From Polynucleobacter sp. AP-Jannik-300A-C4 (GTDB lineage: Bacteria > Pseudomonadota > Gammaproteobacteria > Burkholderiales > Burkholderiaceae), in assembly GCF_018688335.1 (NCBI RefSeq), contig NZ_CP061316.1, positions 186,001 through 250,000 of the forward strand: 64,000 nucleotides of DNA. Reading direction: 5' to 3'. The position numbers and the translations under genes are program-made. Of this stretch, positions 1 to 64,000 are shown one piece after another (the stretch's first letter is position 1; each line of letters opens with the position of its first letter). Below the pieces are notes generated by a model. It was not told where the DNA came from, searched no databases, and saw only the letters and a program-made list of their open reading frames with translations.

Positions 1-429
1 CATGTTGATGTTGCAGTGCTGATTCCCAATTGCCCTATTTGCCATCAGAGCCAAAGTTTATTGGCGCGATATTTGGAGGCTGCTGGTATTCCCACGGTAA
101 TCATGGGTGTGGCAAAAGATATTGTGGAATATTGCGGTGTCCCCCGTCTGCTCTTTAGTGACTTTCCCTTAGGCAATGCTGCAGCTCTTCCCAACAATAT
201 TCAATCGCAAGACTCTAATTTTGAATTGGCTCTTCGCTTGTTAGAGGGTGCTCCAGCAGGCCGAACAACGGTGCAATCCCCTTTGGTTTGGGCTTCAGAC
301 CCTTCGTGGAAATTGGACTATTCCAATTTAGAGCGACTCAGTGCAGAGGAAATTTTGCGCTTACATGATGAGGCAGAAAAGGCCCGTATCACTGCACGCG
401 ATATCAGAGTAAAAAGCGTTGGAGCCTAG
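1..429 (+). CDS. Glycine/sarcosine/betaine reductase selenoprotein B family protein, C-terminal part, Cys form (5' end cut by window)
   Basis: The reading frame is open from the first base and ends at a TAG at 427-429, so only the last 142 codons are visible. The segment starts HVDVAVLIPNCPICHQS, which resembles the active-site region of the GrdB/PrdB-like reductase family where anaerobes carry selenocysteine; here the position is a plain cysteine, in a CPIC motif followed by HQS. Further on, the GIPTV and FPLGN segments also fit this family. In aerobic proteobacteria these Cys homologues have no established reaction, so a redox role is inference. It converges on ispB, and the stop codons overlap by 4 bases. 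Family fit is fairly sure from memory; function is not. Confidence 0.6.
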   Translation, partial: HVDVAVLIPNCPICHQSQSLLARYLEAAGIPTVIMGVAKDIVEYCGVPRLLFSDFPLGNAAALPNNIQSQDSNFELALRLLEGAPAGRTTVQSPLVWASDPSWKLDYSNLERLSAEEILRLHDEAEKARITARDIRVKSVGA

Positions 430-1430
430 GTTTGCCTAGATAACGAGTATTTGCACAGAGCGTGTAACGCTGTTGTTGATTCGTTTTGAGGAAAGTCTTT
501 GAGACATTCGAGCGCAAGATCTACTTCTCGTTTTGCGGCCGCTTGGGTGTAATCCAAAGCCCCAGAATTTTGTACTGCGCTCAGAATCTGCTGGAAGACG
601 TCATCAGGTAAGTCTTGATTTTGCTCGATCGCTGCGCGAACCAGTAATTGCTCTTCAGTACTGCCGTTTTCAAGAAGATAAATGAGCGGCAGCGTAGGTT
701 TTCCTTCTCTCAAATCATCGCCAGCATTTTTCCCCATTTGGGATGCGTCAGCCGTGTAATCCAATAGATCATCCATTAATTGGAAGGCGGTACCAATGTG
801 GCGACCAAAAGCAGCAGCCTGCTCTCGATAACCATCCGATGCTTGCGCCAAAATTGCCCCAAGCTCTGTGGATGCTTCGAATAATTTGGCGGTTTTATAG
901 CGAATCACCCGTAAATAACTCTCTTCATCTACTTCGGGGTCATTCATATTGAGGAGCTGTAAAACCTCCCCCTCAGCAATCGTATTGGTTGCATCGGACA
1001 GGATTTCCATGACTCTTAGGTCATTTGGCCCCACCATCATCTGAAAAGCTCTGGAATAGAGAAAATCGCCGACTAGCACGCTCGCAGCATTGCCAAAAGC
1101 GGCATTGGCAGTCTCGCGACCCCTTCTTAGAGTAGATTCATCGACGACATCATCATGGAGTAGGGTGGCTGTGTGGATAAATTCCACTACGGCTGCCAGC
1201 TCTAAGGCATGGGGAGTTTCTTTACCATTAGCTAAGGCCTTGCTGACTAGTAGCAAAAGGGCTGGTCGGACCCGTTTTCCGCCTGCTTGGATGATGTAAC
1301 TGGAGATTTGGTCAATTAAGGCTACTTTTGAGGCTAATCGCAGGCGAATTACTTCATCTAAGGCCTTGAAATCTAAGGCAATAGGAGCCAAAATTTGGCT
1401 TAATTCATTGGTTTTGACAGTGCTCGTCAT
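426..1430 (-). CDS. ispB: Octaprenyl diphosphate synthase (polyprenyl synthetase)
   Basis: A 334-residue trans-isoprenyl diphosphate synthase that extends farnesyl diphosphate with isopentenyl diphosphate to make the side chain of ubiquinone. Both aspartate-rich motifs are present: LLHDDVVDES in the first half (first Asp-rich motif) and LMDDLLDYTAD in the second half, with the GGKRVRPAL substrate segment near residue 50. Length matches the family. It is divergent from rplU, the usual betaproteobacterial arrangement, and its first codons contain the -35 box of the rplU promoter on the other strand. No clear Shine-Dalgarno precedes the ATG. Confidence 0.95.
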   Translation of the reverse strand: MTSTVKTNELSQILAPIALDFKALDEVIRLRLASKVALIDQISSYIIQAGGKRVRPALLLLVSKALANGKETPHALELAAVVEFIHTATLLHDDVVDESTLRRGRETANAAFGNAASVLVGDFLYSRAFQMMVGPNDLRVMEILSDATNTIAEGEVLQLLNMNDPEVDEESYLRVIRYKTAKLFEASTELGAILAQASDGYREQAAAFGRHIGTAFQLMDDLLDYTADASQMGKNAGDDLREGKPTLPLIYLLENGSTEEQLLVRAAIEQNQDLPDDVFQQILSAVQNSGALDYTQAAAKREVDLALECLKDFPQNESTTALHALCKYSLSRQT

Positions 1431-1442
1431 GCAAGATATAAT
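1414..1442 (+). promoter_or_regulatory. Consensus sigma-70 promoter for rplU-rpmA
   Basis: A perfect TTGACA (1414-1419) is followed after exactly 17 bases by a perfect TATAAT (1437-1442). Transcription should start near 1449, about 57 bases before rplU. The -35 box lies inside the start of ispB on the opposite strand. Six-of-six matches in both boxes with the optimal spacer predict very strong, probably constitutive expression, fitting a ribosomal protein operon. Confidence 0.9.
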
Positions 1443-1451
1443 AATGGGCTT

Positions 1452-1474
1452 AGCTCATCCAGGGTGGATTAGCT
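1452..1474 (+). promoter_or_regulatory. Hairpin at the 5' end of the rplU mRNA leader
   Basis: AGCTCATCC (1452-1460) pairs with GGATTAGCT (1466-1474): eight base pairs with one internal C-U mismatch and a 5-base loop. With transcription starting near 1449, the hairpin would sit almost at the mRNA 5' end, upstream of the GAGG ribosome binding site at 1493-1496. It could protect the 5' end or be an autoregulatory site for L21; the pairing is seen, the role is inferred. Confidence 0.45.
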
Positions 1475-1505
1475 TAAATGTAGATATTAATTGAGGTTTC
1501 AAACC

Positions 1506-1817
1506 ATGTACGCGGTCATAAAAACCGGTGGCAAACAGTATAAAGTTGCTGCAGGCGAAAAATTGAAAATAGAACAGATACCAGCGGAAATCGGCAGCGA
1601 AATCACTCTTGACCAAGTCTTAGCCGTAGGCGAAGGCGCTTCACTCAAATTGGGTGATCCATTGGTTAATGGTGCAGCTGTGATGGCCACTGTCGTCTCC
1701 CAGGGACGTCACGATAAAGTGACAATCTTTAAGATGCGCCGTCGCAAGCATTATCAAAAGCACCAAGGCCATCGTCAGAATTACACAGAAATTCTGATTA
1801 ACACGATCAAAGCCTAA
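1506..1817 (+). CDS. rplU: 50S ribosomal protein L21
   Basis: Large-subunit protein L21, 103 residues, beginning [19 protein letters not shown] as in the family, with the basic rRNA-binding stretch [18 protein letters not shown] near the C-terminus. The ATG at 1506 is chosen over an in-frame TTG at 1491 because the protein aligns from MYAVIK and because the TTGAGG at 1491-1496 is better read as the ribosome binding site, 9 bases before the ATG. It is first in the rplU-rpmA unit, transcribed from the consensus promoter at 1414-1442 and ended by the terminator at 2169-2194. Confidence 0.97.
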
Positions 1818-1850
1818 TTTAGGCTAACGGCTAAATAGCAGGAGAAAGAT

Positions 1851-2111
1851 ATGGCACAGAAAAAAGGCGGCGGCTCGACACGAAATGGCCGCGACTCAGA
1901 ATCGAAACGCTTAGGCGTTAAAGTTTTTGGCGGCGAGCAAATCAACGCTGGCAGCATCATCATTCGTCAACGTGGTACACGAGTACATCCGGGTATGAAC
2001 GTTGGTATTGGTAAAGATCACACTTTGTTTGCCTTAGTTGACGGACAAGTGGAATTTGGCGTTAAGGGTGCTTTGAAGAAGGCCCAGGTTTCAGTTCTCC
2101 CGCGTTCATAA
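1851..2111 (+). CDS. rpmA: 50S ribosomal protein L27
   Basis: L27, 86 residues, starting [19 protein letters not shown], whose flexible N-terminal tail reaches the peptidyl transferase centre. The conserved [15 protein letters not shown] segment is intact. A good AGGAG ribosome binding site lies at 1841-1845. It begins 33 bases after rplU and is cotranscribed with it. There is no Firmicutes-type N-terminal prepeptide, as expected for a proteobacterium. Confidence 0.97.
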
Positions 2112-2168
2112 GGCGCCTGACTGAGACACGTTTGATTCAGATTTATTCCGAATTTAACTCTTAGGAAC

Positions 2169-2194
2169 AGGCCTCGCTAAGCGAGGCCTTTTTT
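2169..2194 (+). terminator. Intrinsic terminator after rpmA, abutting the obg start codon
   Basis: AGGCCTCGC (2169-2177) pairs perfectly with GCGAGGCCT (2181-2189) around a TAA loop, followed by a run of T to 2194. It ends rplU-rpmA transcripts. Only four bases separate the T run from the obg ATG at 2199, and the GAGG at 2183-2186, the only ribosome-binding-like sequence before obg, is inside the 3' arm. Confidence 0.88.
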
Positions 2195-2198
2195 ATTC

Positions 2199-3293
2199 AT
2201 GAAATTTATAGACGAAGCTCGTATTGAAGTCATAGCTGGCCAAGGTGGCGCCGGGAGTGCCTCCATGCGCCGCGAAAAGTTTATTGAATTCGGTGGTCCT
2301 GATGGTGGCGATGGCGGTAAAGGCGGAAGCGTATGGGCAACCGCAGATCGCAACATCAATACGCTGATTGACTATCGTTACGCCAAAACGCACACTGCAA
2401 AAAATGGTGAGCCTGGTCGTGGCGCCGACTGTTATGGTCGCGCAGGTGACGATATTGAGTTGCGTATGCCAGTTGGAACCATCATTTCTGATTATGAAAC
2501 TGGTGAACCGATTGCCGACTTAACCACGCACGGTGAGCGCCTTTGTTTGGCGCAGGGCGGTGTTGGGGGATGGGGAAATATTCACTTTAAGAGTAGTACG
2601 AACCGCGCTCCTCGCCAAAAGACGAATGGCAAAGAGGGTGAGCGTCGTAAACTCAAGCTTGAATTAAAAGTATTGGCTGATGTTGGTTTATTAGGCATGC
2701 CCAATGCTGGTAAATCCACTTTGATCACCGCTGTGTCTAACGCGCGACCAAAGATTGCGGACTATCCGTTTACAACCTTACATCCAAATTTGGGTGTGGT
2801 GCGCGTAGGCGCTGAGCGCAGCTTTGTGATTGCAGATATTCCGGGATTGATTGAAGGTGCCGCGGAAGGTGCTGGCTTGGGGCATCGCTTCTTAAGGCAC
2901 TTGCAGCGCACTGGAGTGCTCTTGCATTTAGTCGATATTGCTCCATTTGATGAGAATATTGATCCAGTGGCAGATGCTGTTGCTATCGTGAATGAATTGC
3001 GTAAGTACGATGAAGCCTTGGTTGAGAAGCCGCGCTGGTTAGTGCTGAACAAAGTCGACATGATTCCTGAAGAAGATCGCAAGAAGGTGGTTGCGGACTT
3101 TATTAAGCGTTTTAAGTGGAAGGGACCTGTATTTGAGATCTCCGCTTTAACTGGATTGGGCTGCGATAAGTTGTGCTATTCATTGCAAGACTATTTGGAC
3201 TCTATTCGTAAAGATAGAGATGATGAAGATGAGCGTGCTGCTGATCCACGTTATCAAGAACAAGCTCAGCCAGAAGATAAAACTCCAGATTAA
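2199..3293 (+). CDS. obg: Obg/CgtA GTPase
   Basis: Ribosome-associated GTPase acting in 50S assembly and stress control, 364 residues. The glycine-rich Obg fold spans about residues 1-158 ([12 protein letters not shown] near 32-43); the G domain follows with P-loop GMPNAGKST at 166-174, the switch II motif DIPG at 213-216 and NKVD further on. The C-terminal tail is acidic and Gln-rich, as in proteobacterial Obg. The start at MKFIDEA is canonical. It follows L27 in the conserved rplU-rpmA-obg order, but here an intrinsic terminator sits directly in front of the start codon. Confidence 0.96.
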
Positions 3294-3322
3294 GCAGTAG
3301 TCATTTGAGACCTGAATTTGAT

Positions 3323-4105
3323 ATGAGCACTCAGAAAGCGAAACGAATCGTAGTAAAAGTAGGTTCAAGCCTAGTCACTAATAATGGTGAGGGTTTGGAT
3401 CGCGCTGCAATCGGCATGTGGGCAGAGCAAATGGCCGCCTTGTTGGCTTCTGGTCATGAGGTGTTGATGGTCAGTTCCGGCGCGATTGCTGAAGGCATGC
3501 AACGTCTTGGCTGGAGTAAGCGTCCACAGGAAATTCATCAACTACAGGCTGCAGCTGCCGTTGGTCAAATGGGCTTGGTGCAGGTCTATGAAAGTTGTTT
3601 TGCACGCTTCAATTTACGTAGTGCGCAAGTATTGCTGACGAATGCAGATTTGGCGCATGCTGAACGCAATGCCAATGCCAAGGCGACGTTAGATACTTTG
3701 CTAAAGCTTGGTGTTGTCCCTATCATTAATGAAAACGATACGGTTGTTACTGATGAAATTAAATTTGGTGATAACGATAGCTTGGCCGCATTAGTCACGA
3801 ATTTAATTCATGCGGACTTACTAGTGATCTTGACTGATCAAGGCGGATTGTTTACTGCTGATCCGCGTCAAGATGCTACCGCCACTCTTTTGAGTGATGC
3901 TACTGCTGGTGATCCTGCGTTAGAAAAGATGGCTGGTGGTGCTGCAAGTGAGCTGAGTAAGGGTGGCATGTTGACCAAAGTGTTGGCTGCGAAAGTTGCC
4001 GCTCAAACAGGGGCTGCAACTATCATTGCCTCAGGGCGCGAGCCTCAAGTTCTCACTCGCCTGCTAAATGGTGAAAAAATTGGTACTTACCTGACTGCTG
4101 CTTAA
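3323..4105 (+). CDS. proB: Glutamate 5-kinase, short form lacking the PUA domain
   Basis: First enzyme of proline synthesis: phosphorylates glutamate to gamma-glutamyl phosphate. The amino acid kinase domain is complete (KVGSSLVTN at the start, [15 protein letters not shown] and FGDNDSLAA). The ATG at 3323 is preferred over a TTG at 3305 since family members begin close to [14 protein letters not shown]. The protein ends at about 260 residues with KIGTYLTAA, right where the RNA-binding-like PUA domain of the approximately 370-residue E. coli form would begin; no remnant follows before the convergent gene. Its partner proA is far away at 45.7 kb. Confidence 0.93.
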
Positions 4106-4129
4106 GCGTCAAAACCCAAGCAATGCTTT

Positions 4130-4699
4130 TTAATTAATCACGCCAAACGAGTTAGTGGGTTTTGTACCGCCAGTAAATCCATTAGGGTTCAGTGACTGAA
4201 TAATGTTTTTGATGCTCTTTTCTTGAGTGTTGAAGTTGCAAAATGCCCCTTGAGCTAAAGCAGCTTGATAACGATTTGGTGTGTGGTCTTTGATTGGATT
4301 CCAGCTAGAAAGAGGGTTTTCTTTCCAAGTATTGGATTCAAAGGTGCCATAGAGTCGCCATTGGAAAGAGTCGCAACGAATACCTTCGTATTGGACTTGG
4401 CTGTTTCCATTGGGGCTAGTCAAAATAACGATGTATCTCGTGATGCCATCGTTGCCGATCAAAATCGAGTCAGTATCGATTGCAAACTTGAAAATTGTCT
4501 GCTGTGAGACGTAAAAGGGTTGAATGGTTGATTTATTGGGAGGGTTCAATGGCATTGCTGTTGCGCCTTCTTTGAAGACCATTGGTGCAAAAGGATCGAC
4601 CCCGCTCTCCAGTGGATCGCCTGCACATCCTGCTAGGACTAAGCTGATAGCTAAGCCAAGGGTTGAGAGTCTCAGACTGCGAATGGATGATTTCATCAT
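4130..4699 (-). CDS. CNP1-like family lipoprotein
   Basis: A 189-residue predicted lipoprotein. A basic start, a hydrophobic stretch and the lipobox LVLAGC (Cys at about residue 24) give a type II signal peptide; the following Gly-Asp is ambiguous for outer versus inner membrane retention. The body ([33 protein letters not shown]) resembles the CNP1-like domain known from Neisseria and other betaproteobacteria, whose function is unknown. Its ATG overlaps the rppH stop codon (ATGA), so the two are translationally coupled. Confidence 0.75.
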
Positions 4700-5292
4700 G
4701 GCTTATCAGTAGGTTTTACTTCTTTGGGCTCATCTTCTTCGCCCCCATACAGGGATTGAAATAAATCGAGCGGAGATCCCCAGGCAAGTTGCTGCATACG
4801 TATACCGCGGGACAAGTAGCGCGCTAGCTCGGAGAGGGCTAGTTGATAGACTTCGCGTTTGAAGTCAATGACGGTGTCTAGTTGAATCCAAAACGGAACC
4901 CACCTCCAAGCATCAAATTCCGGATGTTCCGAAGCGCGCAGCTGAATATCGGTATCTAAACCCACTAAGCGCAGCAAAAACCAGATTTGTTTTTGACCGC
5001 GATAGCTGGCTCGATGCGTTTTAGAGGCATGTTGACGACGCAGGAACTCCTCTGGGACGTCGTAACGAAGCCAGTCCCTAGTACGTCCAATAATTTGGAC
5101 ATGTTCTGGCATTAAGCCCACTTCCTCATGCAATTCGCGGTACATGGCCTGCTCTGGGCTTTCACCATGCTGAATCCCGCCCTGCGGGAACTGCCACGAA
5201 TGCTGCCCAACGCGTTTTCCCCAGAAAACCTCGTTATGGCTGTTGAGGAGGACTATGCCGACATTGGGTCGATACCCTTCACGGTCAAGCAT
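4696..5292 (-). CDS. rppH: RNA pyrophosphohydrolase (Nudix)
   Basis: Removes pyrophosphate from 5'-triphosphorylated mRNA, opening it to RNase E decay. The Nudix box is seen as [23 protein letters not shown] (G x5 E x7 REUXEE pattern), with QFPQGG just before it. The ATG at 5290-5292 gives the family N-terminus [15 protein letters not shown]; a longer reading frame to 5373 adds 27 residues that overlap the proS start and is rejected. It ends with an acidic tail and overlaps the CNP1-like gene by 4 bases. Confidence 0.94.
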
Positions 5293-5342
5293 GAGATCGT
5301 GCCTCAAATCCTTTAAAATCAATGATTTGATTATATCCATAC

Positions 5343-7085
5343 ATGAAAGCTTCACAGTCATTTCTCGCCACACTAAAAGAAGCCCCTTCCGACGCTGAGG
5401 TGGTTTCGCACAAACTCATGGTGCGTGCTGGTTTAATTCGTAAGCTCAGCGCGGGCATCTACAACTATTTGCCTCTGGGATTGAAGTCCATTCGCAAGGT
5501 GGAAAACATCATCCGTGAAGAAATGAATCGCGCTGGCGCAATCGAATTGCTGATGCCAATGATTCAGCCTGCAGAGTTGTGGCAAGAGACGGGCCGCTGG
5601 GAAAAGATGGGGCCAGAGTTGCTTCGCATCAAGGATCGTCATGATCGTGACTTTTTAATTCAGCCGACCTCAGAAGAGGTGGTGACTGATTTAGCGCGTA
5701 ATGAAATTAAGAGTTACAAACAGCTGCCGGTGAACTTTTACCAAATTCAGACTAAGTTCCGTGATGAGCGTCGCCCACGCTTTGGAATCATGCGTGGTCG
5801 TGAGTTCAGCATGAAGGATGCTTACTCCTTTGATCGCGATACTGAGGGATTGAAGAAGTCTTATCAAATTATGTTTGATGCTTACACTCGTATCTTCAAG
5901 CGTATGGGCTTGAAGTTTCGTGCAGTAACGGCAGATAACGGTGCTATTGGCGGATCAGGTAGTCAAGAGTTTCATGTGATTGCAGATACTGGTGAAGATG
6001 CCATTGTGTATTGCCCAAATTCTGATTACGCTGCCAACCTTGAGGCTGCTGAGTCAGTCTCATTAATTGCGGTACGCGGTGCCGCAACTCAGGAGCTGAC
6101 TAAAGTTGCGACACCAAATCAAACAAACTGCACTGAGGTTGCCAAGTTTTTAAACCTGCCGCTAGAGCAGACTGTGAAGTCATTATTGTTTGCCGCTGAT
6201 CAAGAAGAGGGCCCAGCTAAATTATTTATGCTGTTAGTGCGCGGTGATCATGAGCTAAATGAAATCAAGGCGAGCAAGATTCCTGGAATGGCAGAGTCAC
6301 GTTTTGCCAGTGAAGCTGAAATTGCGCAGGCATGTAATGCACCAGCGGGCTATTTAGGGCCAGTTGGAATTGCTGCTGATGTGACCGTAGTCGCAGATCG
6401 TACTGTTGCCAATATGGCTGATTTTGTGTGCGGCGCTAATGATGCTGGCCATCACTTAACAGGCGTGAATTGGGGTCGTGATTTACCGGAGCCTTTAGTG
6501 ATGGATTTGCGTAATGCCGTAATCGGTGATCCGTCCCCTGATGGTAAGGGTGTTGTGGATATCTGCCGCGGTATTGAAGTGGGCCATGTATTTCAATTGG
6601 GCACACGCTACTCTGAAGCAATGGGCTGCACCTATCTTGATCAACAAGGCAAAGCACAGCCTATGGTGATGGGTTGTTACGGTATTGGTGTAACTCGTTT
6701 ATTGGGCGCTGCAATCGAGCAGGGTAATGATGAGCGCGGAATTATTTGGCCGATTTCGATGGCACCATTTGAAGTAGTAATTTGTCCAATGGGTTACGAC
6801 AAATCAGAGGCAGTGAAAGTTGCTGCTGATCAATTACATGATGAGTTGATTGCTGCTGGAGTCGATGTGGTGTTGGATGACCGAGGTGAAAGACCGGGTG
6901 CAATGTTTGCTGACTGGGAATTAATTGGTGTTCCGTTCCGCGTTGTGATCGGTGATCGTGGTCTTGCAGATGCTCAAGTCGAATTCAAGGGCCGCACCGA
7001 TGCTGAATCAGAAAATATCCCGCTATCAGAAATTAAAGCAAAAGTGATTGCTGCAATTGAGTCTGCTAAGAAACTCGTTTCTTAA
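5343..7085 (+). CDS. proS: Prolyl-tRNA synthetase
   Basis: Charges tRNA-Pro; bacterial-type class II synthetase of 580 residues. The order is catalytic domain with motif 2 region [25 protein letters not shown], then the inserted YbaK-like editing domain (about residues 230-390, with VKSLLF and MADFVCGAN), then return to motif 3 ([12 protein letters not shown]) and the C-terminal anticodon-binding domain. Start at [20 protein letters not shown] is canonical. Divergent from rppH with 50 bases between starts, convergent with ffh. Confidence 0.97.
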
Positions 7086-7104
7086 GCCAAACAGTTTTTA
7101 AGTA

Positions 7105-8487
7105 TTATTTTTTAAAGAGTCCGCCAATACCCTTGGCGGCTCCTTTGGCTGCCATGGATGCCATAGTGCGCGCCATCTTGCCACCCTTGAACTGTTTCAT
7201 CATGGTTTGCATTTGTTCAAACTGTGCAAGCAGACGATTCACTTCTTGAACCTCAACGCCTGCGCCCGCTGCAATTCGACGTTTGCGAGTGGCTTTCAAT
7301 AACTCCGGTTTTGCACGCTCTTTGGGTGTCATGCTGTCGATGATTCCGCGCATGCGCTTGGTTTGTTTATCGGCGGCGCTTAAATTGGTTTTGGAGGCGG
7401 CTTGCGCCATATGGCTTGGTAGCTTATCCATCAAACTAGCCATACCTCCCATCTGTTGCATCTGCACCAGTTGATCGCGGAAGTCGCCTAGATCAAACCC
7501 GCCTTTAGAAATCTTACTCGCTAACTTTTCTGCTTTGGCAACGTCAACGTTTTGTTGGGCTTGTTCAACCAGTGCAAGAATGTCGCCCATACCTAAGATA
7601 CGGGTTGCCATGCGGTCAGCATCGAATGCTTCGAGGCCATCCATTTTTTCAGCAACACCAATGAACTTGAGTGGCACACCAGTAACTTGACGTACAGAGA
7701 GTGCGGCACCACCTCGTGAGTCACCATCGAGTTTGGTGAGGATTACACCAGTGAGTGGGAGTGCCTCATGGAATGCTTTGGCTGTATTAACAGCATCTTG
7801 ACCCAACATCGCATCAACAACAAACAAGGTCTCGATCGGATTGAGATTGGCGTGCAAGGTTTTAATTTCTTGCATTAGCGCTTCATCAATACCAAGTCGA
7901 CCAGCCGTATCTACCAAGAGCACATCAAAATAATGGCGGCGAGCCCAATCAAGAGCAGCAGCAGCAATTTCACTCGGCTTTTGATTGATATTGCTTGGGA
8001 AAAATTCAGCGCCAACTTGTTTAGTGACGGTTTCTAGCTGTTCGATGGCTGCAGGGCGATAGACGTCACAAGAAACAGTTAAAACCTTCTTTTTCTTCTT
8101 TTCTTCTAGAAACTTGGCTAACTTACCTACCGAGGTAGTTTTACCGGCACCCTGTAAGCCAGCCATCAGAATGACTGCTGGAGGTTGAGTAGCTAGATTC
8201 AGTTCACCACTTTGCGCGGTATCTCCACGCATGACTTGGGCTAGCTCACGTTGCACCACCCCAACAAGCGCTTGGCCGGGACTAAGGCTTCCAACCACTT
8301 CTTCGCCAAGGGCTTTAAATTTAATTTGCTCGAGTAAAGATTTAACGACTGGAAGTGCAACGTCCGCCTCCAGCAAGGCTAGCCGGATCTCCCGCAGCAT
8401 TTCTGCGGTGTTTTCTTCGGTAAGGCGAGCTTGGCCCCGCATTGTTTTCACAACACGAGATAGACGGTCGGTGAGATTCTCTAGCAT
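7105..8487 (-). CDS. ffh: Signal recognition particle protein Ffh
   Basis: SRP54 homologue that binds signal sequences and 4.5S RNA and targets nascent membrane proteins to FtsY. The 460 residues show the N domain, the G domain with P-loop GLQGAGKTTS, DTAGRL and TKLDGDSRGG, and a methionine-rich M domain ending in a Gly/Met/Lys-rich tail. The 4.5S RNA gene was not seen in this window. Its start is only 20 bases from the start of the divergent cytochrome c assembly-like gene. Confidence 0.97.
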   Translation of the reverse strand: MLENLTDRLSRVVKTMRGQARLTEENTAEMLREIRLALLEADVALPVVKSLLEQIKFKALGEEVVGSLSPGQALVGVVQRELAQVMRGDTAQSGELNLATQPPAVILMAGLQGAGKTTSVGKLAKFLEEKKKKKVLTVSCDVYRPAAIEQLETVTKQVGAEFFPSNINQKPSEIAAAALDWARRHYFDVLLVDTAGRLGIDEALMQEIKTLHANLNPIETLFVVDAMLGQDAVNTAKAFHEALPLTGVILTKLDGDSRGGAALSVRQVTGVPLKFIGVAEKMDGLEAFDADRMATRILGMGDILALVEQAQQNVDVAKAEKLASKISKGGFDLGDFRDQLVQMQQMGGMASLMDKLPSHMAQAASKTNLSAADKQTKRMRGIIDSMTPKERAKPELLKATRKRRIAAGAGVEVQEVNRLLAQFEQMQTMMKQFKGGKMARTMASMAAKGAAKGIGGLFKK

Positions 8488-8507
8488 TTATCGATTAGAC
8501 TTTCCAG

Positions 8508-9356
8508 ATGGATATTTTAGGTTACTCAGGCTCGGGATGGCTCCCATCTGCACTTTATTTGCTGCTTTTGGTCTTTTTAAGTTCGCGACCAAAGGGAAAA
8601 ATTGAATCTCCAGCTTTTACAGGCTTGGTTCAGGCATTCATCTTATTGATTTTGCTGGTACATGGAGTTGTGCTGCACGACTCGGTCTTTACCCCTGAGG
8701 GATTTGTTTTTGGTTTTGCCCAGGATTTGTCACTAATCGCTTGGGTTGGCCTCGCTTTTTATTGGTTTCAGTCTTGGTTTTTGCCTATCTCTAGCTTGCG
8801 TTGGCTAGTTTTGTGTTTTGCACTGATCTGCTCGGTATTGCCCGCCCTTTTCTCAGGCACCTTAATTTCTCCAAAGGCCGTCTCTGATCCTTGGTTTAAA
8901 GGGCATTTTATTGTGGCTACGATCTCAGTTGGATTATTGAGTTTGGCGGCGATGCATGCCATGTTGATGAGTATTCAGGACCGAGCATTGCATCGTCAGT
9001 TAGCCATTCTCCCCAATAGTCGTATAGCCCACTGGCTTGAGGATTTGCCGCCCTTGATGACAATGGAAAGTTTGTTGTTTAACTTACTGTATGTGGGTGT
9101 TGCACTTCTGAGTTTGACTGTATTTTCAGGTCTACTTTTTTCACAAGCATTATTTGGTAAGCCGCTTGTTTTTGATCACAAGACCATCTTTGCATTGATT
9201 TCCTGGCTCTTGTTTTCTGGACTTCTCATAGCCCGTTGGCGTGTTGGTTTACGTGGGCGTGTGGCCGTTCGTTGGGTCTTGAGTGCTTATGTCGTTTTAC
9301 TACTGGCTTATGTTGGCAGTAGATTTGTGTTGGAAGTAATTCTTCAGAGAGTATGA
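8508..9356 (+). CDS. YpjD/CcsA-like cytochrome c assembly family membrane protein
   Basis: An integral membrane protein of 282 residues with about eight hydrophobic segments. The histidine-bearing loops (GHFIVATISVGLLSLAAMHA and VFDHKTIFALISWLLFSGLL) match the heme-handling CcsA/YpjD family, related to the cytochrome c maturation proteins. E. coli also has ypjD beside ffh, so the position supports the call. A direct role in cytochrome c maturation is not demonstrated for this branch. The next gene starts 5 bases later, indicating an operon. Confidence 0.82.
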   Translation: MDILGYSGSGWLPSALYLLLLVFLSSRPKGKIESPAFTGLVQAFILLILLVHGVVLHDSVFTPEGFVFGFAQDLSLIAWVGLAFYWFQSWFLPISSLRWLVLCFALICSVLPALFSGTLISPKAVSDPWFKGHFIVATISVGLLSLAAMHAMLMSIQDRALHRQLAILPNSRIAHWLEDLPPLMTMESLLFNLLYVGVALLSLTVFSGLLFSQALFGKPLVFDHKTIFALISWLLFSGLLIARWRVGLRGRVAVRWVLSAYVVLLLAYVGSRFVLEVILQRV

Positions 9357-9360
9357 CGTT

Positions 9361-10176
9361 TTGATTAAGTGGCTTTTACTAATTGCTGGCGCAGGCGCTT
9401 TGTACCTTTGGATAAAAGGAAAAAAACAAACAAAGCTCAATAGCGATGAGGCTGCCAGGATAAAGGCTGAGCGAAACAAAGTTGTTGAGCCAGAAGTGAT
9501 TGTCCAGTGCCGCCATTGTTCAGTTCACCTTCCAAGGCCCGAGGCGATTAGGCAAGAGGATCGTTACTATTGTTCTCAAGAACATCTTGATAGCCTAGAC
9601 GATCAGGGTTGGCTGGGTTATGCCGCTTGGCGAATTTCACCAAATCAGGATATTCGGCCAGAAGGTGTCGCTCCTGATTTAGTGGTGATTCATCACATCA
9701 GTCTTCCGCCCGGCGGTTTTGCAGATCGAAACTCAACGCAATTCATTGTGGATTTTTTCCAAAATAGGCTTGATTCATCGCTTCACCCTTATTTTGAAGA
9801 AATTGCTGATCAAAAGGTGTCGAGCCATTTTCTGATTGCACGTAATGGTGAGGTCTATCAGTTTGTCTCTACTCAGAAGAAAGCCTGGCACGCCGGTGTT
9901 TCATCTTTTTTAGGTCGCGAGAAGTGCAATGATTTCTCTATTGGAATTGAGTTGGAGGGTGATGATGAACATCCTTTTGAAGATATTCAGTATTCCATCC
10001 TGGCTAAATTAAGCGCTCAACTAAGTTCTGCCTACCCTAATCTGCAATTTGCTGGCCATAGCGATATTGCCCCCGGCAGAAAAACAGACCCTGGTATTCA
10101 ATTTAGTTGGCAAAAGTTCCAAGCCAAAACCGGCATTTCAGCTAAAAAAATACCCTTTGGTTTGGACCCTCGCTAG
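9361..10176 (+). CDS. ampD: AmpD-type 1,6-anhydro-MurNAc-L-alanine amidase fused to an N-terminal membrane anchor and cysteine motif
   Basis: A two-part protein of 271 residues. Residues 1-19 form a transmembrane segment followed by a basic stretch; residues 50-75 carry C50-x2-C53 and C71-x3-H75, a possible zinc site like that of PP0621-family proteins. Residues 85-265 are a full AmpD domain with VIHHISLPPG (zinc ligand H111), AGHSDIAPGRKTDPG (H233, D243), the peptidoglycan-recycling enzyme that cleaves anhydromuropeptides in the cytoplasm. Start is TTG at 9361, because the nearby ATG at 9353 runs into a stop. Unlike E. coli AmpD, it would be tethered to the inner membrane. Confidence 0.88.
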   Translation: MIKWLLLIAGAGALYLWIKGKKQTKLNSDEAARIKAERNKVVEPEVIVQCRHCSVHLPRPEAIRQEDRYYCSQEHLDSLDDQGWLGYAAWRISPNQDIRPEGVAPDLVVIHHISLPPGGFADRNSTQFIVDFFQNRLDSSLHPYFEEIADQKVSSHFLIARNGEVYQFVSTQKKAWHAGVSSFLGREKCNDFSIGIELEGDDEHPFEDIQYSILAKLSAQLSSAYPNLQFAGHSDIAPGRKTDPGIQFSWQKFQAKTGISAKKIPFGLDPR

Positions 10177-10192
10177 AGCTCCTAAGTAGTAT

Positions 10193-10208
10193 GTGAGCAC
10201 ATGCTCAC
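10193..10208 (+). terminator. Palindrome after ampD, possible weak terminator
   Basis: GTGAGC (10193-10198) pairs with GCTCAC (10203-10208), fully symmetric around ACAT, followed by TTTATT. It sits 17 bases after the ampD stop. The T run is short, so it may be a weak terminator or a protein binding site. Confidence 0.35.
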
Positions 10209-10313
10209 TTTATTGCCCTTTAGTTAAAAAGGACTGCTAATTTTGCACCAAAATAGCCCTTAAATTCCTGGGATGCCTAGGAAAAATACTTATAAATATT
10301 CGTCAGAAATATC

Positions 10314-10342
10314 TTACCAAATTCCAAATATTTCCCTATACT
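10314..10342 (+). promoter_or_regulatory. Predicted sigma-70 promoter of nrdA-nrdB
   Basis: TTACCA (10314-10319) and TATACT (10337-10342) are separated by 17 bases and match the -35 and -10 consensus at 4 and 5 of 6 positions. The -10 box lies inside the upstream NrdR box. The resulting leader would be about 100 bases long before the nrdA ATG at 10451. Confidence 0.55.
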
Positions 10343-10379
10343 TAGTGTCAAATGCACTTCGAGACACTAGATGTAGTGT
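10333..10379 (+). promoter_or_regulatory. Tandem NrdR boxes upstream of nrdA
   Basis: Two 16-base sites, TCCCTATACTTAGTGT (10333-10348) and ACACTAGATGTAGTGT (10364-10379), start exactly 31 bases apart, about three helical turns. The second is a near-perfect match to the palindromic NrdR box ACACwATATATwGTGT. Paired boxes with this spacing are the known operator of the ATP/dATP-sensing repressor NrdR in proteobacteria. The nrdR gene itself is not in this window. Confidence 0.8.
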
Positions 10380-10450
10380 TTGAATTCGGCAATACCCTAT
10401 TGTTTTTTAACGATTTTTTGTCCAAATAACTATATATAAGTAGGAAAAAT

Positions 10451-13417
10451 ATGACATACGCTAACCCCCAGACAGCAGGACAGACTGCCGGCACAAATAA
10501 TCCAGGGATGCACCCTTCGGAATCCATGAATCAAACCCCGTCTGCTGGCTTTGTAGCTGGCGGAGTTGGCGGTGGTCAAGCTACTCAATTGTCTGACTAC
10601 AAAATCATTCGCCGAAATGGCTCAGTAGTGGCATTTGAGCCATCAAAGATTGCGATTGCGGTGACTAAAGCTTTTCTGGCGGTTAATGGGGGTCAGGGCG
10701 CAGCATCTGCACGTGTTCGTGAGCAAGTAGAGCAATTAACTCACTCAGTAGTGCGTGCCTTGTTGCGTAGTCGTCCGAATGGCGGCACATTCCATATTGA
10801 AGATATTCAAGATCAGGTTGAGTTGGCGTTGATGCGCAGCGGTGAACACAATGTTGCCCGTGCGTATGTGCTCTACCGTGAGAAGCGCAATCAAGAGCGT
10901 GCAACACAACAGGGTATCGCACAAGAAACGCAGGCTGCTACTCAAGCTGGTGAATCTGGCCTGAAGGTTACGGACGATGGGGTAGAGAAGTGGCTAGATA
11001 TGGCTGCTTTGCGCACCATTATTGAGGCAGCATGTGAAGGGCTTGGTAATAATATTGATGCAAGCCCAATCATTACTGAAACTATCAAGAATTTGTACGA
11101 TGGTGTGCCGATGGCACAGGTGTATGACTCAGCGATTTTGGCGTCACGCACTTTGATTGAAAAAGATCCTGCATACAGTCAAGTCACTGCACGCATCTTA
11201 ATGCACGTGATTCGTAAAGAAATTTTAGGTCGCGAAGTACTGCAAGGCGATATGCAGGCTGAGTACGCCACCTACTTTGCTAAGTACATCAATGAAGGTA
11301 TTTCTGCTGAACTCTTAGATCCACGCATGCGCGAGTTTGATCTACCAAGATTAGCGGCTGCCTTGAATGCAAGTCGTGACTTGCAGTTCAATTACCTTGG
11401 TTTGCAGACTTTGTATGACCGCTATTTCTTGCATATTGAAGACCGTCGTATTGAGATGCCACAGGCTTTCTTCATGCGCGTTGCAATGGGCTTGTCTTTG
11501 AATGAGTTGGATCGCGAGCGTCGTGCAATCGAGTTCTATGAAATTCTCTCTACATTTGATTTCATGTCCAGTACGCCAACATTGTTTAACTCAGCGACAA
11601 CACGTCCTCAGTTATCAAGCTGCTACTTGACAACGGTGGATGATGATTTGGACGGCATCTATGAAGCATTGAAAGAAAATGCACTCTTGTCTAAGTTTGC
11701 TGGCGGTTTAGGTAATGACTGGACAAACGTGCGCGCCTTGGGAAGTCATATCAAAGGCACTAACGGTAAGTCACAAGGTGTGGTGCCATTCTTAAAAGTG
11801 GTGAACGACACAGCAGTTGCGGTGAACCAAGGTGGTAAGCGTAAGGGTGCAGTTTGTGCTTACCTAGAGACATGGCACTTAGATATTGAAGAGTTCCTCG
11901 AGTTGCGTAAGAACACCGGTGATGACCGTCGCCGTACGCATGATATGAATACGTCTAACTGGATTCCAGACTTGTTCATGAAGCGTGTAATGGAGGGTGG
12001 TGAGTGGACACTGTTCTCGCCTTCAAATACGCCTGACTTGCATGATAAATATGGCAAGGCTTTTGAAGAGGCCTATGTTGCCTATGAGAAAAAAGCGGAT
12101 GCTGGTGAATTGAAACCATTCCGCCGCATTCCTGCGCAGCAATTATGGCGCAAGATGTTGGGCATGCTGTTTGAAACTGGTCACCCATGGATTACATTTA
12201 AAGATCCCTGCAATATTCGTAGCCCACAACAGCATATTGGTGTGGTCCACTCTTCTAATTTGTGTACTGAGATTACTCTGAACACAAACGAAAGCGAGAT
12301 TGCTGTGTGTAACTTGGGTTCAGTGAACTTAACAGCCCATATGACTACCGATGCATCTGGCAAGATGATTTTGGATCACGAGAAGCTCCAGAAAACAATT
12401 CGTACTGCAATGCGCATGTTGGATAACGTCATTGATATCAACTATTACGCTGTTGCTAAAGCCCGTAACTCCAACTTGAAGCATCGTCCTGTTGGTATGG
12501 GCATCATGGGCTTCCAGGATTGCTTGCATATGCAACGCATTCCTTATGCTAGCGATGAAGCGGTGAAATTTGCTGATTCCTCTATGGAGGCAGTGTGCTA
12601 CTACGCCTATCAAGCATCCAATGAGTTAGCTGAAGAGCGTGGCGTTTACAGCACTTACAAAGGATCTTTGTGGGATCGCGGCATTCTTCCGCAAGACTCA
12701 GTAGCTTTGTTGGCAGCAGAGCGTGGCGGTTACCTTGAAGTCGATAGCTCATCTACGATGAACTGGGATGGTTTGCGTGCCCGCATCAAGCAGCACGGTA
12801 TGCGCAACTCCAACTGTGTAGCAATTGCACCGACAGCAACGATTTCCAACATCATTGGCGTTTCAGCCTGTATTGAGCCTACATTCCAGAACTTGTTCGT
12901 GAAATCTAACCTTTCGGGCGAGTTCACTGTAGTAAATGAGTATTTGGTGCGTGATTTGAAGGATCGCGGCCTTTGGGATGAAGTGATGATTGCCGATTTG
13001 AAGTACTTTGACGGTACTTTGTCTAAGATTGATCGTGTTCCACAAGATTTACGTGACTTGTATGCCACTGCATTTGAGGTAGAGCCAAGCTGGTTGGTTG
13101 AGGCAGCTTCACGTCGTCAGAAGTGGATTGACCAAGCGCAGTCACTCAATATCTACATGGGCGGTGCATCAGGTAAGAAATTAGATGACACTTACAAGCT
13201 GGCTTGGTTGCGTGGTCTAAAAACTACGTATTACCTCCGCACAATGGCTGCAACTCACGTTGAGAAGTCTACTGTTTCAAGTGGTCAGTTAAATGCAGTT
13301 TCCAGCGGTGGTGGTGTGAATGGTACAGATGCATCAGCAGCGCAAGAATTGGATGGCCCAGCATGCACAATGCGCCCGGGCGATGCTGGATTTGAAGAAT
13401 GTGAAGCTTGTCAGTAA
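10451..13417 (+). CDS. nrdA: Ribonucleoside-diphosphate reductase class Ia, alpha subunit
   Basis: Reduces ribonucleotides to deoxyribonucleotides; 988 residues. After a low-complexity leader, an ATP-cone (residues about 51-145) provides allosteric activity control; the catalytic barrel carries C391 (SSCYL), the N603-C605-E607 active-site trio (NLCTE) and the C-terminal redox pair in ECEAC. The AGGA at 10442-10445 supports the start at 10451. The gene is larger than E. coli NrdA because of the N-terminal extension. It is followed 46 bases later by nrdB and is preceded by a double NrdR operator. Confidence 0.96.
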   Translation: MTYANPQTAGQTAGTNNPGMHPSESMNQTPSAGFVAGGVGGGQATQLSDYKIIRRNGSVVAFEPSKIAIAVTKAFLAVNGGQGAASARVREQVEQLTHSVVRALLRSRPNGGTFHIEDIQDQVELALMRSGEHNVARAYVLYREKRNQERATQQGIAQETQAATQAGESGLKVTDDGVEKWLDMAALRTIIEAACEGLGNNIDASPIITETIKNLYDGVPMAQVYDSAILASRTLIEKDPAYSQVTARILMHVIRKEILGREVLQGDMQAEYATYFAKYINEGISAELLDPRMREFDLPRLAAALNASRDLQFNYLGLQTLYDRYFLHIEDRRIEMPQAFFMRVAMGLSLNELDRERRAIEFYEILSTFDFMSSTPTLFNSATTRPQLSSCYLTTVDDDLDGIYEALKENALLSKFAGGLGNDWTNVRALGSHIKGTNGKSQGVVPFLKVVNDTAVAVNQGGKRKGAVCAYLETWHLDIEEFLELRKNTGDDRRRTHDMNTSNWIPDLFMKRVMEGGEWTLFSPSNTPDLHDKYGKAFEEAYVAYEKKADAGELKPFRRIPAQQLWRKMLGMLFETGHPWITFKDPCNIRSPQQHIGVVHSSNLCTEITLNTNESEIAVCNLGSVNLTAHMTTDASGKMILDHEKLQKTIRTAMRMLDNVIDINYYAVAKARNSNLKHRPVGMGIMGFQDCLHMQRIPYASDEAVKFADSSMEAVCYYAYQASNELAEERGVYSTYKGSLWDRGILPQDSVALLAAERGGYLEVDSSSTMNWDGLRARIKQHGMRNSNCVAIAPTATISNIIGVSACIEPTFQNLFVKSNLSGEFTVVNEYLVRDLKDRGLWDEVMIADLKYFDGTLSKIDRVPQDLRDLYATAFEVEPSWLVEAASRRQKWIDQAQSLNIYMGGASGKKLDDTYKLAWLRGLKTTYYLRTMAATHVEKSTVSSGQLNAVSSGGGVNGTDASAAQELDGPACTMRPGDAGFEECEACQ

Positions 13418-13463
13418 GCATTTGATTGCTGATCTATAAAAGAAAAGAATTTAGGAGATTGTT

Positions 13464-14642
13464 ATGTTGAATTGGGAAGAAGAAGTTGCGCCGGCACTAG
13501 CAAGAGCAGGTCTCGCACAGCAACCAGTTGTGGCAGAACCACAGCGCCCACAAGCAGACGAAGTCGCAATTGCGCCTCAAGTCGCCGCGCCTACACAAGC
13601 CGCTTCATTAGGCGGTGGCGCAGCTTTACGTGTCAATGCTGCTGATAAGCGTGTAATTAATGCAAAGACTGACGTAAATCAGCTGGTTCCGTTTAAATAT
13701 AAGTGGGCTTGGGAGAAATATCTTGCTGGTTGTGCAAACCATTGGATGCCGCAAGAGATTAATATGAATCGCGATATCGCGCTTTGGAAGGATCCTAATG
13801 GCTTAACTGAAGATGAGCGTCGCATTATCAAGCGCAATCTTGGTTTCTTCACGACAGCAGATTCTCTGGCGGCAAATAATATTGTTTTGGGTACTTATCG
13901 CCACATCACTGCCCCAGAATGCCGTCAATATCTATTGCGTCAAGCGTTTGAGGAGGCAATTCATACTCATGCCTATCAATATATTGTGGAATCTTTAGGT
14001 TTAGACCAGAGCGAAATCTTTAATGCGTACAACGAGATTGAGTCCATTCGCGCTAAAGATGAGTTCTTGATTCCTTACATTGACGTATTAACTAACCCAA
14101 ATTTCAAAACTGGAACATTAGAAACCGACCAAACTTTGCTGCGATCACTCATTGTTTTTGCATGCGTGATGGAAGGTTTGTTCTTTTATGTTGGTTTTAC
14201 GCAAATACTTGCGATGGGTCGTCAAAACAAAATGACGGGTGCTGCTGAGCAGTATCAATACATCCTTCGTGACGAGTCTATGCACTGCAATTTTGGTATT
14301 GATTTAATTAATCAAATCAAGCTGGAGAACCCGCAGTTATGGACTTCTGCGTTCAAAGATGAGATCAAATCTATCTTCGAAAAAGCAGTGGAATTAGAGT
14401 ACCGTTATGCAGAGGATACGATGCCTCGCGGAGTGCTCGGATTGAACGCGCCGATGTTCAAAGGTTACCTAAGATACATCTGTAATCGCAGATGTTTGCA
14501 AATAGGACTTGACGCAATGTTCCCAAATGAAGAGAATCCATTCCCATGGATGTCAGAAATGATTGATCTGAAAAAAGAGAGAAACTTTTTTGAGACACGC
14601 GTTATTGAGTATCAAACTGGCGGTGCGCTAAGTTGGGAATAG
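13464..14642 (+). CDS. nrdB: Ribonucleoside-diphosphate reductase class Ia, beta subunit
   Basis: Carries the diiron centre and the radical that drives NrdA; 392 residues. Iron ligands D133 (TADSLAAN), E164 and H167 ([10 protein letters not shown]) are visible, with Y171 at the position of E. coli Tyr122, so a stable tyrosyl radical is expected rather than a Tyr-less subclass. The first 60 or so residues are an Ala/Gln/Pro-rich extension not needed for the ferritin-like core. An AGGAG site lies at 13453-13457. Cotranscribed with nrdA. Confidence 0.96.
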
Positions 14643-14713
14643 TAGTCAGGTAGAAAGCGCATAGCCGGCTAAATAGGAGATTAGACGGTTGGATAGTTTT
14701 AAAAGTCAGCAAA

Positions 14714-14755
14714 ACCAGACTCAAATCCGAAAACCCTTGTCCAAGGGTGTCTGGT
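14714..14755 (+). ncRNA. Nested hairpin downstream of nrdB (possible structured 3' UTR or small RNA)
   Basis: ACCAGAC (14714-14720) pairs with GTCTGGT (14749-14755), and inside it ACCCTTG (14733-14739) pairs with CAAGGGT (14742-14748). The two stems stack with no bases between their 3' arms and a 12-base bulge on the 5' side. The intrinsic terminator at 14788-14820 follows. Fourteen perfect pairs in 42 bases of a non-coding stretch are unlikely by chance. No known RNA family was recognised; several short overlapping reading frames here lack support. Confidence 0.4.
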
Positions 14756-14787
14756 CTACTCTCCCTATTTTTTCCAGCAAATTTAAG

Positions 14788-14820
14788 AAGCCGTTGTCCT
14801 TTGGGGCCACGGCTTTTTTT
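14788..14820 (+). terminator. Intrinsic terminator of nrdA-nrdB
   Basis: AAGCCGT (14788-14794) pairs with ACGGCTT (14809-14815) and is followed by an unbroken T run to 14820. It closes the nrdAB transcript about 145 bases after the nrdB stop. The rest of the 334-base gap up to the H1-like gene (14821-14976) shows no gene or convincing promoter. Confidence 0.8.
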
Positions 14821-14976
14821 CCAGGATTCATTAGCGTGCAGCACTTAGCATCAAGCCGCGCGCCGATGAATGGCTCGCTCGTCGGCTCCAATCGGTTGCA
14901 AAACCAAGCGGAAATGAATTGGTCGGGTCTTCTTAATCGGTAGTTTGTACTAATCCTCACGTGAAGGAGCATTACT

Positions 14977-15243
14977 ATGGCAATCGCCAAGAAAAAAGTT
15001 GCTGCAAAGAAACCTGCTGCTAAAAAGCCTGCTGCTAAAAAAGTAGCTGCTAAGAAGCGTCCTGCTGCTAAAAAAGCTGCTGCTAAAAAGCCTGCTGCTA
15101 AAAAAGTAGCTGCTAAGAAGCGTCCTGCTGCTAAAAAAGCTGCTGCTAAGAAGCCTGCTGCTAAAAAAGTAGCTAAGAAGAAGCCTGCTGCTAAAAAAGC
15201 TGCTGCTAAAAAAGTAGCACGTAAAGTAGCAAAAAAAAAGTAA
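14977..15243 (+). CDS. Lysine/alanine-rich histone H1-like DNA-binding protein, zero-frame product
   Basis: An 88-residue protein made almost only of Lys, Ala, Pro and Val in AAKKPAAKK-type repeats, resembling the eukaryotic histone H1 tail and the AlgP/BpH1-like proteins of betaproteobacteria, which bind and compact DNA without sequence preference. A GGAG ribosome binding site is at 14963-14967. The zero frame stops at 15241-15243 straight after a run of nine A residues; the -1 frame continues the same composition and ends in a non-repetitive tail (see 15234-15365). So this stop may give only the short form, or the gene may be frameshifted. Confidence 0.8.
   Translation: MAIAKKKVAAKKPAAKKPAAKKVAAKKRPAAKKAAAKKPAAKKVAAKKRPAAKKAAAKKPAAKKVAKKKPAAKKAAAKKVARKVAKKK
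15043..15168 (+). repeat. In-gene tandem repeat, two 63-base units
   Basis: Bases 15043-15105 recur at 15106-15168 with one substitution, and a partial third copy follows. Each unit encodes 21 residues of the Lys/Ala/Pro-rich H1-like protein. Such repeats are prone to copy-number change by slippage. Confidence 0.85.
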
Positions 15244-15365
15244 GTAAGCCTGCTGCGAAGAAAGCGGGCAAGGCTGCAAAAAAGCCCGTGGCTAACAAAG
15301 CTGCTACTTCAACTGCGTTGAATCCAGCTGCTGCTTGGCCCTTCCCAACTGGCACGCGCCCATAA
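15234..15365 (+). other. Putative -1 frameshift site and C-terminal extension of the H1-like protein
   Basis: Bases 15234-15240 are A AAA AAG in the zero frame, the slippery heptamer of E. coli dnaX, inside an A9 run and immediately before the zero-frame TAA. Seven bases later GCCTGC (15248-15253) can pair with GCGGGC (15264-15269). In the -1 frame the sequence stays Lys/Ala-rich (SKPAAKKAGKAAKKPV) and ends in ALNPAAAWPFPTGTRP before TAA at 15363-15365, a tail like that of betaproteobacterial H1-like proteins as I recall them. The shifted product would have 129 residues. A terminator follows at 15392. The frame change is certain; whether it is programmed, a slippage of RNA polymerase, a mutation or a sequence error is not. 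Confidence 0.6.
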
Positions 15366-15391
15366 GCTCTGCTTGTAGGCGGGTGAAGTTC

Positions 15392-15420
15392 AAAGGGATC
15401 TCTCACGAGATCCCTTTTTT
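15392..15420 (+). terminator. Intrinsic terminator of the H1-like gene
   Basis: AAAGGGATCTC (15392-15402) pairs perfectly with GAGATCCCTTT (15407-15417) around a TCAC loop, followed by more T. It is 27 bases after the stop of the -1 frame extension, so the extension lies within the transcript. Confidence 0.9.
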
Positions 15421-15446
15421 ATTAGCTCTTTTGAGAAGATTTTTAT

Positions 15447-16406
15447 CTAGAAGGTAAATCCGAACGCGGATTTGAACTGAGCGGCGATTTCATCTTTGCT
15501 CATTTGGTGATTTTGTGGTCCCTGATGGGTAATTTTGATTGAGCCCATCAAACTGGCTAAGCGGCCAGTAGTTTCCCAATCCATGCCATTTTCCAATCCA
15601 AATAGCAATCCACCTCGGAATGCATCACCGCAACCGGTTGGATCAACTACTTTTGCTGCAGGTACTGGCGGAATTGCGATGCACTTACCTTCAAAGTAAA
15701 TATCTGCACCTTCGGCACCCTTGGTCACGATTAATGCTTTCACCCTTTCGGCTACTTTGGCCAGACTCAAACCTGTCCTTTGAGAAAGCATTTCGCCCTC
15801 ATAGTCATTTACAGCGAGAAAACTCGCAATATCCACCAGCTCTAATAGTTCTGGACCATTGAACATTGGCAAACCCTGGCCTGGATCGAATACAAATGGG
15901 ATACCTGCTTCAGCTAATTGATGGCAGTGTTCCCACATTCCTTGACGACCGTCTGGGGCGACAATGCCGAACTTTGCTGCGTCTTTAGTATTCTTTTTGC
16001 GCTCTGCCACTACTGCAGAAACTTGGTTTAGATGGGATTCGCCCATTGCACCGGGATGAAAAGCAGTAATTTGATTATTAGCTTGATCAGTTGTGATCAT
16101 GGCTTGGGCAGTAAATGCCTGCTCAATCTGCCGAATATGTGTCGCATCAATCTTTAGTTGCGTAAGGCGATCAAAGTAAGGGGCGGCATCACCACCTACT
16201 GTTGCCATAATGATTGGGTCGCCACCGAGAAGACTGAGGTTATAGGCAATATTGCCTGCACAACCACCAAATTCACGGCGCATTGTAGGGACCAAGAATG
16301 CAACGTTAAGGATGTGAATTTGCTCAGGCAGGATTTGATCGGCAAATTTGCCTTCAAAGTTCATGATGGTGTCGTAAGCGATGGAACCGCAGATCAAGCT
16401 GGCCAT
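15447..16406 (-). CDS. PfkB-family carbohydrate/nucleoside kinase
   Basis: A 319-residue ribokinase-fold kinase. The N-terminal signature is GGCAGNIAYNLSLLGG and the C-terminal PfkB signature is DPTGCGDAFRGGLLFGL, whose aspartate is the catalytic base. The sequence resembles the adenosine kinase/sugar kinase branch found beside prmA in many betaproteobacteria; the substrate cannot be named. It follows the PrmA fusion on the same strand after 57 bases and may belong to that operon. Confidence 0.85.
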   Translation of the reverse strand: MASLICGSIAYDTIMNFEGKFADQILPEQIHILNVAFLVPTMRREFGGCAGNIAYNLSLLGGDPIIMATVGGDAAPYFDRLTQLKIDATHIRQIEQAFTAQAMITTDQANNQITAFHPGAMGESHLNQVSAVVAERKKNTKDAAKFGIVAPDGRQGMWEHCHQLAEAGIPFVFDPGQGLPMFNGPELLELVDIASFLAVNDYEGEMLSQRTGLSLAKVAERVKALIVTKGAEGADIYFEGKCIAIPPVPAAKVVDPTGCGDAFRGGLLFGLENGMDWETTGRLASLMGSIKITHQGPQNHQMSKDEIAAQFKSAFGFTF

Positions 16407-16463
16407 AAATAATTACTTTCTAATAAAAATCAATTGAAATGAGTGTGAAGTGGAATCTGGAGC

Positions 16464-18011
16464 CTACTTTTCAGGGTAAAAAATTCTAACGCGATAGCCT
16501 GCAGCATTTTGTGGAAGAGAAATTGGGAGTTCAGAAGAAAAAATTTCACCAGAAGGCGCACCTTGGTTTAAAAAATCAGTATGTGATTCTTGCCAAGCGC
16601 TTGGTAACCATTCTTGCGGTGTAAATTGAATCGATTTAATCTCGGATTCCTCTGCATCTGTGAGTGTAATTTCTAAATTTGGAAATAAAACTGATAATGC
16701 GAGACGATTTTGCAACTGAACTTGCATTACAAATTGATTTAAATCGTTTTTAAGGCCCTCTCGCGCGTTTTCAGGCGAAAGAGTGACAGAAGTTATTTTC
16801 CATGCAGCAAAATCGCTTACAGAGCGATTTACGCACCTTAGTGCGCGGCACAATTGTTCGTCCAACTTCTGTAAAAGAGAAAAAGCACTGCTTGCTATCG
16901 GAGAAGAGCTGCCATCGACACGTGTTGCTAATGCCGGCAACAAAGAATTTCTAGAAAGATGCTCACCAAAAACAATGAGCAAGATTAAAAATAGGCTGAG
17001 AAGAATTAACTTAAGACTTTTTTTTTGAGCCGGCACAGAGGCATCTGTGTTTTTGCTGGTCAAATTTTCTGTATTGCCCTTTTCAGGAAGGGTGCCGTGC
17101 AAACAGACCCAACCTTCACTTTCTTTCCAGACGGAAAGGTTTAACCATTGGCTATAGGTGGCTATGACTTCTTCTGCTTGACGAGCTAGCACCCCAGACA
17201 ACACAATTTTTCCACCCGGACGCATTTTATTTACCAAGGCTGGGGCTAAAACTTGTAGCGGATTGGCCAAAATATTAGCCATGACGATATCGTATTTAGT
17301 TTCTGCAGCAAGTTCTGGCGCATTTTCATTGGGCAGAACAAAACGAATCACCGTATTGTTGATTTCTGCATTGCTACGTGCCGCAACCATGGCTTGTGGA
17401 TCAATGTCGGTTCCAACAACGGGATTGCAGCCCAGTTTTGCAGCAGCGATTGCCAGAATTCCAGATCCGCAACCGTAATCCAAGAGACTTTGGTTATGTA
17501 GTTGTGTATTTTGTTCCAACCAAAGAAGGCAGAGATGGGTTGTTGGGTGACTGCCAGTGCCAAATGCTAGGCCTGGATCTACCGCTAAGCAAATTGCATT
17601 CGGGTCAGTAGGCGCAACATGCCAGGAAGGTACTACCCAAATACGCTCGCCAATCTGAATTGGGGTAAATTGGCTCTGGGTTAAGCGGACCCAGTCCTGC
17701 TCCTCAACAATCTTTTGTTCAGGAGTGGGAAGATTGAATCCCGCTTCCTTGAGGGATGCAAGGAGCTCAGGAATGAAATTCACCGCTCCTGAGTCGTCTA
17801 ACTCAGGATTAAACAGCGCGGTGACTGAAGAGCGATCCCAGGCTTGAACCTCTGGTGAGAGTCCTGGTTCTCCATAAAGCGGGTTTTCATCATAGCCACC
17901 CGCAGCATCGTCTTCAACGGTGACAGAGAGTGCACCCACTTCCAGCAATGCATCACCCAAAGGTTCAGCAATTTCTGCAGGTACCGTGAAAACAAGTTCA
18001 CGATAAGACAT
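16464..18011 (-). CDS. prmA: Ribosomal protein L11 methyltransferase fused to a membrane-anchored DUF3426 domain
   Basis: A continuous 515-residue frame. Residues 1-308 are a complete PrmA, which trimethylates L11: FGTGSHPTT at 150-158, SAM motif LLDYGCGSGILA at 176-187, VGTDIDP at 199-205, NILANPL at 246-252. E. coli PrmA ends near residue 293. Here a polar linker (309-332), one transmembrane helix (about 333-348) and a DUF3426-like region (about 353-515; VQLQNRLALSVLFPNLEITL, FTPQEWLP) follow. In relatives DUF3426 is normally a separate downstream gene with an N-terminal zinc-ribbon; that ribbon is missing here. It is third after accB and accC. Confidence 0.9.
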   Translation of the reverse strand: MSYRELVFTVPAEIAEPLGDALLEVGALSVTVEDDAAGGYDENPLYGEPGLSPEVQAWDRSSVTALFNPELDDSGAVNFIPELLASLKEAGFNLPTPEQKIVEEQDWVRLTQSQFTPIQIGERIWVVPSWHVAPTDPNAICLAVDPGLAFGTGSHPTTHLCLLWLEQNTQLHNQSLLDYGCGSGILAIAAAKLGCNPVVGTDIDPQAMVAARSNAEINNTVIRFVLPNENAPELAAETKYDIVMANILANPLQVLAPALVNKMRPGGKIVLSGVLARQAEEVIATYSQWLNLSVWKESEGWVCLHGTLPEKGNTENLTSKNTDASVPAQKKSLKLILLSLFLILLIVFGEHLSRNSLLPALATRVDGSSSPIASSAFSLLQKLDEQLCRALRCVNRSVSDFAAWKITSVTLSPENAREGLKNDLNQFVMQVQLQNRLALSVLFPNLEITLTDAEESEIKSIQFTPQEWLPSAWQESHTDFLNQGAPSGEIFSSELPISLPQNAAGYRVRIFYPEK

Positions 18012-18044
18012 GCTTACTCCACATCAACATCACTTAACGGCGGC

Positions 18045-19409
18045 TTATGGCTTGCCGCGACTAGCGGCTTGCTCTTCTAGGCGGTGCTCCAGATAGTGAA
18101 TGCTGGTTCCGCCCTCTATAAAGTTTGGATCGAGCATGAGTTCGCGATGGAGTGGCACATTAGTCGTAATCCCATCAATCACCATCTCAGAAAGCGCAAT
18201 CTGCATACGACGAATCGCTTGTTCGCGAGTATTGCCGTAAGAAATCAATTTACCAATCATCGAATCGTAATTGGATGGCACTACATAGCCACTGTAGGCA
18301 TGTGAGTCGACACGAATGCCAGGACCACCTGGCATATGGAATGAACCAATTTTGCCTGGGCTTGGTGTGAACTTGAATGGATCTTCCGCATTGAGACGGC
18401 ATTCGATAGCGTGACCACGGAAAACGATATCTTTCTGGCGATAGCTGAGTTTTAAGCCAGCAGCGATGCGAATTTGCTCTTGGACGATATCGACGCCAGT
18501 AATCATTTCAGTAACTGGATGCTCAACTTGAACACGGGTATTCATCTCGATAAAGAAGAATTCACCGTCTTCATACAAGAATTCAAAAGTACCAGCACCG
18601 CGATAACCAATTTTTCTACAAGCTTCTGCACAGCGTTCGCCAATCTTAGCAATTAAGCGGCGATCAATGCCAGGTGCTGGAGCTTCTTCAATGACTTTTT
18701 GATGGCGACGTTGCATCGAGCAATCACGCTCACCTAACCAAATGGCATTTCCATGGGTATCAGCCAAAATCTGAATCTCTACGTGGCGAGGTTTTTCTAA
18801 AAACTTCTCCATATAGACTTCTGGGTTGCCAAAAGCACGGCCAGCCTCTTCTTTGGTCATATTGACCGCATTCAGAAGAGCGGCTTCGGTATGTACTACG
18901 CGCATACCGCGGCCACCACCACCGCCAGCGGCTTTAATGATGACTGGATAGCCAACACGTTTTGCCGTAGTAATAATTTCTTTTGGATTGTCTGGCAATG
19001 CGCCTTCTGATCCAGGAACGCAAGGAACGCCTGCTTTGATCATGGCGCGCTTAGCTGAAACCTTATCGCCCATGAGGCGAATTGAAGCGGCAGTTGGGCC
19101 AATAAATGCAAAACCGGATTTTTCAACGCGCTCAGCAAAGTCAGCATTCTCAGACAGAAAGCCGTAGCCAGGGTGAATCGCTTCAGCATCTGTCACTTCG
19201 GCTGCTGAAATGATGGCAGGCATATTGAGGTAGCTCAGCGGTGACGGGGCCGGTCCAATGCAGACTGCTTCATCTGCAAGCTTCACGTATTTAGCTTCTT
19301 TATCTGCGGTTGAGTAGACCACCACAGTTTTAATTCCCAACTCGCGGCATGCGCGTTGGATACGGAGAGCAATTTCTCCGCGATTGGCAATCAGAATCTT
19401 ATCGAACAT
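18045..19409 (-). CDS. accC: Biotin carboxylase subunit of acetyl-CoA carboxylase
   Basis: Carboxylates the biotin on AccB using ATP and bicarbonate, the first committed step of fatty acid synthesis. 454 residues with the ATP-grasp glycine loop [14 protein letters not shown], the [18 protein letters not shown] segment, catalytic ATP-grasp residues in [26 protein letters not shown] (ending in the conserved Glu-Met-Asn and Gln-Val-Glu-His), and a C-terminal BC domain. Spaced 52 bases after accB on the minus strand in the usual accB-accC order. Confidence 0.97.
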
Positions 19410-19461
19410 GTCGGCTCTGAGTTAAGTAACGGTGGATTGGAATAGATCTAAAAGAGATCTA

Positions 19462-19926
19462 TTAAGCGATGATGAACAGAGGCTGGTCAAACTCAACACC
19501 TTGGCCGTTCTCACACAGAATTTGCTTGATAACACCGGCTTGCTCGGATTCGATCTCATTGAGTAGTTTCATCGCTTCAATGATGCACAGCGTTTGCCCT
19601 ACTTTGACTGTATCGCCAACTTTGACAAAGTCAGGAGACTCAGGATTTGGTGCGCGATAGAAGGTTCCTACCATTGGTGAGCGAGCTACAAAACCAGTTT
19701 CAGCAGGCGCTTCTTCGGCAGTCAATGCAGTAACTGCTGGCGCTGCGGCAGGAGCAGCTTGCATTACCTGAGCTGGGGCTGGATTGGCGTAAACCACTTG
19801 ACCGGCTGGAGCTGGAGATCCGGCATTCACAATGCGAACACGATCTTCACCTTCATTCACTTCTAGTTCAGAAATTCCTGATTCAGAAACAAGGTCGATT
19901 AGGGTTTTCAGTTTTCTCAGATCCAT
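19462..19926 (-). CDS. accB: Biotin carboxyl carrier protein of acetyl-CoA carboxylase
   Basis: Swinging-arm carrier of carboxybiotin, 154 residues. The N-terminal helix ([17 protein letters not shown]) is followed by an Ala/Pro-rich linker (about 36-75) and the biotinyl domain (about 78-154) with the EAMKLLNE motif, biotin lysine K120. A ribosome binding site GGAAG is just upstream. First of accB-accC. Confidence 0.97.
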
Positions 19927-19962
19927 GGAAGGACTTCCTCTCTTGTAATTCTTAATTAATCT

Positions 19963-20412
19963 TTATTTTTGTAAACGTACGATTGCTGCTTGCAAGGCCA
20001 ATTCGTATCCAATTGCCCCTAGTCCGCAGATCACGCCAGTGGCGATATCCGATAGATAGGAATGTTTGCGGAATTCTTCACGCTGGTGAATATTGGACAG
20101 GTGTACTTCTGTGAATGGGATGGCTACTCCAGCCAAGGCATCACGTAAGGCAACGCTAGTATGGGTAAAGGCGCCTGGATTAATGATGATGAAATCCACC
20201 CCATCTTGTTTGGCTTTTTGAACTCGGTCAATGAGCTCGCCTTCGTGATTGCTTTGGAAGGTTGTTAAATCGACTGAGTGGGACTTGGCGATTGTGCCAA
20301 GCTTCGTATGAATATCTTCTAGAGTAGTTTTGCCATAAACCTCTGGCTCACGGGTGCCCAATAAGTTGAGATTGGGGCCTTGAATAACAAGAATTGAAGT
20401 ATTTTTCGACAT
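19963..20412 (-). CDS. aroQ: Type II 3-dehydroquinate dehydratase
   Basis: Third step of the shikimate pathway: dehydrates 3-dehydroquinate. 149 residues, as usual for the dodecameric type II enzyme. The signature [16 protein letters not shown] near the N-terminus holds the catalytic tyrosine and arginine; [16 protein letters not shown] and [18 protein letters not shown] complete the active site. It precedes accB by 36 bases, the common betaproteobacterial linkage, so the operon likely starts here. Confidence 0.96.
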
Positions 20413-20544
20413 AGATCGATATTTTTAGAGGCAGTTAGGTTTAATTACGTAAATACAGCTTTTCTCTAAAACTGCTTACTTCATGAAGAATCCCCCTCAT
20501 GTAGCACAGGCAAAGTATACCCCTAGAGCTCGATGATCAGTTCA

Positions 20545-20572
20545 AAAAATAGGGCAAAAATGAGCTATTTTT
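20545..20572 (-). terminator. AT-rich hairpin downstream of the TlpA-like gene, weak terminator candidate
   Basis: AAAAATAG (20545-20552) pairs with CTATTTTT (20565-20572) across a 12-base loop, with a short T run on the minus strand. It lies about 90 bases beyond the TlpA-like stop. The stem is AT-rich, so the call is tentative. The rest of the 249-base gap between aroQ and this gene shows nothing else clear. Confidence 0.28.
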
Positions 20573-20661
20573 GGTGATTTTAAGAGCAAATATTGAAAAA
20601 TATGAATAGAAAATGCCTAATTCCTGCCCGAATCTTATTTGGTAACAGTAATTAAAAAACC

Positions 20662-21189
20662 TTATAAAGCGGATTTAATTGATTTTCTGAGCTCTTCTTC
20701 GCTTATCTTCCCTAATTTACTGCTAGTGGACTTACCTTGACTGTTGATGATGATGGTGTAGGGTAAGGCGCCCTGAGAGTTGCCCATTTGCTTGGATAGA
20801 TTGCTGCCTTCTAGTCCACCAATCACAATGGGATAGGAAACTGGGGTCATTTCTAGGAATTGGCGAATATTGGAGGGTGAATCGATGCCGATGCCGACAA
20901 ATAAGACATTTTGAGTCTTAAACTCGGCTTGTAATTTGTCTAAAGTGGGCATTTCTTCAACACAAGGAGGACACCAAGAGGCCCAAAAGTTGACTACAAG
21001 TACTTTTCCTTGCCATTGCGCCGTGTCAACTGGTTTGCCATCAGCTGTTTGCCATGGGTTGGCAAAAAAGGCTTTGATAGCTGGGTCACTTGCCAAGCCA
21101 GTTTTGTAAATCCATTGCGAAGTCAATACTCCTGCAAGGAGGGCTACAAGACTAATTCCGGCGATGCTAATCCACTGTCTTCGGTTCAT
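20662..21189 (-). CDS. TlpA-like membrane-anchored thioredoxin
   Basis: A 175-residue redoxin. A single N-terminal hydrophobic segment (about residues 8-28) anchors it so that the thioredoxin fold faces the periplasm. The active site is WASWCPPCVEEMPTL, the CPPC typical of TlpA/ResA reductants that supply electrons for cytochrome c or cuA maturation; the cis-Pro region is LPYTIIIN. Its partner cannot be told from context. Its start is 26 bases from the divergent mpl start. Confidence 0.88.
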   Translation of the reverse strand: MNRRQWISIAGISLVALLAGVLTSQWIYKTGLASDPAIKAFFANPWQTADGKPVDTAQWQGKVLVVNFWASWCPPCVEEMPTLDKLQAEFKTQNVLFVGIGIDSPSNIRQFLEMTPVSYPIVIGGLEGSNLSKQMGNSQGALPYTIIINSQGKSTSSKLGKISEEELRKSIKSAL

Positions 21190-21215
21190 TGCTACTCCTT
21201 AGCTAAAATTCCCCA

Positions 21216-22622
21216 ATGCATATTCATATCTTGGGCATTTGCGGTACTTTCATGGGCGGCATTGCCGCAATCGCTCGGCAGGCCGGGCATCGCGTAACTG
21301 GCTGTGATGCCAACGTCTATCCACCAATGAGCACGCAACTTGAGGCTCAGGGTATTGAGCTCATTGAGGGATTCTCGCCCGACCAATTATTACAGTTTGA
21401 GACTATGCCTGATTTATTTGTAATCGGTAACGTCGTTTCTCGTGGCAATCCGCTGATGGAGGCCATCCTGAATCAAGGGCTTCCTTACACATCTGGACCC
21501 CAGTGGCTTGGTGAGCAAGTATTGTTTGAAAGGCATGTATTGGCTGTTGCTGGCACTCACGGTAAAACGACTACCTCTGCCATGTTGGCCTGGATCTTAG
21601 AATTTAATGACTATAAGCCAGGCTATTTAATTGGCGGAGTGCCATTGAATTTCACGGTATCTGCTCGTCTGGGTGAGAGCAAATACTTTGTGATCGAGGC
21701 AGATGAATACGACACCGCCTTTTTTGATAAACGCAGTAAGTTTGTCCACTATCGTCCGCGCACCGCTTTATTAAACAATCTTGAGTTTGATCACGCCGAT
21801 ATTTTTGCTGACCTGGCTGCAATCGAAACGCAGTTTCATCATTTAGTCCGTACGGTGCCGGGAAATGGTCTTGTGGTTGTGAATGGTGAAGAGCCTGCGC
21901 TAGAGAGAGTGATTACTCGAGGTGCTTGGGCGCCTGTTGAAAAGTTTGGTCAAGATAAACACAATGCTTGGTCTCTGATTTCTCAAGCGGCAGATGGCTT
22001 CGTTGTTTTGCAGGATGGTAAAGAAGTTGCAGCGGTGACCTGGGCCCCAGACTCTGGTGTCATGGGTCGACATAATCAACTCAATGCATTGGCAGCGATT
22101 GCTTCTGCAAACCATATTGGCATTGCTCCAACTGATGCAGCACGTGCTCTTGCTGAGTTTAAGAATGTGAAACGTCGCTTAGAAACGATTGGCGTAGCAA
22201 ATGAGGTGACGGTCTACGATGATTTTGCGCATCACCCAACTGCAATTATTACTACAGTAGATGGCTTGCGTCGTCGCGTAGGGCAGTCTCGAATTTTGGC
22301 AGTATTAGAACCGCGTTCTAATACGATGAAACTCGGCGTCATGAAAGCCCAACTACCTAATAGCTTAGAGGCGGCTGATAAGATTTTTGCTTATGGTGCT
22401 AACGCTGGTAAAGATTCTTTGGGTTGGGATTTAAACGAAGTTTTAGCCCCATTAAATGTCAAAGAAAAAGCTCGTGCCTTGGCCTTTGATGATTTAAGTG
22501 CGTTGGTAGATGCAGTGGCAAAAGAAGCAAAGCCTGGTGATCACATTTTGGTGATGAGTAATGGCGGTTTTGGTGGTGTGCATCAAAAAATATTGACCGC
22601 AATACAAGAGAAAGCAAAGTAA
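21216..22622 (+). CDS. mpl: UDP-N-acetylmuramate:L-alanyl-gamma-D-glutamyl-meso-diaminopimelate ligase
   Basis: Murein-recycling ligase that joins recovered tripeptide to UDP-MurNAc; 468 residues, Mur ligase fold. The N-terminus [21 protein letters not shown] is the typical Mpl start, P-loop [11 protein letters not shown] is at about 108-118, and [11 protein letters not shown] marks the C-terminal domain. It works downstream of the AmpD encoded at 9.4 kb in the same recycling pathway. The following gene overlaps its stop (TAATG), so it heads an operon. Confidence 0.95.
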
Positions 22623-23356
22623 TGAGTATGAGACTAAAAGATAAAGTAGCCATCATTACTGGGGCCGCAAAAGGGATTGGCTTTGCAACGGCAAAGCGCT
22701 TTGCACAAGAGGGTGCAAAAGTCATGATCACGGATGTGAACCCTGATGCAGTGAAGGCTGCAGTTGATCTCATTCCTGGCTCGGAAGCTTTTGTCATGAA
22801 CGTGACTGATCGTGCAAGTATTGAAGCAGCTGTTGATCAAATCATGCAGCGTCACGGGCGCATAGATATTTTAATTAACAATGCTGGCATCACACAAGAT
22901 GCACGCTTAGTCAAAATGACGGAAGCGCAATTTGATACGGTGATTGATATCAATCTCAAGGGTGTATTCAATTGCACACAATTGGTTGTACCGCACATGT
23001 TGGAGGCAGGCAAAGGAGCCGTCGTTAATGCCTCTAGTGTTGTGGGTATTTATGGAAACTTTGGACAGACAAACTATTCAGCAACGAAGTTTGGTGTGAT
23101 TGGATTCACTAAAACTTGGGCGCGTGAATTAGGTCCAAAAGGTATTCGGGTTAATGCAGTGTGCCCAGGCTTTATTGCGACTGAGATGGTCAAAGCCATG
23201 CCAGAAAACATCCTAAAAGATATTGAAAGACGCAGCTGGCTGGGTCGCCTAGGTACTCCCGAAGAAATGGCGAACGTGTATTTATTCTTGGCGAGCGATG
23301 AAGCTAGTTATGTCAATGGCGTTGCACTTGAGGCCAGCGGCGGGATCTCTCTCTAA
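22622..23356 (+). CDS. SDR-family 3-oxoacyl-ACP reductase-like protein
   Basis: A short-chain dehydrogenase of 244 residues. Cofactor motif TGAAKGIG near residue 15, NNAG in the centre, and catalytic Ser/Tyr/Lys in NASSVVG and YSATK are present, with the terminal GGISL. It is close to FabG and may reduce beta-ketoacyl-ACP, but the main fabG normally sits in the fab cluster, so this is probably a paralogue with an unknown substrate. It overlaps mpl by one base. Confidence 0.85.
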
Positions 23357-23358
23357 GC

Positions 23359-25347
23359 ATGCATCTTTTATATGAAGAGGGTGGTGACATCAAAGTCGCC
23401 ACAGTCCAGTCCACCTCGGGCGCCGGAGACGCTGAATCTTGGCAAGCAACCAGTCTTTCCGGTAAGAAGATTAAGTTAAAGACTAAAGAAGTTTGGCTTC
23501 GTTTTGAAAAGCCAGAACCACAAGCATTAATGGATGAGGCGAACACCTTATCTAAAGAAATTGATCTACAGTTCCTATGGGATTGTGCACCTGATGAAGA
23601 GTTTGGTTTAGTGGATGTTGCACAAGAGTACTTTGGTGCTCAAGCAAGTATCCCGCAACAAACGGCACTAGCCATTGCCTTGCAAGGTGCGCCGGTATTT
23701 TTCCGTCGCAAAGGTCGGGGACGTTTTCAGAGGGCGCCGTTAGAACAGCTGCAAGCTGGTCTGGCCGCTTTGGAACGTAAGCAAAAGGAATTAGAGCGGC
23801 AGGCTGCGTGGCAAAAAGAGCTTGTAGCTGGCGTGTTTCCAGAGACGCTCAAGTCTCAAGCAAATCAACTCTTGTTTTCTCCCGATAAAAATACCTCAGC
23901 TTACAAAGCATTAATTGCTGCTTGCACTGAGGCAGGAGAATCTCCTGCCCAATTGATGATCCGCTGTGGCGCGATTGATTCACCCTTGCAATATCACCAA
24001 GGCATGTTTTTAAAAGCCCATTTCCCTCAGGGTGCTGCACATGATCCAAGCTTGGTAGTGGACCAGTCTGTATTGGACGTCATCATTTCAGAGTTACCTT
24101 TAGCTGAAGTGACTGCTTTCTCGATTGATGATTCGGGTACTACTGAGATTGATGATGCTTTATCGGTTACTGCACTTGAGGGTGGCGGACATCGCATTGG
24201 TATTCATATCGCTGCCCCTGGTTTGGTGATCGCTAAGGATGATGCTTTGGATAAGGTCGCACGCACGCGTATGTCGACCGTGTACTTTCCTGGCGACAAA
24301 ATTACGATGTTGCCCGATGCGGTGATTGCCCTGTTCTCATTGGATGAGGGTGCCGCTCGACCAGCTTTATCGATTTATGTGGATATCGATTCGACTGGAA
24401 TCCTGGATAAGGAATCTTTGCAATTACGTGCTGAGATGGTTCCCATGGGATCAAATCTTCGTCTAGAAAATTTAGAGCATTTGGTGACGGAGGAAAGTCT
24501 GACTGATGAATCATCTGACTATGCGTATCGTCAAGAGCTCAGTGTGTTGTGGACCGCAGCAAAGTTATTGCATGCAGGGCGTCAAGAGCAGCGCGTCGCC
24601 AATGGATTGCGTGCTGAGCAATTAGGAGTTTTGGATCCTAACGCTTTAGCAAGAGACTTTCATTTTCAAATCAAAGAAGTCGATGGTACGCAGCGAGTTG
24701 GGATTACGCCTCGTCAGCGCGGTTCCATCCTCGATACCATCGTTGCCGAGTGGATGATTTATTGCAATAGTGCCTCAGGGCGCTTACTGGCAGATCATGG
24801 GGTGCCTGGTTTGTTCCGCACCCAAAAGGGTTGGGGCCCGTTGCGTACACGCATGCAGACGACACCTGGTCCTCATGAAGGGCTGGGTTTGGAGTATTAC
24901 GCTTGGTGTACATCGCCATTGCGTCGCTATTCCGATTTGGTGAATCAGTGGCAGTTAATTGCGATAGCTAAGCATGGCATCACCGCCAAGATGGTAGCGC
25001 CATTCCCGCCGCGAGATGCCGCCTTAATGGGTATTGCTGCCGACTTTGAAGCTTGCTATTCAGCCTATGGTGAATACCAAGGCCGTCTTGAGAAGTATTG
25101 GTGCTTACGTTGGGTTTCTCAGGATGAAGTTCCTAAGCAGGTATTCGTAAGGCACCTTAAAGAAGGAATGTCGCGTGTTGAACCTATTCCACTGCATTTA
25201 CCAATCCCAGAATTGGCTACCTACCCGCGTATGACCAGAGCCGAAGTGAGTATTGCTGACGTAGATCTCCTACAACTCACTGCTGGGGTACGAGTGCTTC
25301 ATGTTGAGACACCAGAAGTTCCTGAGAGTGATGCAAGTCCAACCTAA
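23359..25347 (+). CDS. RNB-domain ribonuclease (RNase II/R family)
   Basis: A 3'-5' exoribonuclease-type protein of 662 residues. The RNB domain starts near residue 250 with AFSIDDSGTTEIDDALSV, holding the aspartates that bind magnesium; the HIAAPG motif and the C-terminal YAWCTSPLRRYSDLVNQ segment also fit. No typical N-terminal cold-shock pair of RNase R is evident and the protein is shorter, so it is a betaproteobacterial RNB-like enzyme rather than RNase R. It starts 2 bases after the SDR gene. Confidence 0.85.
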   Translation: MHLLYEEGGDIKVATVQSTSGAGDAESWQATSLSGKKIKLKTKEVWLRFEKPEPQALMDEANTLSKEIDLQFLWDCAPDEEFGLVDVAQEYFGAQASIPQQTALAIALQGAPVFFRRKGRGRFQRAPLEQLQAGLAALERKQKELERQAAWQKELVAGVFPETLKSQANQLLFSPDKNTSAYKALIAACTEAGESPAQLMIRCGAIDSPLQYHQGMFLKAHFPQGAAHDPSLVVDQSVLDVIISELPLAEVTAFSIDDSGTTEIDDALSVTALEGGGHRIGIHIAAPGLVIAKDDALDKVARTRMSTVYFPGDKITMLPDAVIALFSLDEGAARPALSIYVDIDSTGILDKESLQLRAEMVPMGSNLRLENLEHLVTEESLTDESSDYAYRQELSVLWTAAKLLHAGRQEQRVANGLRAEQLGVLDPNALARDFHFQIKEVDGTQRVGITPRQRGSILDTIVAEWMIYCNSASGRLLADHGVPGLFRTQKGWGPLRTRMQTTPGPHEGLGLEYYAWCTSPLRRYSDLVNQWQLIAIAKHGITAKMVAPFPPRDAALMGIAADFEACYSAYGEYQGRLEKYWCLRWVSQDEVPKQVFVRHLKEGMSRVEPIPLHLPIPELATYPRMTRAEVSIADVDLLQLTAGVRVLHVETPEVPESDASPT

Positions 25348-26191
25348 GTTTGCTCAGTTAGTGGCGCGCTTAGATGGGGGTTGGTATCGCTATCCATTTG
25401 CTTATGCGCTAGGCCTCTCTATTCTGGCTCACCTTATCTTTTTATCTTTTCGCTGGGGCATTGGAGAAATAGAAAATCGTCGTTTAAATACACCGCTGAG
25501 CGTTGTTTTGGTGAATGCTAGCAATCAAGTGGCGCCCAAGGAGGCCAATAAATTGGCGCAAGCGAATTTACATGGAGGGGGCAATACTGCTAATCAAGAT
25601 GCCAGTGCGCTTCATCGCGCAAGACTTGGTGCAGATGCTCGCCTAGAGGTTTTAGAGAAACAACAAAAACAAATGCTAGCTAAGCTTGAAGCAGAGCGAG
25701 CACTAGCAGGTGGTCGTAAAAGTGGAGATGAGCAAAAAGCAGTATCCCAGTTGAACTCTTTAGAAGCTGAGCTGGCCAAGCGTTTGCAGGCGAATGGCCG
25801 CGAACCCCGACGCAAGGTCTTGACTGGAGCTAGCACCAAGACGGTTGTATTTGCGCAGTATTACGATGCTATGCGTCAAAAAATCGAGGCCTATGGGAGT
25901 GCATTTTTCCCACGAGCAAACGGGCGCCCTCTATACGGCAGTTTGGTGATTGTGGTGAGTGTCGATGCCCAGGGGCGGATTGCTAATAATGCTCAGGGCA
26001 AAGATGGTCTGAGTATTGGACGAAGCTCTGGCAATCCCGAGTTAGATCGTCAGGCCTTAGCAATTGTGCGTGCTTCTGCCCCCTTTGGAATTTTCTCTAC
26101 AGAAATGCGCAATCAGATTGATATCTTGGACTGGGTATCTACTTTTGATTTCACAAGAGATGGATCTGATCGCTTAGATCTGCGCCCGTAA
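25331..26191 (+). CDS. TonB-like energy transducer family protein
   Basis: About 286 residues. One N-terminal transmembrane helix (near YALGLSILAHLIFLSF), a long charged, helical region rich in Lys/Glu/Ala, and a C-terminal TonB-type domain (YGSLVIVVSVDAQGRIA, PELDRQALAIVRASAPFG). The ATG at 25331 is taken as start, overlapping the RNB gene by 17 bases; another ATG at 25301 would overlap by 47. No exbB or exbD lies nearby, so coupling to them is unproven. Continues the mpl operon toward aroE. Confidence 0.75.
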   Translation: MQVQPKFAQLVARLDGGWYRYPFAYALGLSILAHLIFLSFRWGIGEIENRRLNTPLSVVLVNASNQVAPKEANKLAQANLHGGGNTANQDASALHRARLGADARLEVLEKQQKQMLAKLEAERALAGGRKSGDEQKAVSQLNSLEAELAKRLQANGREPRRKVLTGASTKTVVFAQYYDAMRQKIEAYGSAFFPRANGRPLYGSLVIVVSVDAQGRIANNAQGKDGLSIGRSSGNPELDRQALAIVRASAPFGIFSTEMRNQIDILDWVSTFDFTRDGSDRLDLRP

Positions 26192-26232
26192 TTCAGTAGA
26201 CGCCACTCAATTTCGCTTATCCTGTAGTCACT

Positions 26233-27141
26233 ATGATTCAAGCTACTTCCGCCGATTTGCAAATCAATCCTACCGACTTTCCCGGAGTGGATGTTTATGC
26301 GGTCGCGGGTAATCCAATTTCGCACAGTAAATCACCCGTCATCCATAAGCGGTTTGCTGAGCAGTCAAATCAAAAAATACACTACGGTCGTTTGCAGCCT
26401 GCACTTGATGAATTCAAAATCGCTGCGCAAGCCTTCTTTGCCGCTGGTGGTAAAGGTATGAATGTCACTGTGCCATTTAAATTAGATGCTCAGGCTCTTG
26501 CAGATGCATTAACACCTCGTGCGCAGCTCGCTGGCGCTGTAAATACTCTACGCATTGAAGATGGAAAAATTTTTGGTGACAATACTGATGGCGCTGGTTT
26601 AGTTAGGGACTTATTGGCGCAGGGTATTCAGATTAAAGGAGCTCGAATCCTATTATTGGGGGCGGGCGGCGCTTCTCGCGGAGTGCTTGGCCCATTGCTA
26701 GAGCAGTCTCCCAAAGAGTTGATCATTGCCAATCGATCAAATACTAAGGCCGATGAACTGGTTCACTTGTTTAGTGATGTAGCTGGCTCCTTTAATGTTG
26801 CGCTACAAGCAGTCTCATTAAGTGATCTTGAGGATGCTGGTAGGACTACATCTCCTTTTGATCTTATTATTAACGCTACTGCAGCAGGCTTATCCGATGC
26901 ATCGCCGATTAGCGATGGGGCAGCAAGTAATATTTTTACTCCAAAATCTTTCGCCTACGATATGGTCTACGGCAAGGTCACCGCCTTTATGCAGCAAGCA
27001 TTACATCGCGGCGCACGGGTAAGCGATGGCTTGGGCATGCTGGTAGAGCAGGCTGCTGACGCCTTCTTAATTTGGCGTGGTGCTACGCTTGCTAATGCGA
27101 TTAATCCTCGCGTCGTATTGGCAGAACTTCGTACTTCCTAG
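26233..27141 (+). CDS. aroE: Shikimate dehydrogenase
   Basis: Reduces 3-dehydroshikimate to shikimate with NADPH; 302 residues. Substrate-binding [12 protein letters not shown], catalytic lysine in [21 protein letters not shown] and the nucleotide loop [15 protein letters not shown] are all present. Compared with E. coli AroE (272 residues) it has about 17 extra N-terminal residues. It sits between the TonB-like gene and mtgA. Confidence 0.95.
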
Positions 27142-27158
27142 TTTTTAGCTGAGCTTCG

Positions 27159-27899
27159 ATGCGCTGGCTTTCTTACCTTCTGAAATGCTTGCTGGGTAGT
27201 TTTATTGCCATGCAAATGTACTTTGTCATTCAGATTGGTTTGTGGGCAGCGCTGGACCCAGACAGTACTGCATTTCAGAGGGCAGAGCGATGGCGCCTTT
27301 GCGGTCTGTCTTGGTCTTGCCCTGTGCAGTCAAGCTGGGTTCCTTACGACAAAATCTCTGCCAATCTCAAGCGTGCTGTTTTAGTGAGCGAAGATGACAT
27401 CTTCTTTCAGCATTCGGGTGTGCGGGTGGAGGATATGAAAAAAGCTTGGACTAAGAACTCACAGCTTAATCAGCAGGGTGGTAAATCCAAAACCGCTTTA
27501 CGTGGTGGTTCCACAATCACACAGCAACTAGCGAAGAATCTTTTTCTCTCTTCCGAACAGAATTATTTTCGCAAAGCGCAAGAGCTGATTATTACGGGAC
27601 TACTTGAGGTTATGCTATCTAAGCAGAGGTTGTTCGAGATTTATCTAAATTCAGTAGAGTGGGGCGAGGGCATCTTTGGTATTGGTGCCGCTTCTCAACA
27701 TTACTATGGAATAAAACCGGCATTACTGAATCGCGAACAGGCGGCAGCCTTAGCCTCTGCATTACCAGCCCCAAAATGTTTCGACAAAGCGCAGTATTGC
27801 CGCAAAGCCAATATTCATTTCCCTACAAGACAAGACTTTATTTTGGAAAATATGGATAGAGTAGCTCTGGCACCAACTCCAAAACCAAAGACGCGTTAG
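27159..27899 (+). CDS. mtgA: Monofunctional peptidoglycan transglycosylase
   Basis: Polymerises lipid II into glycan strands. 246 residues, with an N-terminal transmembrane anchor (about 8-30) and a GT51 domain. Catalytic glutamate is in VSEDDIFFQHSGV, and GGSTITQQLAKNLFLS and LEVMLSKQRLFEIYLNSVEWG are the family motifs. There is no transpeptidase domain. It ends the mpl-to-mtgA run. Confidence 0.94.
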   Translation: MRWLSYLLKCLLGSFIAMQMYFVIQIGLWAALDPDSTAFQRAERWRLCGLSWSCPVQSSWVPYDKISANLKRAVLVSEDDIFFQHSGVRVEDMKKAWTKNSQLNQQGGKSKTALRGGSTITQQLAKNLFLSSEQNYFRKAQELIITGLLEVMLSKQRLFEIYLNSVEWGEGIFGIGAASQHYYGIKPALLNREQAAALASALPAPKCFDKAQYCRKANIHFPTRQDFILENMDRVALAPTPKPKTR

Positions 27900-27908
27900 G
27901 TCTGCTGT

Positions 27909-27931
27909 AGGTCGACACGACTTCTTTTATT
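27909..27931 (+). terminator. Probable terminator after mtgA
   Basis: AGGTCG (27909-27914) pairs with CGACTT (27918-27923), one G-U pair included, and is followed by CTTTTATTT. It sits between the convergent mtgA and pyrF and touches the pyrF stop. The stem is short. Confidence 0.4.
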
Positions 27932-28772
27932 TAATGGCTGCCGCTCTTAATGCATCTCTCGTAGTGATGGCTACTTTTCTGGCTGCTTCAGCAAAATCAT
28001 TGCCTGAGCTTGCATACAAGATTGCTCTGGAGGAGTTGATCATCATCCCTATGCCTGGTTTGTTGGGGATTTTTCCAGCCTGAACAGTAGCATCGATATC
28101 GCCACCTTGAGCACCAATACCTGGAATAAGCAAAGGCATCTCGCCCACAATCGCTCGCACCTTGGCGATTTCCTCTGGGAAGGTTGCGCCAACCACGAGA
28201 CTGATTTGGCCTGAGGTATTCCATTTCTGTGCGGCTAGCTTGGCGACGTGTAAATAAAGCGGTTCACCATTCGGGGCCACATTCAAGAACTGAAGGTCTG
28301 ACCCCCCCGGATTGGAAGTGCGACATAAAACAATCACGCCCTTGCTGGCATGTTTTAAATAAGGCTCTATTGTGTCAAAGCCCATATAGGGATTGACAGT
28401 AACCGCATCTGCACCATAACGTTCAAAAGCCTCTAAGGCATAGTGGTCGGCAGTGCTGCCGATGTCACCACGCTTAGAGTCCAAGATGACTGGAATATGG
28501 GGGTACTTATCTTTCAGGTATCTAGTCAGCTTTTCTAGTTGGGCTTCAGCTCTTTGCGAAGCGAAGTAGGCAAATTGGGGCTTAAAGGAGCAGGCGGTAT
28601 CCGCAGTAGCATCAGCGATCTCGCGGCAGAACTCAAAAATCCCTTCAGGCTTACCCTGAAGTACAGTGGGTAAGCGCTTCGGATCTGGATCAAAGCCCAC
28701 GCACAACATGCTGCCTTGGGAAGCCCATGCGGACTGGAGTTGTTGGCTAAAGGTATTTGGGCTAGAGTTCAT
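27927..28772 (-). CDS. pyrF: Orotidine 5'-phosphate decarboxylase (long type)
   Basis: Last step of UMP synthesis. 281 residues, the longer type 2 enzyme. The catalytic Lys/Asp cluster is in [18 protein letters not shown], and the phosphate-binding segment is [12 protein letters not shown]. It is divergent from corA. Confidence 0.95.
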
Positions 28773-28846
28773 TGGAATTGAGCTTATTTTAGTGAAACTG
28801 TCATGATCTATAGGATAAACTAGCGACCATTCCTTAGGAGTTCACC

Positions 28847-29818
28847 ATGATCAACTTGTTCGTCCTGCAAAATGGCCGCCTCTCTCAAGAGCAAGTGGAA
28901 GATCGCAATGAATTGTTGCAATACTCCAACCCTATCTGGATCGATGTGGTTGACCCTGAAGAGGAAGAGCTCCTGTGGATTAAAGAGGCTTTTGGCGTTC
29001 TTTTGCCTGAATTAGATGATTTGGGTGACTTAGAAGCTTCTGCGCGGTATTTCGAAGCTGATGACGGCCATCTTCATATTCGTACCGACTTCTTGTTGGA
29101 TGAGGAAGAAACTTCTCGCAACGTGCGAGTCGCTTTCGTGATGACCAAGCAAGTCTTGTTCTCTATTCATGATGAAGATTTACCAGTTTTCCGCTTGGTG
29201 CGTTTGCGTGCTCGTTTACGCCCAGGTTCAGTGAGTAATGCAAAAGACGTTTTGCTGGATTTGTATTCCACTGATGCTGAATATTCTGCCGATGCTTTGG
29301 AAGAGGTTTATGAAAACCTCGAGCAAGCCGGAAAGCGTGTTTTGCAAGATGACATCACTGATAACGATGCAGAAGAAGTGCTCGAAACGATTGCTAAGGA
29401 AGAGGATACCAACGGACGTATTCGTCGCAATGTGATGGATACCCGCCGGGCATTATCTTTTTTAATGCGTAGCAAATTATTGTCTGATGAGCAGCAAGAA
29501 GAAGCGCGTCAGATTTTGCGAGATATTGATTCACTAGAAAACCATACTGCGTTCTTGTTCGATAAGATTAACTTCTTAATGGATGCGACAGTTGGTTTTA
29601 TTAATTTGAACCAAAGTAAGATCATCAAGATCTTCTCGGTGGTATCCGTCGCCTTAATGCCTCCCACACTCTTGGCTAGCGTATGGGGTATGAACTTCCG
29701 CTACATGCCTGAACTAGAGCAGACCTGGGGTTATCCAGTTGCCATTATTTCTATGGTGATCTCTGCGATGATTCCATTGGGCTACTTCCGCCATAAGGGC
29801 TGGCTAAGCTCACGCTAA
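28847..29818 (+). CDS. corA: CorA-family magnesium/cobalt transporter
   Basis: Inner membrane divalent cation channel, 323 residues. A long cytoplasmic, mostly acidic N-terminal domain is followed by two C-terminal transmembrane helices; the pore signature GMN is in VWGMNFRYMPE between them. The end KGWLS is typical of CorA. An AGGAG site is at 28836-28840. No metal-sensing leader was recognised in the 74-base divergent gap. Confidence 0.94.
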   Translation: MINLFVLQNGRLSQEQVEDRNELLQYSNPIWIDVVDPEEEELLWIKEAFGVLLPELDDLGDLEASARYFEADDGHLHIRTDFLLDEEETSRNVRVAFVMTKQVLFSIHDEDLPVFRLVRLRARLRPGSVSNAKDVLLDLYSTDAEYSADALEEVYENLEQAGKRVLQDDITDNDAEEVLETIAKEEDTNGRIRRNVMDTRRALSFLMRSKLLSDEQQEEARQILRDIDSLENHTAFLFDKINFLMDATVGFINLNQSKIIKIFSVVSVALMPPTLLASVWGMNFRYMPELEQTWGYPVAIISMVISAMIPLGYFRHKGWLSSR

Positions 29819-29829
29819 TTCTGTAGTGC

Positions 29830-29848
29830 TGCCTTATTAGGCGTTTTT
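29830..29848 (+). terminator. Weak terminator candidate after corA
   Basis: GCCT (29831-29834) pairs with AGGC (29839-29842) across TATT, with an outer T-G pair, followed by five T. It overlaps the last codons of the convergent pncC. Stem is short, so tentative. Confidence 0.33.
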
Positions 29849-30361
29849 GGGTTTTAGTATTTCCAAGAATTGAGATAAGGCAAAATCACGCGCTTGTTCA
29901 CGTATGATTTGACGATCACCCTTGAAGTGTTTAGTCAGTGTGGCGGTATTGATGACATCATTTCCAATACTCTCTTTAATTGCCCAGCCAAAGCACACGG
30001 TACCAACTGGTTTTTCTGGTGAGCCACCTGTTGGTCCAGCAATGCCAGTAATAGAGATAGCGGCATTGACATGTGCATTGTGTAGAGCTCCCTCAGCCAT
30101 CGCTCTAGCAACTTGCTCGCTGACCGCGCCAAAGGATTCAATCGTTTCTATTGGAACGTCTAAGCATTCAGATTTTGCGGCATTGCTATAGGTGATGTAG
30201 CCTCGCTCAAGCCAATCGCTGGAACCGGCTAAATCCGTTAGGGTAGCGCAGACCAGGCCACCGGTGCAGGATTCAGCTAAGGCAATTTTCCAACCTCGGC
30301 TTATTAAGGTAAGCGCAACAGCTCTCGCTAGTTCATGCTGGGGATCGTTATTATTTTTCAT
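29837..30361 (-). CDS. pncC: CinA-type nicotinamide-nucleotide amidase
   Basis: A stand-alone CinA C-terminal domain of 174 residues that deamidates nicotinamide mononucleotide for NAD salvage. Motifs LAESCTGGLVCATLTDLAGSS and SITGIAGPTGGSPEKPVGTVCFG are present. The N-terminal CinA domain is absent, as in E. coli PncC. Its ATG overlaps the pgpA stop by 4 bases, so it is the last gene of thiL-pgpA-pncC. Confidence 0.93.
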   Translation of the reverse strand: MKNNNDPQHELARAVALTLISRGWKIALAESCTGGLVCATLTDLAGSSDWLERGYITYSNAAKSECLDVPIETIESFGAVSEQVARAMAEGALHNAHVNAAISITGIAGPTGGSPEKPVGTVCFGWAIKESIGNDVINTATLTKHFKGDRQIIREQARDFALSQFLEILKPKNA

Positions 30362-30939
30362 AAGATATAGCTCAATCCAATATGTAAAAGCGTCAGGGTG
30401 ATGAGAGTGAAAAATGCTGCAGCCAAATCATCAGCAATAATTCCGAAGCCGCGCCACAGTATTAAGCCAACACTTGATGGAGAGGAGTTATCTCCACCTT
30501 CTAAATGTTTAAAGTGACGATCAATCATTCCAATCGGACCTGGCTTGACGGCATCAAAAAATCGGAAGAGTGCAAATGCCACAATTTGCACCCATAGGCT
30601 TGCCGGCATGATGAAAATCAATACTAGCCAGAAGGCAACAACTTCATCCCAGACAATTCCACCAAAATCTTTTTTACCCAACTCTTCGCTAACTTGTCCG
30701 CAGATCCAGCAACCCAGAGCAATTCCTATGCCAATGGTCCACAGCCAGGCTTCGGTAGATAGAAAATACTCACCCACTAAGAATGCGGCCCAGGCCCACA
30801 GGGTTCCTGCGGTACCAGGTGCAAAAGGCGCTAAACCGCTGCCCATGCCAAATGCCAGGGCGCGGCTGGGTTTGCTAAACACCCACTTAAAACTGGGAAT
30901 GAATGTGGAAGCACTGGGTGTATTGGCTTGAGTATTCAT
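30358..30939 (-). CDS. pgpA: Phosphatidylglycerophosphatase A
   Basis: Dephosphorylates phosphatidylglycerophosphate to phosphatidylglycerol in the inner membrane. 193 residues with several hydrophobic helices; GMGSGLAPFAPGTAGTLWA and GIVWDEVVAFW are the family signatures. It overlaps thiL upstream and pncC downstream by 4 bases each. The thiL-pgpA linkage is widespread in proteobacteria. Confidence 0.94.
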   Translation of the reverse strand: MNTQANTPSASTFIPSFKWVFSKPSRALAFGMGSGLAPFAPGTAGTLWAWAAFLVGEYFLSTEAWLWTIGIGIALGCWICGQVSEELGKKDFGGIVWDEVVAFWLVLIFIMPASLWVQIVAFALFRFFDAVKPGPIGMIDRHFKHLEGGDNSSPSSVGLILWRGFGIIADDLAAAFFTLITLTLLHIGLSYIL

Positions 30940-31958
30940 GCAAAGTGATCAAAGGACTTCATGAGTAAATTGGCTTCTTGAGTATCCAACTCTTTTGAAT
31001 CCTTATCGATGATGCGTATCTCAGTTGTTGCGTGTTGCATGGATTTGATGTTGCCAATTTGTGTGAGTGGAAGATTGAGGTCGGCACTGATTTGGGTAAT
31101 GACATCCCGTTTGCTAATTGGGGCGGTGAAGCACAGCTCGTAATCATCCCCTCCATTTGCAGCACATTGGTTTTGGATGGCATGTGATTGCTTGAGAAGC
31201 GTGCTGGATTTTGGAATCCGGTCTAAAAAGATTTCAGCGCTTTTTCCAGACTCTTCCAGGATGTGTTTGAGATCGCCCAATAGGCCATCAGAGACATCCA
31301 AAGCAGAATTGGCTAAACCTCTTAAGGCAATGCCTAAATCCAGTCTAGGAGTTGGGCGATGCATGTGTGCTTCAATTTTCTCCAAATCTTCTTTTGCTAA
31401 TTCAATTTCATGACGCAGTGCAGCAAGAGTAAGTCGGGCATCACCTACAGCTCCTGAAACCCAAATGTCATCGCTTTCTAATGCCCCCGATCTACAAATG
31501 GCTTTGCCTTTTGGGACGCTGCCAAAGGCGGTGATGCAAATCGTGAGTGGACCAGCAGTGGTGTCACCACCAATCAATGGACAGTTATATTGATTTGCAA
31601 TAGCAAATAAGCCCTTGCTAAAGGCTTCTAGCCAGGCTGAATCAGGCCCTGGTAAGGCTAGTGCCAAAGTGAAGCCCAAAGGCTTGGCGCCCATGGCTGC
31701 TAGGTCTGAGAGGTTGACGGCTAGGGCTTTCCAGCCTAGCCACTCTGGATTGGTGTCAGGGAAAAAGTGTCGTCCTGAGACCAGCATGTCGCTGGTGATA
31801 GCAATTTCTTCAGTAGGGTCGATTTTGAGTAGCGCACAGTCATCACCAATTCCCAATTTCACCGAGCCGGGATTGTTCGCAAGCATGAGTTCTGACTGTG
31901 TTTTAAAGAAACGCCGAATCAGGTCAAATTCGCCAAGTCGAGAGATTTGAGATTGCAT
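30936..31958 (-). CDS. thiL: Thiamine-monophosphate kinase
   Basis: Makes thiamine diphosphate from the monophosphate; about 340 residues. Recognised from GEFDLIRRFF at the start, LGIGDDCALLKI, TSDMLVSGRHF and GGDTTAGPLTI. The ATG at 31956-31958 gives the canonical MQSQISRLGEFDLI start; a longer frame to 32078 adds an implausible hydrophobic stretch and overlaps maeB. First of the operon thiL-pgpA-pncC. No TPP riboswitch was seen upstream. Confidence 0.94.
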   Translation of the reverse strand: MQSQISRLGEFDLIRRFFKTQSELMLANNPGSVKLGIGDDCALLKIDPTEEIAITSDMLVSGRHFFPDTNPEWLGWKALAVNLSDLAAMGAKPLGFTLALALPGPDSAWLEAFSKGLFAIANQYNCPLIGGDTTAGPLTICITAFGSVPKGKAICRSGALESDDIWVSGAVGDARLTLAALRHEIELAKEDLEKIEAHMHRPTPRLDLGIALRGLANSALDVSDGLLGDLKHILEESGKSAEIFLDRIPKSSTLLKQSHAIQNQCAANGGDDYELCFTAPISKRDVITQISADLNLPLTQIGNIKSMQHATTEIRIIDKDSKELDTQEANLLMKSFDHFA

Positions 31959-32030
31959 GCCCCATTTTATGGCTCTTGGGACTCTTTCATCTGAGAGGAA
32001 TAGAATTAGAAGCTTGAATACGTCTGATAG

Positions 32031-34370
32031 ATGAGTGAACTGATGAGCAAACCAAGCAATAGCAGCAAAGAACAACAAATAGCGGATTTAAGAGCGGCCG
32101 CCCTCCACTATCACGAGTTTCCTGTTCCCGGAAAAATCGAAATTGCTCCAACTAAGCAGTTAACTAATCAGCGAGACTTAGCACTTGCCTACACCCCTGG
32201 TGTTGCAGCAGCCTGCGAAGAAATTGCTAAGGATCCTGCCAATGCATTTCGTTACACAGCACGCGGAAATTTAGTCGGCGTAATTACGAACGGTACCGCA
32301 GTATTAGGTTTGGGAAATATTGGACCATTGGCAAGTAAGCCAGTGATGGAAGGTAAAGCAGTTCTCTTTAAGAAATTTGCTGGCATTGATGTTTTCGATA
32401 TCGAGGTTAATGAAAACGATCCAGATAAATTAGTTGAGATCATTGCTGCACTTGAGCCTACTTTTGGCGGTATCAATTTAGAGGACATCAAAGCACCAGA
32501 TTGTTTTGTAGTTGAGCGCAAATTACAGGCTCGCATGAAGATCCCAGTCTTTCATGATGACCAACACGGAACTGCGATTGTGGTCGCTGCCGCAATTCTG
32601 AATGGCTTGAAAGTAGTTGGTAAAGATGTGGCTAGCGTGAAGCTAGTTACCTCAGGTGCTGGTGCTGCTGCATTAGCTTGCTTGGATTTGCTGGTTGACC
32701 TTGGCATTCCTCGTAAAAATATTTGGGTTACTGATTTGGCTGGTGTTGCTTATAAAGGTCGCAAAGAACTCATGGATCCGGAGAAAGAGCCATTCTGTCA
32801 AGAGACAGATTTGCGCACTTTAGATCAAGTGATTGAAGGCGCTGATATTTTCTTAGGTCTTTCTGCTGGTGGTGTATTAAAGCAAGACATGGTTAAAAAG
32901 ATGGCTAATAAGCCATTGATTTATGCCCTAGCAAATCCAACGCCTGAGATTCTTCCTGAGGAAGTTAAAGAAGTTCGTCCTGATGCAGTGATGGCAACTG
33001 GCCGTACTGATTATCCGAACCAAGTGAATAACGTATTGTGCTTTCCATTCATCTTCCGCGGTGCACTGGATGTTGGTGCTACCACTATCACGCGTGGCAT
33101 GGAAGTCGCGGCAGTTAAGGCTGTGGCGGAGTTAGCGCAAGCAGAGCAAAGCGAAGTAGTGACCTCTGTGTATGGTATTGAGAACTTGTCTTTTGGCCCA
33201 GAATATTTGATTCCGAAGCCATTTGACCCACGTTTGATAACGGTCATTGCACCTGCGGTTGCTAAGGCGGCGATGGATGATGGCGTTGCTCAACGTCCGA
33301 TTAAAGACTTTGACGCTTATCGTAATCAGTTGCAACAATTTGTGTACCACTCTGGTACTTTGATGAAGCCGCTATTTAGTATTGCTAAGGGTGTTCCTGC
33401 CGCACAAAAACGTATCGTGTTTGCTGAGGGTGAAGATGAGCGTGTATTACGTGCAGTACAAATCATCATTGATGAGCATTTAGCGACGCCAATTTTGATC
33501 GGACGCCCCGCAGTAATTGAGCACCGCATTGGCAAGTTTGGGTTGCGTATTAAAGCTGGTGAAGATTTTGAGATCGTCAATCCTGAGAACGATCCACGCT
33601 ATCGTGATTTTTGGCAAACCTATTTAGGTTTAACGGAGCGCAAAGGCGTTACTGAATCTTTCGCTAAGTTAGAAATGCGTCGTCGCAACAGCCTAATTGG
33701 CTCGGTCATGATTACCAAAGGTATGGCCGATGGCATGATTTGTGGAACTGTTGGTAATTTAGCTACGCATTTGAAGTATGTGGATGAAGTAGTGGGTCAT
33801 GAAGTAGGTGCGAATGTTTATGGCGCCATGTCTGGATTGATTTTGCCGGGACGCCAAGTATTTTTGGTTGATACCCATGTCAATATCGATCCAAGTGCAG
33901 AGCAGTTGGCTGAATTGACCTTGATGGCTGCATGCGAAATGCGTAAATTAGGTCTAGCGCCTAAAGTTGCACTATTGTCACACTCCAATTTTGGTTCAAG
34001 CAGTGCGCCTTCCGCAGTGAAGATGCGTGAAGTGTTGGCATTGATTCAAAAAGCAGATCCAACCCTTGAGGTTGATGGTGAAATGCATGGTGATAGCGCT
34101 TTGGATGAAACTATTCGTGCCAGCGCCGTTACTTCATCCCCATTAAAGGGTGATGCTAATTTGCTGGTGTTGCCAAATATTGATGCTGCAAACATTTCTT
34201 ACAACTTGCTAAAGACTGCAGCTGGTAACGGCATTGCAATCGGACCATTACTCCTAGGTGCCGCTAAGCCGATTCATATCCTGACGCCATCCGCTACTGT
34301 GCGTCGTATCGTCAATGTCACTACTTTGGCGGTAGTTGAAGCGGCAAGTAACGCCAGGGGCGTGGCTTAA
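32031..34370 (+). CDS. maeB: NADP-dependent malic enzyme (malic enzyme-phosphotransacetylase fusion type)
   Basis: Oxidatively decarboxylates malate to pyruvate, supplying NADPH. 779 residues in two parts: malic enzyme domain (about 1-430, with [41 protein letters not shown]) and a C-terminal phosphate acetyltransferase-like domain (about 440-779), usually regulatory in MaeB. A second in-frame ATG lies at 32043. Divergent from thiL. Confidence 0.94.
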
Positions 34371-34390
34371 GAAGTAAGAGTAAGCTTTTA

Positions 34391-34420
34391 TTTATGTTAG
34401 TTAGCGGTAACTAACATAAA
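34391..34420. repeat. Perfect 13-base-pair inverted repeat between maeB and the barstar-like gene
   Basis: TTTATGTTAGTTA (34391-34403) is perfectly complementary to TAACTAACATAAA (34408-34420) around a GCGG loop. Neither strand has a T run after it, so it is not a standard terminator. It lies 21 bases after maeB and 89 before the barstar-like gene; an operator or an mRNA 3' end-protecting hairpin are both possible. Confidence 0.6.
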
Positions 34421-34508
34421 TAATTATTATATAAATCAATGGTTTATGTAAAATGTGCTGTAATTGGGCTTGATTTGATGGCGTGTTAAGGGTAACCTAG
34501 CACCCATC

Positions 34509-35129
34509 ATGAATAATCGCTCTGAAAACGGCACTACAGTAAGCTTCGACGAACACAGTCGCGCTGAAAGTTGGGATAGTAATGATCGACTTGAAACCGA
34601 GTCTTCTGCTGCCAATATATATGCCGAGGGTGGCTTATCTCGTTTACAAACCTATGCAGCAAATCAAGTTTCGGGGAAAAAAGTGACAGCTTCTTGGCGT
34701 GCCGCTTTGGCCGTTCGCGATGCCGGACCGCCGGCAATGTTGCGCAGTGTGCGCCCTAATATCGTGCAATCTATCCGTGCTTTCCGTACTCCTGACCTCC
34801 AGGAGGCTGCTACAGAGCTTGGTCAACACTTCATTTACGCCAATTGCGCAAATGCAATGACTAAAGGCGAAGTATTGGAAGCGATTGCTATTGCGTATAC
34901 ATTTACCAAGCAACAAGCGAAGAATTTCGATCCTTTGTTAGATGCTTTGACAACTACGGTTGATAAGTCTGGTCCACAACCAGGTTTCGTTGTGGTGCTC
35001 GAAGGCCTGCCTTGTACACAGAAGTTCGATAAAGAGGCTCGCGAGACACTGTTAGATGTGTTCCGTGATGCTGTGGACTTCTGGTCTGAGCGTCGCACAC
35101 CTTATCGCGTGTTCTACTCTTTTGCCTAA
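34509..35129 (+). CDS. Barstar-family protein
   Basis: A 206-residue protein whose second half (about residues 105-206) resembles barstar, the inhibitor of the RNase barnase: a GQHFIYANCAN strand, a helix with TKGEVLEAIAIAYTF, FDPLLDALTT and a final strand-helix region ending TPYRVFYSFA. The first 95 residues are polar and have no recognised domain. No barnase-like RNase is encoded nearby. Similar genes lie near maeB and rsmE in other Burkholderiales, as I recall. Role unknown. Confidence 0.65.
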   Translation: MNNRSENGTTVSFDEHSRAESWDSNDRLETESSAANIYAEGGLSRLQTYAANQVSGKKVTASWRAALAVRDAGPPAMLRSVRPNIVQSIRAFRTPDLQEAATELGQHFIYANCANAMTKGEVLEAIAIAYTFTKQQAKNFDPLLDALTTTVDKSGPQPGFVVVLEGLPCTQKFDKEARETLLDVFRDAVDFWSERRTPYRVFYSFA

Positions 35130-35176
35130 ATTACTAACTCAGTAATTATTTAGGCTGAGCACTAAGAAAACAGCAT

Positions 35177-35202
35177 AAATCGCCTCTATTTGAGGCGATT
35201 TT
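35177..35202. terminator. Bidirectional terminator between the barstar-like gene and rsmE
   Basis: AAATCGCCTC (35177-35186) pairs with GAGGCGATTT (35192-35201) around a 5-base loop; T residues follow on the plus strand and AT pairs flank it on both sides. The rsmE stop codon lies in the loop. Confidence 0.75.
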
Positions 35203-35947
35203 GCATTTCTGGATCCCAAATACTGTGAACGGCAGTGATCGCCACAATTCCAGCAGTCTCAGTTCTCAATACCCGATCCCCTAGAGAAACAATTTGATAT
35301 CCAGCAGCTTGAGCTTGAGCCTCTTCCTCTGGAGAATGCCCACCCTCGGGCCCAATCATCAAAATAACATCCTGCGGTTGACTTTCAATTAATACTGAGT
35401 ACAGGCTTTTGTCAGTATCTGGGCTTAAAAGTAGTTTAAGTTTCGCTTTTTGTGGCTTTTGTAGGTAACTCTCAAAACTTTGAACGGGTTCTACTGAAGC
35501 TAAAACAGTGCGATCACATTGTTCGCAGGCCGCCTGAACAATACCCTCCCAGTGGAGGAGGCGTTTTTGCGCCCGCTCGGCATCGCTAGAGCGCATCAAT
35601 TTAATCACTGAGCGCTCGCACTGCAGCGGTGCAATCACTTGAGCGCCGGTCTCTATGGCTTTCTCAACAACCCAATCCATCTTGTCACCACCAGCCAGAC
35701 CTTGTGCCAATGTAATGGCATAAGGGCTCTCACGATGGGTATCTAGGCGAATATCACTCAACTCTGCTTCCCCAGATTTATTGCTCAGGGAAAGGAGTTT
35801 GGCCTTAGCAACATGGCCTTCCCCATCAAAGATGGGGAAGAATTCACCGACCTGGATACGGCGGACACGCAAGTGATGGGCGAGCTCAGGGGTGAGGGTA
35901 TTTGGCTTTTGGGTTTCCCATGGCCCGGGAAGATAAAATTGAGGCAT
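35186..35947 (-). CDS. rsmE: 16S rRNA m3U1498 methyltransferase
   Basis: SPOUT-class methyltransferase of 253 residues. An N-terminal PUA-like part (HHLRVRRIQVGEFFPIFDGEG) is followed by the knotted domain with IGPEGGHSPEE and VLRTETAGIVA at the C-terminus, the SAM-binding knot. It converges on the barstar-like gene and is divergent from tkt. Confidence 0.95.
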   Translation of the reverse strand: MPQFYLPGPWETQKPNTLTPELAHHLRVRRIQVGEFFPIFDGEGHVAKAKLLSLSNKSGEAELSDIRLDTHRESPYAITLAQGLAGGDKMDWVVEKAIETGAQVIAPLQCERSVIKLMRSSDAERAQKRLLHWEGIVQAACEQCDRTVLASVEPVQSFESYLQKPQKAKLKLLLSPDTDKSLYSVLIESQPQDVILMIGPEGGHSPEEEAQAQAAGYQIVSLGDRVLRTETAGIVAITAVHSIWDPEMQNRLK

Positions 35948-35990
35948 TACTGAAATATAGCTAATTAATTTTCCAGAGACCTAATTTACG

Positions 35991-37985
35991 ATGTCAAACC
36001 TTCAAATTCGTATGGCAAACGCCATTCGTGCTTTATCCATGGATGCAGTTCAACAAGCCAATTCTGGTCACCCTGGAATGCCTATGGGTATGGCTGATAT
36101 TGCGGTTGGTCTTTGGAATGAGCATTTGCAACATAACCCAACAGATCCACATTGGATGAATCGCGATCGCTTTGTTTTATCAAACGGTCATGGCTCCATG
36201 TTGTTGTATTCCTTACTGCACCTCACGGGTTACGACTTGCCGATGAGCGAGTTAAAAAATTTCCGTCAATTGCATAGTAAAACTGCTGGCCATCCTGAAT
36301 ATGGAATTACGCCTGGAGTAGAAACCACTACCGGACCATTAGGTCAGGGTATTTCAAACGCAGTGGGTATGGCGCTGGCAGAGAAATTATTGGCAGAAGA
36401 ATTTAATCGCCCTGGCCATGACATTGTTGATCACTTCACCTATGTATTTTTAGGTGACGGTTGTTTGATGGAGGGCATCAGTCATGAAGTCTGTTCACTA
36501 GCCGGTACCCTCAAGTTAAGCAAGCTTATTGCACTATGGGATGACAACGGCATTTCGATTGATGGCAAGGTCGTTTCTTGGTTTAACGAAGATACGCCAA
36601 AGCGTTTTGAGGCATACGGTTGGAATGTGATTCGTGATGTGGATGGTCATGATGCAGAGGCTGTATCTACCGCAATCGCTAAAGCGAAGAAGAGTGACAA
36701 ACCAACCTTAATCTGTTGCAAGACAGCGATTGGTCAAGGCTCGCCGAATATGGCTGGCAGTGATAAGGTGCATGGCTCCCCATTAGGCTCAGCTGAAATA
36801 GCGGCAACTCGTGTTGCCTTGAACTGGCCGTATGCTCCGTTCGAAATTCCAAATGATATTTATGAATCCTGGGATTTCAAGAAGCGTGGACAAGCTGCTG
36901 AGCATGAGTGGAATAAAGAATTCCAAGCGTACAAAAATAAATATCCAGAGTTGGCCTCTGAATTACAGCGCCGTATGCAAGGCGACTTATCTCAAGACTT
37001 CTCTAAAACTTTAGATGCTTACTTAAAGACCTGTGAAACCAAAGCAGAAACGATTGCTACTCGCAAAGCAAGTCAGAATGCTATCGAAGCGCTAGCACCA
37101 GCCTTACCAGAATTTATGGGCGGCTCTGCTGACTTAACAGGTTCTAACTTAACTAACTGGTCTGCATGCAAAGCTGTGCGTGCTGACCAATGGGGTAACC
37201 ACATCAACTACGGTGTTCGTGAATTTGGTATGAGCGCCATCATGAACGGTATCGCTTTGCATGGTGGCTACATCCCATTCGGCGGCACCTTCCTAACCTT
37301 CTCGGATTACAGTCGCAATGCCTTGCGCATGGCTGCATTGATGAAGTTGCGCAGCATCTTTGTCTTTACGCATGACTCGATTGGCTTGGGTGAAGATGGC
37401 CCAACACACCAGTCTGTTGAGCACGTAGCAAGCTTGCGCCTTATTCCGAATTTAATGGTTTGGCGCCCATGTGACACCACGGAGAGTGCAGTTGCCTGGG
37501 GGGCAGCCATTGAGCGTAAGCATGGCCCTAGTGCTTTGATCTTCAGTCGTCAAAACTGCCCATTTGTATCGCGCAATAGCCAACAAGTAAAAGATATTGC
37601 ACGTGGTGGATATGTTTTGCGTGACCCCAAGAAATCCAAGATCGATGCAGTGATTATTGCTACGGGATCAGAGATTGCTTTGGCACTACAAACTGCGGAG
37701 CGTTTAGAGGGTGAAGGTTTTGGCATTCGCGTAGTGTCAATCCCATCAACAACGGTATTTGATCAACAAGATGCCGCTTACAAAGCAAAAGTCTTGCCGG
37801 CTGATATTCCACGTATTGCTGTTGAAGCTGGGGTGAGTGATTTCTGGTGGAAGTATGGTTGTGCGGCGGTGCACGGTGTTGATACTTTTGGTGAGTCAGC
37901 GCCAGCGCCAGTGCTTTATGAATATTTTGGCTTGACCGTGGATCAGATCGCTAAAACAGTAAAGCAATGCATTGCCAAGAAATAA
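35991..37985 (+). CDS. tkt: Transketolase
   Basis: Thiamine diphosphate enzyme moving two-carbon units in the pentose phosphate and (if present) Calvin pathways; 664 residues. N-terminal HPGMPMGMA and GHGSMLLY, the TPP/Mg motif [12 protein letters not shown], and the pyrimidine-domain [11 protein letters not shown] and [14 protein letters not shown] are seen. It is followed by gapA after 56 bases, a common sugar-phosphate pairing. Confidence 0.97.
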
Positions 37986-38041
37986 AAAAGATCAGAAGCA
38001 GAGTATTTATTTAAGAATTCAAAATTAGTAAGGGGAATGGA

Positions 38042-39070
38042 ATGACAATTCGTGTCGCAATTAATGGTTATGGTCGCATTGGTCGCATGGTCTTGCGTGC
38101 CTTTTATGAAGATCAAGTCAATGGCAAGCCAAGACGTGATATCAAAATCGTCGCAATTAACGCGATGGGTGATATCGATATCAATGCACACTTAACGCAA
38201 TATGATTCTGCGCACGGTCGTTTTCCTGCTGAAGTAAAAGTAGATGGTGATTGCATGGTAGTTAATGGCGATCGCATCAAAATGTTTTCGACTCGCAATC
38301 CTTTAGAAACACCTTGGGGTGAGTTGGGAGTGGACTTAGTGCTCGAGTGCTCCGGCAAGTTCACCTCAAAAGAAAAAGCCATGGTGCATATCTCTCAGGG
38401 CGCGAAGAAAGTATTGATCTCTGCTCCCGGTGAAAAAGATGTGGATGCCACAATTGTTTACGGTGTAAATCAGCAAGTGCTTAAACCAAGCGACGTCGTG
38501 GTTTCTAATGCGAGCTGTACGACTAACTGTTTAGCGCCTTTGGTTAAGCCATTGCTGGAAAAAATTGGCATCGAGTCTGGCTTGATGACAACGATCCATG
38601 CATTTACAAACGACCAGGTTCTGACTGACGTGTATCACAAGGATATGCGCCGTGCCCGTTCTGCTGTGAGCAGCATGATTCCAACGAAGACGGGTGCTGC
38701 AAAAGCGGTTGGTTTGGTGTTGCCAGCTTTGGCAGGACGCTTTGATGGTTTTGCAATGCGCGTGCCCGTTATTAACGTTTCTGTCGTGGATTTAACCTTT
38801 GCTGCCAGCCGCGCTACTAGCGTGGACGAAGTGAACTCTATCCTCAAAACAGCGAGCGAGGGCGAATTGAAGGGTATTTTGGGTTTTAATACTTTGCCTT
38901 TGGTATCTATCGATTTCAATCATGATCCACGCCCCAGTATTTATGACGCTTCCCAGACTCGCGTGTCGGCAGACGGCAAGTTGGTCAAAGTCTTGGCTTG
39001 GTACGACAACGAATGGGGCTATTCAGTCCAAATGCTCAATGCTGCTGAAGCATTGATGGCTGTAAGGTAA
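38042..39070 (+). CDS. gapA: Glyceraldehyde-3-phosphate dehydrogenase, type I
   Basis: Oxidises glyceraldehyde-3-phosphate; 342 residues. NAD-binding [14 protein letters not shown] at the N-terminus, catalytic cysteine in [12 protein letters not shown], and WYDNEWGYS at the C-terminus. A GGGGA ribosome binding site lies at 38034-38038. The transcript ends at the long palindrome 39123-39150. Confidence 0.96.
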
Positions 39071-39122
39071 GTAATTGATGGGGTTTTAAGGCTAAAAGAG
39101 CTTAAAATCTTATTTTGTAGTT

Positions 39123-39150
39123 AAAAAAGACCTCAATTGAGGTCTTTTTT
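39123..39150. terminator. Bidirectional terminator between gapA and fur
   Basis: A perfect palindrome: AAAAAAGACCTC (39123-39134) pairs with GAGGTCTTTTTT (39139-39150) around AATT. It has a T run on both strands and serves the convergent gapA and fur. Confidence 0.92.
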
Positions 39151-39175
39151 CATTATCTGTGCTTATCTTCCCAAA

Positions 39176-39634
39176 TTAGGATTTTGGCTTCTTTCGGCAA
39201 TTCTTCTTTTGGCAGTGGCCATACATGGCTAAAGAGTGCTCTTGGAGCTTAAAACCGAGGTTTTTGGCAATATCACGTTGCCTTTTTTCAATGGCCTCAT
39301 CCACAAACTCTTCTACATGCCCGCAATCCAAGCAAACCAAGTGGTCATGGTGCTGGCCCTCATTAAGCTCATAAATAGCTCTTCCGTCACCCTTACTGGA
39401 CTCAAAATGACTGCGGAGTAGGAGTCCTGCTTGTTCAAACTGGGTGAGGACCCGATAAACCGTGGCCAAACCAATTTCTTTGTCTTTCTTGGCTAGGGCC
39501 ATAAAGACATCTTCAGCGCTGAAGTGGGTACCGCTATTTTGATGAAAAAAGTCCAAGATTTTCATGCGTGGACCAGTAGCTTTGAGGCCAATGTCACGCA
39601 AATCCGCTGGAGTTGGGTTTTGGTTCATATTCAT
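39176..39634 (-). CDS. fur: Ferric uptake regulator Fur
   Basis: Iron-responsive repressor, about 152 residues. Winged-helix DNA-binding domain (FSAEDVFMALAKKDKEIGLATVYRVLTQFEQAGLL), metal-binding HHDHLVCLDCGHVEEF, and a second cysteine pair in GHCQKKNCRKK. Start chosen at the ATG at 39634 (MNMNQNPTPADLRDIG); an ATG two codons later is equally possible, and the longer frame to 39679 would run into bamE. Divergent from bamE, the usual fur-bamE arrangement of proteobacteria. Confidence 0.93.
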   Translation of the reverse strand: MNMNQNPTPADLRDIGLKATGPRMKILDFFHQNSGTHFSAEDVFMALAKKDKEIGLATVYRVLTQFEQAGLLLRSHFESSKGDGRAIYELNEGQHHDHLVCLDCGHVEEFVDEAIEKRQRDIAKNLGFKLQEHSLAMYGHCQKKNCRKKPKS

Positions 39635-39677
39635 GGGTTTGGGAGCTAAAATCAATGTCTTAATGATACGGCCTGCC

Positions 39678-40397
39678 ATGCAAAATTGCCTTCAACTGTT
39701 TACCCGTCTATTGAACTCCATTTTTGGGGCTCTTGACCTTGCTCGATCAGGGCTGGTTATTGTTGCTGTGAGTTCAGTAATGATCGCTACAGGCTGCACC
39801 AGCGCCGTTGATGACACGCAACGCGCCTGGATGAATAAAGTCTTTAGACCTTATGTTCCTGATGTGGTGCAAGGCAACTTTATTTCTAGCGAGCAATACG
39901 CCAAGCTCTCAGTGGGCCAAAGTCGCGAACAAGTCCGTCAAATTTTGGGCACACCTTTACTGGCTAGTTATTTCCATGCCAATCGCTGGGACTACGTTTT
40001 TGAATTTAAGCGTGCTGGTCAGCAAATGAGTAAAGAGCGTCGTGTCACTGTATTTTTCGAGGGTGATAAATTAGTGAGGTTCCAAGGCGATGCCTTACCA
40101 ACCGAGGTTGAATTGGTTGCTGAGATTGATGGCTACGCAAAAACCAAGCGCTCATTCTGGGATGTCATGACGGGCTCGAATAAGCCTCCAGTAACTCCGC
40201 CGTTGCAGCAACCTGAGTTGCTAGTGCCAAGCCCAACCAATAATTTGCCGGCTGGGGCGCCAGTACCTGCGGCTCCTGCAAGTAGTTCTTTTTGGGACTT
40301 TTTTAGTTTTTCAAAAAAATCGTCAGATACCCAGCCTGAGCCCCAACCCTTAGGCCCAGGTGCTCTCAATATTCCGCAGGCTACTGAAGCGAAGTAA
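39678..40397 (+). CDS. bamE: Outer membrane protein assembly factor BamE, with long C-terminal extension
   Basis: Lipoprotein of the BAM complex that inserts beta-barrels in the outer membrane. Signal peptide with lipid cysteine C40 (MIATGC); BamE fold at about 53-140 (VVQGNFISSEQYAKLSVGQS, WDYVFEF). The mature part of E. coli BamE is near 95 residues; here about 100 more residues of Pro/Ala/Gln-rich sequence follow, with two SFWD motifs (159-162 and 204-207). The ATG at 39678 is chosen, giving a rather long n-region; the frame extends further upstream into fur. Confidence 0.9.
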   Translation: MQNCLQLFTRLLNSIFGALDLARSGLVIVAVSSVMIATGCTSAVDDTQRAWMNKVFRPYVPDVVQGNFISSEQYAKLSVGQSREQVRQILGTPLLASYFHANRWDYVFEFKRAGQQMSKERRVTVFFEGDKLVRFQGDALPTEVELVAEIDGYAKTKRSFWDVMTGSNKPPVTPPLQQPELLVPSPTNNLPAGAPVPAAPASSSFWDFFSFSKKSSDTQPEPQPLGPGALNIPQATEAK

Positions 40398-40461
40398 AGA
40401 TAAAGTTGTATTGATGTCGAATGATTTTTTCGACAACCTTGAATAAGAAACGAAGATACAA

Positions 40462-41265
40462 ATGATGAAAATCGCAATCGCTGGTGCAACCGGCCGCATG
40501 GGAAAAATGTTGATTGAGGCTGTGCTCAATTGCGCAGATACTGAGCTGGTGGGCGCGCTTGAGCATGAGTCTTGCCCGATGCTGGGTGAAGATGCTGGTG
40601 CGTTCTTGGGTAAAAACACTGGCGTAGCCATTACATCGGATATTGCAAAGGCTTTGACTGGTGCTGAATTCTTAATTGACTTCACACGACCAGAAGGCAC
40701 GATGGCTCACTTAGCTGTGGCGCAAATGACTGGTAGCAAAATGATTATTGGTACTACTGGTTTGAGCTCAGATCAAATTGATAGTCTGAAAAAAGCTTCT
40801 GCCAATTTAGCTATCGTATTTGCGCCAAATATGAGTGTGGGTGTCAATGCGACATTTAAGTTGCTAGAGATTGCTGCCAAGATGTTGAACGAGGGTTACG
40901 ACATTGAAATCGTTGAAGCGCACCATCGCCATAAGGTAGATGCCCCTTCAGGTACTGCACTGCGAATGGGTGAAGTGATTGCAGATGCGCTTGGTGAGAA
41001 ATTAGATGATGTGGCTGTGTATGCTCGCGAAGGCCATACCGGCGAGCGCAAAGCTGGCTCAATTGGTTTTGCCACTATTCGTGGTGGAGATATTGTGGGT
41101 GATCACACTGTCTTATTTGCAGGCGAGGGCGAGCGCATTGAGATTAGCCATAAGTCTTCTAGCCGCCAATCTTATGCGCAAGGTTCATTGCGTGCCGCAC
41201 GTTTCTTGCAGGATCAGAATTCCGGCTTATATGACATGCAAGATGTTCTTGGCCTGCGTAAGTAA
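40462..41265 (+). CDS. dapB: 4-hydroxy-tetrahydrodipicolinate reductase
   Basis: Lysine/diaminopimelate synthesis. 267 residues: nucleotide loop [26 protein letters not shown], and the catalytic [20 protein letters not shown] signature. It opens the run dapB-leuS-lptE-holA-proA and follows bamE by 64 bases, a conserved betaproteobacterial order. Confidence 0.96.
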
Positions 41266-41315
41266 AAAAACAAGTAAGTTGAGTAAATCAGAATAGAAGA
41301 AAAGAGTTGTATTGA

Positions 41316-43988
<2,673 letters not shown>

Positions 43989-44023
43989 ATACTTGCAAAT
44001 TACTTTGAATAGAAACTAAACAC

Positions 44024-44551
44024 ATGCGCGTAAATCAACTTCGACGTACTCTGCTTGGGTTTCTCGCTCTAGCTCCAGTCAGCGGACTGATCGCCTGTGG
44101 CTACCGCTTACGTGGCATGGTGGATTTGCCCTACAAAGTCATCGCGATTACTGGTAGCCCATCACCCCTTCTTAGAACGGATCTACAGACAGCTATCTTG
44201 ACTGGTACTGATGCAAAGGTGGCCATCAATCCCAAAGATGCTGACCTTACTTTAGAAATCACGAGCGATTTGAATGGTCGTGAGATCTTGGCATACAACT
44301 CCAATGGTCAGGTCTCTGCCTATCGCTTAAACATTCGTGTTGGGTTTAGAGCCTATGACAATACTGGAGCAGATGTCGTACCTGAAGCTGAGATCTACAT
44401 GACGCGAGATATGGACTTCTCGGTATCGACTGTTTTGGCGACCGATGTCCAAATGCAACAATTTCTGTCTTTGATGCGTCGAGATCTTGCTGTGCAAATT
44501 CTGCGTCGTGTTGCTGCAACTGCCCGAGTTCCACGGCCTAAAAGTTTTTAA
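44024..44551 (+). CDS. lptE: LPS-assembly lipoprotein LptE
   Basis: Outer membrane partner of LptD in lipopolysaccharide export. 175 residues with a signal segment ending LIACGYRLRG (lipid cysteine about residue 25) and the LptE pattern of GYRLRG then Y-rich strands (YNSNGQVSAYRLNIRVGF) and QMQQFLSLMRRDLAVQILRR. Position between leuS and holA is the universal lptE place. Confidence 0.93.
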   Translation: MRVNQLRRTLLGFLALAPVSGLIACGYRLRGMVDLPYKVIAITGSPSPLLRTDLQTAILTGTDAKVAINPKDADLTLEITSDLNGREILAYNSNGQVSAYRLNIRVGFRAYDNTGADVVPEAEIYMTRDMDFSVSTVLATDVQMQQFLSLMRRDLAVQILRRVAATARVPRPKSF

Positions 44552-44570
44552 AGAATGACGATCCAATCGC

Positions 44571-45632
44571 ATGGTTAAGAGCGATGCCCTACAGGTTCAC
44601 TTGAAGTCGCTGAATTCAGCCGCTTCATTAAAGCCCCTGTACATATTTAGTGGTGATGAGCCTCTCCTCATGATGGAGGCGATGGATCAATTACGTGCCA
44701 CTGCGAAAAAAATGGGTTACACCGACCGTGAAGTTTTATTGCAAGAGCGCGGGTTTGATTGGAGCGCCTTATTAAGTGCGGGCCAAACTATGTCTTTGTT
44801 TGGAGACAAGCGCTGGGTTGAGTTACGCATACCAACAGGTAAGCCTGGCCGTGATGGTGCTGATGCGCTTAAACAGTTCTCTGCCCAAATCGAGTCTCAG
44901 CCAGTTGGACCCGAGGGGCCGGATACGATTTTTTGCATCATCCTACCTAAATTGGATGGTAAGACTAAAACCTCTGCTTGGTTTACTGCTTTGGATGAAG
45001 CAGGTATGGCGATTCAGTTGGATTCCTTGGATCGCACGCAATTGCCGCAATGGATTGCGGGACGACTCAAGAAGCAGGGTCAAGAAGTGCAGTCAGGTCC
45101 AGATGGACAGCGCGCTTTAGCTTTCATTGCTGAGCAAGTAGAAGGAAACCTGATTGCTGCCCATCAAGAAATTCAAAAGCTAGGTTTATTGCATCCTGCA
45201 GGCGTATTAACTGAGGACCAAATTAGGTCAGCTATTTTGAAAGTGGCTCGCTATAACGTTTTTGAACTAACTGAAGCGATGTTGGCTGGTGATCTGCCTC
45301 GACTCAATCGTATGTTAGATGGCCTCAAGGGTGAGGGTGAGCCTTTGGTCTTGATTCTATGGAGCGTAACGGAAGAGCTTCGGATACTATCGAAACTGAA
45401 GGCAGCAAGTGATGCTGGGGAGTCTGTGCAGAACTTAATGCGTGCTAACCGCATTTGGGGTAATAAAGAGCGTTTATATCCTCAGGCTTTAAAGCGGGTA
45501 CAGCCCTTAAGGTTGCGCAGAGCAATGCAGCTAGCTGCAGGTTTAGATCGTCAGGCTAAAGGATTGCATGCGGCGGAATTACCAGCAGATCCTTGGGATG
45601 GTTTGCGTTTAGTGGGAAATCTATTGCGCTAG
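44571..45632 (+). CDS. holA: DNA polymerase III subunit delta
   Basis: Clamp-loader subunit that opens the beta ring. 353 residues: LKPLYIFSGDEPLLMMEAMDQLR at the N-terminus, the AAA+ like core and helical collar with GEGEPLVLILWSVTEELRIL. It has no Walker A, as expected for delta. Follows lptE by 19 bases. Confidence 0.93.
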   Translation: MVKSDALQVHLKSLNSAASLKPLYIFSGDEPLLMMEAMDQLRATAKKMGYTDREVLLQERGFDWSALLSAGQTMSLFGDKRWVELRIPTGKPGRDGADALKQFSAQIESQPVGPEGPDTIFCIILPKLDGKTKTSAWFTALDEAGMAIQLDSLDRTQLPQWIAGRLKKQGQEVQSGPDGQRALAFIAEQVEGNLIAAHQEIQKLGLLHPAGVLTEDQIRSAILKVARYNVFELTEAMLAGDLPRLNRMLDGLKGEGEPLVLILWSVTEELRILSKLKAASDAGESVQNLMRANRIWGNKERLYPQALKRVQPLRLRRAMQLAAGLDRQAKGLHAAELPADPWDGLRLVGNLLR

Positions 45633-45665
45633 ATACATCAATATTAATTTTGACATAGTAAATAT

Positions 45666-46952
45666 ATGAGTAATTCAACAAATACCATTCAGCAAATGAT
45701 GCAAGATATTGGCCGACGTGCTCGTCAGGCATCACGCGCAATGGCGCGGGCATCTAGCGAACAGAAAAATAAAGCCTTATTGCATATCGCCAAGTTGGTT
45801 CGTGAGCGTTCTGAAGAAATTTTGCGAGTTAATGCGCTTGATGTTGCTCGCGCAAAAACCAATGGGCAAGACGCCGCCTTTATTGACCGCCTCACCATGA
45901 CTCCCAAGACGATTGAGTCTATGGCATTGGGTTTAGAGCAAATTGTTTCTTTGGAAGATCCGATTGGAAAAATAACGCCATTGCAAAAACAGGCCTCTGG
46001 TATTGAACTCGGTCAGATGCGTGTTCCACTCGGTGTGATTGGCATTATTTATGAGTCTCGTCCAAATGTGACAATTGATGCCGCAGCGCTTTGCTTAAAG
46101 TCAGGTAATGCGGTGATTTTGCGTGGTGGCTCAGAGGCGATTGACTCAAATGCCTTATTGGCGCAATTGATTCAAGAAGGTTTGGATGCAGCTAATTTGC
46201 CAATGGATGCAGTTCAAGTTGTGACCACTACAGATCGCGCTGCTGTTGGCGAAATGATCACCATGACCGAATACATCGATGTGATCGTGCCACGCGGTGG
46301 CAAGAGTTTGATCGCCCGATTGATGGCAGAAGCACGCGTACCAATGATTAAACATTTGGATGGCATCTGCCATACCTATATTGATGCTGACGCAGATATC
46401 GCGATGGCGATTAAGGTTTGCGATAACGCCAAGACCCAACGCTATGCGCCTTGTAATGCGATGGAAACACTCCTGGTCAACAAGAATATTGCGCCGCAAG
46501 TTTTGCCAGCTCTTTGTAAGATTTACCAAGACAAGGGTGTGGAATTACGTGTTGATGACCAAACCCGAAATACGCTTGAGGCGGCTGGTTTTAGAGGCTT
46601 AGTCAATGCCACTGAAGAAGATTGGCAGACAGAATATTTAGCGCCGATTTTGTCGATTAAGACGGTTGCGGATATGGATGAGGCAATGGGTCATATTGAG
46701 CAATATGGCAGTAAACATACTGATGCCATCATTACTAACAATCAGGCTCAAGCGAATCGTTTTTTGCGTGAGGTTGATAGTGCCAGTGTAATGGTCAATG
46801 CCAGCACGCGTTTTGCCGATGGCTTTGAATATGGCCTTGGCGCAGAGATCGGCATTTCTAACGACAAACTACATGCCCGCGGCCCTGTTGGCTTAGATGG
46901 TTTGACTTCCCTCAAATATATCGTCATGGGTCATGGCGAAATTCGTACTTAA
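45666..46952 (+). CDS. proA: Gamma-glutamyl phosphate reductase
   Basis: Second proline-synthesis enzyme; reduces the product of ProB. 428 residues, aldehyde dehydrogenase fold. The catalytic cysteine lies in [40 protein letters not shown] is the C-terminal signature. It is separated by 41 kb from proB, unlike the E. coli proBA operon. Confidence 0.96.
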
Positions 46953-47014
46953 ATGCGTACTTAATCAATCCCGATTCAAGAACGATAAAAAATACCTAAC
47001 GGAGACTATTCATT

Positions 47015-47440
47015 ATGGGTAATGCATATTTATGGACTAAGACACTTCACATTGTCTTAATTGCCTCTTGGTTTGCAGGTTTGTTTTATCTCCCACGTAT
47101 TTTTGTGAACCTGGCGGATGAGAAAAATCCTGAAGTCTATGCACGTCTTCTCGGCATGGCTGATCGTCTGTTTCGTTTTATGACCATTTTGGCAGTACCT
47201 GCAGTCTTGTTGGGCCTGACACTTTGGCTGCATTTTAAGATTGGTGCCGGTGAGGTTTGGATGCATGCCAAATTTTTCTTTGTTATCTTAGTTATTGGTT
47301 ACCACCATGCTTGTTGGGGCTTGCTCAAAAAGTTCCGTAATGGTGTTAATGCCCGCTCTGGAGTTTGGTATCGCTGGTTTAATGAAGTGCCTGTGATCCT
47401 TTTATTGATCGTGACAGCCTTAGTCGTGATCAAGCCTTAA
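47015..47440 (+). CDS. hemJ: HemJ-type protoporphyrinogen oxidase (CopD-like membrane protein)
   Basis: A four-helix inner membrane protein of 141 residues that oxidises protoporphyrinogen IX in heme synthesis. The HemJ signatures are LWTKTLHIVLIASWFAGLFY with H12 followed by LPR, and MHAKFFFVILVIGYHHAC with K86. A GGAG site is at 47001-47004. Fits with hemL encoded 2 kb downstream. Confidence 0.85.
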   Translation: MGNAYLWTKTLHIVLIASWFAGLFYLPRIFVNLADEKNPEVYARLLGMADRLFRFMTILAVPAVLLGLTLWLHFKIGAGEVWMHAKFFFVILVIGYHHACWGLLKKFRNGVNARSGVWYRWFNEVPVILLLIVTALVVIKP

Positions 47441-47510
47441 TGCTGACACCTAAGTAATTGTTTAATTGTTTTGATAATTTTTTACTTCACCTTTTTAGAT
47501 TGCTAGCTCC

Positions 47511-48977
47511 ATGAGATTTTTTGTTGTTTGTCCAGGTGGACTGGAAGTGCCTCTTGCACAAGAGCTAGCAAGTATTGCGCAGCGCCCTGACTGCAAGGCT
47601 CTGGGCGCTTGGGTGATTGATCCAACACCAACTAGCCCTACAGGTGGTGTAGGTTTAGCTGCGCCTATTTCTGCTGCAATGGCTTTGAACCTGCATTCAC
47701 GTATTGCAAGCCGAGTCCTACTGCAAATGGCTGAATCGCCATATCGCCAAGAGGAAGATCTCTATAAATTAGCTAGCGGTTTGGCATGGGAGGAGTGGTT
47801 TTCTTCTAAGCAAACCCTTCGAGTAGATGTGACTGCGCATCGCTCTCCACTTAAGAGTCTGAATTTCGCAACTCTGAAGATCAAGGATGCGATTGTGGAT
47901 CGCCTGCGTGATGTCACTGGTGATCGCCCAAGCATTGATACTGCGTTTCCGGATGTGCGTGTGCAGGCCCATCTAACGGCCACTCATGCCACGATCTATT
48001 TGGATACTTCTGGCGAGGCCTTATTTAAACGTGGCTGGCGCGATGAAAAAGGTGATGCGCCTTTAAAAGAAAATCTTGCAGCAGGAATTTTGTCGATTAC
48101 CGGCTGGAAACCCGCTCAAACCTTATTTGACCCGATGTGCGGTAGTGGCACCTTTTTGATCGAAGCTGCACAAATGGCTTTGGCTGTTCCGCCGGGAGCT
48201 ATTCGGGCAGGGATGTATGGTGACGATGCGAAGCCAAGTCGCTTGGCCTATCGTCCATTAGTGACTTCAGCCCATGGCTTTGGTTTTCAAAGACTCAAGC
48301 CTTTTAACGAAGCTGCTGAACAAAAGCGCTGGATCTCTCTGAAAGACGCTGCACACGCAGAGATGATGGAAAAGCGTAAGCAGTTCCCGGATTCAGAATC
48401 TTTAGTTATTAGCGGTGGCGATATTAATGAGCGTCTGGTGGCAATGTTTAAAGGTAATTGGCAGCGTGCGCAGTTACCTGGCTTACCAGTGACTCGCCAG
48501 ATTGACGCCTTGGCTAGCAAACCACCATCGAATGTTAAAGAGGGTGTCATGCTCTTGAACCCTCCATATGGTGAGCGCTTAGTCATCAAAGGTGGGCGAG
48601 GTCAGGATCGTGCTGCAGGCGGTGATATGGAGCGTGACTCCTATGAGCAAGCTGAAGAGCCAGAAGATCGCTACGCCTTTAATTTGGAAACAGGTCGTCA
48701 GAGCGCTAAACGTTCGAGCCGCGAGTCTCTCAAAAAGTTGCAAGCTCAAGAAGAGCAAGACCCCAAATTTGTCGAGTTCTTGAGACAATTTGGTCAGCAC
48801 CTTAAGGATGCTTTTGGTGGTTGGAATGTCTTTGTACTCACAGCGGACATGGCCTTACCAGGGCAGTTGCGTATTAAGGAATCCAAGCGCACTCCTTTAT
48901 TTAATGGTCCGTTGGAGTGCAGGCTGTTTAAGTTTGAGATGCATCAAAAACGCGATGCAGTAGCAGATTTAAAATAA
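47511..48977 (+). CDS. rlmL: THUMP-domain 23S rRNA guanine-N2 methyltransferase (RlmL N-terminal half type)
   Basis: 488 residues: N-terminal ferredoxin-like/THUMP RNA-binding part (about 1-170), then a Rossmann methyltransferase with FDPMCGSGTFLIEAAQMAL and the catalytic LLNPPYGERL. It lacks the second (RlmK-like) methyltransferase domain of E. coli RlmKL. About 55 charged residues are inserted right after NPPYGER (GGRGQDRAAGGDMERDS and on). Symbol by homology; the target base is not proven. Confidence 0.82.
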   Translation: MRFFVVCPGGLEVPLAQELASIAQRPDCKALGAWVIDPTPTSPTGGVGLAAPISAAMALNLHSRIASRVLLQMAESPYRQEEDLYKLASGLAWEEWFSSKQTLRVDVTAHRSPLKSLNFATLKIKDAIVDRLRDVTGDRPSIDTAFPDVRVQAHLTATHATIYLDTSGEALFKRGWRDEKGDAPLKENLAAGILSITGWKPAQTLFDPMCGSGTFLIEAAQMALAVPPGAIRAGMYGDDAKPSRLAYRPLVTSAHGFGFQRLKPFNEAAEQKRWISLKDAAHAEMMEKRKQFPDSESLVISGGDINERLVAMFKGNWQRAQLPGLPVTRQIDALASKPPSNVKEGVMLLNPPYGERLVIKGGRGQDRAAGGDMERDSYEQAEEPEDRYAFNLETGRQSAKRSSRESLKKLQAQEEQDPKFVEFLRQFGQHLKDAFGGWNVFVLTADMALPGQLRIKESKRTPLFNGPLECRLFKFEMHQKRDAVADLK

Positions 48978-49000
48978 AGATATCTACAAGGAAGACGGCG

Positions 49001-49171
49001 ATGGAATTTAAAACATACATGTGTTTAATTTGCGGTTGGGTTTACGACGAAGCCGCTGGTTTGCCTGAAGAGGGTATTGCACCAGGAACGCTTTGGAAAG
49101 ACGTCCCTATGAACTGGACTTGTCCTGAGTGCGGCGCACGTAAAGAAGACTTTGAAATGATGGCGATCTAA
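49001..49171 (+). CDS. rubA: Rubredoxin
   Basis: A 56-residue protein too short for a 60-residue cut-off. It has the two iron-binding pairs YMCLICGWVYDEAAG (C8, C11) and WTCPECGARKEDFEMM (C41, C44), the complete rubredoxin fold for one-electron transfer. Its length and the PEEGIAPGTLWKDVP middle segment match the family. AAGGA at 48988-48992 is a good ribosome binding site. It lies between rlmL and hemL, as I recall from other betaproteobacteria. The electron partner is not identifiable here. Confidence 0.95.
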   Translation: MEFKTYMCLICGWVYDEAAGLPEEGIAPGTLWKDVPMNWTCPECGARKEDFEMMAI

Positions 49172-49225
49172 TCGCCCTGAATTAATCAATTACTAAAAAT
49201 ACTTTAGCGAAAGCAGGACAGCATC

Positions 49226-50518
49226 TTGGGACAAAACGACATCTTATTTGAGCGGGCGCAAAAGACTATTCCGGGTGGGGTGAACTCGCCAGTACGCGCT
49301 TTTCGTCAGGTCGGTGGTACGCCCCGTTTTGTTGCTAAGGCTAAAGGTCCTTATTTCTGGGATGCTGAAGGTGCGCGCTATATTGATCTGATTATGTCTT
49401 GGGGCCCCATGATTGCAGGCCATGCGAATCCAGAAGTGGTTGAAGCAGTAAAGCATGCTGCAGAAACCAGCTTTAGCTACGGCGCCCCTACAGAAGGTGA
49501 AATTGAATTAGCAGAACGCATCTGCCATTTAGTTCCTAGTATTGAGCAAGTTCGTATGGTCTCGAGCGGAACTGAAGCCACTATGAGCGCTCTGCGCCTT
49601 GCGCGTGGCTATACGGAGCGTGATCTCATCATCAAGTTCGAGGGCTGTTATCACGGGCACGCCGATAGCTTGCTTGTTAAAGCAGGTTCTGGCCTCTTGA
49701 CCTTTGCGGATTCAACCCAAAACGCACCGTCATCTGGTGGTGTGCCACATGACCTAGTGAAACATACCTTGGTGTTGCCATACAACGATGTGGCAGCACT
49801 AAAGGAAGTATTTGAAAAGCAGGGCAATCAGATTGCGGCAGTCATCATTGAGCCAATTGCCGGCAACATGAATCTGATTAAACCTTCAAAAGAATTTTTA
49901 TCAACACTTCGCCAGCTCACCAGCCAGCATGGCAGTGTATTAATTTACGACGAGGTAATGACCGGCTTTAGAGTCGCATTAGGTGGAGCCCAATCCCTTC
50001 AAGGTATTACTCCTGACCTCACTTGTCTTGGTAAGGTGATGGGCGGTGGCATGCCAATGGCTGCCTTTGGCGGTAAAAAAGAAATCATGTCTAAGCTCGC
50101 TCCGCTGGGCAATGTATATCAGGCGGGCACCTTGTCAGGTAATCCAGTAGCAGTAGCTGCAGGCTTAAAGACCTTAGAGATTATTTCTAGAGAAGGTTTT
50201 TATGAGTGTTTGACTGGCCAAACTGAAAAGCTCATGGCTGGATTAAAGCTGGCTGCGGATGAAGCGGGCGTACCGTTTGCTGTAGATAGTGTTGGCGGTA
50301 TGTTCGGTTTCTATTTTGCAAATGAAGTCCCAACTTCCTTTGAGGCGGTGACTAAAACTGATATCGAAGCGTTTAAGAAATTCTTCCACTTGATGCTGGA
50401 TCAAGGTGTTTACTTTGCACCATCAGCATATGAAGCTGGATTTACCTCTATTACTCATGACAATGCAGTGCTGGAAGAGATTATTGCTGCAGCAAAAACT
50501 GCATTTAGAAAGTTATAA
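49226..50518 (+). CDS. hemL: Glutamate-1-semialdehyde 2,1-aminomutase
   Basis: Forms 5-aminolevulinate for tetrapyrrole synthesis by the C5 pathway. 430 residues, PLP fold type [16 protein letters not shown] at the start, [25 protein letters not shown] and the PLP-lysine region [18 protein letters not shown]. Start codon is TTG at 49226 with AGGA at 49214-49217; no ATG or GTG fits the expected [13 protein letters not shown]-terminus. Confidence 0.95.
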
Positions 50519-50534
50519 GAGGCGCCACGCGGAA

Positions 50535-51374
50535 TTACATTCTGAGTGGGTGGTCATAGCCATCCACTTGAATCATTTTTATGCCCTTGCTGGGCTTGCC
50601 TGATTCTGGAATTTCCATGGCGGTGAGTTTGCCACCCCACACGCAACCAGTATCTAACCCAATGACATTCTCGTGTTGCAGTAGTCCTAGAGTGGACCAG
50701 TGTCCGAAGTAAATGAGGGAGTCTTGCGTTTTTCTATTAGGGGTTTTGAACCAGGGGATATAGCCCTTCGGACCATCTTCAAAACCTTCTTTACTTTCAA
50801 ACTCCATGGTGCCCGTAGGAGTGCAAAAACGAATGCGAGTTAGTGCATTGGTAATGACGCGTAAACGCTCATAACCTTTGAGGGAGTTACTCCACTTATT
50901 TGGAGTATTGCCATACATATTCGCTAAAAAATCTTTATAGGATTTGTTACGAAGTGCTTTTTCTACTTCTTGTGCGCATTCAATCGTTTGCTGCAGATCC
51001 CATTGAGGCAAAACCCCGGCATGAACTGTTAAAACTTTTCCATTACTAAGAGCCATCGGTCGATGGCGTAACCAATGAATTAATTCAGCTCTATCGGGTG
51101 CATCCAGTATGGGTTGAACAGTATCCAACCCCTTGGTTTTGCGAATGCCCGCATCTACGGCCAGCAAGTGCAGATCATGATTTCCAAGAATGCATTCAAT
51201 GCGCTTTTCTTCTTGTAATTGCTTTAGATGACGTAGGGTGCCTAATGAATCAGGACCTCGATTCACGAGATCACCCAAAAAAATCATCTTTGACTGAGTG
51301 GGGAGTTTTTTGACGAGCGCCCTTAAGGATGGTGCGCACCCTTGAATATCACCGACGGCGTAGATCTTGCTCAT
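50535..51374 (-). CDS. apaH: Symmetrical bis(5'-nucleosyl)-tetraphosphatase
   Basis: Cleaves Ap4A (and can decap Np4-RNA). 279 residues, calcineurin-like phosphoesterase: VGDIQGCAPSLRALV, FLGDLVNRGPDSLGTLRH, LGNHDLHLLAV and VHAGVLPQWD. Converges on hemL and lies downstream of the photolyase on the same strand. Confidence 0.96.
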   Translation of the reverse strand: MSKIYAVGDIQGCAPSLRALVKKLPTQSKMIFLGDLVNRGPDSLGTLRHLKQLQEEKRIECILGNHDLHLLAVDAGIRKTKGLDTVQPILDAPDRAELIHWLRHRPMALSNGKVLTVHAGVLPQWDLQQTIECAQEVEKALRNKSYKDFLANMYGNTPNKWSNSLKGYERLRVITNALTRIRFCTPTGTMEFESKEGFEDGPKGYIPWFKTPNRKTQDSLIYFGHWSTLGLLQHENVIGLDTGCVWGGKLTAMEIPESGKPSKGIKMIQVDGYDHPLRM

Positions 51375-51414
51375 GCTCTATCTTAAATCGGAAAGTGCCA
51401 GAGTCTTCAATTAG

Positions 51415-52905
51415 TTATTCGGATGCAGATTCGGGACTGACTTTTTTAACTACGCTATAGCGCACCAAAGTCTTTTTACGTGCTTCATCATGATTCACGA
51501 TGGGAAGGGGGTAGTCACGACCCAGCAGAATACCGGCAGCTTCCAGTTCAATATGACCGGCTTCCCAAGGCGCATGAATAGACTTCTTAGAGAGCTTGTC
51601 CAGTTGAGGTAAGTAGCGGCGGATAAATTTTCCTTCGGGATCAAACTTCTGGGATTGGGTGATCGGATTGAAGATGCGGAAGTAGGGCTGTGCATCACAT
51701 CCTGAAGAGGAGGCCCATTGCCATCCACCATTGTTGGAAGAAAGCTCAAAGTCATTGAGGTGTTTTGCAAAATACATTTCGCCCCAGCGCCAATCAATTC
51801 CTAGGTCTTTGGTGAGAAAGCTGGCAACCACCATGCGTAAGCGGTTATGCATATAGCCACTTTGGTTGAGTTGGCACATGGCAGAATCTACCAAAGGGTA
51901 ACCCGTTTTACCATCACACCAAGCTTTAAATAATTTCTTGGCAGTAGCACCACTTTCCCACTCGATATTGTCGTAGTCTGGCTTGAATGCTGCACCCTCG
52001 GCAAGACGTGGGTGATTGGCCAGAATCATGAAATAGAAATCACGCCAGATTAGTTCGCTTAACCAGATCGTTGCACCCATGCTGCCAGCAAGCATACGGC
52101 GATGTGCTTCGCGCACCAAGCCCCTAATGGATAGCATGCCAAAACGCAGATGGGTAGATAGATAGCTCACCCCTTTAATGGCTGGGAAGTCTCGACCGAT
52201 TTGGTATTGATCGATGCGGTGCAGAAAATCCTCTAAGAAATTTTGACCACCCTTGGATCCTGGCGGAAGATAAGTTTCAATCCCGGTCGGGGTAAAGCCC
52301 ATAGACTCTAGCGATGGAAAGGGTGTCTCTAATGATTTGGGGATAGGGGCTAACTGACCTTTTTTAGGATCGCAGTCATAAGCGGCAATATCTTTTTCTT
52401 GCAAAGTCTTAAGCCAATTATTTTTGTATGGCGTAAAGATGGAGAAGACTGCATTGGAGTTGGTAAGAATTTCTTTTTTCTCAAAGATGACTTGATCCTT
52501 GAAGGTCTGGAATTTAATACCCAGCTTGTCTAGTGATTTAGCAACCGAGGTATCACGAGCAATTGCTGATGGCTCATAGTCATGATTGGTGTAAACGGTA
52601 TTGACACCCAATGTCTCTGCAATCTTCGGAATGCACGAAGTAGGTTTTCCGAACTGAACAATCAGTCCTCCACCTTGTTTGCGTAATTGCTCATCGATTT
52701 GCTTCAGACCTTGCCAAATAAAGTCTACACGCCGATCATGCTTCAGGCCGCTTGCATCTAGATCTTCAGACTTGAGTGGATCCAGAATATCGGTATCGAA
52801 GATAAACGCAAGCCAAACCTGGGCATTATTTTTCAGGGCGTGATGAAGGGCGGCGTTGTCATAGAGACGCAGGTCACGGCGGAGCCAAACGAGAGCTTTT
52901 TGCAT
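51415..52905 (-). CDS. phrB: Deoxyribodipyrimidine photolyase (class I)
   Basis: Light-driven repair of cyclobutane pyrimidine dimers. 496 residues: N-terminal antenna domain starting ALVWLRRDLRLYDNAALHHAL, and C-terminal FAD domain with LSELIWRDFYFMI, MHNRLRMVVASFLTKDLGIDWRWGE and SGCDAQPYFRIFNP. Consistent with a sunlit surface-water lifestyle. Confidence 0.95.
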   Translation of the reverse strand: MQKALVWLRRDLRLYDNAALHHALKNNAQVWLAFIFDTDILDPLKSEDLDASGLKHDRRVDFIWQGLKQIDEQLRKQGGGLIVQFGKPTSCIPKIAETLGVNTVYTNHDYEPSAIARDTSVAKSLDKLGIKFQTFKDQVIFEKKEILTNSNAVFSIFTPYKNNWLKTLQEKDIAAYDCDPKKGQLAPIPKSLETPFPSLESMGFTPTGIETYLPPGSKGGQNFLEDFLHRIDQYQIGRDFPAIKGVSYLSTHLRFGMLSIRGLVREAHRRMLAGSMGATIWLSELIWRDFYFMILANHPRLAEGAAFKPDYDNIEWESGATAKKLFKAWCDGKTGYPLVDSAMCQLNQSGYMHNRLRMVVASFLTKDLGIDWRWGEMYFAKHLNDFELSSNNGGWQWASSSGCDAQPYFRIFNPITQSQKFDPEGKFIRRYLPQLDKLSKKSIHAPWEAGHIELEAAGILLGRDYPLPIVNHDEARKKTLVRYSVVKKVSPESASE

Positions 52906-52984
52906 AGCCCCTATATTAGGGCTTATTAAAGAGCTTCGCTTGGCTTGCGAGTAATATTCTGCATATTAAATAGACTGATAGCTA

Positions 52985-53803
52985 ATGGATACTTTATTTT
53001 TCGTTTTTTCAAAATCGGTGCAGTTTTGCATTGAGCCTCTTAATTGGCTGATCGTTTTTGTGGCACTCAGTCTGTTATTTCTGGTTCTTAGAAAACCCTA
53101 TCTGTGTAAACGATTCTTGATTCTAGCTTTGGCAGACTTATTCCTGGTTGGTTGGTTGCCGACTTCCGAGGTCTTTTTAAGAGCCCTTGAGGATAGCGTA
53201 CCCAAGGCCCAACTTGCGCAAATGTCACGTACGAAATTTGGCGGAATCATTATTTTGGGTGGCGCGATTGGGGGTGGTGAAATTGCCCTAGATCGTGGGG
53301 AGATTTCGATTTATTCTGCTGCTGAGCGTATCACCAAGGCTTTTGAGCTCATGCGTCGATATCCAGAGTTGCCTTTTATCTTTAGCGGATTCTCTGATCG
53401 CCTCTCTCCAGTGGGAATATCTGAGGCAGATGCCTTTAAGCGATTGGTTATAGAGCAGGGTTTATCAAGAGATAATGCTCATTATGAAAATCAATCTCGC
53501 AATACCTATGAAAACGCCCTGTTGATGAAGCCGATGATCTTGGTTTTGGAGGCTAAGGACCTTAATAACTCTGACATAACCCCCAAGCCTTGGCTGTTGA
53601 TTACTTCAGCATCCCACATGTACCGATCATTAAAGGTTTTTCAAAAACAAGAAATTGAGGTAATTCCGGTTCCAGTAGATTACCAAACTGGTCTTCGCTT
53701 GCATTGGGAGAAATTTGACCTGGCGGCTGGTATGCAAAATTGGAATAAATTGATGCACGAGCTTATTGGTCTTTTGGGATATTGGATTACCGGAAAGATT
53801 TAG
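52985..53803 (+). CDS. YdcF/ElyC-family envelope protein (DUF218)
   Basis: 272 residues with two N-terminal transmembrane helices (about 15-55) and a DUF218 domain: IIILGGAIGGGE, RITKAFELMRRYPELPFIFSG, ENQSRNTYENALLM and LLITSASHMYRSLKVF. ElyC in E. coli affects lipid carrier use and peptidoglycan integrity; the reaction is unproven. Divergent from phrB. Confidence 0.85.
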   Translation: MDTLFFVFSKSVQFCIEPLNWLIVFVALSLLFLVLRKPYLCKRFLILALADLFLVGWLPTSEVFLRALEDSVPKAQLAQMSRTKFGGIIILGGAIGGGEIALDRGEISIYSAAERITKAFELMRRYPELPFIFSGFSDRLSPVGISEADAFKRLVIEQGLSRDNAHYENQSRNTYENALLMKPMILVLEAKDLNNSDITPKPWLLITSASHMYRSLKVFQKQEIEVIPVPVDYQTGLRLHWEKFDLAAGMQNWNKLMHELIGLLGYWITGKI

Positions 53804-53835
53804 CTGGGGTAGAAATTCGGTAAAATAAAATCCAA

Positions 53836-54501
53836 ATGAACATGGCTAAAAAAGCCCCTGTGGGACACGATGCACTACCCACCCAGACTTCCCACGCTTT
53901 AGCTGCTGGGTCCTCAATTTCTTATTCCGCTGATCATCTAGCAAACCAATTCCTTGTTGCCATGCCTGGGATGGTCGACCCCAATTTTGCAGGTTCAGTC
54001 ATTTATCTTTTTGAGCATACTGAACGCGGTGCAATGGGCTTGGTGATTAATCGCCCAACTGAGCTGGATGTGGGTGCTTTATTTGAAAAAATTGAGGTCA
54101 AGCTGGAGGCTGAGCCAGTATCTGAACAACCGGTCTATTTTGGTGGTCCAGTACAAATCGAGCGGGGTTTTGTCTTACACGAGCCCACCACAGAAGTGGC
54201 TTACAGCTCCTCCTTAGCAGTTCCAGGTGGCTTAACCATGACGACATCTAAAGATGTACTTGAGGCCGTGGCAACAGGTTCTGGGCCCAGCAAATTCTTA
54301 ATGATCTTAGGTTATGCGGGTTGGAGTGCGGGCCAGCTTGAGGAGGAGATCACTCTCAATGGCTGGATCAATGTTCCCTTATCCCAGCAGCAAATGAGTG
54401 AGATTATTTTCAACACCCCCTCTAGCCAGCGCTACGAGAGGACGATGAGTCTTTTAGGTTTTGATCCATCCCATCTTTCTGGCGAGGCAGGGCATGCCTG
54501 A
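53836..54501 (+). CDS. algH: YqgE/AlgH family protein
   Basis: 221 residues, starting MNMAKKAPVG; core motif LANQFLVAMPGMVDPNFAGSVIYLFEH, AMGLVINRP, and VYFGGPVQ. A widely conserved cytoplasmic protein of unknown biochemical function, nearly always beside ruvX. It carries about 30 N-terminal residues more than E. coli YqgE. The ruvX start overlaps its stop by 8 bases. Confidence 0.9.
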   Translation: MNMAKKAPVGHDALPTQTSHALAAGSSISYSADHLANQFLVAMPGMVDPNFAGSVIYLFEHTERGAMGLVINRPTELDVGALFEKIEVKLEAEPVSEQPVYFGGPVQIERGFVLHEPTTEVAYSSSLAVPGGLTMTTSKDVLEAVATGSGPSKFLMILGYAGWSAGQLEEEITLNGWINVPLSQQQMSEIIFNTPSSQRYERTMSLLGFDPSHLSGEAGHA

Positions 54502-54919
54502 GGGTATTAATAAGAGCGTAGAGCGGACGGTCATGGCCTTTGACTTCGGGACGAGACGTATTGGCGTTGCTGTTGGCAATACCCTGACCAAAGCTGGCCA
54601 GCCATTGAGGATTATTGAGGAGCCATCTGAGGATGTGAGATTTAGGGCTATTCAAACCCTCATCAAAGAATGGCAACCAAACCAGTTGGTTGTGGGGTTG
54701 CCATGCCATCCTGACGGGACTGAGCATAAGATGAGCGCCAAGGCCCGTCGCTTTGGCAACCAGCTGCATGGACGCTTTCAGCTGCCAGTGGAGTGGGTGG
54801 ATGAGCGCTATACCTCCGCTGTTTTAGAAGGCGACCCTGATATGCGAGAGAATTTGGATGCCGAGTCTGCGGCCTTGATTTTGGAGCAGTATTTTCTTGA
54901 AAAGAATTGGATTAGTTGA
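54494..54919 (+). CDS. ruvX: Putative pre-16S rRNA nuclease YqgF/RuvX
   Basis: RNase H-fold nuclease matured for 16S rRNA 5' end processing; 141 residues. MAFDFGTRRIGVAVGN holds the first catalytic aspartate, VGLPCHPDGTE the glutamate-type loop, and WVDERYTS the third site. The ATG at 54494 is chosen (MPEGINKSVERTVMAFDFG); an upstream TTG at 54461 is rejected. It overlaps algH by 8 bases. Confidence 0.93.
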   Translation: MPEGINKSVERTVMAFDFGTRRIGVAVGNTLTKAGQPLRIIEEPSEDVRFRAIQTLIKEWQPNQLVVGLPCHPDGTEHKMSAKARRFGNQLHGRFQLPVEWVDERYTSAVLEGDPDMRENLDAESAALILEQYFLEKNWIS

Positions 54920-54920
54920 G

Positions 54921-55427
54921 ATGAATGCAGAGCAGTCCTATCTGAAATTACTAGAGACTTTGAGTCAGCGCAAAAAGTCTGGCGATTCATTTGAATTGGC
55001 TGGTCTTGCAATGGGCGGGGCTTGGATTGCAGAGCGCTTGGCTGCAGATTTAAATCTATCTCACTTTGGTGTAATTAATGTGGCGTTTCATCGAGATGAC
55101 TATGCTGAGAAGGGTATGACAGCGCTTCGTACTGCTAGCACGATGTCTACTCACCTTCCTTTTGAGGTCAATGGTGCAAACGTCATTTTGATCGATGATG
55201 TTTTGCTTACTGGTCGTACGGTTCGTGCAGCCCTTAATGAGTTATTTGATTTTGGTCGACCTGCACAAGTACAGTTAATGGTGCTAGCCAATCGCGAGAA
55301 ACGTGAGCTACCAATCTCTGCTGATTTTGTGGGGGAGCAAGTTAGCGTCCCAGATAATCAAATATTAGTTTTAGAAAAAGATGATGCTGGCAAGTTCGGC
55401 TTCCAATTAGAGGCGCGTACAGCATGA
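54921..55427 (+). CDS. pyrR: PyrR-like bifunctional uracil phosphoribosyltransferase/regulator
   Basis: Phosphoribosyltransferase-fold protein of 168 residues with PRPP motif [21 protein letters not shown]. In Bacillus PyrR binds pyr mRNA to regulate attenuation; in betaproteobacteria the regulatory role is not established. Start at ATG 54921, directly after the ruvX stop; an upstream TTG would overlap ruvX. It overlaps pyrB by ATGA. Confidence 0.9.
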
Positions 55428-56416
55428 GCGTAGATATCACTTCAGCAAATACTCCATCGAGTAGCCATGTAAACCAATTTAATAGTAGTGGTGAGTTAAC
55501 CCATCTCCTCACCTTAGAAGGTTTACCGAAAGAGCAGATTTTGCATATTTTGGACACTGCTCAGCAGTTTGTTAGTGTGACTGACCCTGCTAGAGAAGTT
55601 AAAAAAGTGCCATTACTTAGAGGCAAGAGTGTATTTAATCTCTTCTTTGAAAACTCTACCCGCACTCGAACTACTTTTGAGATCGCTGCCAAACGCTTAT
55701 CGGCTGATGTGATCAATCTTGATATTTCAACATCTTCAACCGCTAAAGGCGAGAGCTTGTTGGATACGATTGATAACTTAGTGGCGATGCAGGCAGATAT
55801 CTTTGTAGTGCGTCATAGTGTTTCTCGGGCGCCGATTGAGATCGCTCAACATATTCCTGCGCACGTCCACGTAGTCAATGCTGGCGATGGTAGTCACCAG
55901 CATCCTACACAAGGCCTGCTTGATATGTATACGATGCGCCATTTTAAGAAAGATTTTAGTGGGCTTAAGGTCGCTATCGTTGGCGATATCGTACATAGCC
56001 GTGTTGCTAAATCTAATATCTGCGCATTGAGAACTTTGGGTTGTACTGATATCAGGGCTATTGGTCCTGAGAGTTTGCTGCCAAGTGACTTAGATATGCT
56101 TGGGGTTAAGGTCTTCCATAGCATGGAGGAGGGTCTCAAGGGTGTCGATGTTGTGATGACCCTACGTATTCAGAAAGAACGCATGGAAGCCGGTCAGGTG
56201 CCTGAGGGTGATTCTTTCTTCAAGCAGTATGGCTTAACTCCCACACGCCTAGCCTTGGCCAAGCCCGATGCCATTGTGATGCACCCAGGCCCAATGAATC
56301 GCGGTGTAGAGATTGATTCATCAGTAGCAGATGGACCTCAATCCGTCATCTTGAATCAAGTTACCTTTGGTATTGCAGTGCGTATGGCGGTGATGTCGAT
56401 TGTGGCAGGGAATTAG
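55424..56416 (+). CDS. pyrB: Aspartate carbamoyltransferase catalytic subunit
   Basis: First committed step of pyrimidine synthesis. 330 residues; carbamoyl phosphate loop [30 protein letters not shown], and [15 protein letters not shown] near the end. No pyrI regulatory subunit or pyrC follows; a CgeB-like glycosyltransferase gene on the opposite strand comes 27 bases after the stop. Confidence 0.96.
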
Positions 56417-56443
56417 AGTCAATTTATGACCACGCCAGCCATT

Positions 56444-57508
56444 TTATAAAGATGTGCCGTCTTTAACCTCTTTAAATTTAGCAAGAATGGTCTTCGCCAT
56501 TTCATCATAAGAGAAGCGACTCTCAATGAATCTTCTTCCTGAGGCCGCAATATTCTCAATTTTATGCTTATCCTTCAGTAGTTGAGAAAGCGATTGCTTG
56601 AATTCATCAACGTTATTAAAAAGAATTAAGTTCTCATTATTAATTAGCTCTGGATGGAGCTCATCGTAATTGTCGGAACATAGAATTGATCCTGAAGCCA
56701 AAATTTCATAAGGTCTCATATTAATTCCGCTTTGAGCCTCTAATGCATTTTCTGGCTTTGCAATAATGCTAAGCACGACTTTAGATGAGTTGTAGAGATT
56801 ATTTAATTTTTCCCCATAGCATTCAATGCCTTTGATTGCCTTAAGGAGTGAGGGTTTAGATAAAGCAGGCGCTACCCACCTTGAGCCATAGAGGCTAACT
56901 TTACTGGTTACCTCTAATGCCGCTAGAATAAATTTTTCTCGGTGAACGCTATGTTTTCCAACAAACGAGATATCAATAGGCTTTTTAGTGTCAGGTATAT
57001 GGCGGAATTCATTATGGTCAACCGCATGTGGCAAATAGCTTGTATTTTTAAAGCCTAGCTCCTGTAGGATTCTTATCGCAAACTTGCTGTAAGAAAAATA
57101 CCAATCAAGATTCTTCGAAAATAAAGCCAGTCGCTTGGGGTCTTGAACTGGGTCAACAAGCCAGGCAATCTTAGGGGCATTAATTTGGGTGAGTGTTGAT
57201 TCTGAATAATGAATGCCATGAATAAAAAATACATAATCAGGATTATTTTTTTTGTAAAACTTAACGAGCTCAGTGTTGAGATAGTTCCAATGTGTTAGCG
57301 GGTGATTGGAGAAAAGAAATTTTCCCTTTTTAAGAAGTCTAAGGTTGTGTGCCCATTTATTAATGGCATGAAATACGTATTTATCAACCCAATGGTGATG
57401 CTCATTTGCTAGAAAGGTAATTGTTTCTACCCCTGCATTTTCAAAGCCCTTTTTTAGCCCTGGAACGATAGCTGGCTTAGACTGATAAACAATAAGTATG
57501 CGGGTCAT
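56444..57508 (-). CDS. CgeB-like glycosyltransferase
   Basis: 354 residues with a GT-B type arrangement: an N-terminal half with ILIVYQSKPAIVPGLKKGFE and IAWLVDPVQDPKRLALFSKN, then a C-terminal half with ISFVGKHSVHREKFILAAL and the GINMRPYEILASGSILCSDN motif typical of CgeB/DUF3880-like transferases. Expected to add a sugar to a surface glycan; donor and acceptor unknown. First gene of the AT-richer surface polysaccharide cluster, reading toward pyrB. Confidence 0.75.
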   Translation of the reverse strand: MTRILIVYQSKPAIVPGLKKGFENAGVETITFLANEHHHWVDKYVFHAINKWAHNLRLLKKGKFLFSNHPLTHWNYLNTELVKFYKKNNPDYVFFIHGIHYSESTLTQINAPKIAWLVDPVQDPKRLALFSKNLDWYFSYSKFAIRILQELGFKNTSYLPHAVDHNEFRHIPDTKKPIDISFVGKHSVHREKFILAALEVTSKVSLYGSRWVAPALSKPSLLKAIKGIECYGEKLNNLYNSSKVVLSIIAKPENALEAQSGINMRPYEILASGSILCSDNYDELHPELINNENLILFNNVDEFKQSLSQLLKDKHKIENIAASGRRFIESRFSYDEMAKTILAKFKEVKDGTSL

Positions 57509-57608
57509 AAGGGGTGAGGCCTTGGTGGCGATGATTGTGTAAGTTTACAATGCCATTCAATACTTCTTTTGCTGCTTAGAGAACCTTTTAATCACTGCCA
57601 GAGGCTAT

Positions 57609-58223
57609 ATGAGGCTTGTAAAGTATTTTAAAACCCTGAAATTGATGTTTCGGTCTCTTAGCCATATTGTGGATATGGATGAGGTAAAGGATTTAGAGCC
57701 TTTTTATTCGAAATTCCGGGCCAGTCCCTCTGACAATGTCAATTCTAAAACCTTGGATCTAGGGTGTGGAGGCGTCCCTAGAAATCCATTCCAGGCAGAC
57801 CTTCTTTATGGGATTGATATCCGAGATAGCGCTAATCCTAACATTGCTAGAGCTGATCTTGCGCAAGAGAGAATTCCCCATGGTGATGCCTCCATGGACT
57901 ACATTACTGCATTTGATTTTATTGAACACGTCCCCCGGGTTGTTTATTTGCCTCAAATTCGCTATTCCTTTATAGAGTTAATGAATGAGGTTTATCGCGT
58001 CCTCACTCCTGGCGGACTCTTTTTGGCTCAAACACCTGTATATCCGTTTTCTGCATGCTTCACAGATCCAACTCATGTCAATCCAATAACGAGCGAAACG
58101 TTTTCTCAATATTTTGATGATCAGTGTCAGTGGGGGAGAATGTATGGATTCAATGGCGCCTTCAAGATAGAGAGTCAAGTTCGTCATTCGACTCATTTAA
58201 TCAGCCTTCTGAGAAAAGTTTGA
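57609..58223 (+). CDS. Class I SAM-dependent methyltransferase
   Basis: 204 residues. SAM motif TLDLGCGGVPRNPF (about 48-61), YGIDIRD, DYITAFDFIEHV, and YRVLTPGGLFLAQTP give a Methyltransf_11/25 type fold. No membrane segment. It is divergent from the CgeB-like gene and its neighbours suggest methylation of a sugar or of a polysaccharide end. Codon use is AT-rich like the rest of the cluster. Confidence 0.78.
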   Translation: MRLVKYFKTLKLMFRSLSHIVDMDEVKDLEPFYSKFRASPSDNVNSKTLDLGCGGVPRNPFQADLLYGIDIRDSANPNIARADLAQERIPHGDASMDYITAFDFIEHVPRVVYLPQIRYSFIELMNEVYRVLTPGGLFLAQTPVYPFSACFTDPTHVNPITSETFSQYFDDQCQWGRMYGFNGAFKIESQVRHSTHLISLLRKV

Positions 58224-58228
58224 GCTTG

Positions 58229-59224
58229 GTGAGGGACATTGAAATCAAACCTAGGGTTGACTCCAATAATGTATTGGTGCTTTACCATTACTTTGAAAAA
58301 GACCAGTCTTACATTGATAACTTTGCCCATTTTTTGAGATTTGGCTACGACTCAAGTCTAAATTACTTAATTATTGTTGCTGGCGAATATTCAATTGAAC
58401 TACCTGCTTTAGATAATATTGAGTATCTATTCACTGAAAATAGAAATTTTGACTATGGTGGTTATTGTGCGGCCATAAAAAATTTAAACCTATGGCAGCG
58501 GTACGATTTTTATTTCTTTATTAACTCATCTGTACGCGGCCCATTTCTTTTGGGGCACTGTAATCAAAAATGGACCAAGCTATTTATTGAGAATTTTTCG
58601 AATGATGTTGGAATTGTCGGATCTGTTATCAGTACCACTCCCTGTGAGCATTCTATTGCAAAGATGTACTATAAAAAGTATGGGGTGCTTGATCGAAATG
58701 AGCAGTTCTTGGGCCATGTTCAAACTACCTGTTATGTATTGAGTCGCGATGTTCTCAGTCAGCTTATTGAAGATGGTTTTTATGAGGGGTTTGATGAGCT
58801 TAGTAAGGATGAAACGGTTCGAGATTATGAAATTCGCCTCTCTCAACTCATTTTGGATATGGGTTTGAATTTGCGATGTATGCTTCCAGAATATAACCAG
58901 ATCGACTATCGAGAAACCTTGGTGGATATAAATCCCACGTCAAGAGAGGGTGATAGCGGTTTTGAGGGTTCTTATTTTGGGAGGAGTGCTCACCCTTATG
59001 AGGCCATCTTTATCAAGACAAGTAGAAATACTTTTTCTGATGGAGATCTACAGCGTTTTGCATTTTCAATGTCAGCTCGAAACGCGGCTAATATCAGCTT
59101 AGTTCGGCAAAGTCTGTTCAGTGCTTATATTCAGAAAATTCAATCTTGCGCATTGAATGTCGATACAAAAACTAAGCCTTATCGGAAAAAATCACTTAAA
59201 TCCTTTTTTAAGGGATTTAAGTGA
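58229..59224 (+). CDS. Unrecognised glycosyltransferase-like protein
   Basis: About 331 residues from the GTG at 58229; TTG at 58220 or 58226 is possible, and a GTG at 58124 would overlap the methyltransferase by 100 bases. Seen: VLVLYHYFEKDQSYIDNFAHFL, ENRNFDYGGYCAAI and YFFINSSVRGPFL, which weakly recall the rhamnan-synthesis RgpF-like group where NxDxG and N-S-GP loops bind a nucleotide sugar. There are no membrane helices. The C-terminus is Lys-rich. Family is uncertain; a role in surface glycan assembly is inferred from place. Confidence 0.55.
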   Translation: MRDIEIKPRVDSNNVLVLYHYFEKDQSYIDNFAHFLRFGYDSSLNYLIIVAGEYSIELPALDNIEYLFTENRNFDYGGYCAAIKNLNLWQRYDFYFFINSSVRGPFLLGHCNQKWTKLFIENFSNDVGIVGSVISTTPCEHSIAKMYYKKYGVLDRNEQFLGHVQTTCYVLSRDVLSQLIEDGFYEGFDELSKDETVRDYEIRLSQLILDMGLNLRCMLPEYNQIDYRETLVDINPTSREGDSGFEGSYFGRSAHPYEAIFIKTSRNTFSDGDLQRFAFSMSARNAANISLVRQSLFSAYIQKIQSCALNVDTKTKPYRKKSLKSFFKGFK

Positions 59225-59231
59225 ACTAGGT

Positions 59232-60206
59232 TTACTTGCAAAAGTAATCGGCGATTTGTTGTTTAAATATTCTTGGCTCATCTTGCAGCCATTTTCTATA
59301 AGCGCCAAAATCTGCATAGTGTTTTGGGAAGTTTTCCATCACATCCTTAGCAAGTTCGCCAAAGTCTTCCACAAAGTTTGGGGCGCTACTATCAAATTTG
59401 TATTGCGATGGTATTGGTAGGTCAACTGCGTTTCCAGCTGAACCTAGCTTCCCGGTAATTAGGCAACATCCATGCATTGCTGCCTCACGTGGCATACGAT
59501 CTCTACCGGGATGATGTCCAAAATCAATGTATAGCTTTGCGCTGTAAAGTTTTTCAGAGAGTTGATCACGATTTAAACCTTTAAGAGGCAGGAATTTCCA
59601 TTGAGGGTAGCGCGCAATCAATTGTTGTGTAACTTTCCAACCCTTAGTTGGGTTGTACAAAATAATATTTTGCTTGTGATCAATCTTGTCTAGAAATTTA
59701 TCAGTGAGGAAATCTTCATTGATGGAGTCAATCAGTGGAATGGGATCAATGCCACAGGATCTTAAGTATTGAGTTGAATGTTCAGTCTGCGAAAAGTGTA
59801 GGAGACTCTTGAGGTTTTTTGCGCCACCCCAGGGTCTGCGTCTTTGAAGAACTCTTTTGAAATAGCGCACGCGATCATGAAGTGGCCAGATATGCCGGCG
59901 CTCTAAGAAGTTTTCCAGAGATAGCCACCACAGAGCTGCTTTTGCATACTTCACTTTGAGTGCAAGCATTGGATCTACTTCAGGGAAGATGATCAGGTTG
60001 CCTGGTACATCCTCATAGGGGGCTGACTGAGTTTGGTAGCGCTCGTAAGGAGCTGGGGGCTTTGCAGCTTCTGAGAATGGGAGATAGCACATGTAGGCTG
60101 GTAAACCTAGGCTATTCATATGTGCCGTTAGTTGGTGCAGTGCTTCAGGGCCGCCGGTAACAGCACCAGCTGGGCAAACCACTAATATCTTTTTATAGTT
60201 ATGCAT
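59232..60206 (-). CDS. GT-B type glycosyltransferase family protein
   Basis: 324 residues. N-terminal half with ILVVCPAGAVTGGPEALHQL; C-terminal half with ILYNPTKGWKVTQQLI, KLYIDFGHHPGRDRMPREAAMHGCCLITG and GNAVDLPIPSQYKF, a pattern I recall from putative glycosyltransferases in polysaccharide clusters of cyanobacteria and proteobacteria. Substrate unknown. Convergent with the preceding gene, 8 bases apart, and 31 bases downstream of galE on the same strand. Confidence 0.72.
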   Translation of the reverse strand: MHNYKKILVVCPAGAVTGGPEALHQLTAHMNSLGLPAYMCYLPFSEAAKPPAPYERYQTQSAPYEDVPGNLIIFPEVDPMLALKVKYAKAALWWLSLENFLERRHIWPLHDRVRYFKRVLQRRRPWGGAKNLKSLLHFSQTEHSTQYLRSCGIDPIPLIDSINEDFLTDKFLDKIDHKQNIILYNPTKGWKVTQQLIARYPQWKFLPLKGLNRDQLSEKLYSAKLYIDFGHHPGRDRMPREAAMHGCCLITGKLGSAGNAVDLPIPSQYKFDSSAPNFVEDFGELAKDVMENFPKHYADFGAYRKWLQDEPRIFKQQIADYFCK

Positions 60207-60237
60207 CTGAAAGTATTTGAATCTCAGTAAGTGATAT

Positions 60238-61251
60238 TTAAGACTGTGCTGAATCTAATTGCCTATAGAAGCGCCAAGTATCCTCGCACATTCGCTCAAT
60301 TCCATGTTTTGCTTCCCAGCCTAGGACTGTTTTAGCTAAGTCTGAATTTGCATAATACTCCGCCAAGTCTCCAGATCTTCGCTCTACTAAATCGTATGGA
60401 ATACTCTTGCCGCTGACTTTCTCAAAGGCCGAAATCATTTCAAGAACGCTGTAGGGTTTTCCGGTTCCCAGGTTCACTGTAAGGGCGCCAGGGTGATCCT
60501 CCAGATACTGCAAGGCGAGTAAATGGCCTTGAGCTAGATCGTGTACGTGGATATAGTCCCTGAGGCCGGTGCCATCTGGTGTTGGGTAATCACTTCCAAA
60601 GACCTTTAATTTTGGGAGGATGCCTAAGGCAATCTGGCCGATATAGGGCATTAAGTTATTGGGGGTGCCAACTGGATTCTCGCCAATTAAGCCTGATAGA
60701 TGAGCTCCCACAGGATTGAAGTAGCGCAAGCAGGCGACTCTAAGGCCGGGGTTAGCTTTTGCTCCATCCCTGAGTATCTCCTCAACCATAAGTTTTGTGC
60801 GGCCATAGACATTAATAGGAGTGGTAGGCATACCCTCTTGGTATTGAGTAGCCCCTGGCTCTCCATATACGGTTGCAGAAGAAGAAAATACAAAGGTATC
60901 TACTTTGGCCTTAATCATTTCTTCTAGGAGGGTGATGCTGCCGACCACATTATTGTCGTAATACTTAAGCGGCTCGCTTTGGGACTCGCCAACTGCTTTT
61001 AATCCCGCAAAATGAATGACTCCATCAATAGGATGATTTTTAAAGATATCGCGTAACATGGGGCGATCTCGAATATCACCTTGGTAAAAAATAGGAGCTT
61101 GAGAGCTAATCTTTTGAATGTTACTAAGGGTGATTGCTTTGCTATTACATAGGTTATCCAGTATCACAACTTTGTAGCCGTTCTCTTGAAGGGCCACTAC
61201 AGTATGTGAGCCTATGTACCCGACCCCGCCAGTGACCAAAATTGTCTTCAT
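60238..61251 (-). CDS. galE: UDP-glucose 4-epimerase
   Basis: Interconverts UDP-glucose and UDP-galactose, supplying sugar donors to the cluster. 337 residues, extended SDR: TGGVGYIGSHTVVAL, HFAGLKAVGES, SSSATVYGEP and catalytic YGRTK with tyrosine and lysine; DYIHVHDLAQGH follows. Length fits E. coli GalE (338). Confidence 0.95.
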   Translation of the reverse strand: MKTILVTGGVGYIGSHTVVALQENGYKVVILDNLCNSKAITLSNIQKISSQAPIFYQGDIRDRPMLRDIFKNHPIDGVIHFAGLKAVGESQSEPLKYYDNNVVGSITLLEEMIKAKVDTFVFSSSATVYGEPGATQYQEGMPTTPINVYGRTKLMVEEILRDGAKANPGLRVACLRYFNPVGAHLSGLIGENPVGTPNNLMPYIGQIALGILPKLKVFGSDYPTPDGTGLRDYIHVHDLAQGHLLALQYLEDHPGALTVNLGTGKPYSVLEMISAFEKVSGKSIPYDLVERRSGDLAEYYANSDLAKTVLGWEAKHGIERMCEDTWRFYRQLDSAQS

Positions 61252-61411
61252 GTTTCTCTTGATATTAAAAGTAAAGGGGCGCTAAGTTCCTAATGGTATT
61301 CTCATGAGATGCGGCCTTACAGGGCTAAAAATATATTAATTAGGCATTACATTATTTCCATAAATAATAATCCTCTGCAACTGATGATCGCAGTAAATTT
61401 ATAAAATACCT

Positions 61412-62716
61412 ATGAAACTCAACTTAAATCACGCCTATACAAAGCTAGACTGGTTTGTCATATTGTGTGTTTTCATGTTCCCGGTGACGTTTTTAACGGT
61501 CCGACACGGCGTCCATGTTTCTTTATTTGCGCTTGTACTTTTAGCTGCATACCACTTTTGGAGTGCTAAAGCGCCAAAGATCGAGTGGAATTATCCGATC
61601 GACCCCTTCATTCTCCTGACATTTGCAGGATTATTTTTATCGGTTTTACTTTCCCAAGTATTTCGGGGTGCCATGCACTTTGCTGCATTCGATGGCCCTT
61701 CCCGAATCTTGCTCGCAGGCTTAGTCTTCCTATTGCTCAAGAGTTTAAATATTCCCTATATAAGAATATTGGAAATCGCAATCCCACTGGCACTCATTTG
61801 CATTTTCGGGATTATTGTTTTGAGGCCTCTCGATCCCCATTGGATGGGTAGGTACTCTATGTATTTTGTTGATCCAAATACTTTAGGATCGCAAGCTTTT
61901 ATTCTTGGCCTCCTATCACTCCTGATGATTAGCTGGGATGGTAGGCAGTCCAAAGCATTAATGGTTTTACAGGTCCTAGGCGGAATACTTGGCTTATATG
62001 TTTCGGTTGGCTCAGGCTCGCGCGGTGGTTGGCTTATCGCGCCTTTTATTCTTTTACTTATTTTATTGTTGAGGTTTGGCGATATTTCCCACGCTAGTAA
62101 CCTCCAAAAACAAAAAATGTGGTTACAGACGCTTGCGATTTGCATTGGCATCTGTTTTGTATCTTTAATAGGATTTTATTTTTCAGAGAAGTTATCAACT
62201 CGAATTATTAGTGGTTATTTTGAAATCCTACATTGGTTTACTGGGGCCAATTTAGATACATCTGCGGGTACTCGGCTGAGTATGTGGAAGTTTGGTTTTC
62301 AGTTTGCTAACGAGAGCTTGCTCTTTGGTTACGGCGAAGAGAAAAATATGATGCAGGTTTTGCAGGGTAGCCCGCTTAATATTGCCGCAAATGAAACCGC
62401 CATCAACACCATGGCATTAACTGGCCCGCACAGCGATATTCTGAGTAAGCTCTTATCTGCAGGGCTCTTTGGATTGGGTGCCTACTTGAGTCTTTTGCTT
62501 GTGCCATTTTCTATCTTTTGGAAGCGTCGCAACGCCCTTGATTTCAACGTAAAGCAAGCAGCCAGAATTGGCCTTTTTTATATCACCGGCATATTTATTG
62601 CAGGGCTATCTAATGAGCAGTTGTCTCTTAAGTACTTATGTACTTTTTATGGGATGATGGTTGCTGTGCTATTGGCGCAGGTATTCCATAAGCCTTCAGC
62701 AGGGCGCATAAATTAA
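61412..62716 (+). CDS. O-antigen ligase family membrane protein
   Basis: 434 residues with about eleven hydrophobic segments and a large loop between about 290 and 350. The Wzy_C region has GSGSRGGWLIAPFILLLI, typical of WaaL/Wzy, and TGPHSDILSKLLSAGLFGL with the family histidine. It either ligates O-antigen to lipid A-core or polymerises repeat units; the two cannot be told apart by sequence. It starts after a 160-base AT-rich gap that holds no clear gene. Confidence 0.82.
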   Translation: MKLNLNHAYTKLDWFVILCVFMFPVTFLTVRHGVHVSLFALVLLAAYHFWSAKAPKIEWNYPIDPFILLTFAGLFLSVLLSQVFRGAMHFAAFDGPSRILLAGLVFLLLKSLNIPYIRILEIAIPLALICIFGIIVLRPLDPHWMGRYSMYFVDPNTLGSQAFILGLLSLLMISWDGRQSKALMVLQVLGGILGLYVSVGSGSRGGWLIAPFILLLILLLRFGDISHASNLQKQKMWLQTLAICIGICFVSLIGFYFSEKLSTRIISGYFEILHWFTGANLDTSAGTRLSMWKFGFQFANESLLFGYGEEKNMMQVLQGSPLNIAANETAINTMALTGPHSDILSKLLSAGLFGLGAYLSLLLVPFSIFWKRRNALDFNVKQAARIGLFYITGIFIAGLSNEQLSLKYLCTFYGMMVAVLLAQVFHKPSAGRIN

Positions 62717-62730
62717 TGTGGCTTTGAACT

Positions 62731-63834
62731 ATGGCTGATGCAAAAGTTATTCTTTTTTCTGACTCGTCTATTAATATTGGTGGCCAAGAGTTGCAAGCGT
62801 TGCAGCAAATGCGCTCACTCAATGCTCTGGGCTATGAAACAATTTTGCTATGCAAGCCCAACAGCGCAATTGTCAGCCGCGCAAAGAATGACGGTTTAGC
62901 GGTTCAGGAAATTCGTTTTCGGAATGCTTTTCATATACCAAGTCTGATGCAATTATTTAGTTTAGTTAAAGAAAAAAGTCCTGTAGCTATGTTTTGTCAT
63001 GGCAGTCATGATGCTTTGATTTGTGCGCTAGTGGGTATGGTGCAAGTTCTTCTTGGCCGTAAGCGCATTCCTGTTTTCCGGGTAAAAACTTTCCAGCATG
63101 GTTATCCGCTATCTTTTGCATATAACTATTTGTTTTCAGGAACGGTTATTCCTAGCCACTATTTACGCTCACGTTTTTTGGCAAATCTTGCCATCATCCC
63201 CAATAAGCTCCAGGTGGTTTATCCTGGGATTGATTTTTCAGCGCTGGATTGCTCAACTGATCCACTGCCCGATCATGTTTTGAATTGGCTAGATGCTCAC
63301 CCAGGTCCGGTTATATCGCATGGAGCAATTCTGCGGAGTGAAAAAGGTCACAGCACGATTTTGAAGGCTCTTGTTGAAGTGAAGAGGCACATTCCAAATG
63401 TGCGCTATTTAATTGCTGGAGAGGGGCAAGATAAGCCGTTACTTGAGGTCGAGATTGTAACGCTTGGATTGACTGAGAATGTACTGCTAACCGGGATTTT
63501 AAAAAAGATTGCGCCATTGCTTAGAAAGAGCGATCTCGCAGTGCTGCCCTCCTTGGTTGAGCCTTTGGGGATGTTTCAGATTGAGGCGCAGTACTTGGAG
63601 GTGCCCACGATTGCAAGTAGGGTTGGCGGTATTCCTGAGACTATGCTAAATCAAGAGACTGGCCTCATGATTGAGCCTGGCAATGTTGAGCAGTGGGCTC
63701 AGGCCATCATCTGGATGTTATCTAATCCAGAGCCTGCAAAGCAAATGTCAAAAGCGGGAAAGCGAATGGTTGTTGATAAATTTTCTCTTGATGCGAATAC
63801 TCAAAGCCTAATTAGCTTATTTGAAAAAGCGTAA
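62731..63834 (+). CDS. Group 1 (GT4) glycosyltransferase
   Basis: 367 residues, GT-B fold. N-terminal SDSSINIGGQELQALQQMRSL; C-terminal domain with YLIAGEGQDKPLLEV, LTGILKKIAPLLRKSDLAVLPSLVEPLGMFQIEAQYLEVPTIASRVGGIPE, the EPLGMFQIEA segment being the E-x7-E motif. It likely uses a nucleotide sugar in LPS core or O-antigen assembly. It follows the ligase by 14 bases. Confidence 0.85.
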   Translation: MADAKVILFSDSSINIGGQELQALQQMRSLNALGYETILLCKPNSAIVSRAKNDGLAVQEIRFRNAFHIPSLMQLFSLVKEKSPVAMFCHGSHDALICALVGMVQVLLGRKRIPVFRVKTFQHGYPLSFAYNYLFSGTVIPSHYLRSRFLANLAIIPNKLQVVYPGIDFSALDCSTDPLPDHVLNWLDAHPGPVISHGAILRSEKGHSTILKALVEVKRHIPNVRYLIAGEGQDKPLLEVEIVTLGLTENVLLTGILKKIAPLLRKSDLAVLPSLVEPLGMFQIEAQYLEVPTIASRVGGIPETMLNQETGLMIEPGNVEQWAQAIIWMLSNPEPAKQMSKAGKRMVVDKFSLDANTQSLISLFEKA

Positions 63835-64000
63835 TTAAATCCATTCAAAGGCATTATTTTTTCTGAGTCCATGTATGGACATCCCATGCTCTTTCACTTC
63901 ATTTCGACTAGCTTCTGCTTGGTGTTTTTTCGCTTGAATCTTGGCTAGCTTTCTTTGTATCCAGCTTTGATTTAGTAGTTTGTAGTTGTAGCGATTAGCC
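63835..64000 (-). CDS. C-terminal end of a minus-strand protein (cut by window)
   Basis: On the minus strand a frame is open from the window edge to a TAA at 63835-63837, giving 54 residues that begin ANRYNYKLLNQSWIQRKLA and end RKNNAFEWI. It is Lys/Gln-rich and probably helical. The stop is directly adjacent to the stop of the GT4 gene. No family was recognised from this piece; its position suggests another cluster gene. Confidence 0.5.
   Translation of the reverse strand, partial: ANRYNYKLLNQSWIQRKLAKIQAKKHQAEASRNEVKEHGMSIHGLRKNNAFEWI

Follow-up and report, generated by a model that had tools for sequence, protein, structure and literature searches.

The histone H1-like gene of the window, the whole 64,000-nucleotide stretch of Polynucleobacter DNA analysed here, closes its zero frame directly after a run of nine A, while the -1 frame continues for a further 41 codons. 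This arrangement raises the question of whether a gene of these freshwater bacteria is broken or whether its product is made in two forms by slipping at the run, and, if so, whether RNA polymerase or the ribosome slips. An earlier note, made from the sequence alone, had proposed programmed -1 frameshifting, with polymerase slippage as the alternative.

The site and its conservation across the genus

The zero-frame ORF (14977..15243, forward strand) encodes 88 amino acids, its body comprising 88 codons of Lys/Ala-rich repeats, and is preceded by a Shine-Dalgarno-like aaggag, as seen by eye. Its 3' end reads GCA AAA AAA AAG TAA, the protein ending in KKK. The claims of the earlier note on this site were confirmed: the run comprises exactly nine A (15231-15239), the zero frame meets TAA right after it (15241-15243), and the heptamer A_AAA_AAG, in zero-frame register, lies directly before the stop (15234-15240). 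The bases following the run form a double-stop motif, GTAAGTAAG (15240..15248), with one TAA in the A9 frame and another in the frame of an A8 or A11 run, leaving open only the A10/A7 frame. The latter comprises 41 codons from GTA, VSKPAAKK..ALNPAAAWPFPTGTRP (15240..15365), and ends at TAA 15363-15365, so that continuation in the -1 frame would give 129 amino acids in total; the first proposal, two forms of 88 and 129 residues, reads the sequence correctly. Beyond the -1 frame stop, where a terminator had been placed, there is indeed a hairpin of terminator type with a T run (15392..15417, forward strand), seen in a scan that alone proves nothing, shuffled sequences yielding 1.6 such sites on average. 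The gene is flanked by nrdB upstream (13464-14642, forward strand) and by a PfkB-type kinase gene downstream (15447-16406, reverse strand), both named from a reading of their translations.

A run of nine A is not rare in itself: the window contains two against 3.7 expected from shuffling, and the 2-Mb genome, counted over both strands, contains ten runs of exactly nine A, so that conservation is the question that matters. The only other A9 of the window (17018-17026) lies inside an ORF of the reverse strand (16464-18011) that joins a PrmA methyltransferase and a DUF3426 domain, in the stretch between the two, and in one of the other frames a stop codon follows within a few bases. Elsewhere in the same genome, two stretches resemble the repeats of the histone-like gene (850776-850920 and 613674-613847, loci L002 and L003); a plasmid collection gave no match. 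The dnaX gene of this genome, considered as an internal yardstick, is a single ORF of 558 amino acids.

A DNA search matched 149 of 151 genus genomes, the best place being retrieved for 141 of the 149 and further loci being added later, and the census covered a genus set of 186 genomes. Of these, 131 carry the exact pattern B-A9-GTARNTAAR, one copy in each, whereas the reversed control pattern is absent from all 186; among the 144 genomes with completeness of at least 90% and contamination of at most 5%, the exact pattern is found in 108. The feature beyond chance is this conservation, not the A9 run itself, and the comparison of orthologues for run and stop, which the earlier note had called for, thereby came out in its favour.

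Compiled by hand, the classes comprise (i) A9, 131 genomes, in 129 of which the -1 frame carries the tail after AAG TAA, the remainder being L072, in which an extra base upstream brings the gene into one frame, and L040, with an extra indel in the tail; (ii) A10, 15 genomes, 14 of the GTAGTT type and one (L112) of the -1 type; (iii) A8 of the -1 type, nine genomes, with the site GCT AAA AAA AAG TAA and the frame kept; (iv) A8 in another phase, two genomes (L088 and L115); (v) A6 of the -1 type, two genomes (L102 and L131); and (vi) a single frame with the run absent or shortened, 13 genomes (eight L125-type, L079, L135, L144, L216 and the partial L221). The other 14 of the 186 are unclassified, the gene or its tail being missing from the retrieved stretch, and seven retrieved loci have no tail. 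The -1 type thus accounts for 141 of the 172 classified genomes. The single-frame, heptamer-less close relatives that would have spoken against the proposal were sought, and in most relatives within the genus the A-run and the stop turned out to be retained together with the -1 tail. A single frame is found in the sister genera, in the A10 species, in one clade that lacks the run and in the scattered L072, L079, L135, L144 and L216.

Several unusual loci deserve separate description. In L088 and L115 the phase of the A8 run puts the tail out of reach of a -1 shift, which is either an error or a real loss. The locus L102 (genome G017, a single contig of 1.55 Mb) displays unusual Glu and Asn in the repeats and WPSPTG in the tail and has lost one of the two stops; its genome may be degenerating. 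The locus L131 (A6, TAG), from a draft genome, branches beside a single-frame clade and is treated as ambiguous, like L102. On reading, L221 is single-frame, and L136 carries an in-frame K K K but is interrupted upstream near a contig end.

The number of upstream repeats varies freely among -1-type loci (zero-frame ORFs of 49-122 codons), whereas the site hardly varies. The nine bases 3' of the run are GTA RNT AAR in -1-type and A10 loci, L102 excepted, with S, V, T, I or A as the second residue, an arrangement in which the tailed frame alone escapes an immediate stop; two of the retrieved locus sets were chosen by this pattern and the remaining loci were not. The A8 and A10 variants retain the frame by substitution, not by indel (L089-type, L112).

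Codon changes were counted on a tree built from two flanking genes, with L146 dropped and low support at several deep nodes, for 115 loci, 113 of them of the -1 type and two (L088 and L115) in a differing phase. A TAA stands directly 3' of the run's G in 115 of 115 loci, in the zero frame in 113. The heptamer's Lys codons are nearly invariant: the three Lys codons of the site show 1, 0 and 0 changes, and TAA and GTA none, against 14, 17 and 11 at N-terminal Lys codons on the same tree (6, 7 and 9 with a residue change), counts that partly reflect a one-codon length difference at the N-terminus. The constancy of the site is itself partly due to the recognition of loci by AAAAAAG TAR; among 140 loci, L040 is the only one with an out-of-frame tail that fails this test. 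Elsewhere in these genes, KKK is written AAA AAA AAR in none of 334 cases. In addition, where an Ala residue precedes the run, its codon is GCA in 93 of 98 loci, compared with 240 of the 1749 Ala-before-Lys codons elsewhere in the gene, and this codon shows 10 changes on the tree, seven with a residue change, compared with 6-24 at tail Ala codons, which points to a constraint that is moderate, not extreme.

The tail and the proposed exchange of the default frame

The tail beyond the stop had been said to resemble the C-termini of related proteins, and it corresponds to the normal C-terminus of single-frame sister-genus orthologues, which end in LNPAAAWPFPTGSRP. A protein search across the family matched 206 of 249 genomes, genus members included. 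The 27 non-genus loci examined derive from six genera, with 18 of the 27 from one genus; all 27 align to the last query residue with no internal stop. In 21 of them a motif script finds the tail in one frame, with a longest A-run of 3-6, the motif being unmatched in the other six, and within about 3 kb an nrdB match accompanies 20 of the 27 and a kinase match 24.

Within the genus, the flank tree places 89 codon changes, but 5 residue changes, in the final 12 codons of the tail, although 75 of the 106 possible non-stop single-base changes in these codons would alter a residue. This excess of codon over residue changes argues that the tail is selected as protein in the -1 frame, which ordinary decoding of an A9 message does not reach.

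The A10 species reach the same tail without a shift. In 14 genomes the site reads GCA AAA AAA AAA GTA GTT AAR and the zero frame runs into the tail, as reading confirmed for 13 of them; the A9 frame is then closed by TAG and the third by TAA, and AAA AAA AAA is absent elsewhere among the 7 KKK of the A10 genes. A single base (A9 versus A10) thus converts the default product into the slipped one. Other single-frame cases are of different kinds: the L125-type clade has no A-run at the site, and inside the frame-changed clade L079 (G105) is back to one frame with A7 and L072 (G011) has one frame via an extra base upstream of an intact A9. The single-frame state of the two latter loci, reached by different changes, makes them useful controls.

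The rooted tree requires at least 8 changes of frame state, compared with a minimum of 24 in 200 label shuffles, and its reconstructed root is single-frame. In this coding, L136 and L147 were set single-frame by hand, L131 was taken as frame-changed, and L040, L117 and L142 were omitted; gain and loss counts are lower bounds, given the low support at several deep nodes of the flank tree. Five of the nine A8 loci are on the tree and need 3 changes. The -1 state falls into two separated groups, with weak support (0.49-0.83) at the separating and defining nodes, and there may have been two origins of A9, or a regain of A10. It is proposed, tentatively and with some doubt, that the ratio of tailed to tail-less protein would be set genus-wide by polymerase or ribosome slippage, and that a single base would have exchanged the default more than once (A10 long, A9 short), run and double stop being kept and both forms being under selection.

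Outside the family, in another family of the order, genomes G471, G588 and G618 (L184, L186 and L185/L187) have, in a Lys/Ala-rich gene of the H1-like kind, an in-frame A10 that precedes GTAGCTAAG, both other frames stopping at once as in the Polynucleobacter A10 species. This in-frame A10 type came from a scan of 300 genomes of the order, 3 of which have it, and is possibly an independent case.

Polymerase slippage, ribosomal shifting and other explanations

A conserved, functional frame change of one kind or the other is the strongly favoured explanation, and in Polynucleobacter the protein is very probably made in two forms, through slippage at the run. We infer that such slippage occurs, that it sets a ratio and that both forms are useful, from the observed conservation of the run, the stops and the tail frame. 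Polymerase slippage is somewhat favoured as the main route, and a mixture of polymerase and ribosomal events is possible. According to this reading, most transcripts would carry A9, and their translation would end at TAA to give the tail-less, K/A-rich DNA-binding form of 88 amino acids; RNA polymerase slipping on the run would produce a minority of transcripts with A10 (or A7), the ordinary translation of which would add the ancestral C-terminal tail, giving 129 amino acids from A10, with the third frame stopping at once as well. Ribosomal -1 shifting at A_AAA_AAG could add to polymerase slippage or replace it.

Three observations somewhat favour polymerase slippage, including (i) the extension of the run 5' beyond the heptamer in most loci, (ii) the retention of homopolymer and double stop by the A10 species despite the changed register of the heptamer, and (iii) the resemblance to Thermus dnaX and tssM. 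A homopolymer of about nine or more A or T, as expected of slippage genes, is present in most of the genus, as exactly A9 in 131 and exactly A10 in 15 of the 186 genomes. The second route named in the earlier note fits the comparative pattern somewhat better than its dnaX-like shift. Against slippage stand the A8 run in nine and the A6 run in two -1-type loci, where slippage should weaken and the heptamer is intact, together with the moderate constraint on the GCA before the run, and with the single tRNA-Lys and the slightly raised stability of the downstream RNA described below. The fact that A10GTA minus one A yields the heptamer automatically is neutral between the two mechanisms.

Ribosomal -1 frameshifting of the E. 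coli dnaX type, in which tRNA-Lys slips on A_AAA_AAG beside TAA with the help of a downstream hairpin, is a reasonable competitor to which a lesser but substantial probability is given. A heptamer of the form X_XXY_YYZ stands in zero-frame register in the window and in 113 of 115 loci, and the -1 loci examined keep it, the A8 and A6 variants included. Moreover, the sole tRNA-Lys among 37 tRNA matches in the window's genome is ttt (UUU), with no ctt, the condition that makes A_AAA_AAG prone to shift. On the other hand, the run exceeds the heptamer's need, and no Shine-Dalgarno-like stimulator was seen by eye upstream of the run in the window.

The downstream RNA gives a divided answer. The hairpin that the earlier note placed 7 bases past the heptamer (15248-15253 with 15264-15269) is GC-rich, stands at the usual distance and is present in the predicted MFE structure as GCCUGC/GCGGGC with 7 pairs; as a dnaX-like stimulator it is weakly supported, being no better than its composition would suggest (z -1.18, matched by 25 of 200 shuffles) and displaying no double change in 76 sequences. 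The alternative hairpin, overlapping the first (15264-15269 with 15284-15289), is paired in 92.7% of cells, a share reached by 1 of 500 shuffles, yet its covariation is weak, with two pairs showing a double change and three cells with double changes against 3.2 in shuffles; L058 and L091 were misplaced by MAFFT and by eye keep this second stem with a changed pair. The RNAalifold consensus amounts to -1.84 kcal/mol, almost nothing, the basal L084-type clade has neither stem, and no Rfam family came near its cut-off in 14600-15500. A conserved stimulatory RNA is not convincing, with weak or absent covariation, modest stability and a stem-less basal clade. Nevertheless, the stability of the downstream RNA is a little above the average of synonymous shuffles in 57 of 58 loci, with a mean z of -1.17, and GCG is enriched among the Ala codons of the proximal tail (242 of 619) compared with the body (14 of 3506), a soft contrast, because the codon usage of the body is repeat-homogenised and the distal tail also contains 99 GCG of 717.

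A broken gene, which lost its frame by deletion of an A and tolerates leaky slippage or an unexpressed tail without function, is improbable. It would account for the single-frame revertants L079 (A7) and L072 (extra base, intact A9), for L088 and L115, in which the phase set by the run would keep a -1 shift from entering the tail frame, and for the extra tail indel of L040; against it, A9 persists in 131 of 186 genomes though the gain of one A would restore the frame, the -1 frame of the tail is under constraint, and the Lys codons of the site change far less than the N-terminal ones, to whose counts the length difference contributes. Re-initiation, with the tail as a separate small ORF begun after the stop, is very improbable and was rejected for lack of a conserved start codon over the 115 loci: GTG or TTG precedes WPFP in the tail frame in 92 of 115, but ATG in none, 23 of 115 have no ATG, GTG or TTG there, and the GTA, AAG and CCT codons ahead of any such start are conserved in the tail frame. 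A homopolymer error of sequencing or assembly, to which A-runs are prone and of which L088, L115, L131 and L040 could be cases, has a negligible chance of explaining the genus and was ruled out by the census, as was a private mutation, the identical A9 recurring in 131 of 186 genomes, single-contig ones among them, the A8 and A10 variants holding the frame by substitution, and coverage above 100 being stated for several of these genomes.

Protein family, possible function and known systems

The protein was compared with profiles of histone H1-like families. The 88-residue ORF scores 34.2 bits against Pfam HC2 (cut-off 40) and 39 bits against NCBIfam NF038053 (hist_H1_lk_Burk; cut-off 80), and the single-frame genus relative L125 scores 70.9 bits against the latter, also below its cut-off. 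Orthology to NF038053-type proteins is indicated by the tail motif and the two neighbours of the sister-genus loci (21, 20 and 24 of 27 for motif, nrdB and kinase). A protein search with a single-frame orthologue returned, among the best 8000 candidates by shared words, seven proteins, two called 'hypothetical protein' and five without a name. The likeness to NF038053 and HC2 comprises the K/A-rich body, the C-terminus LNPAAAWPFPTGSRP and the nrdB and kinase neighbours, and the alignment of single-frame relatives reaches the end of the NF038053 profile; the differences are that the sister-genus orthologues examined are single-frame and that the genus proteins tested fall below the curated cut-offs.

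Judged from composition, the body is presumably a Lys-rich DNA-binding chain of the HC2/H1-like sort, and the tail is probably a contact or localisation element, because it is aromatic, proline-rich and conserved in the family. The short form might then compact DNA and the long form attach or regulate. By analogy with the H1-like protein that positions polyphosphate granules in P. aeruginosa (PMC9239181), granule or nucleoid positioning may be a role worth testing. That protein, AlgP, shares KPAA-type H1-like DNA-binding repeats with the histone-like protein but has an N-terminal domain that the latter does not, and the word 'frameshift' does not occur in the main text of the report (PMC9239181).

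If the proposal holds, most of a genus shares a conserved recoding of a bacterial chromatin protein, and a one-frame gene finder would truncate the histone-like protein in most of those genomes. The A-run variants (A9, A10, A8, A7, no run) would provide natural replicates for the function of the tail in Burkholderiaceae H1-like proteins and would allow tests of how the ratio of two forms evolves, and the gene would be a further case in weighing slippage against ribosomal shifting at A-runs. Events of this kind are known; the gene, the breadth and the within-genus exchange of the default were not found in print. The literature search, with supplements such as the GeneTack cluster tables outside its scope, gave no report of frameshifting in this gene. 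Neither Polynucleobacter nor a bacterial histone is mentioned in the main text of PMC3711429 or in the searched part of PMC5009743, and in the part consulted, a paper on translational frameshifting of chlD names a Polynucleobacter species for that other gene and leaves histones unmentioned (PMC9227772).

Compared with known systems, according to the parts of the sources consulted, the histone-like gene shares with E. coli dnaX the heptamer A_AAA_AAG, a single tRNA-Lys and, in the window, a downstream hairpin (PMC5009743, PMC3711429), but differs in that no Shine-Dalgarno-like element is seen, the shift leads to the longer product and the hairpin is not conserved across the genus. Slippage in Thermus dnaX occurs on an A9 run, both other frames being closed by stops, and nine A or T are reported to give efficient slippage in vivo (PMC5009743). 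The likeness to T. thermophilus dnaX thus comprises the run of nine, the nearby stops in both other frames and the two products (PMC5009743, PMC3711429), whereas the zero frame gives the long product in Thermus dnaX and the short one in most Polynucleobacter species. In tssM of Citrobacter rodentium and Yersinia pseudotuberculosis, slippage at A11 before a premature stop yields short and full-length forms, as shown experimentally, the default product being short in one species and full-length in the other (PMC4256274). Poly-A before a premature stop, two forms and a default differing between species are common to both genes; tssM is a secretion gene with A11, slippery sites being uncommon among tssM genes as far as that report was consulted (PMC4256274), whereas the histone-like gene encodes a nucleoid protein with A9 or A10, across a genus, and its slippage is proposed from sequence comparison.
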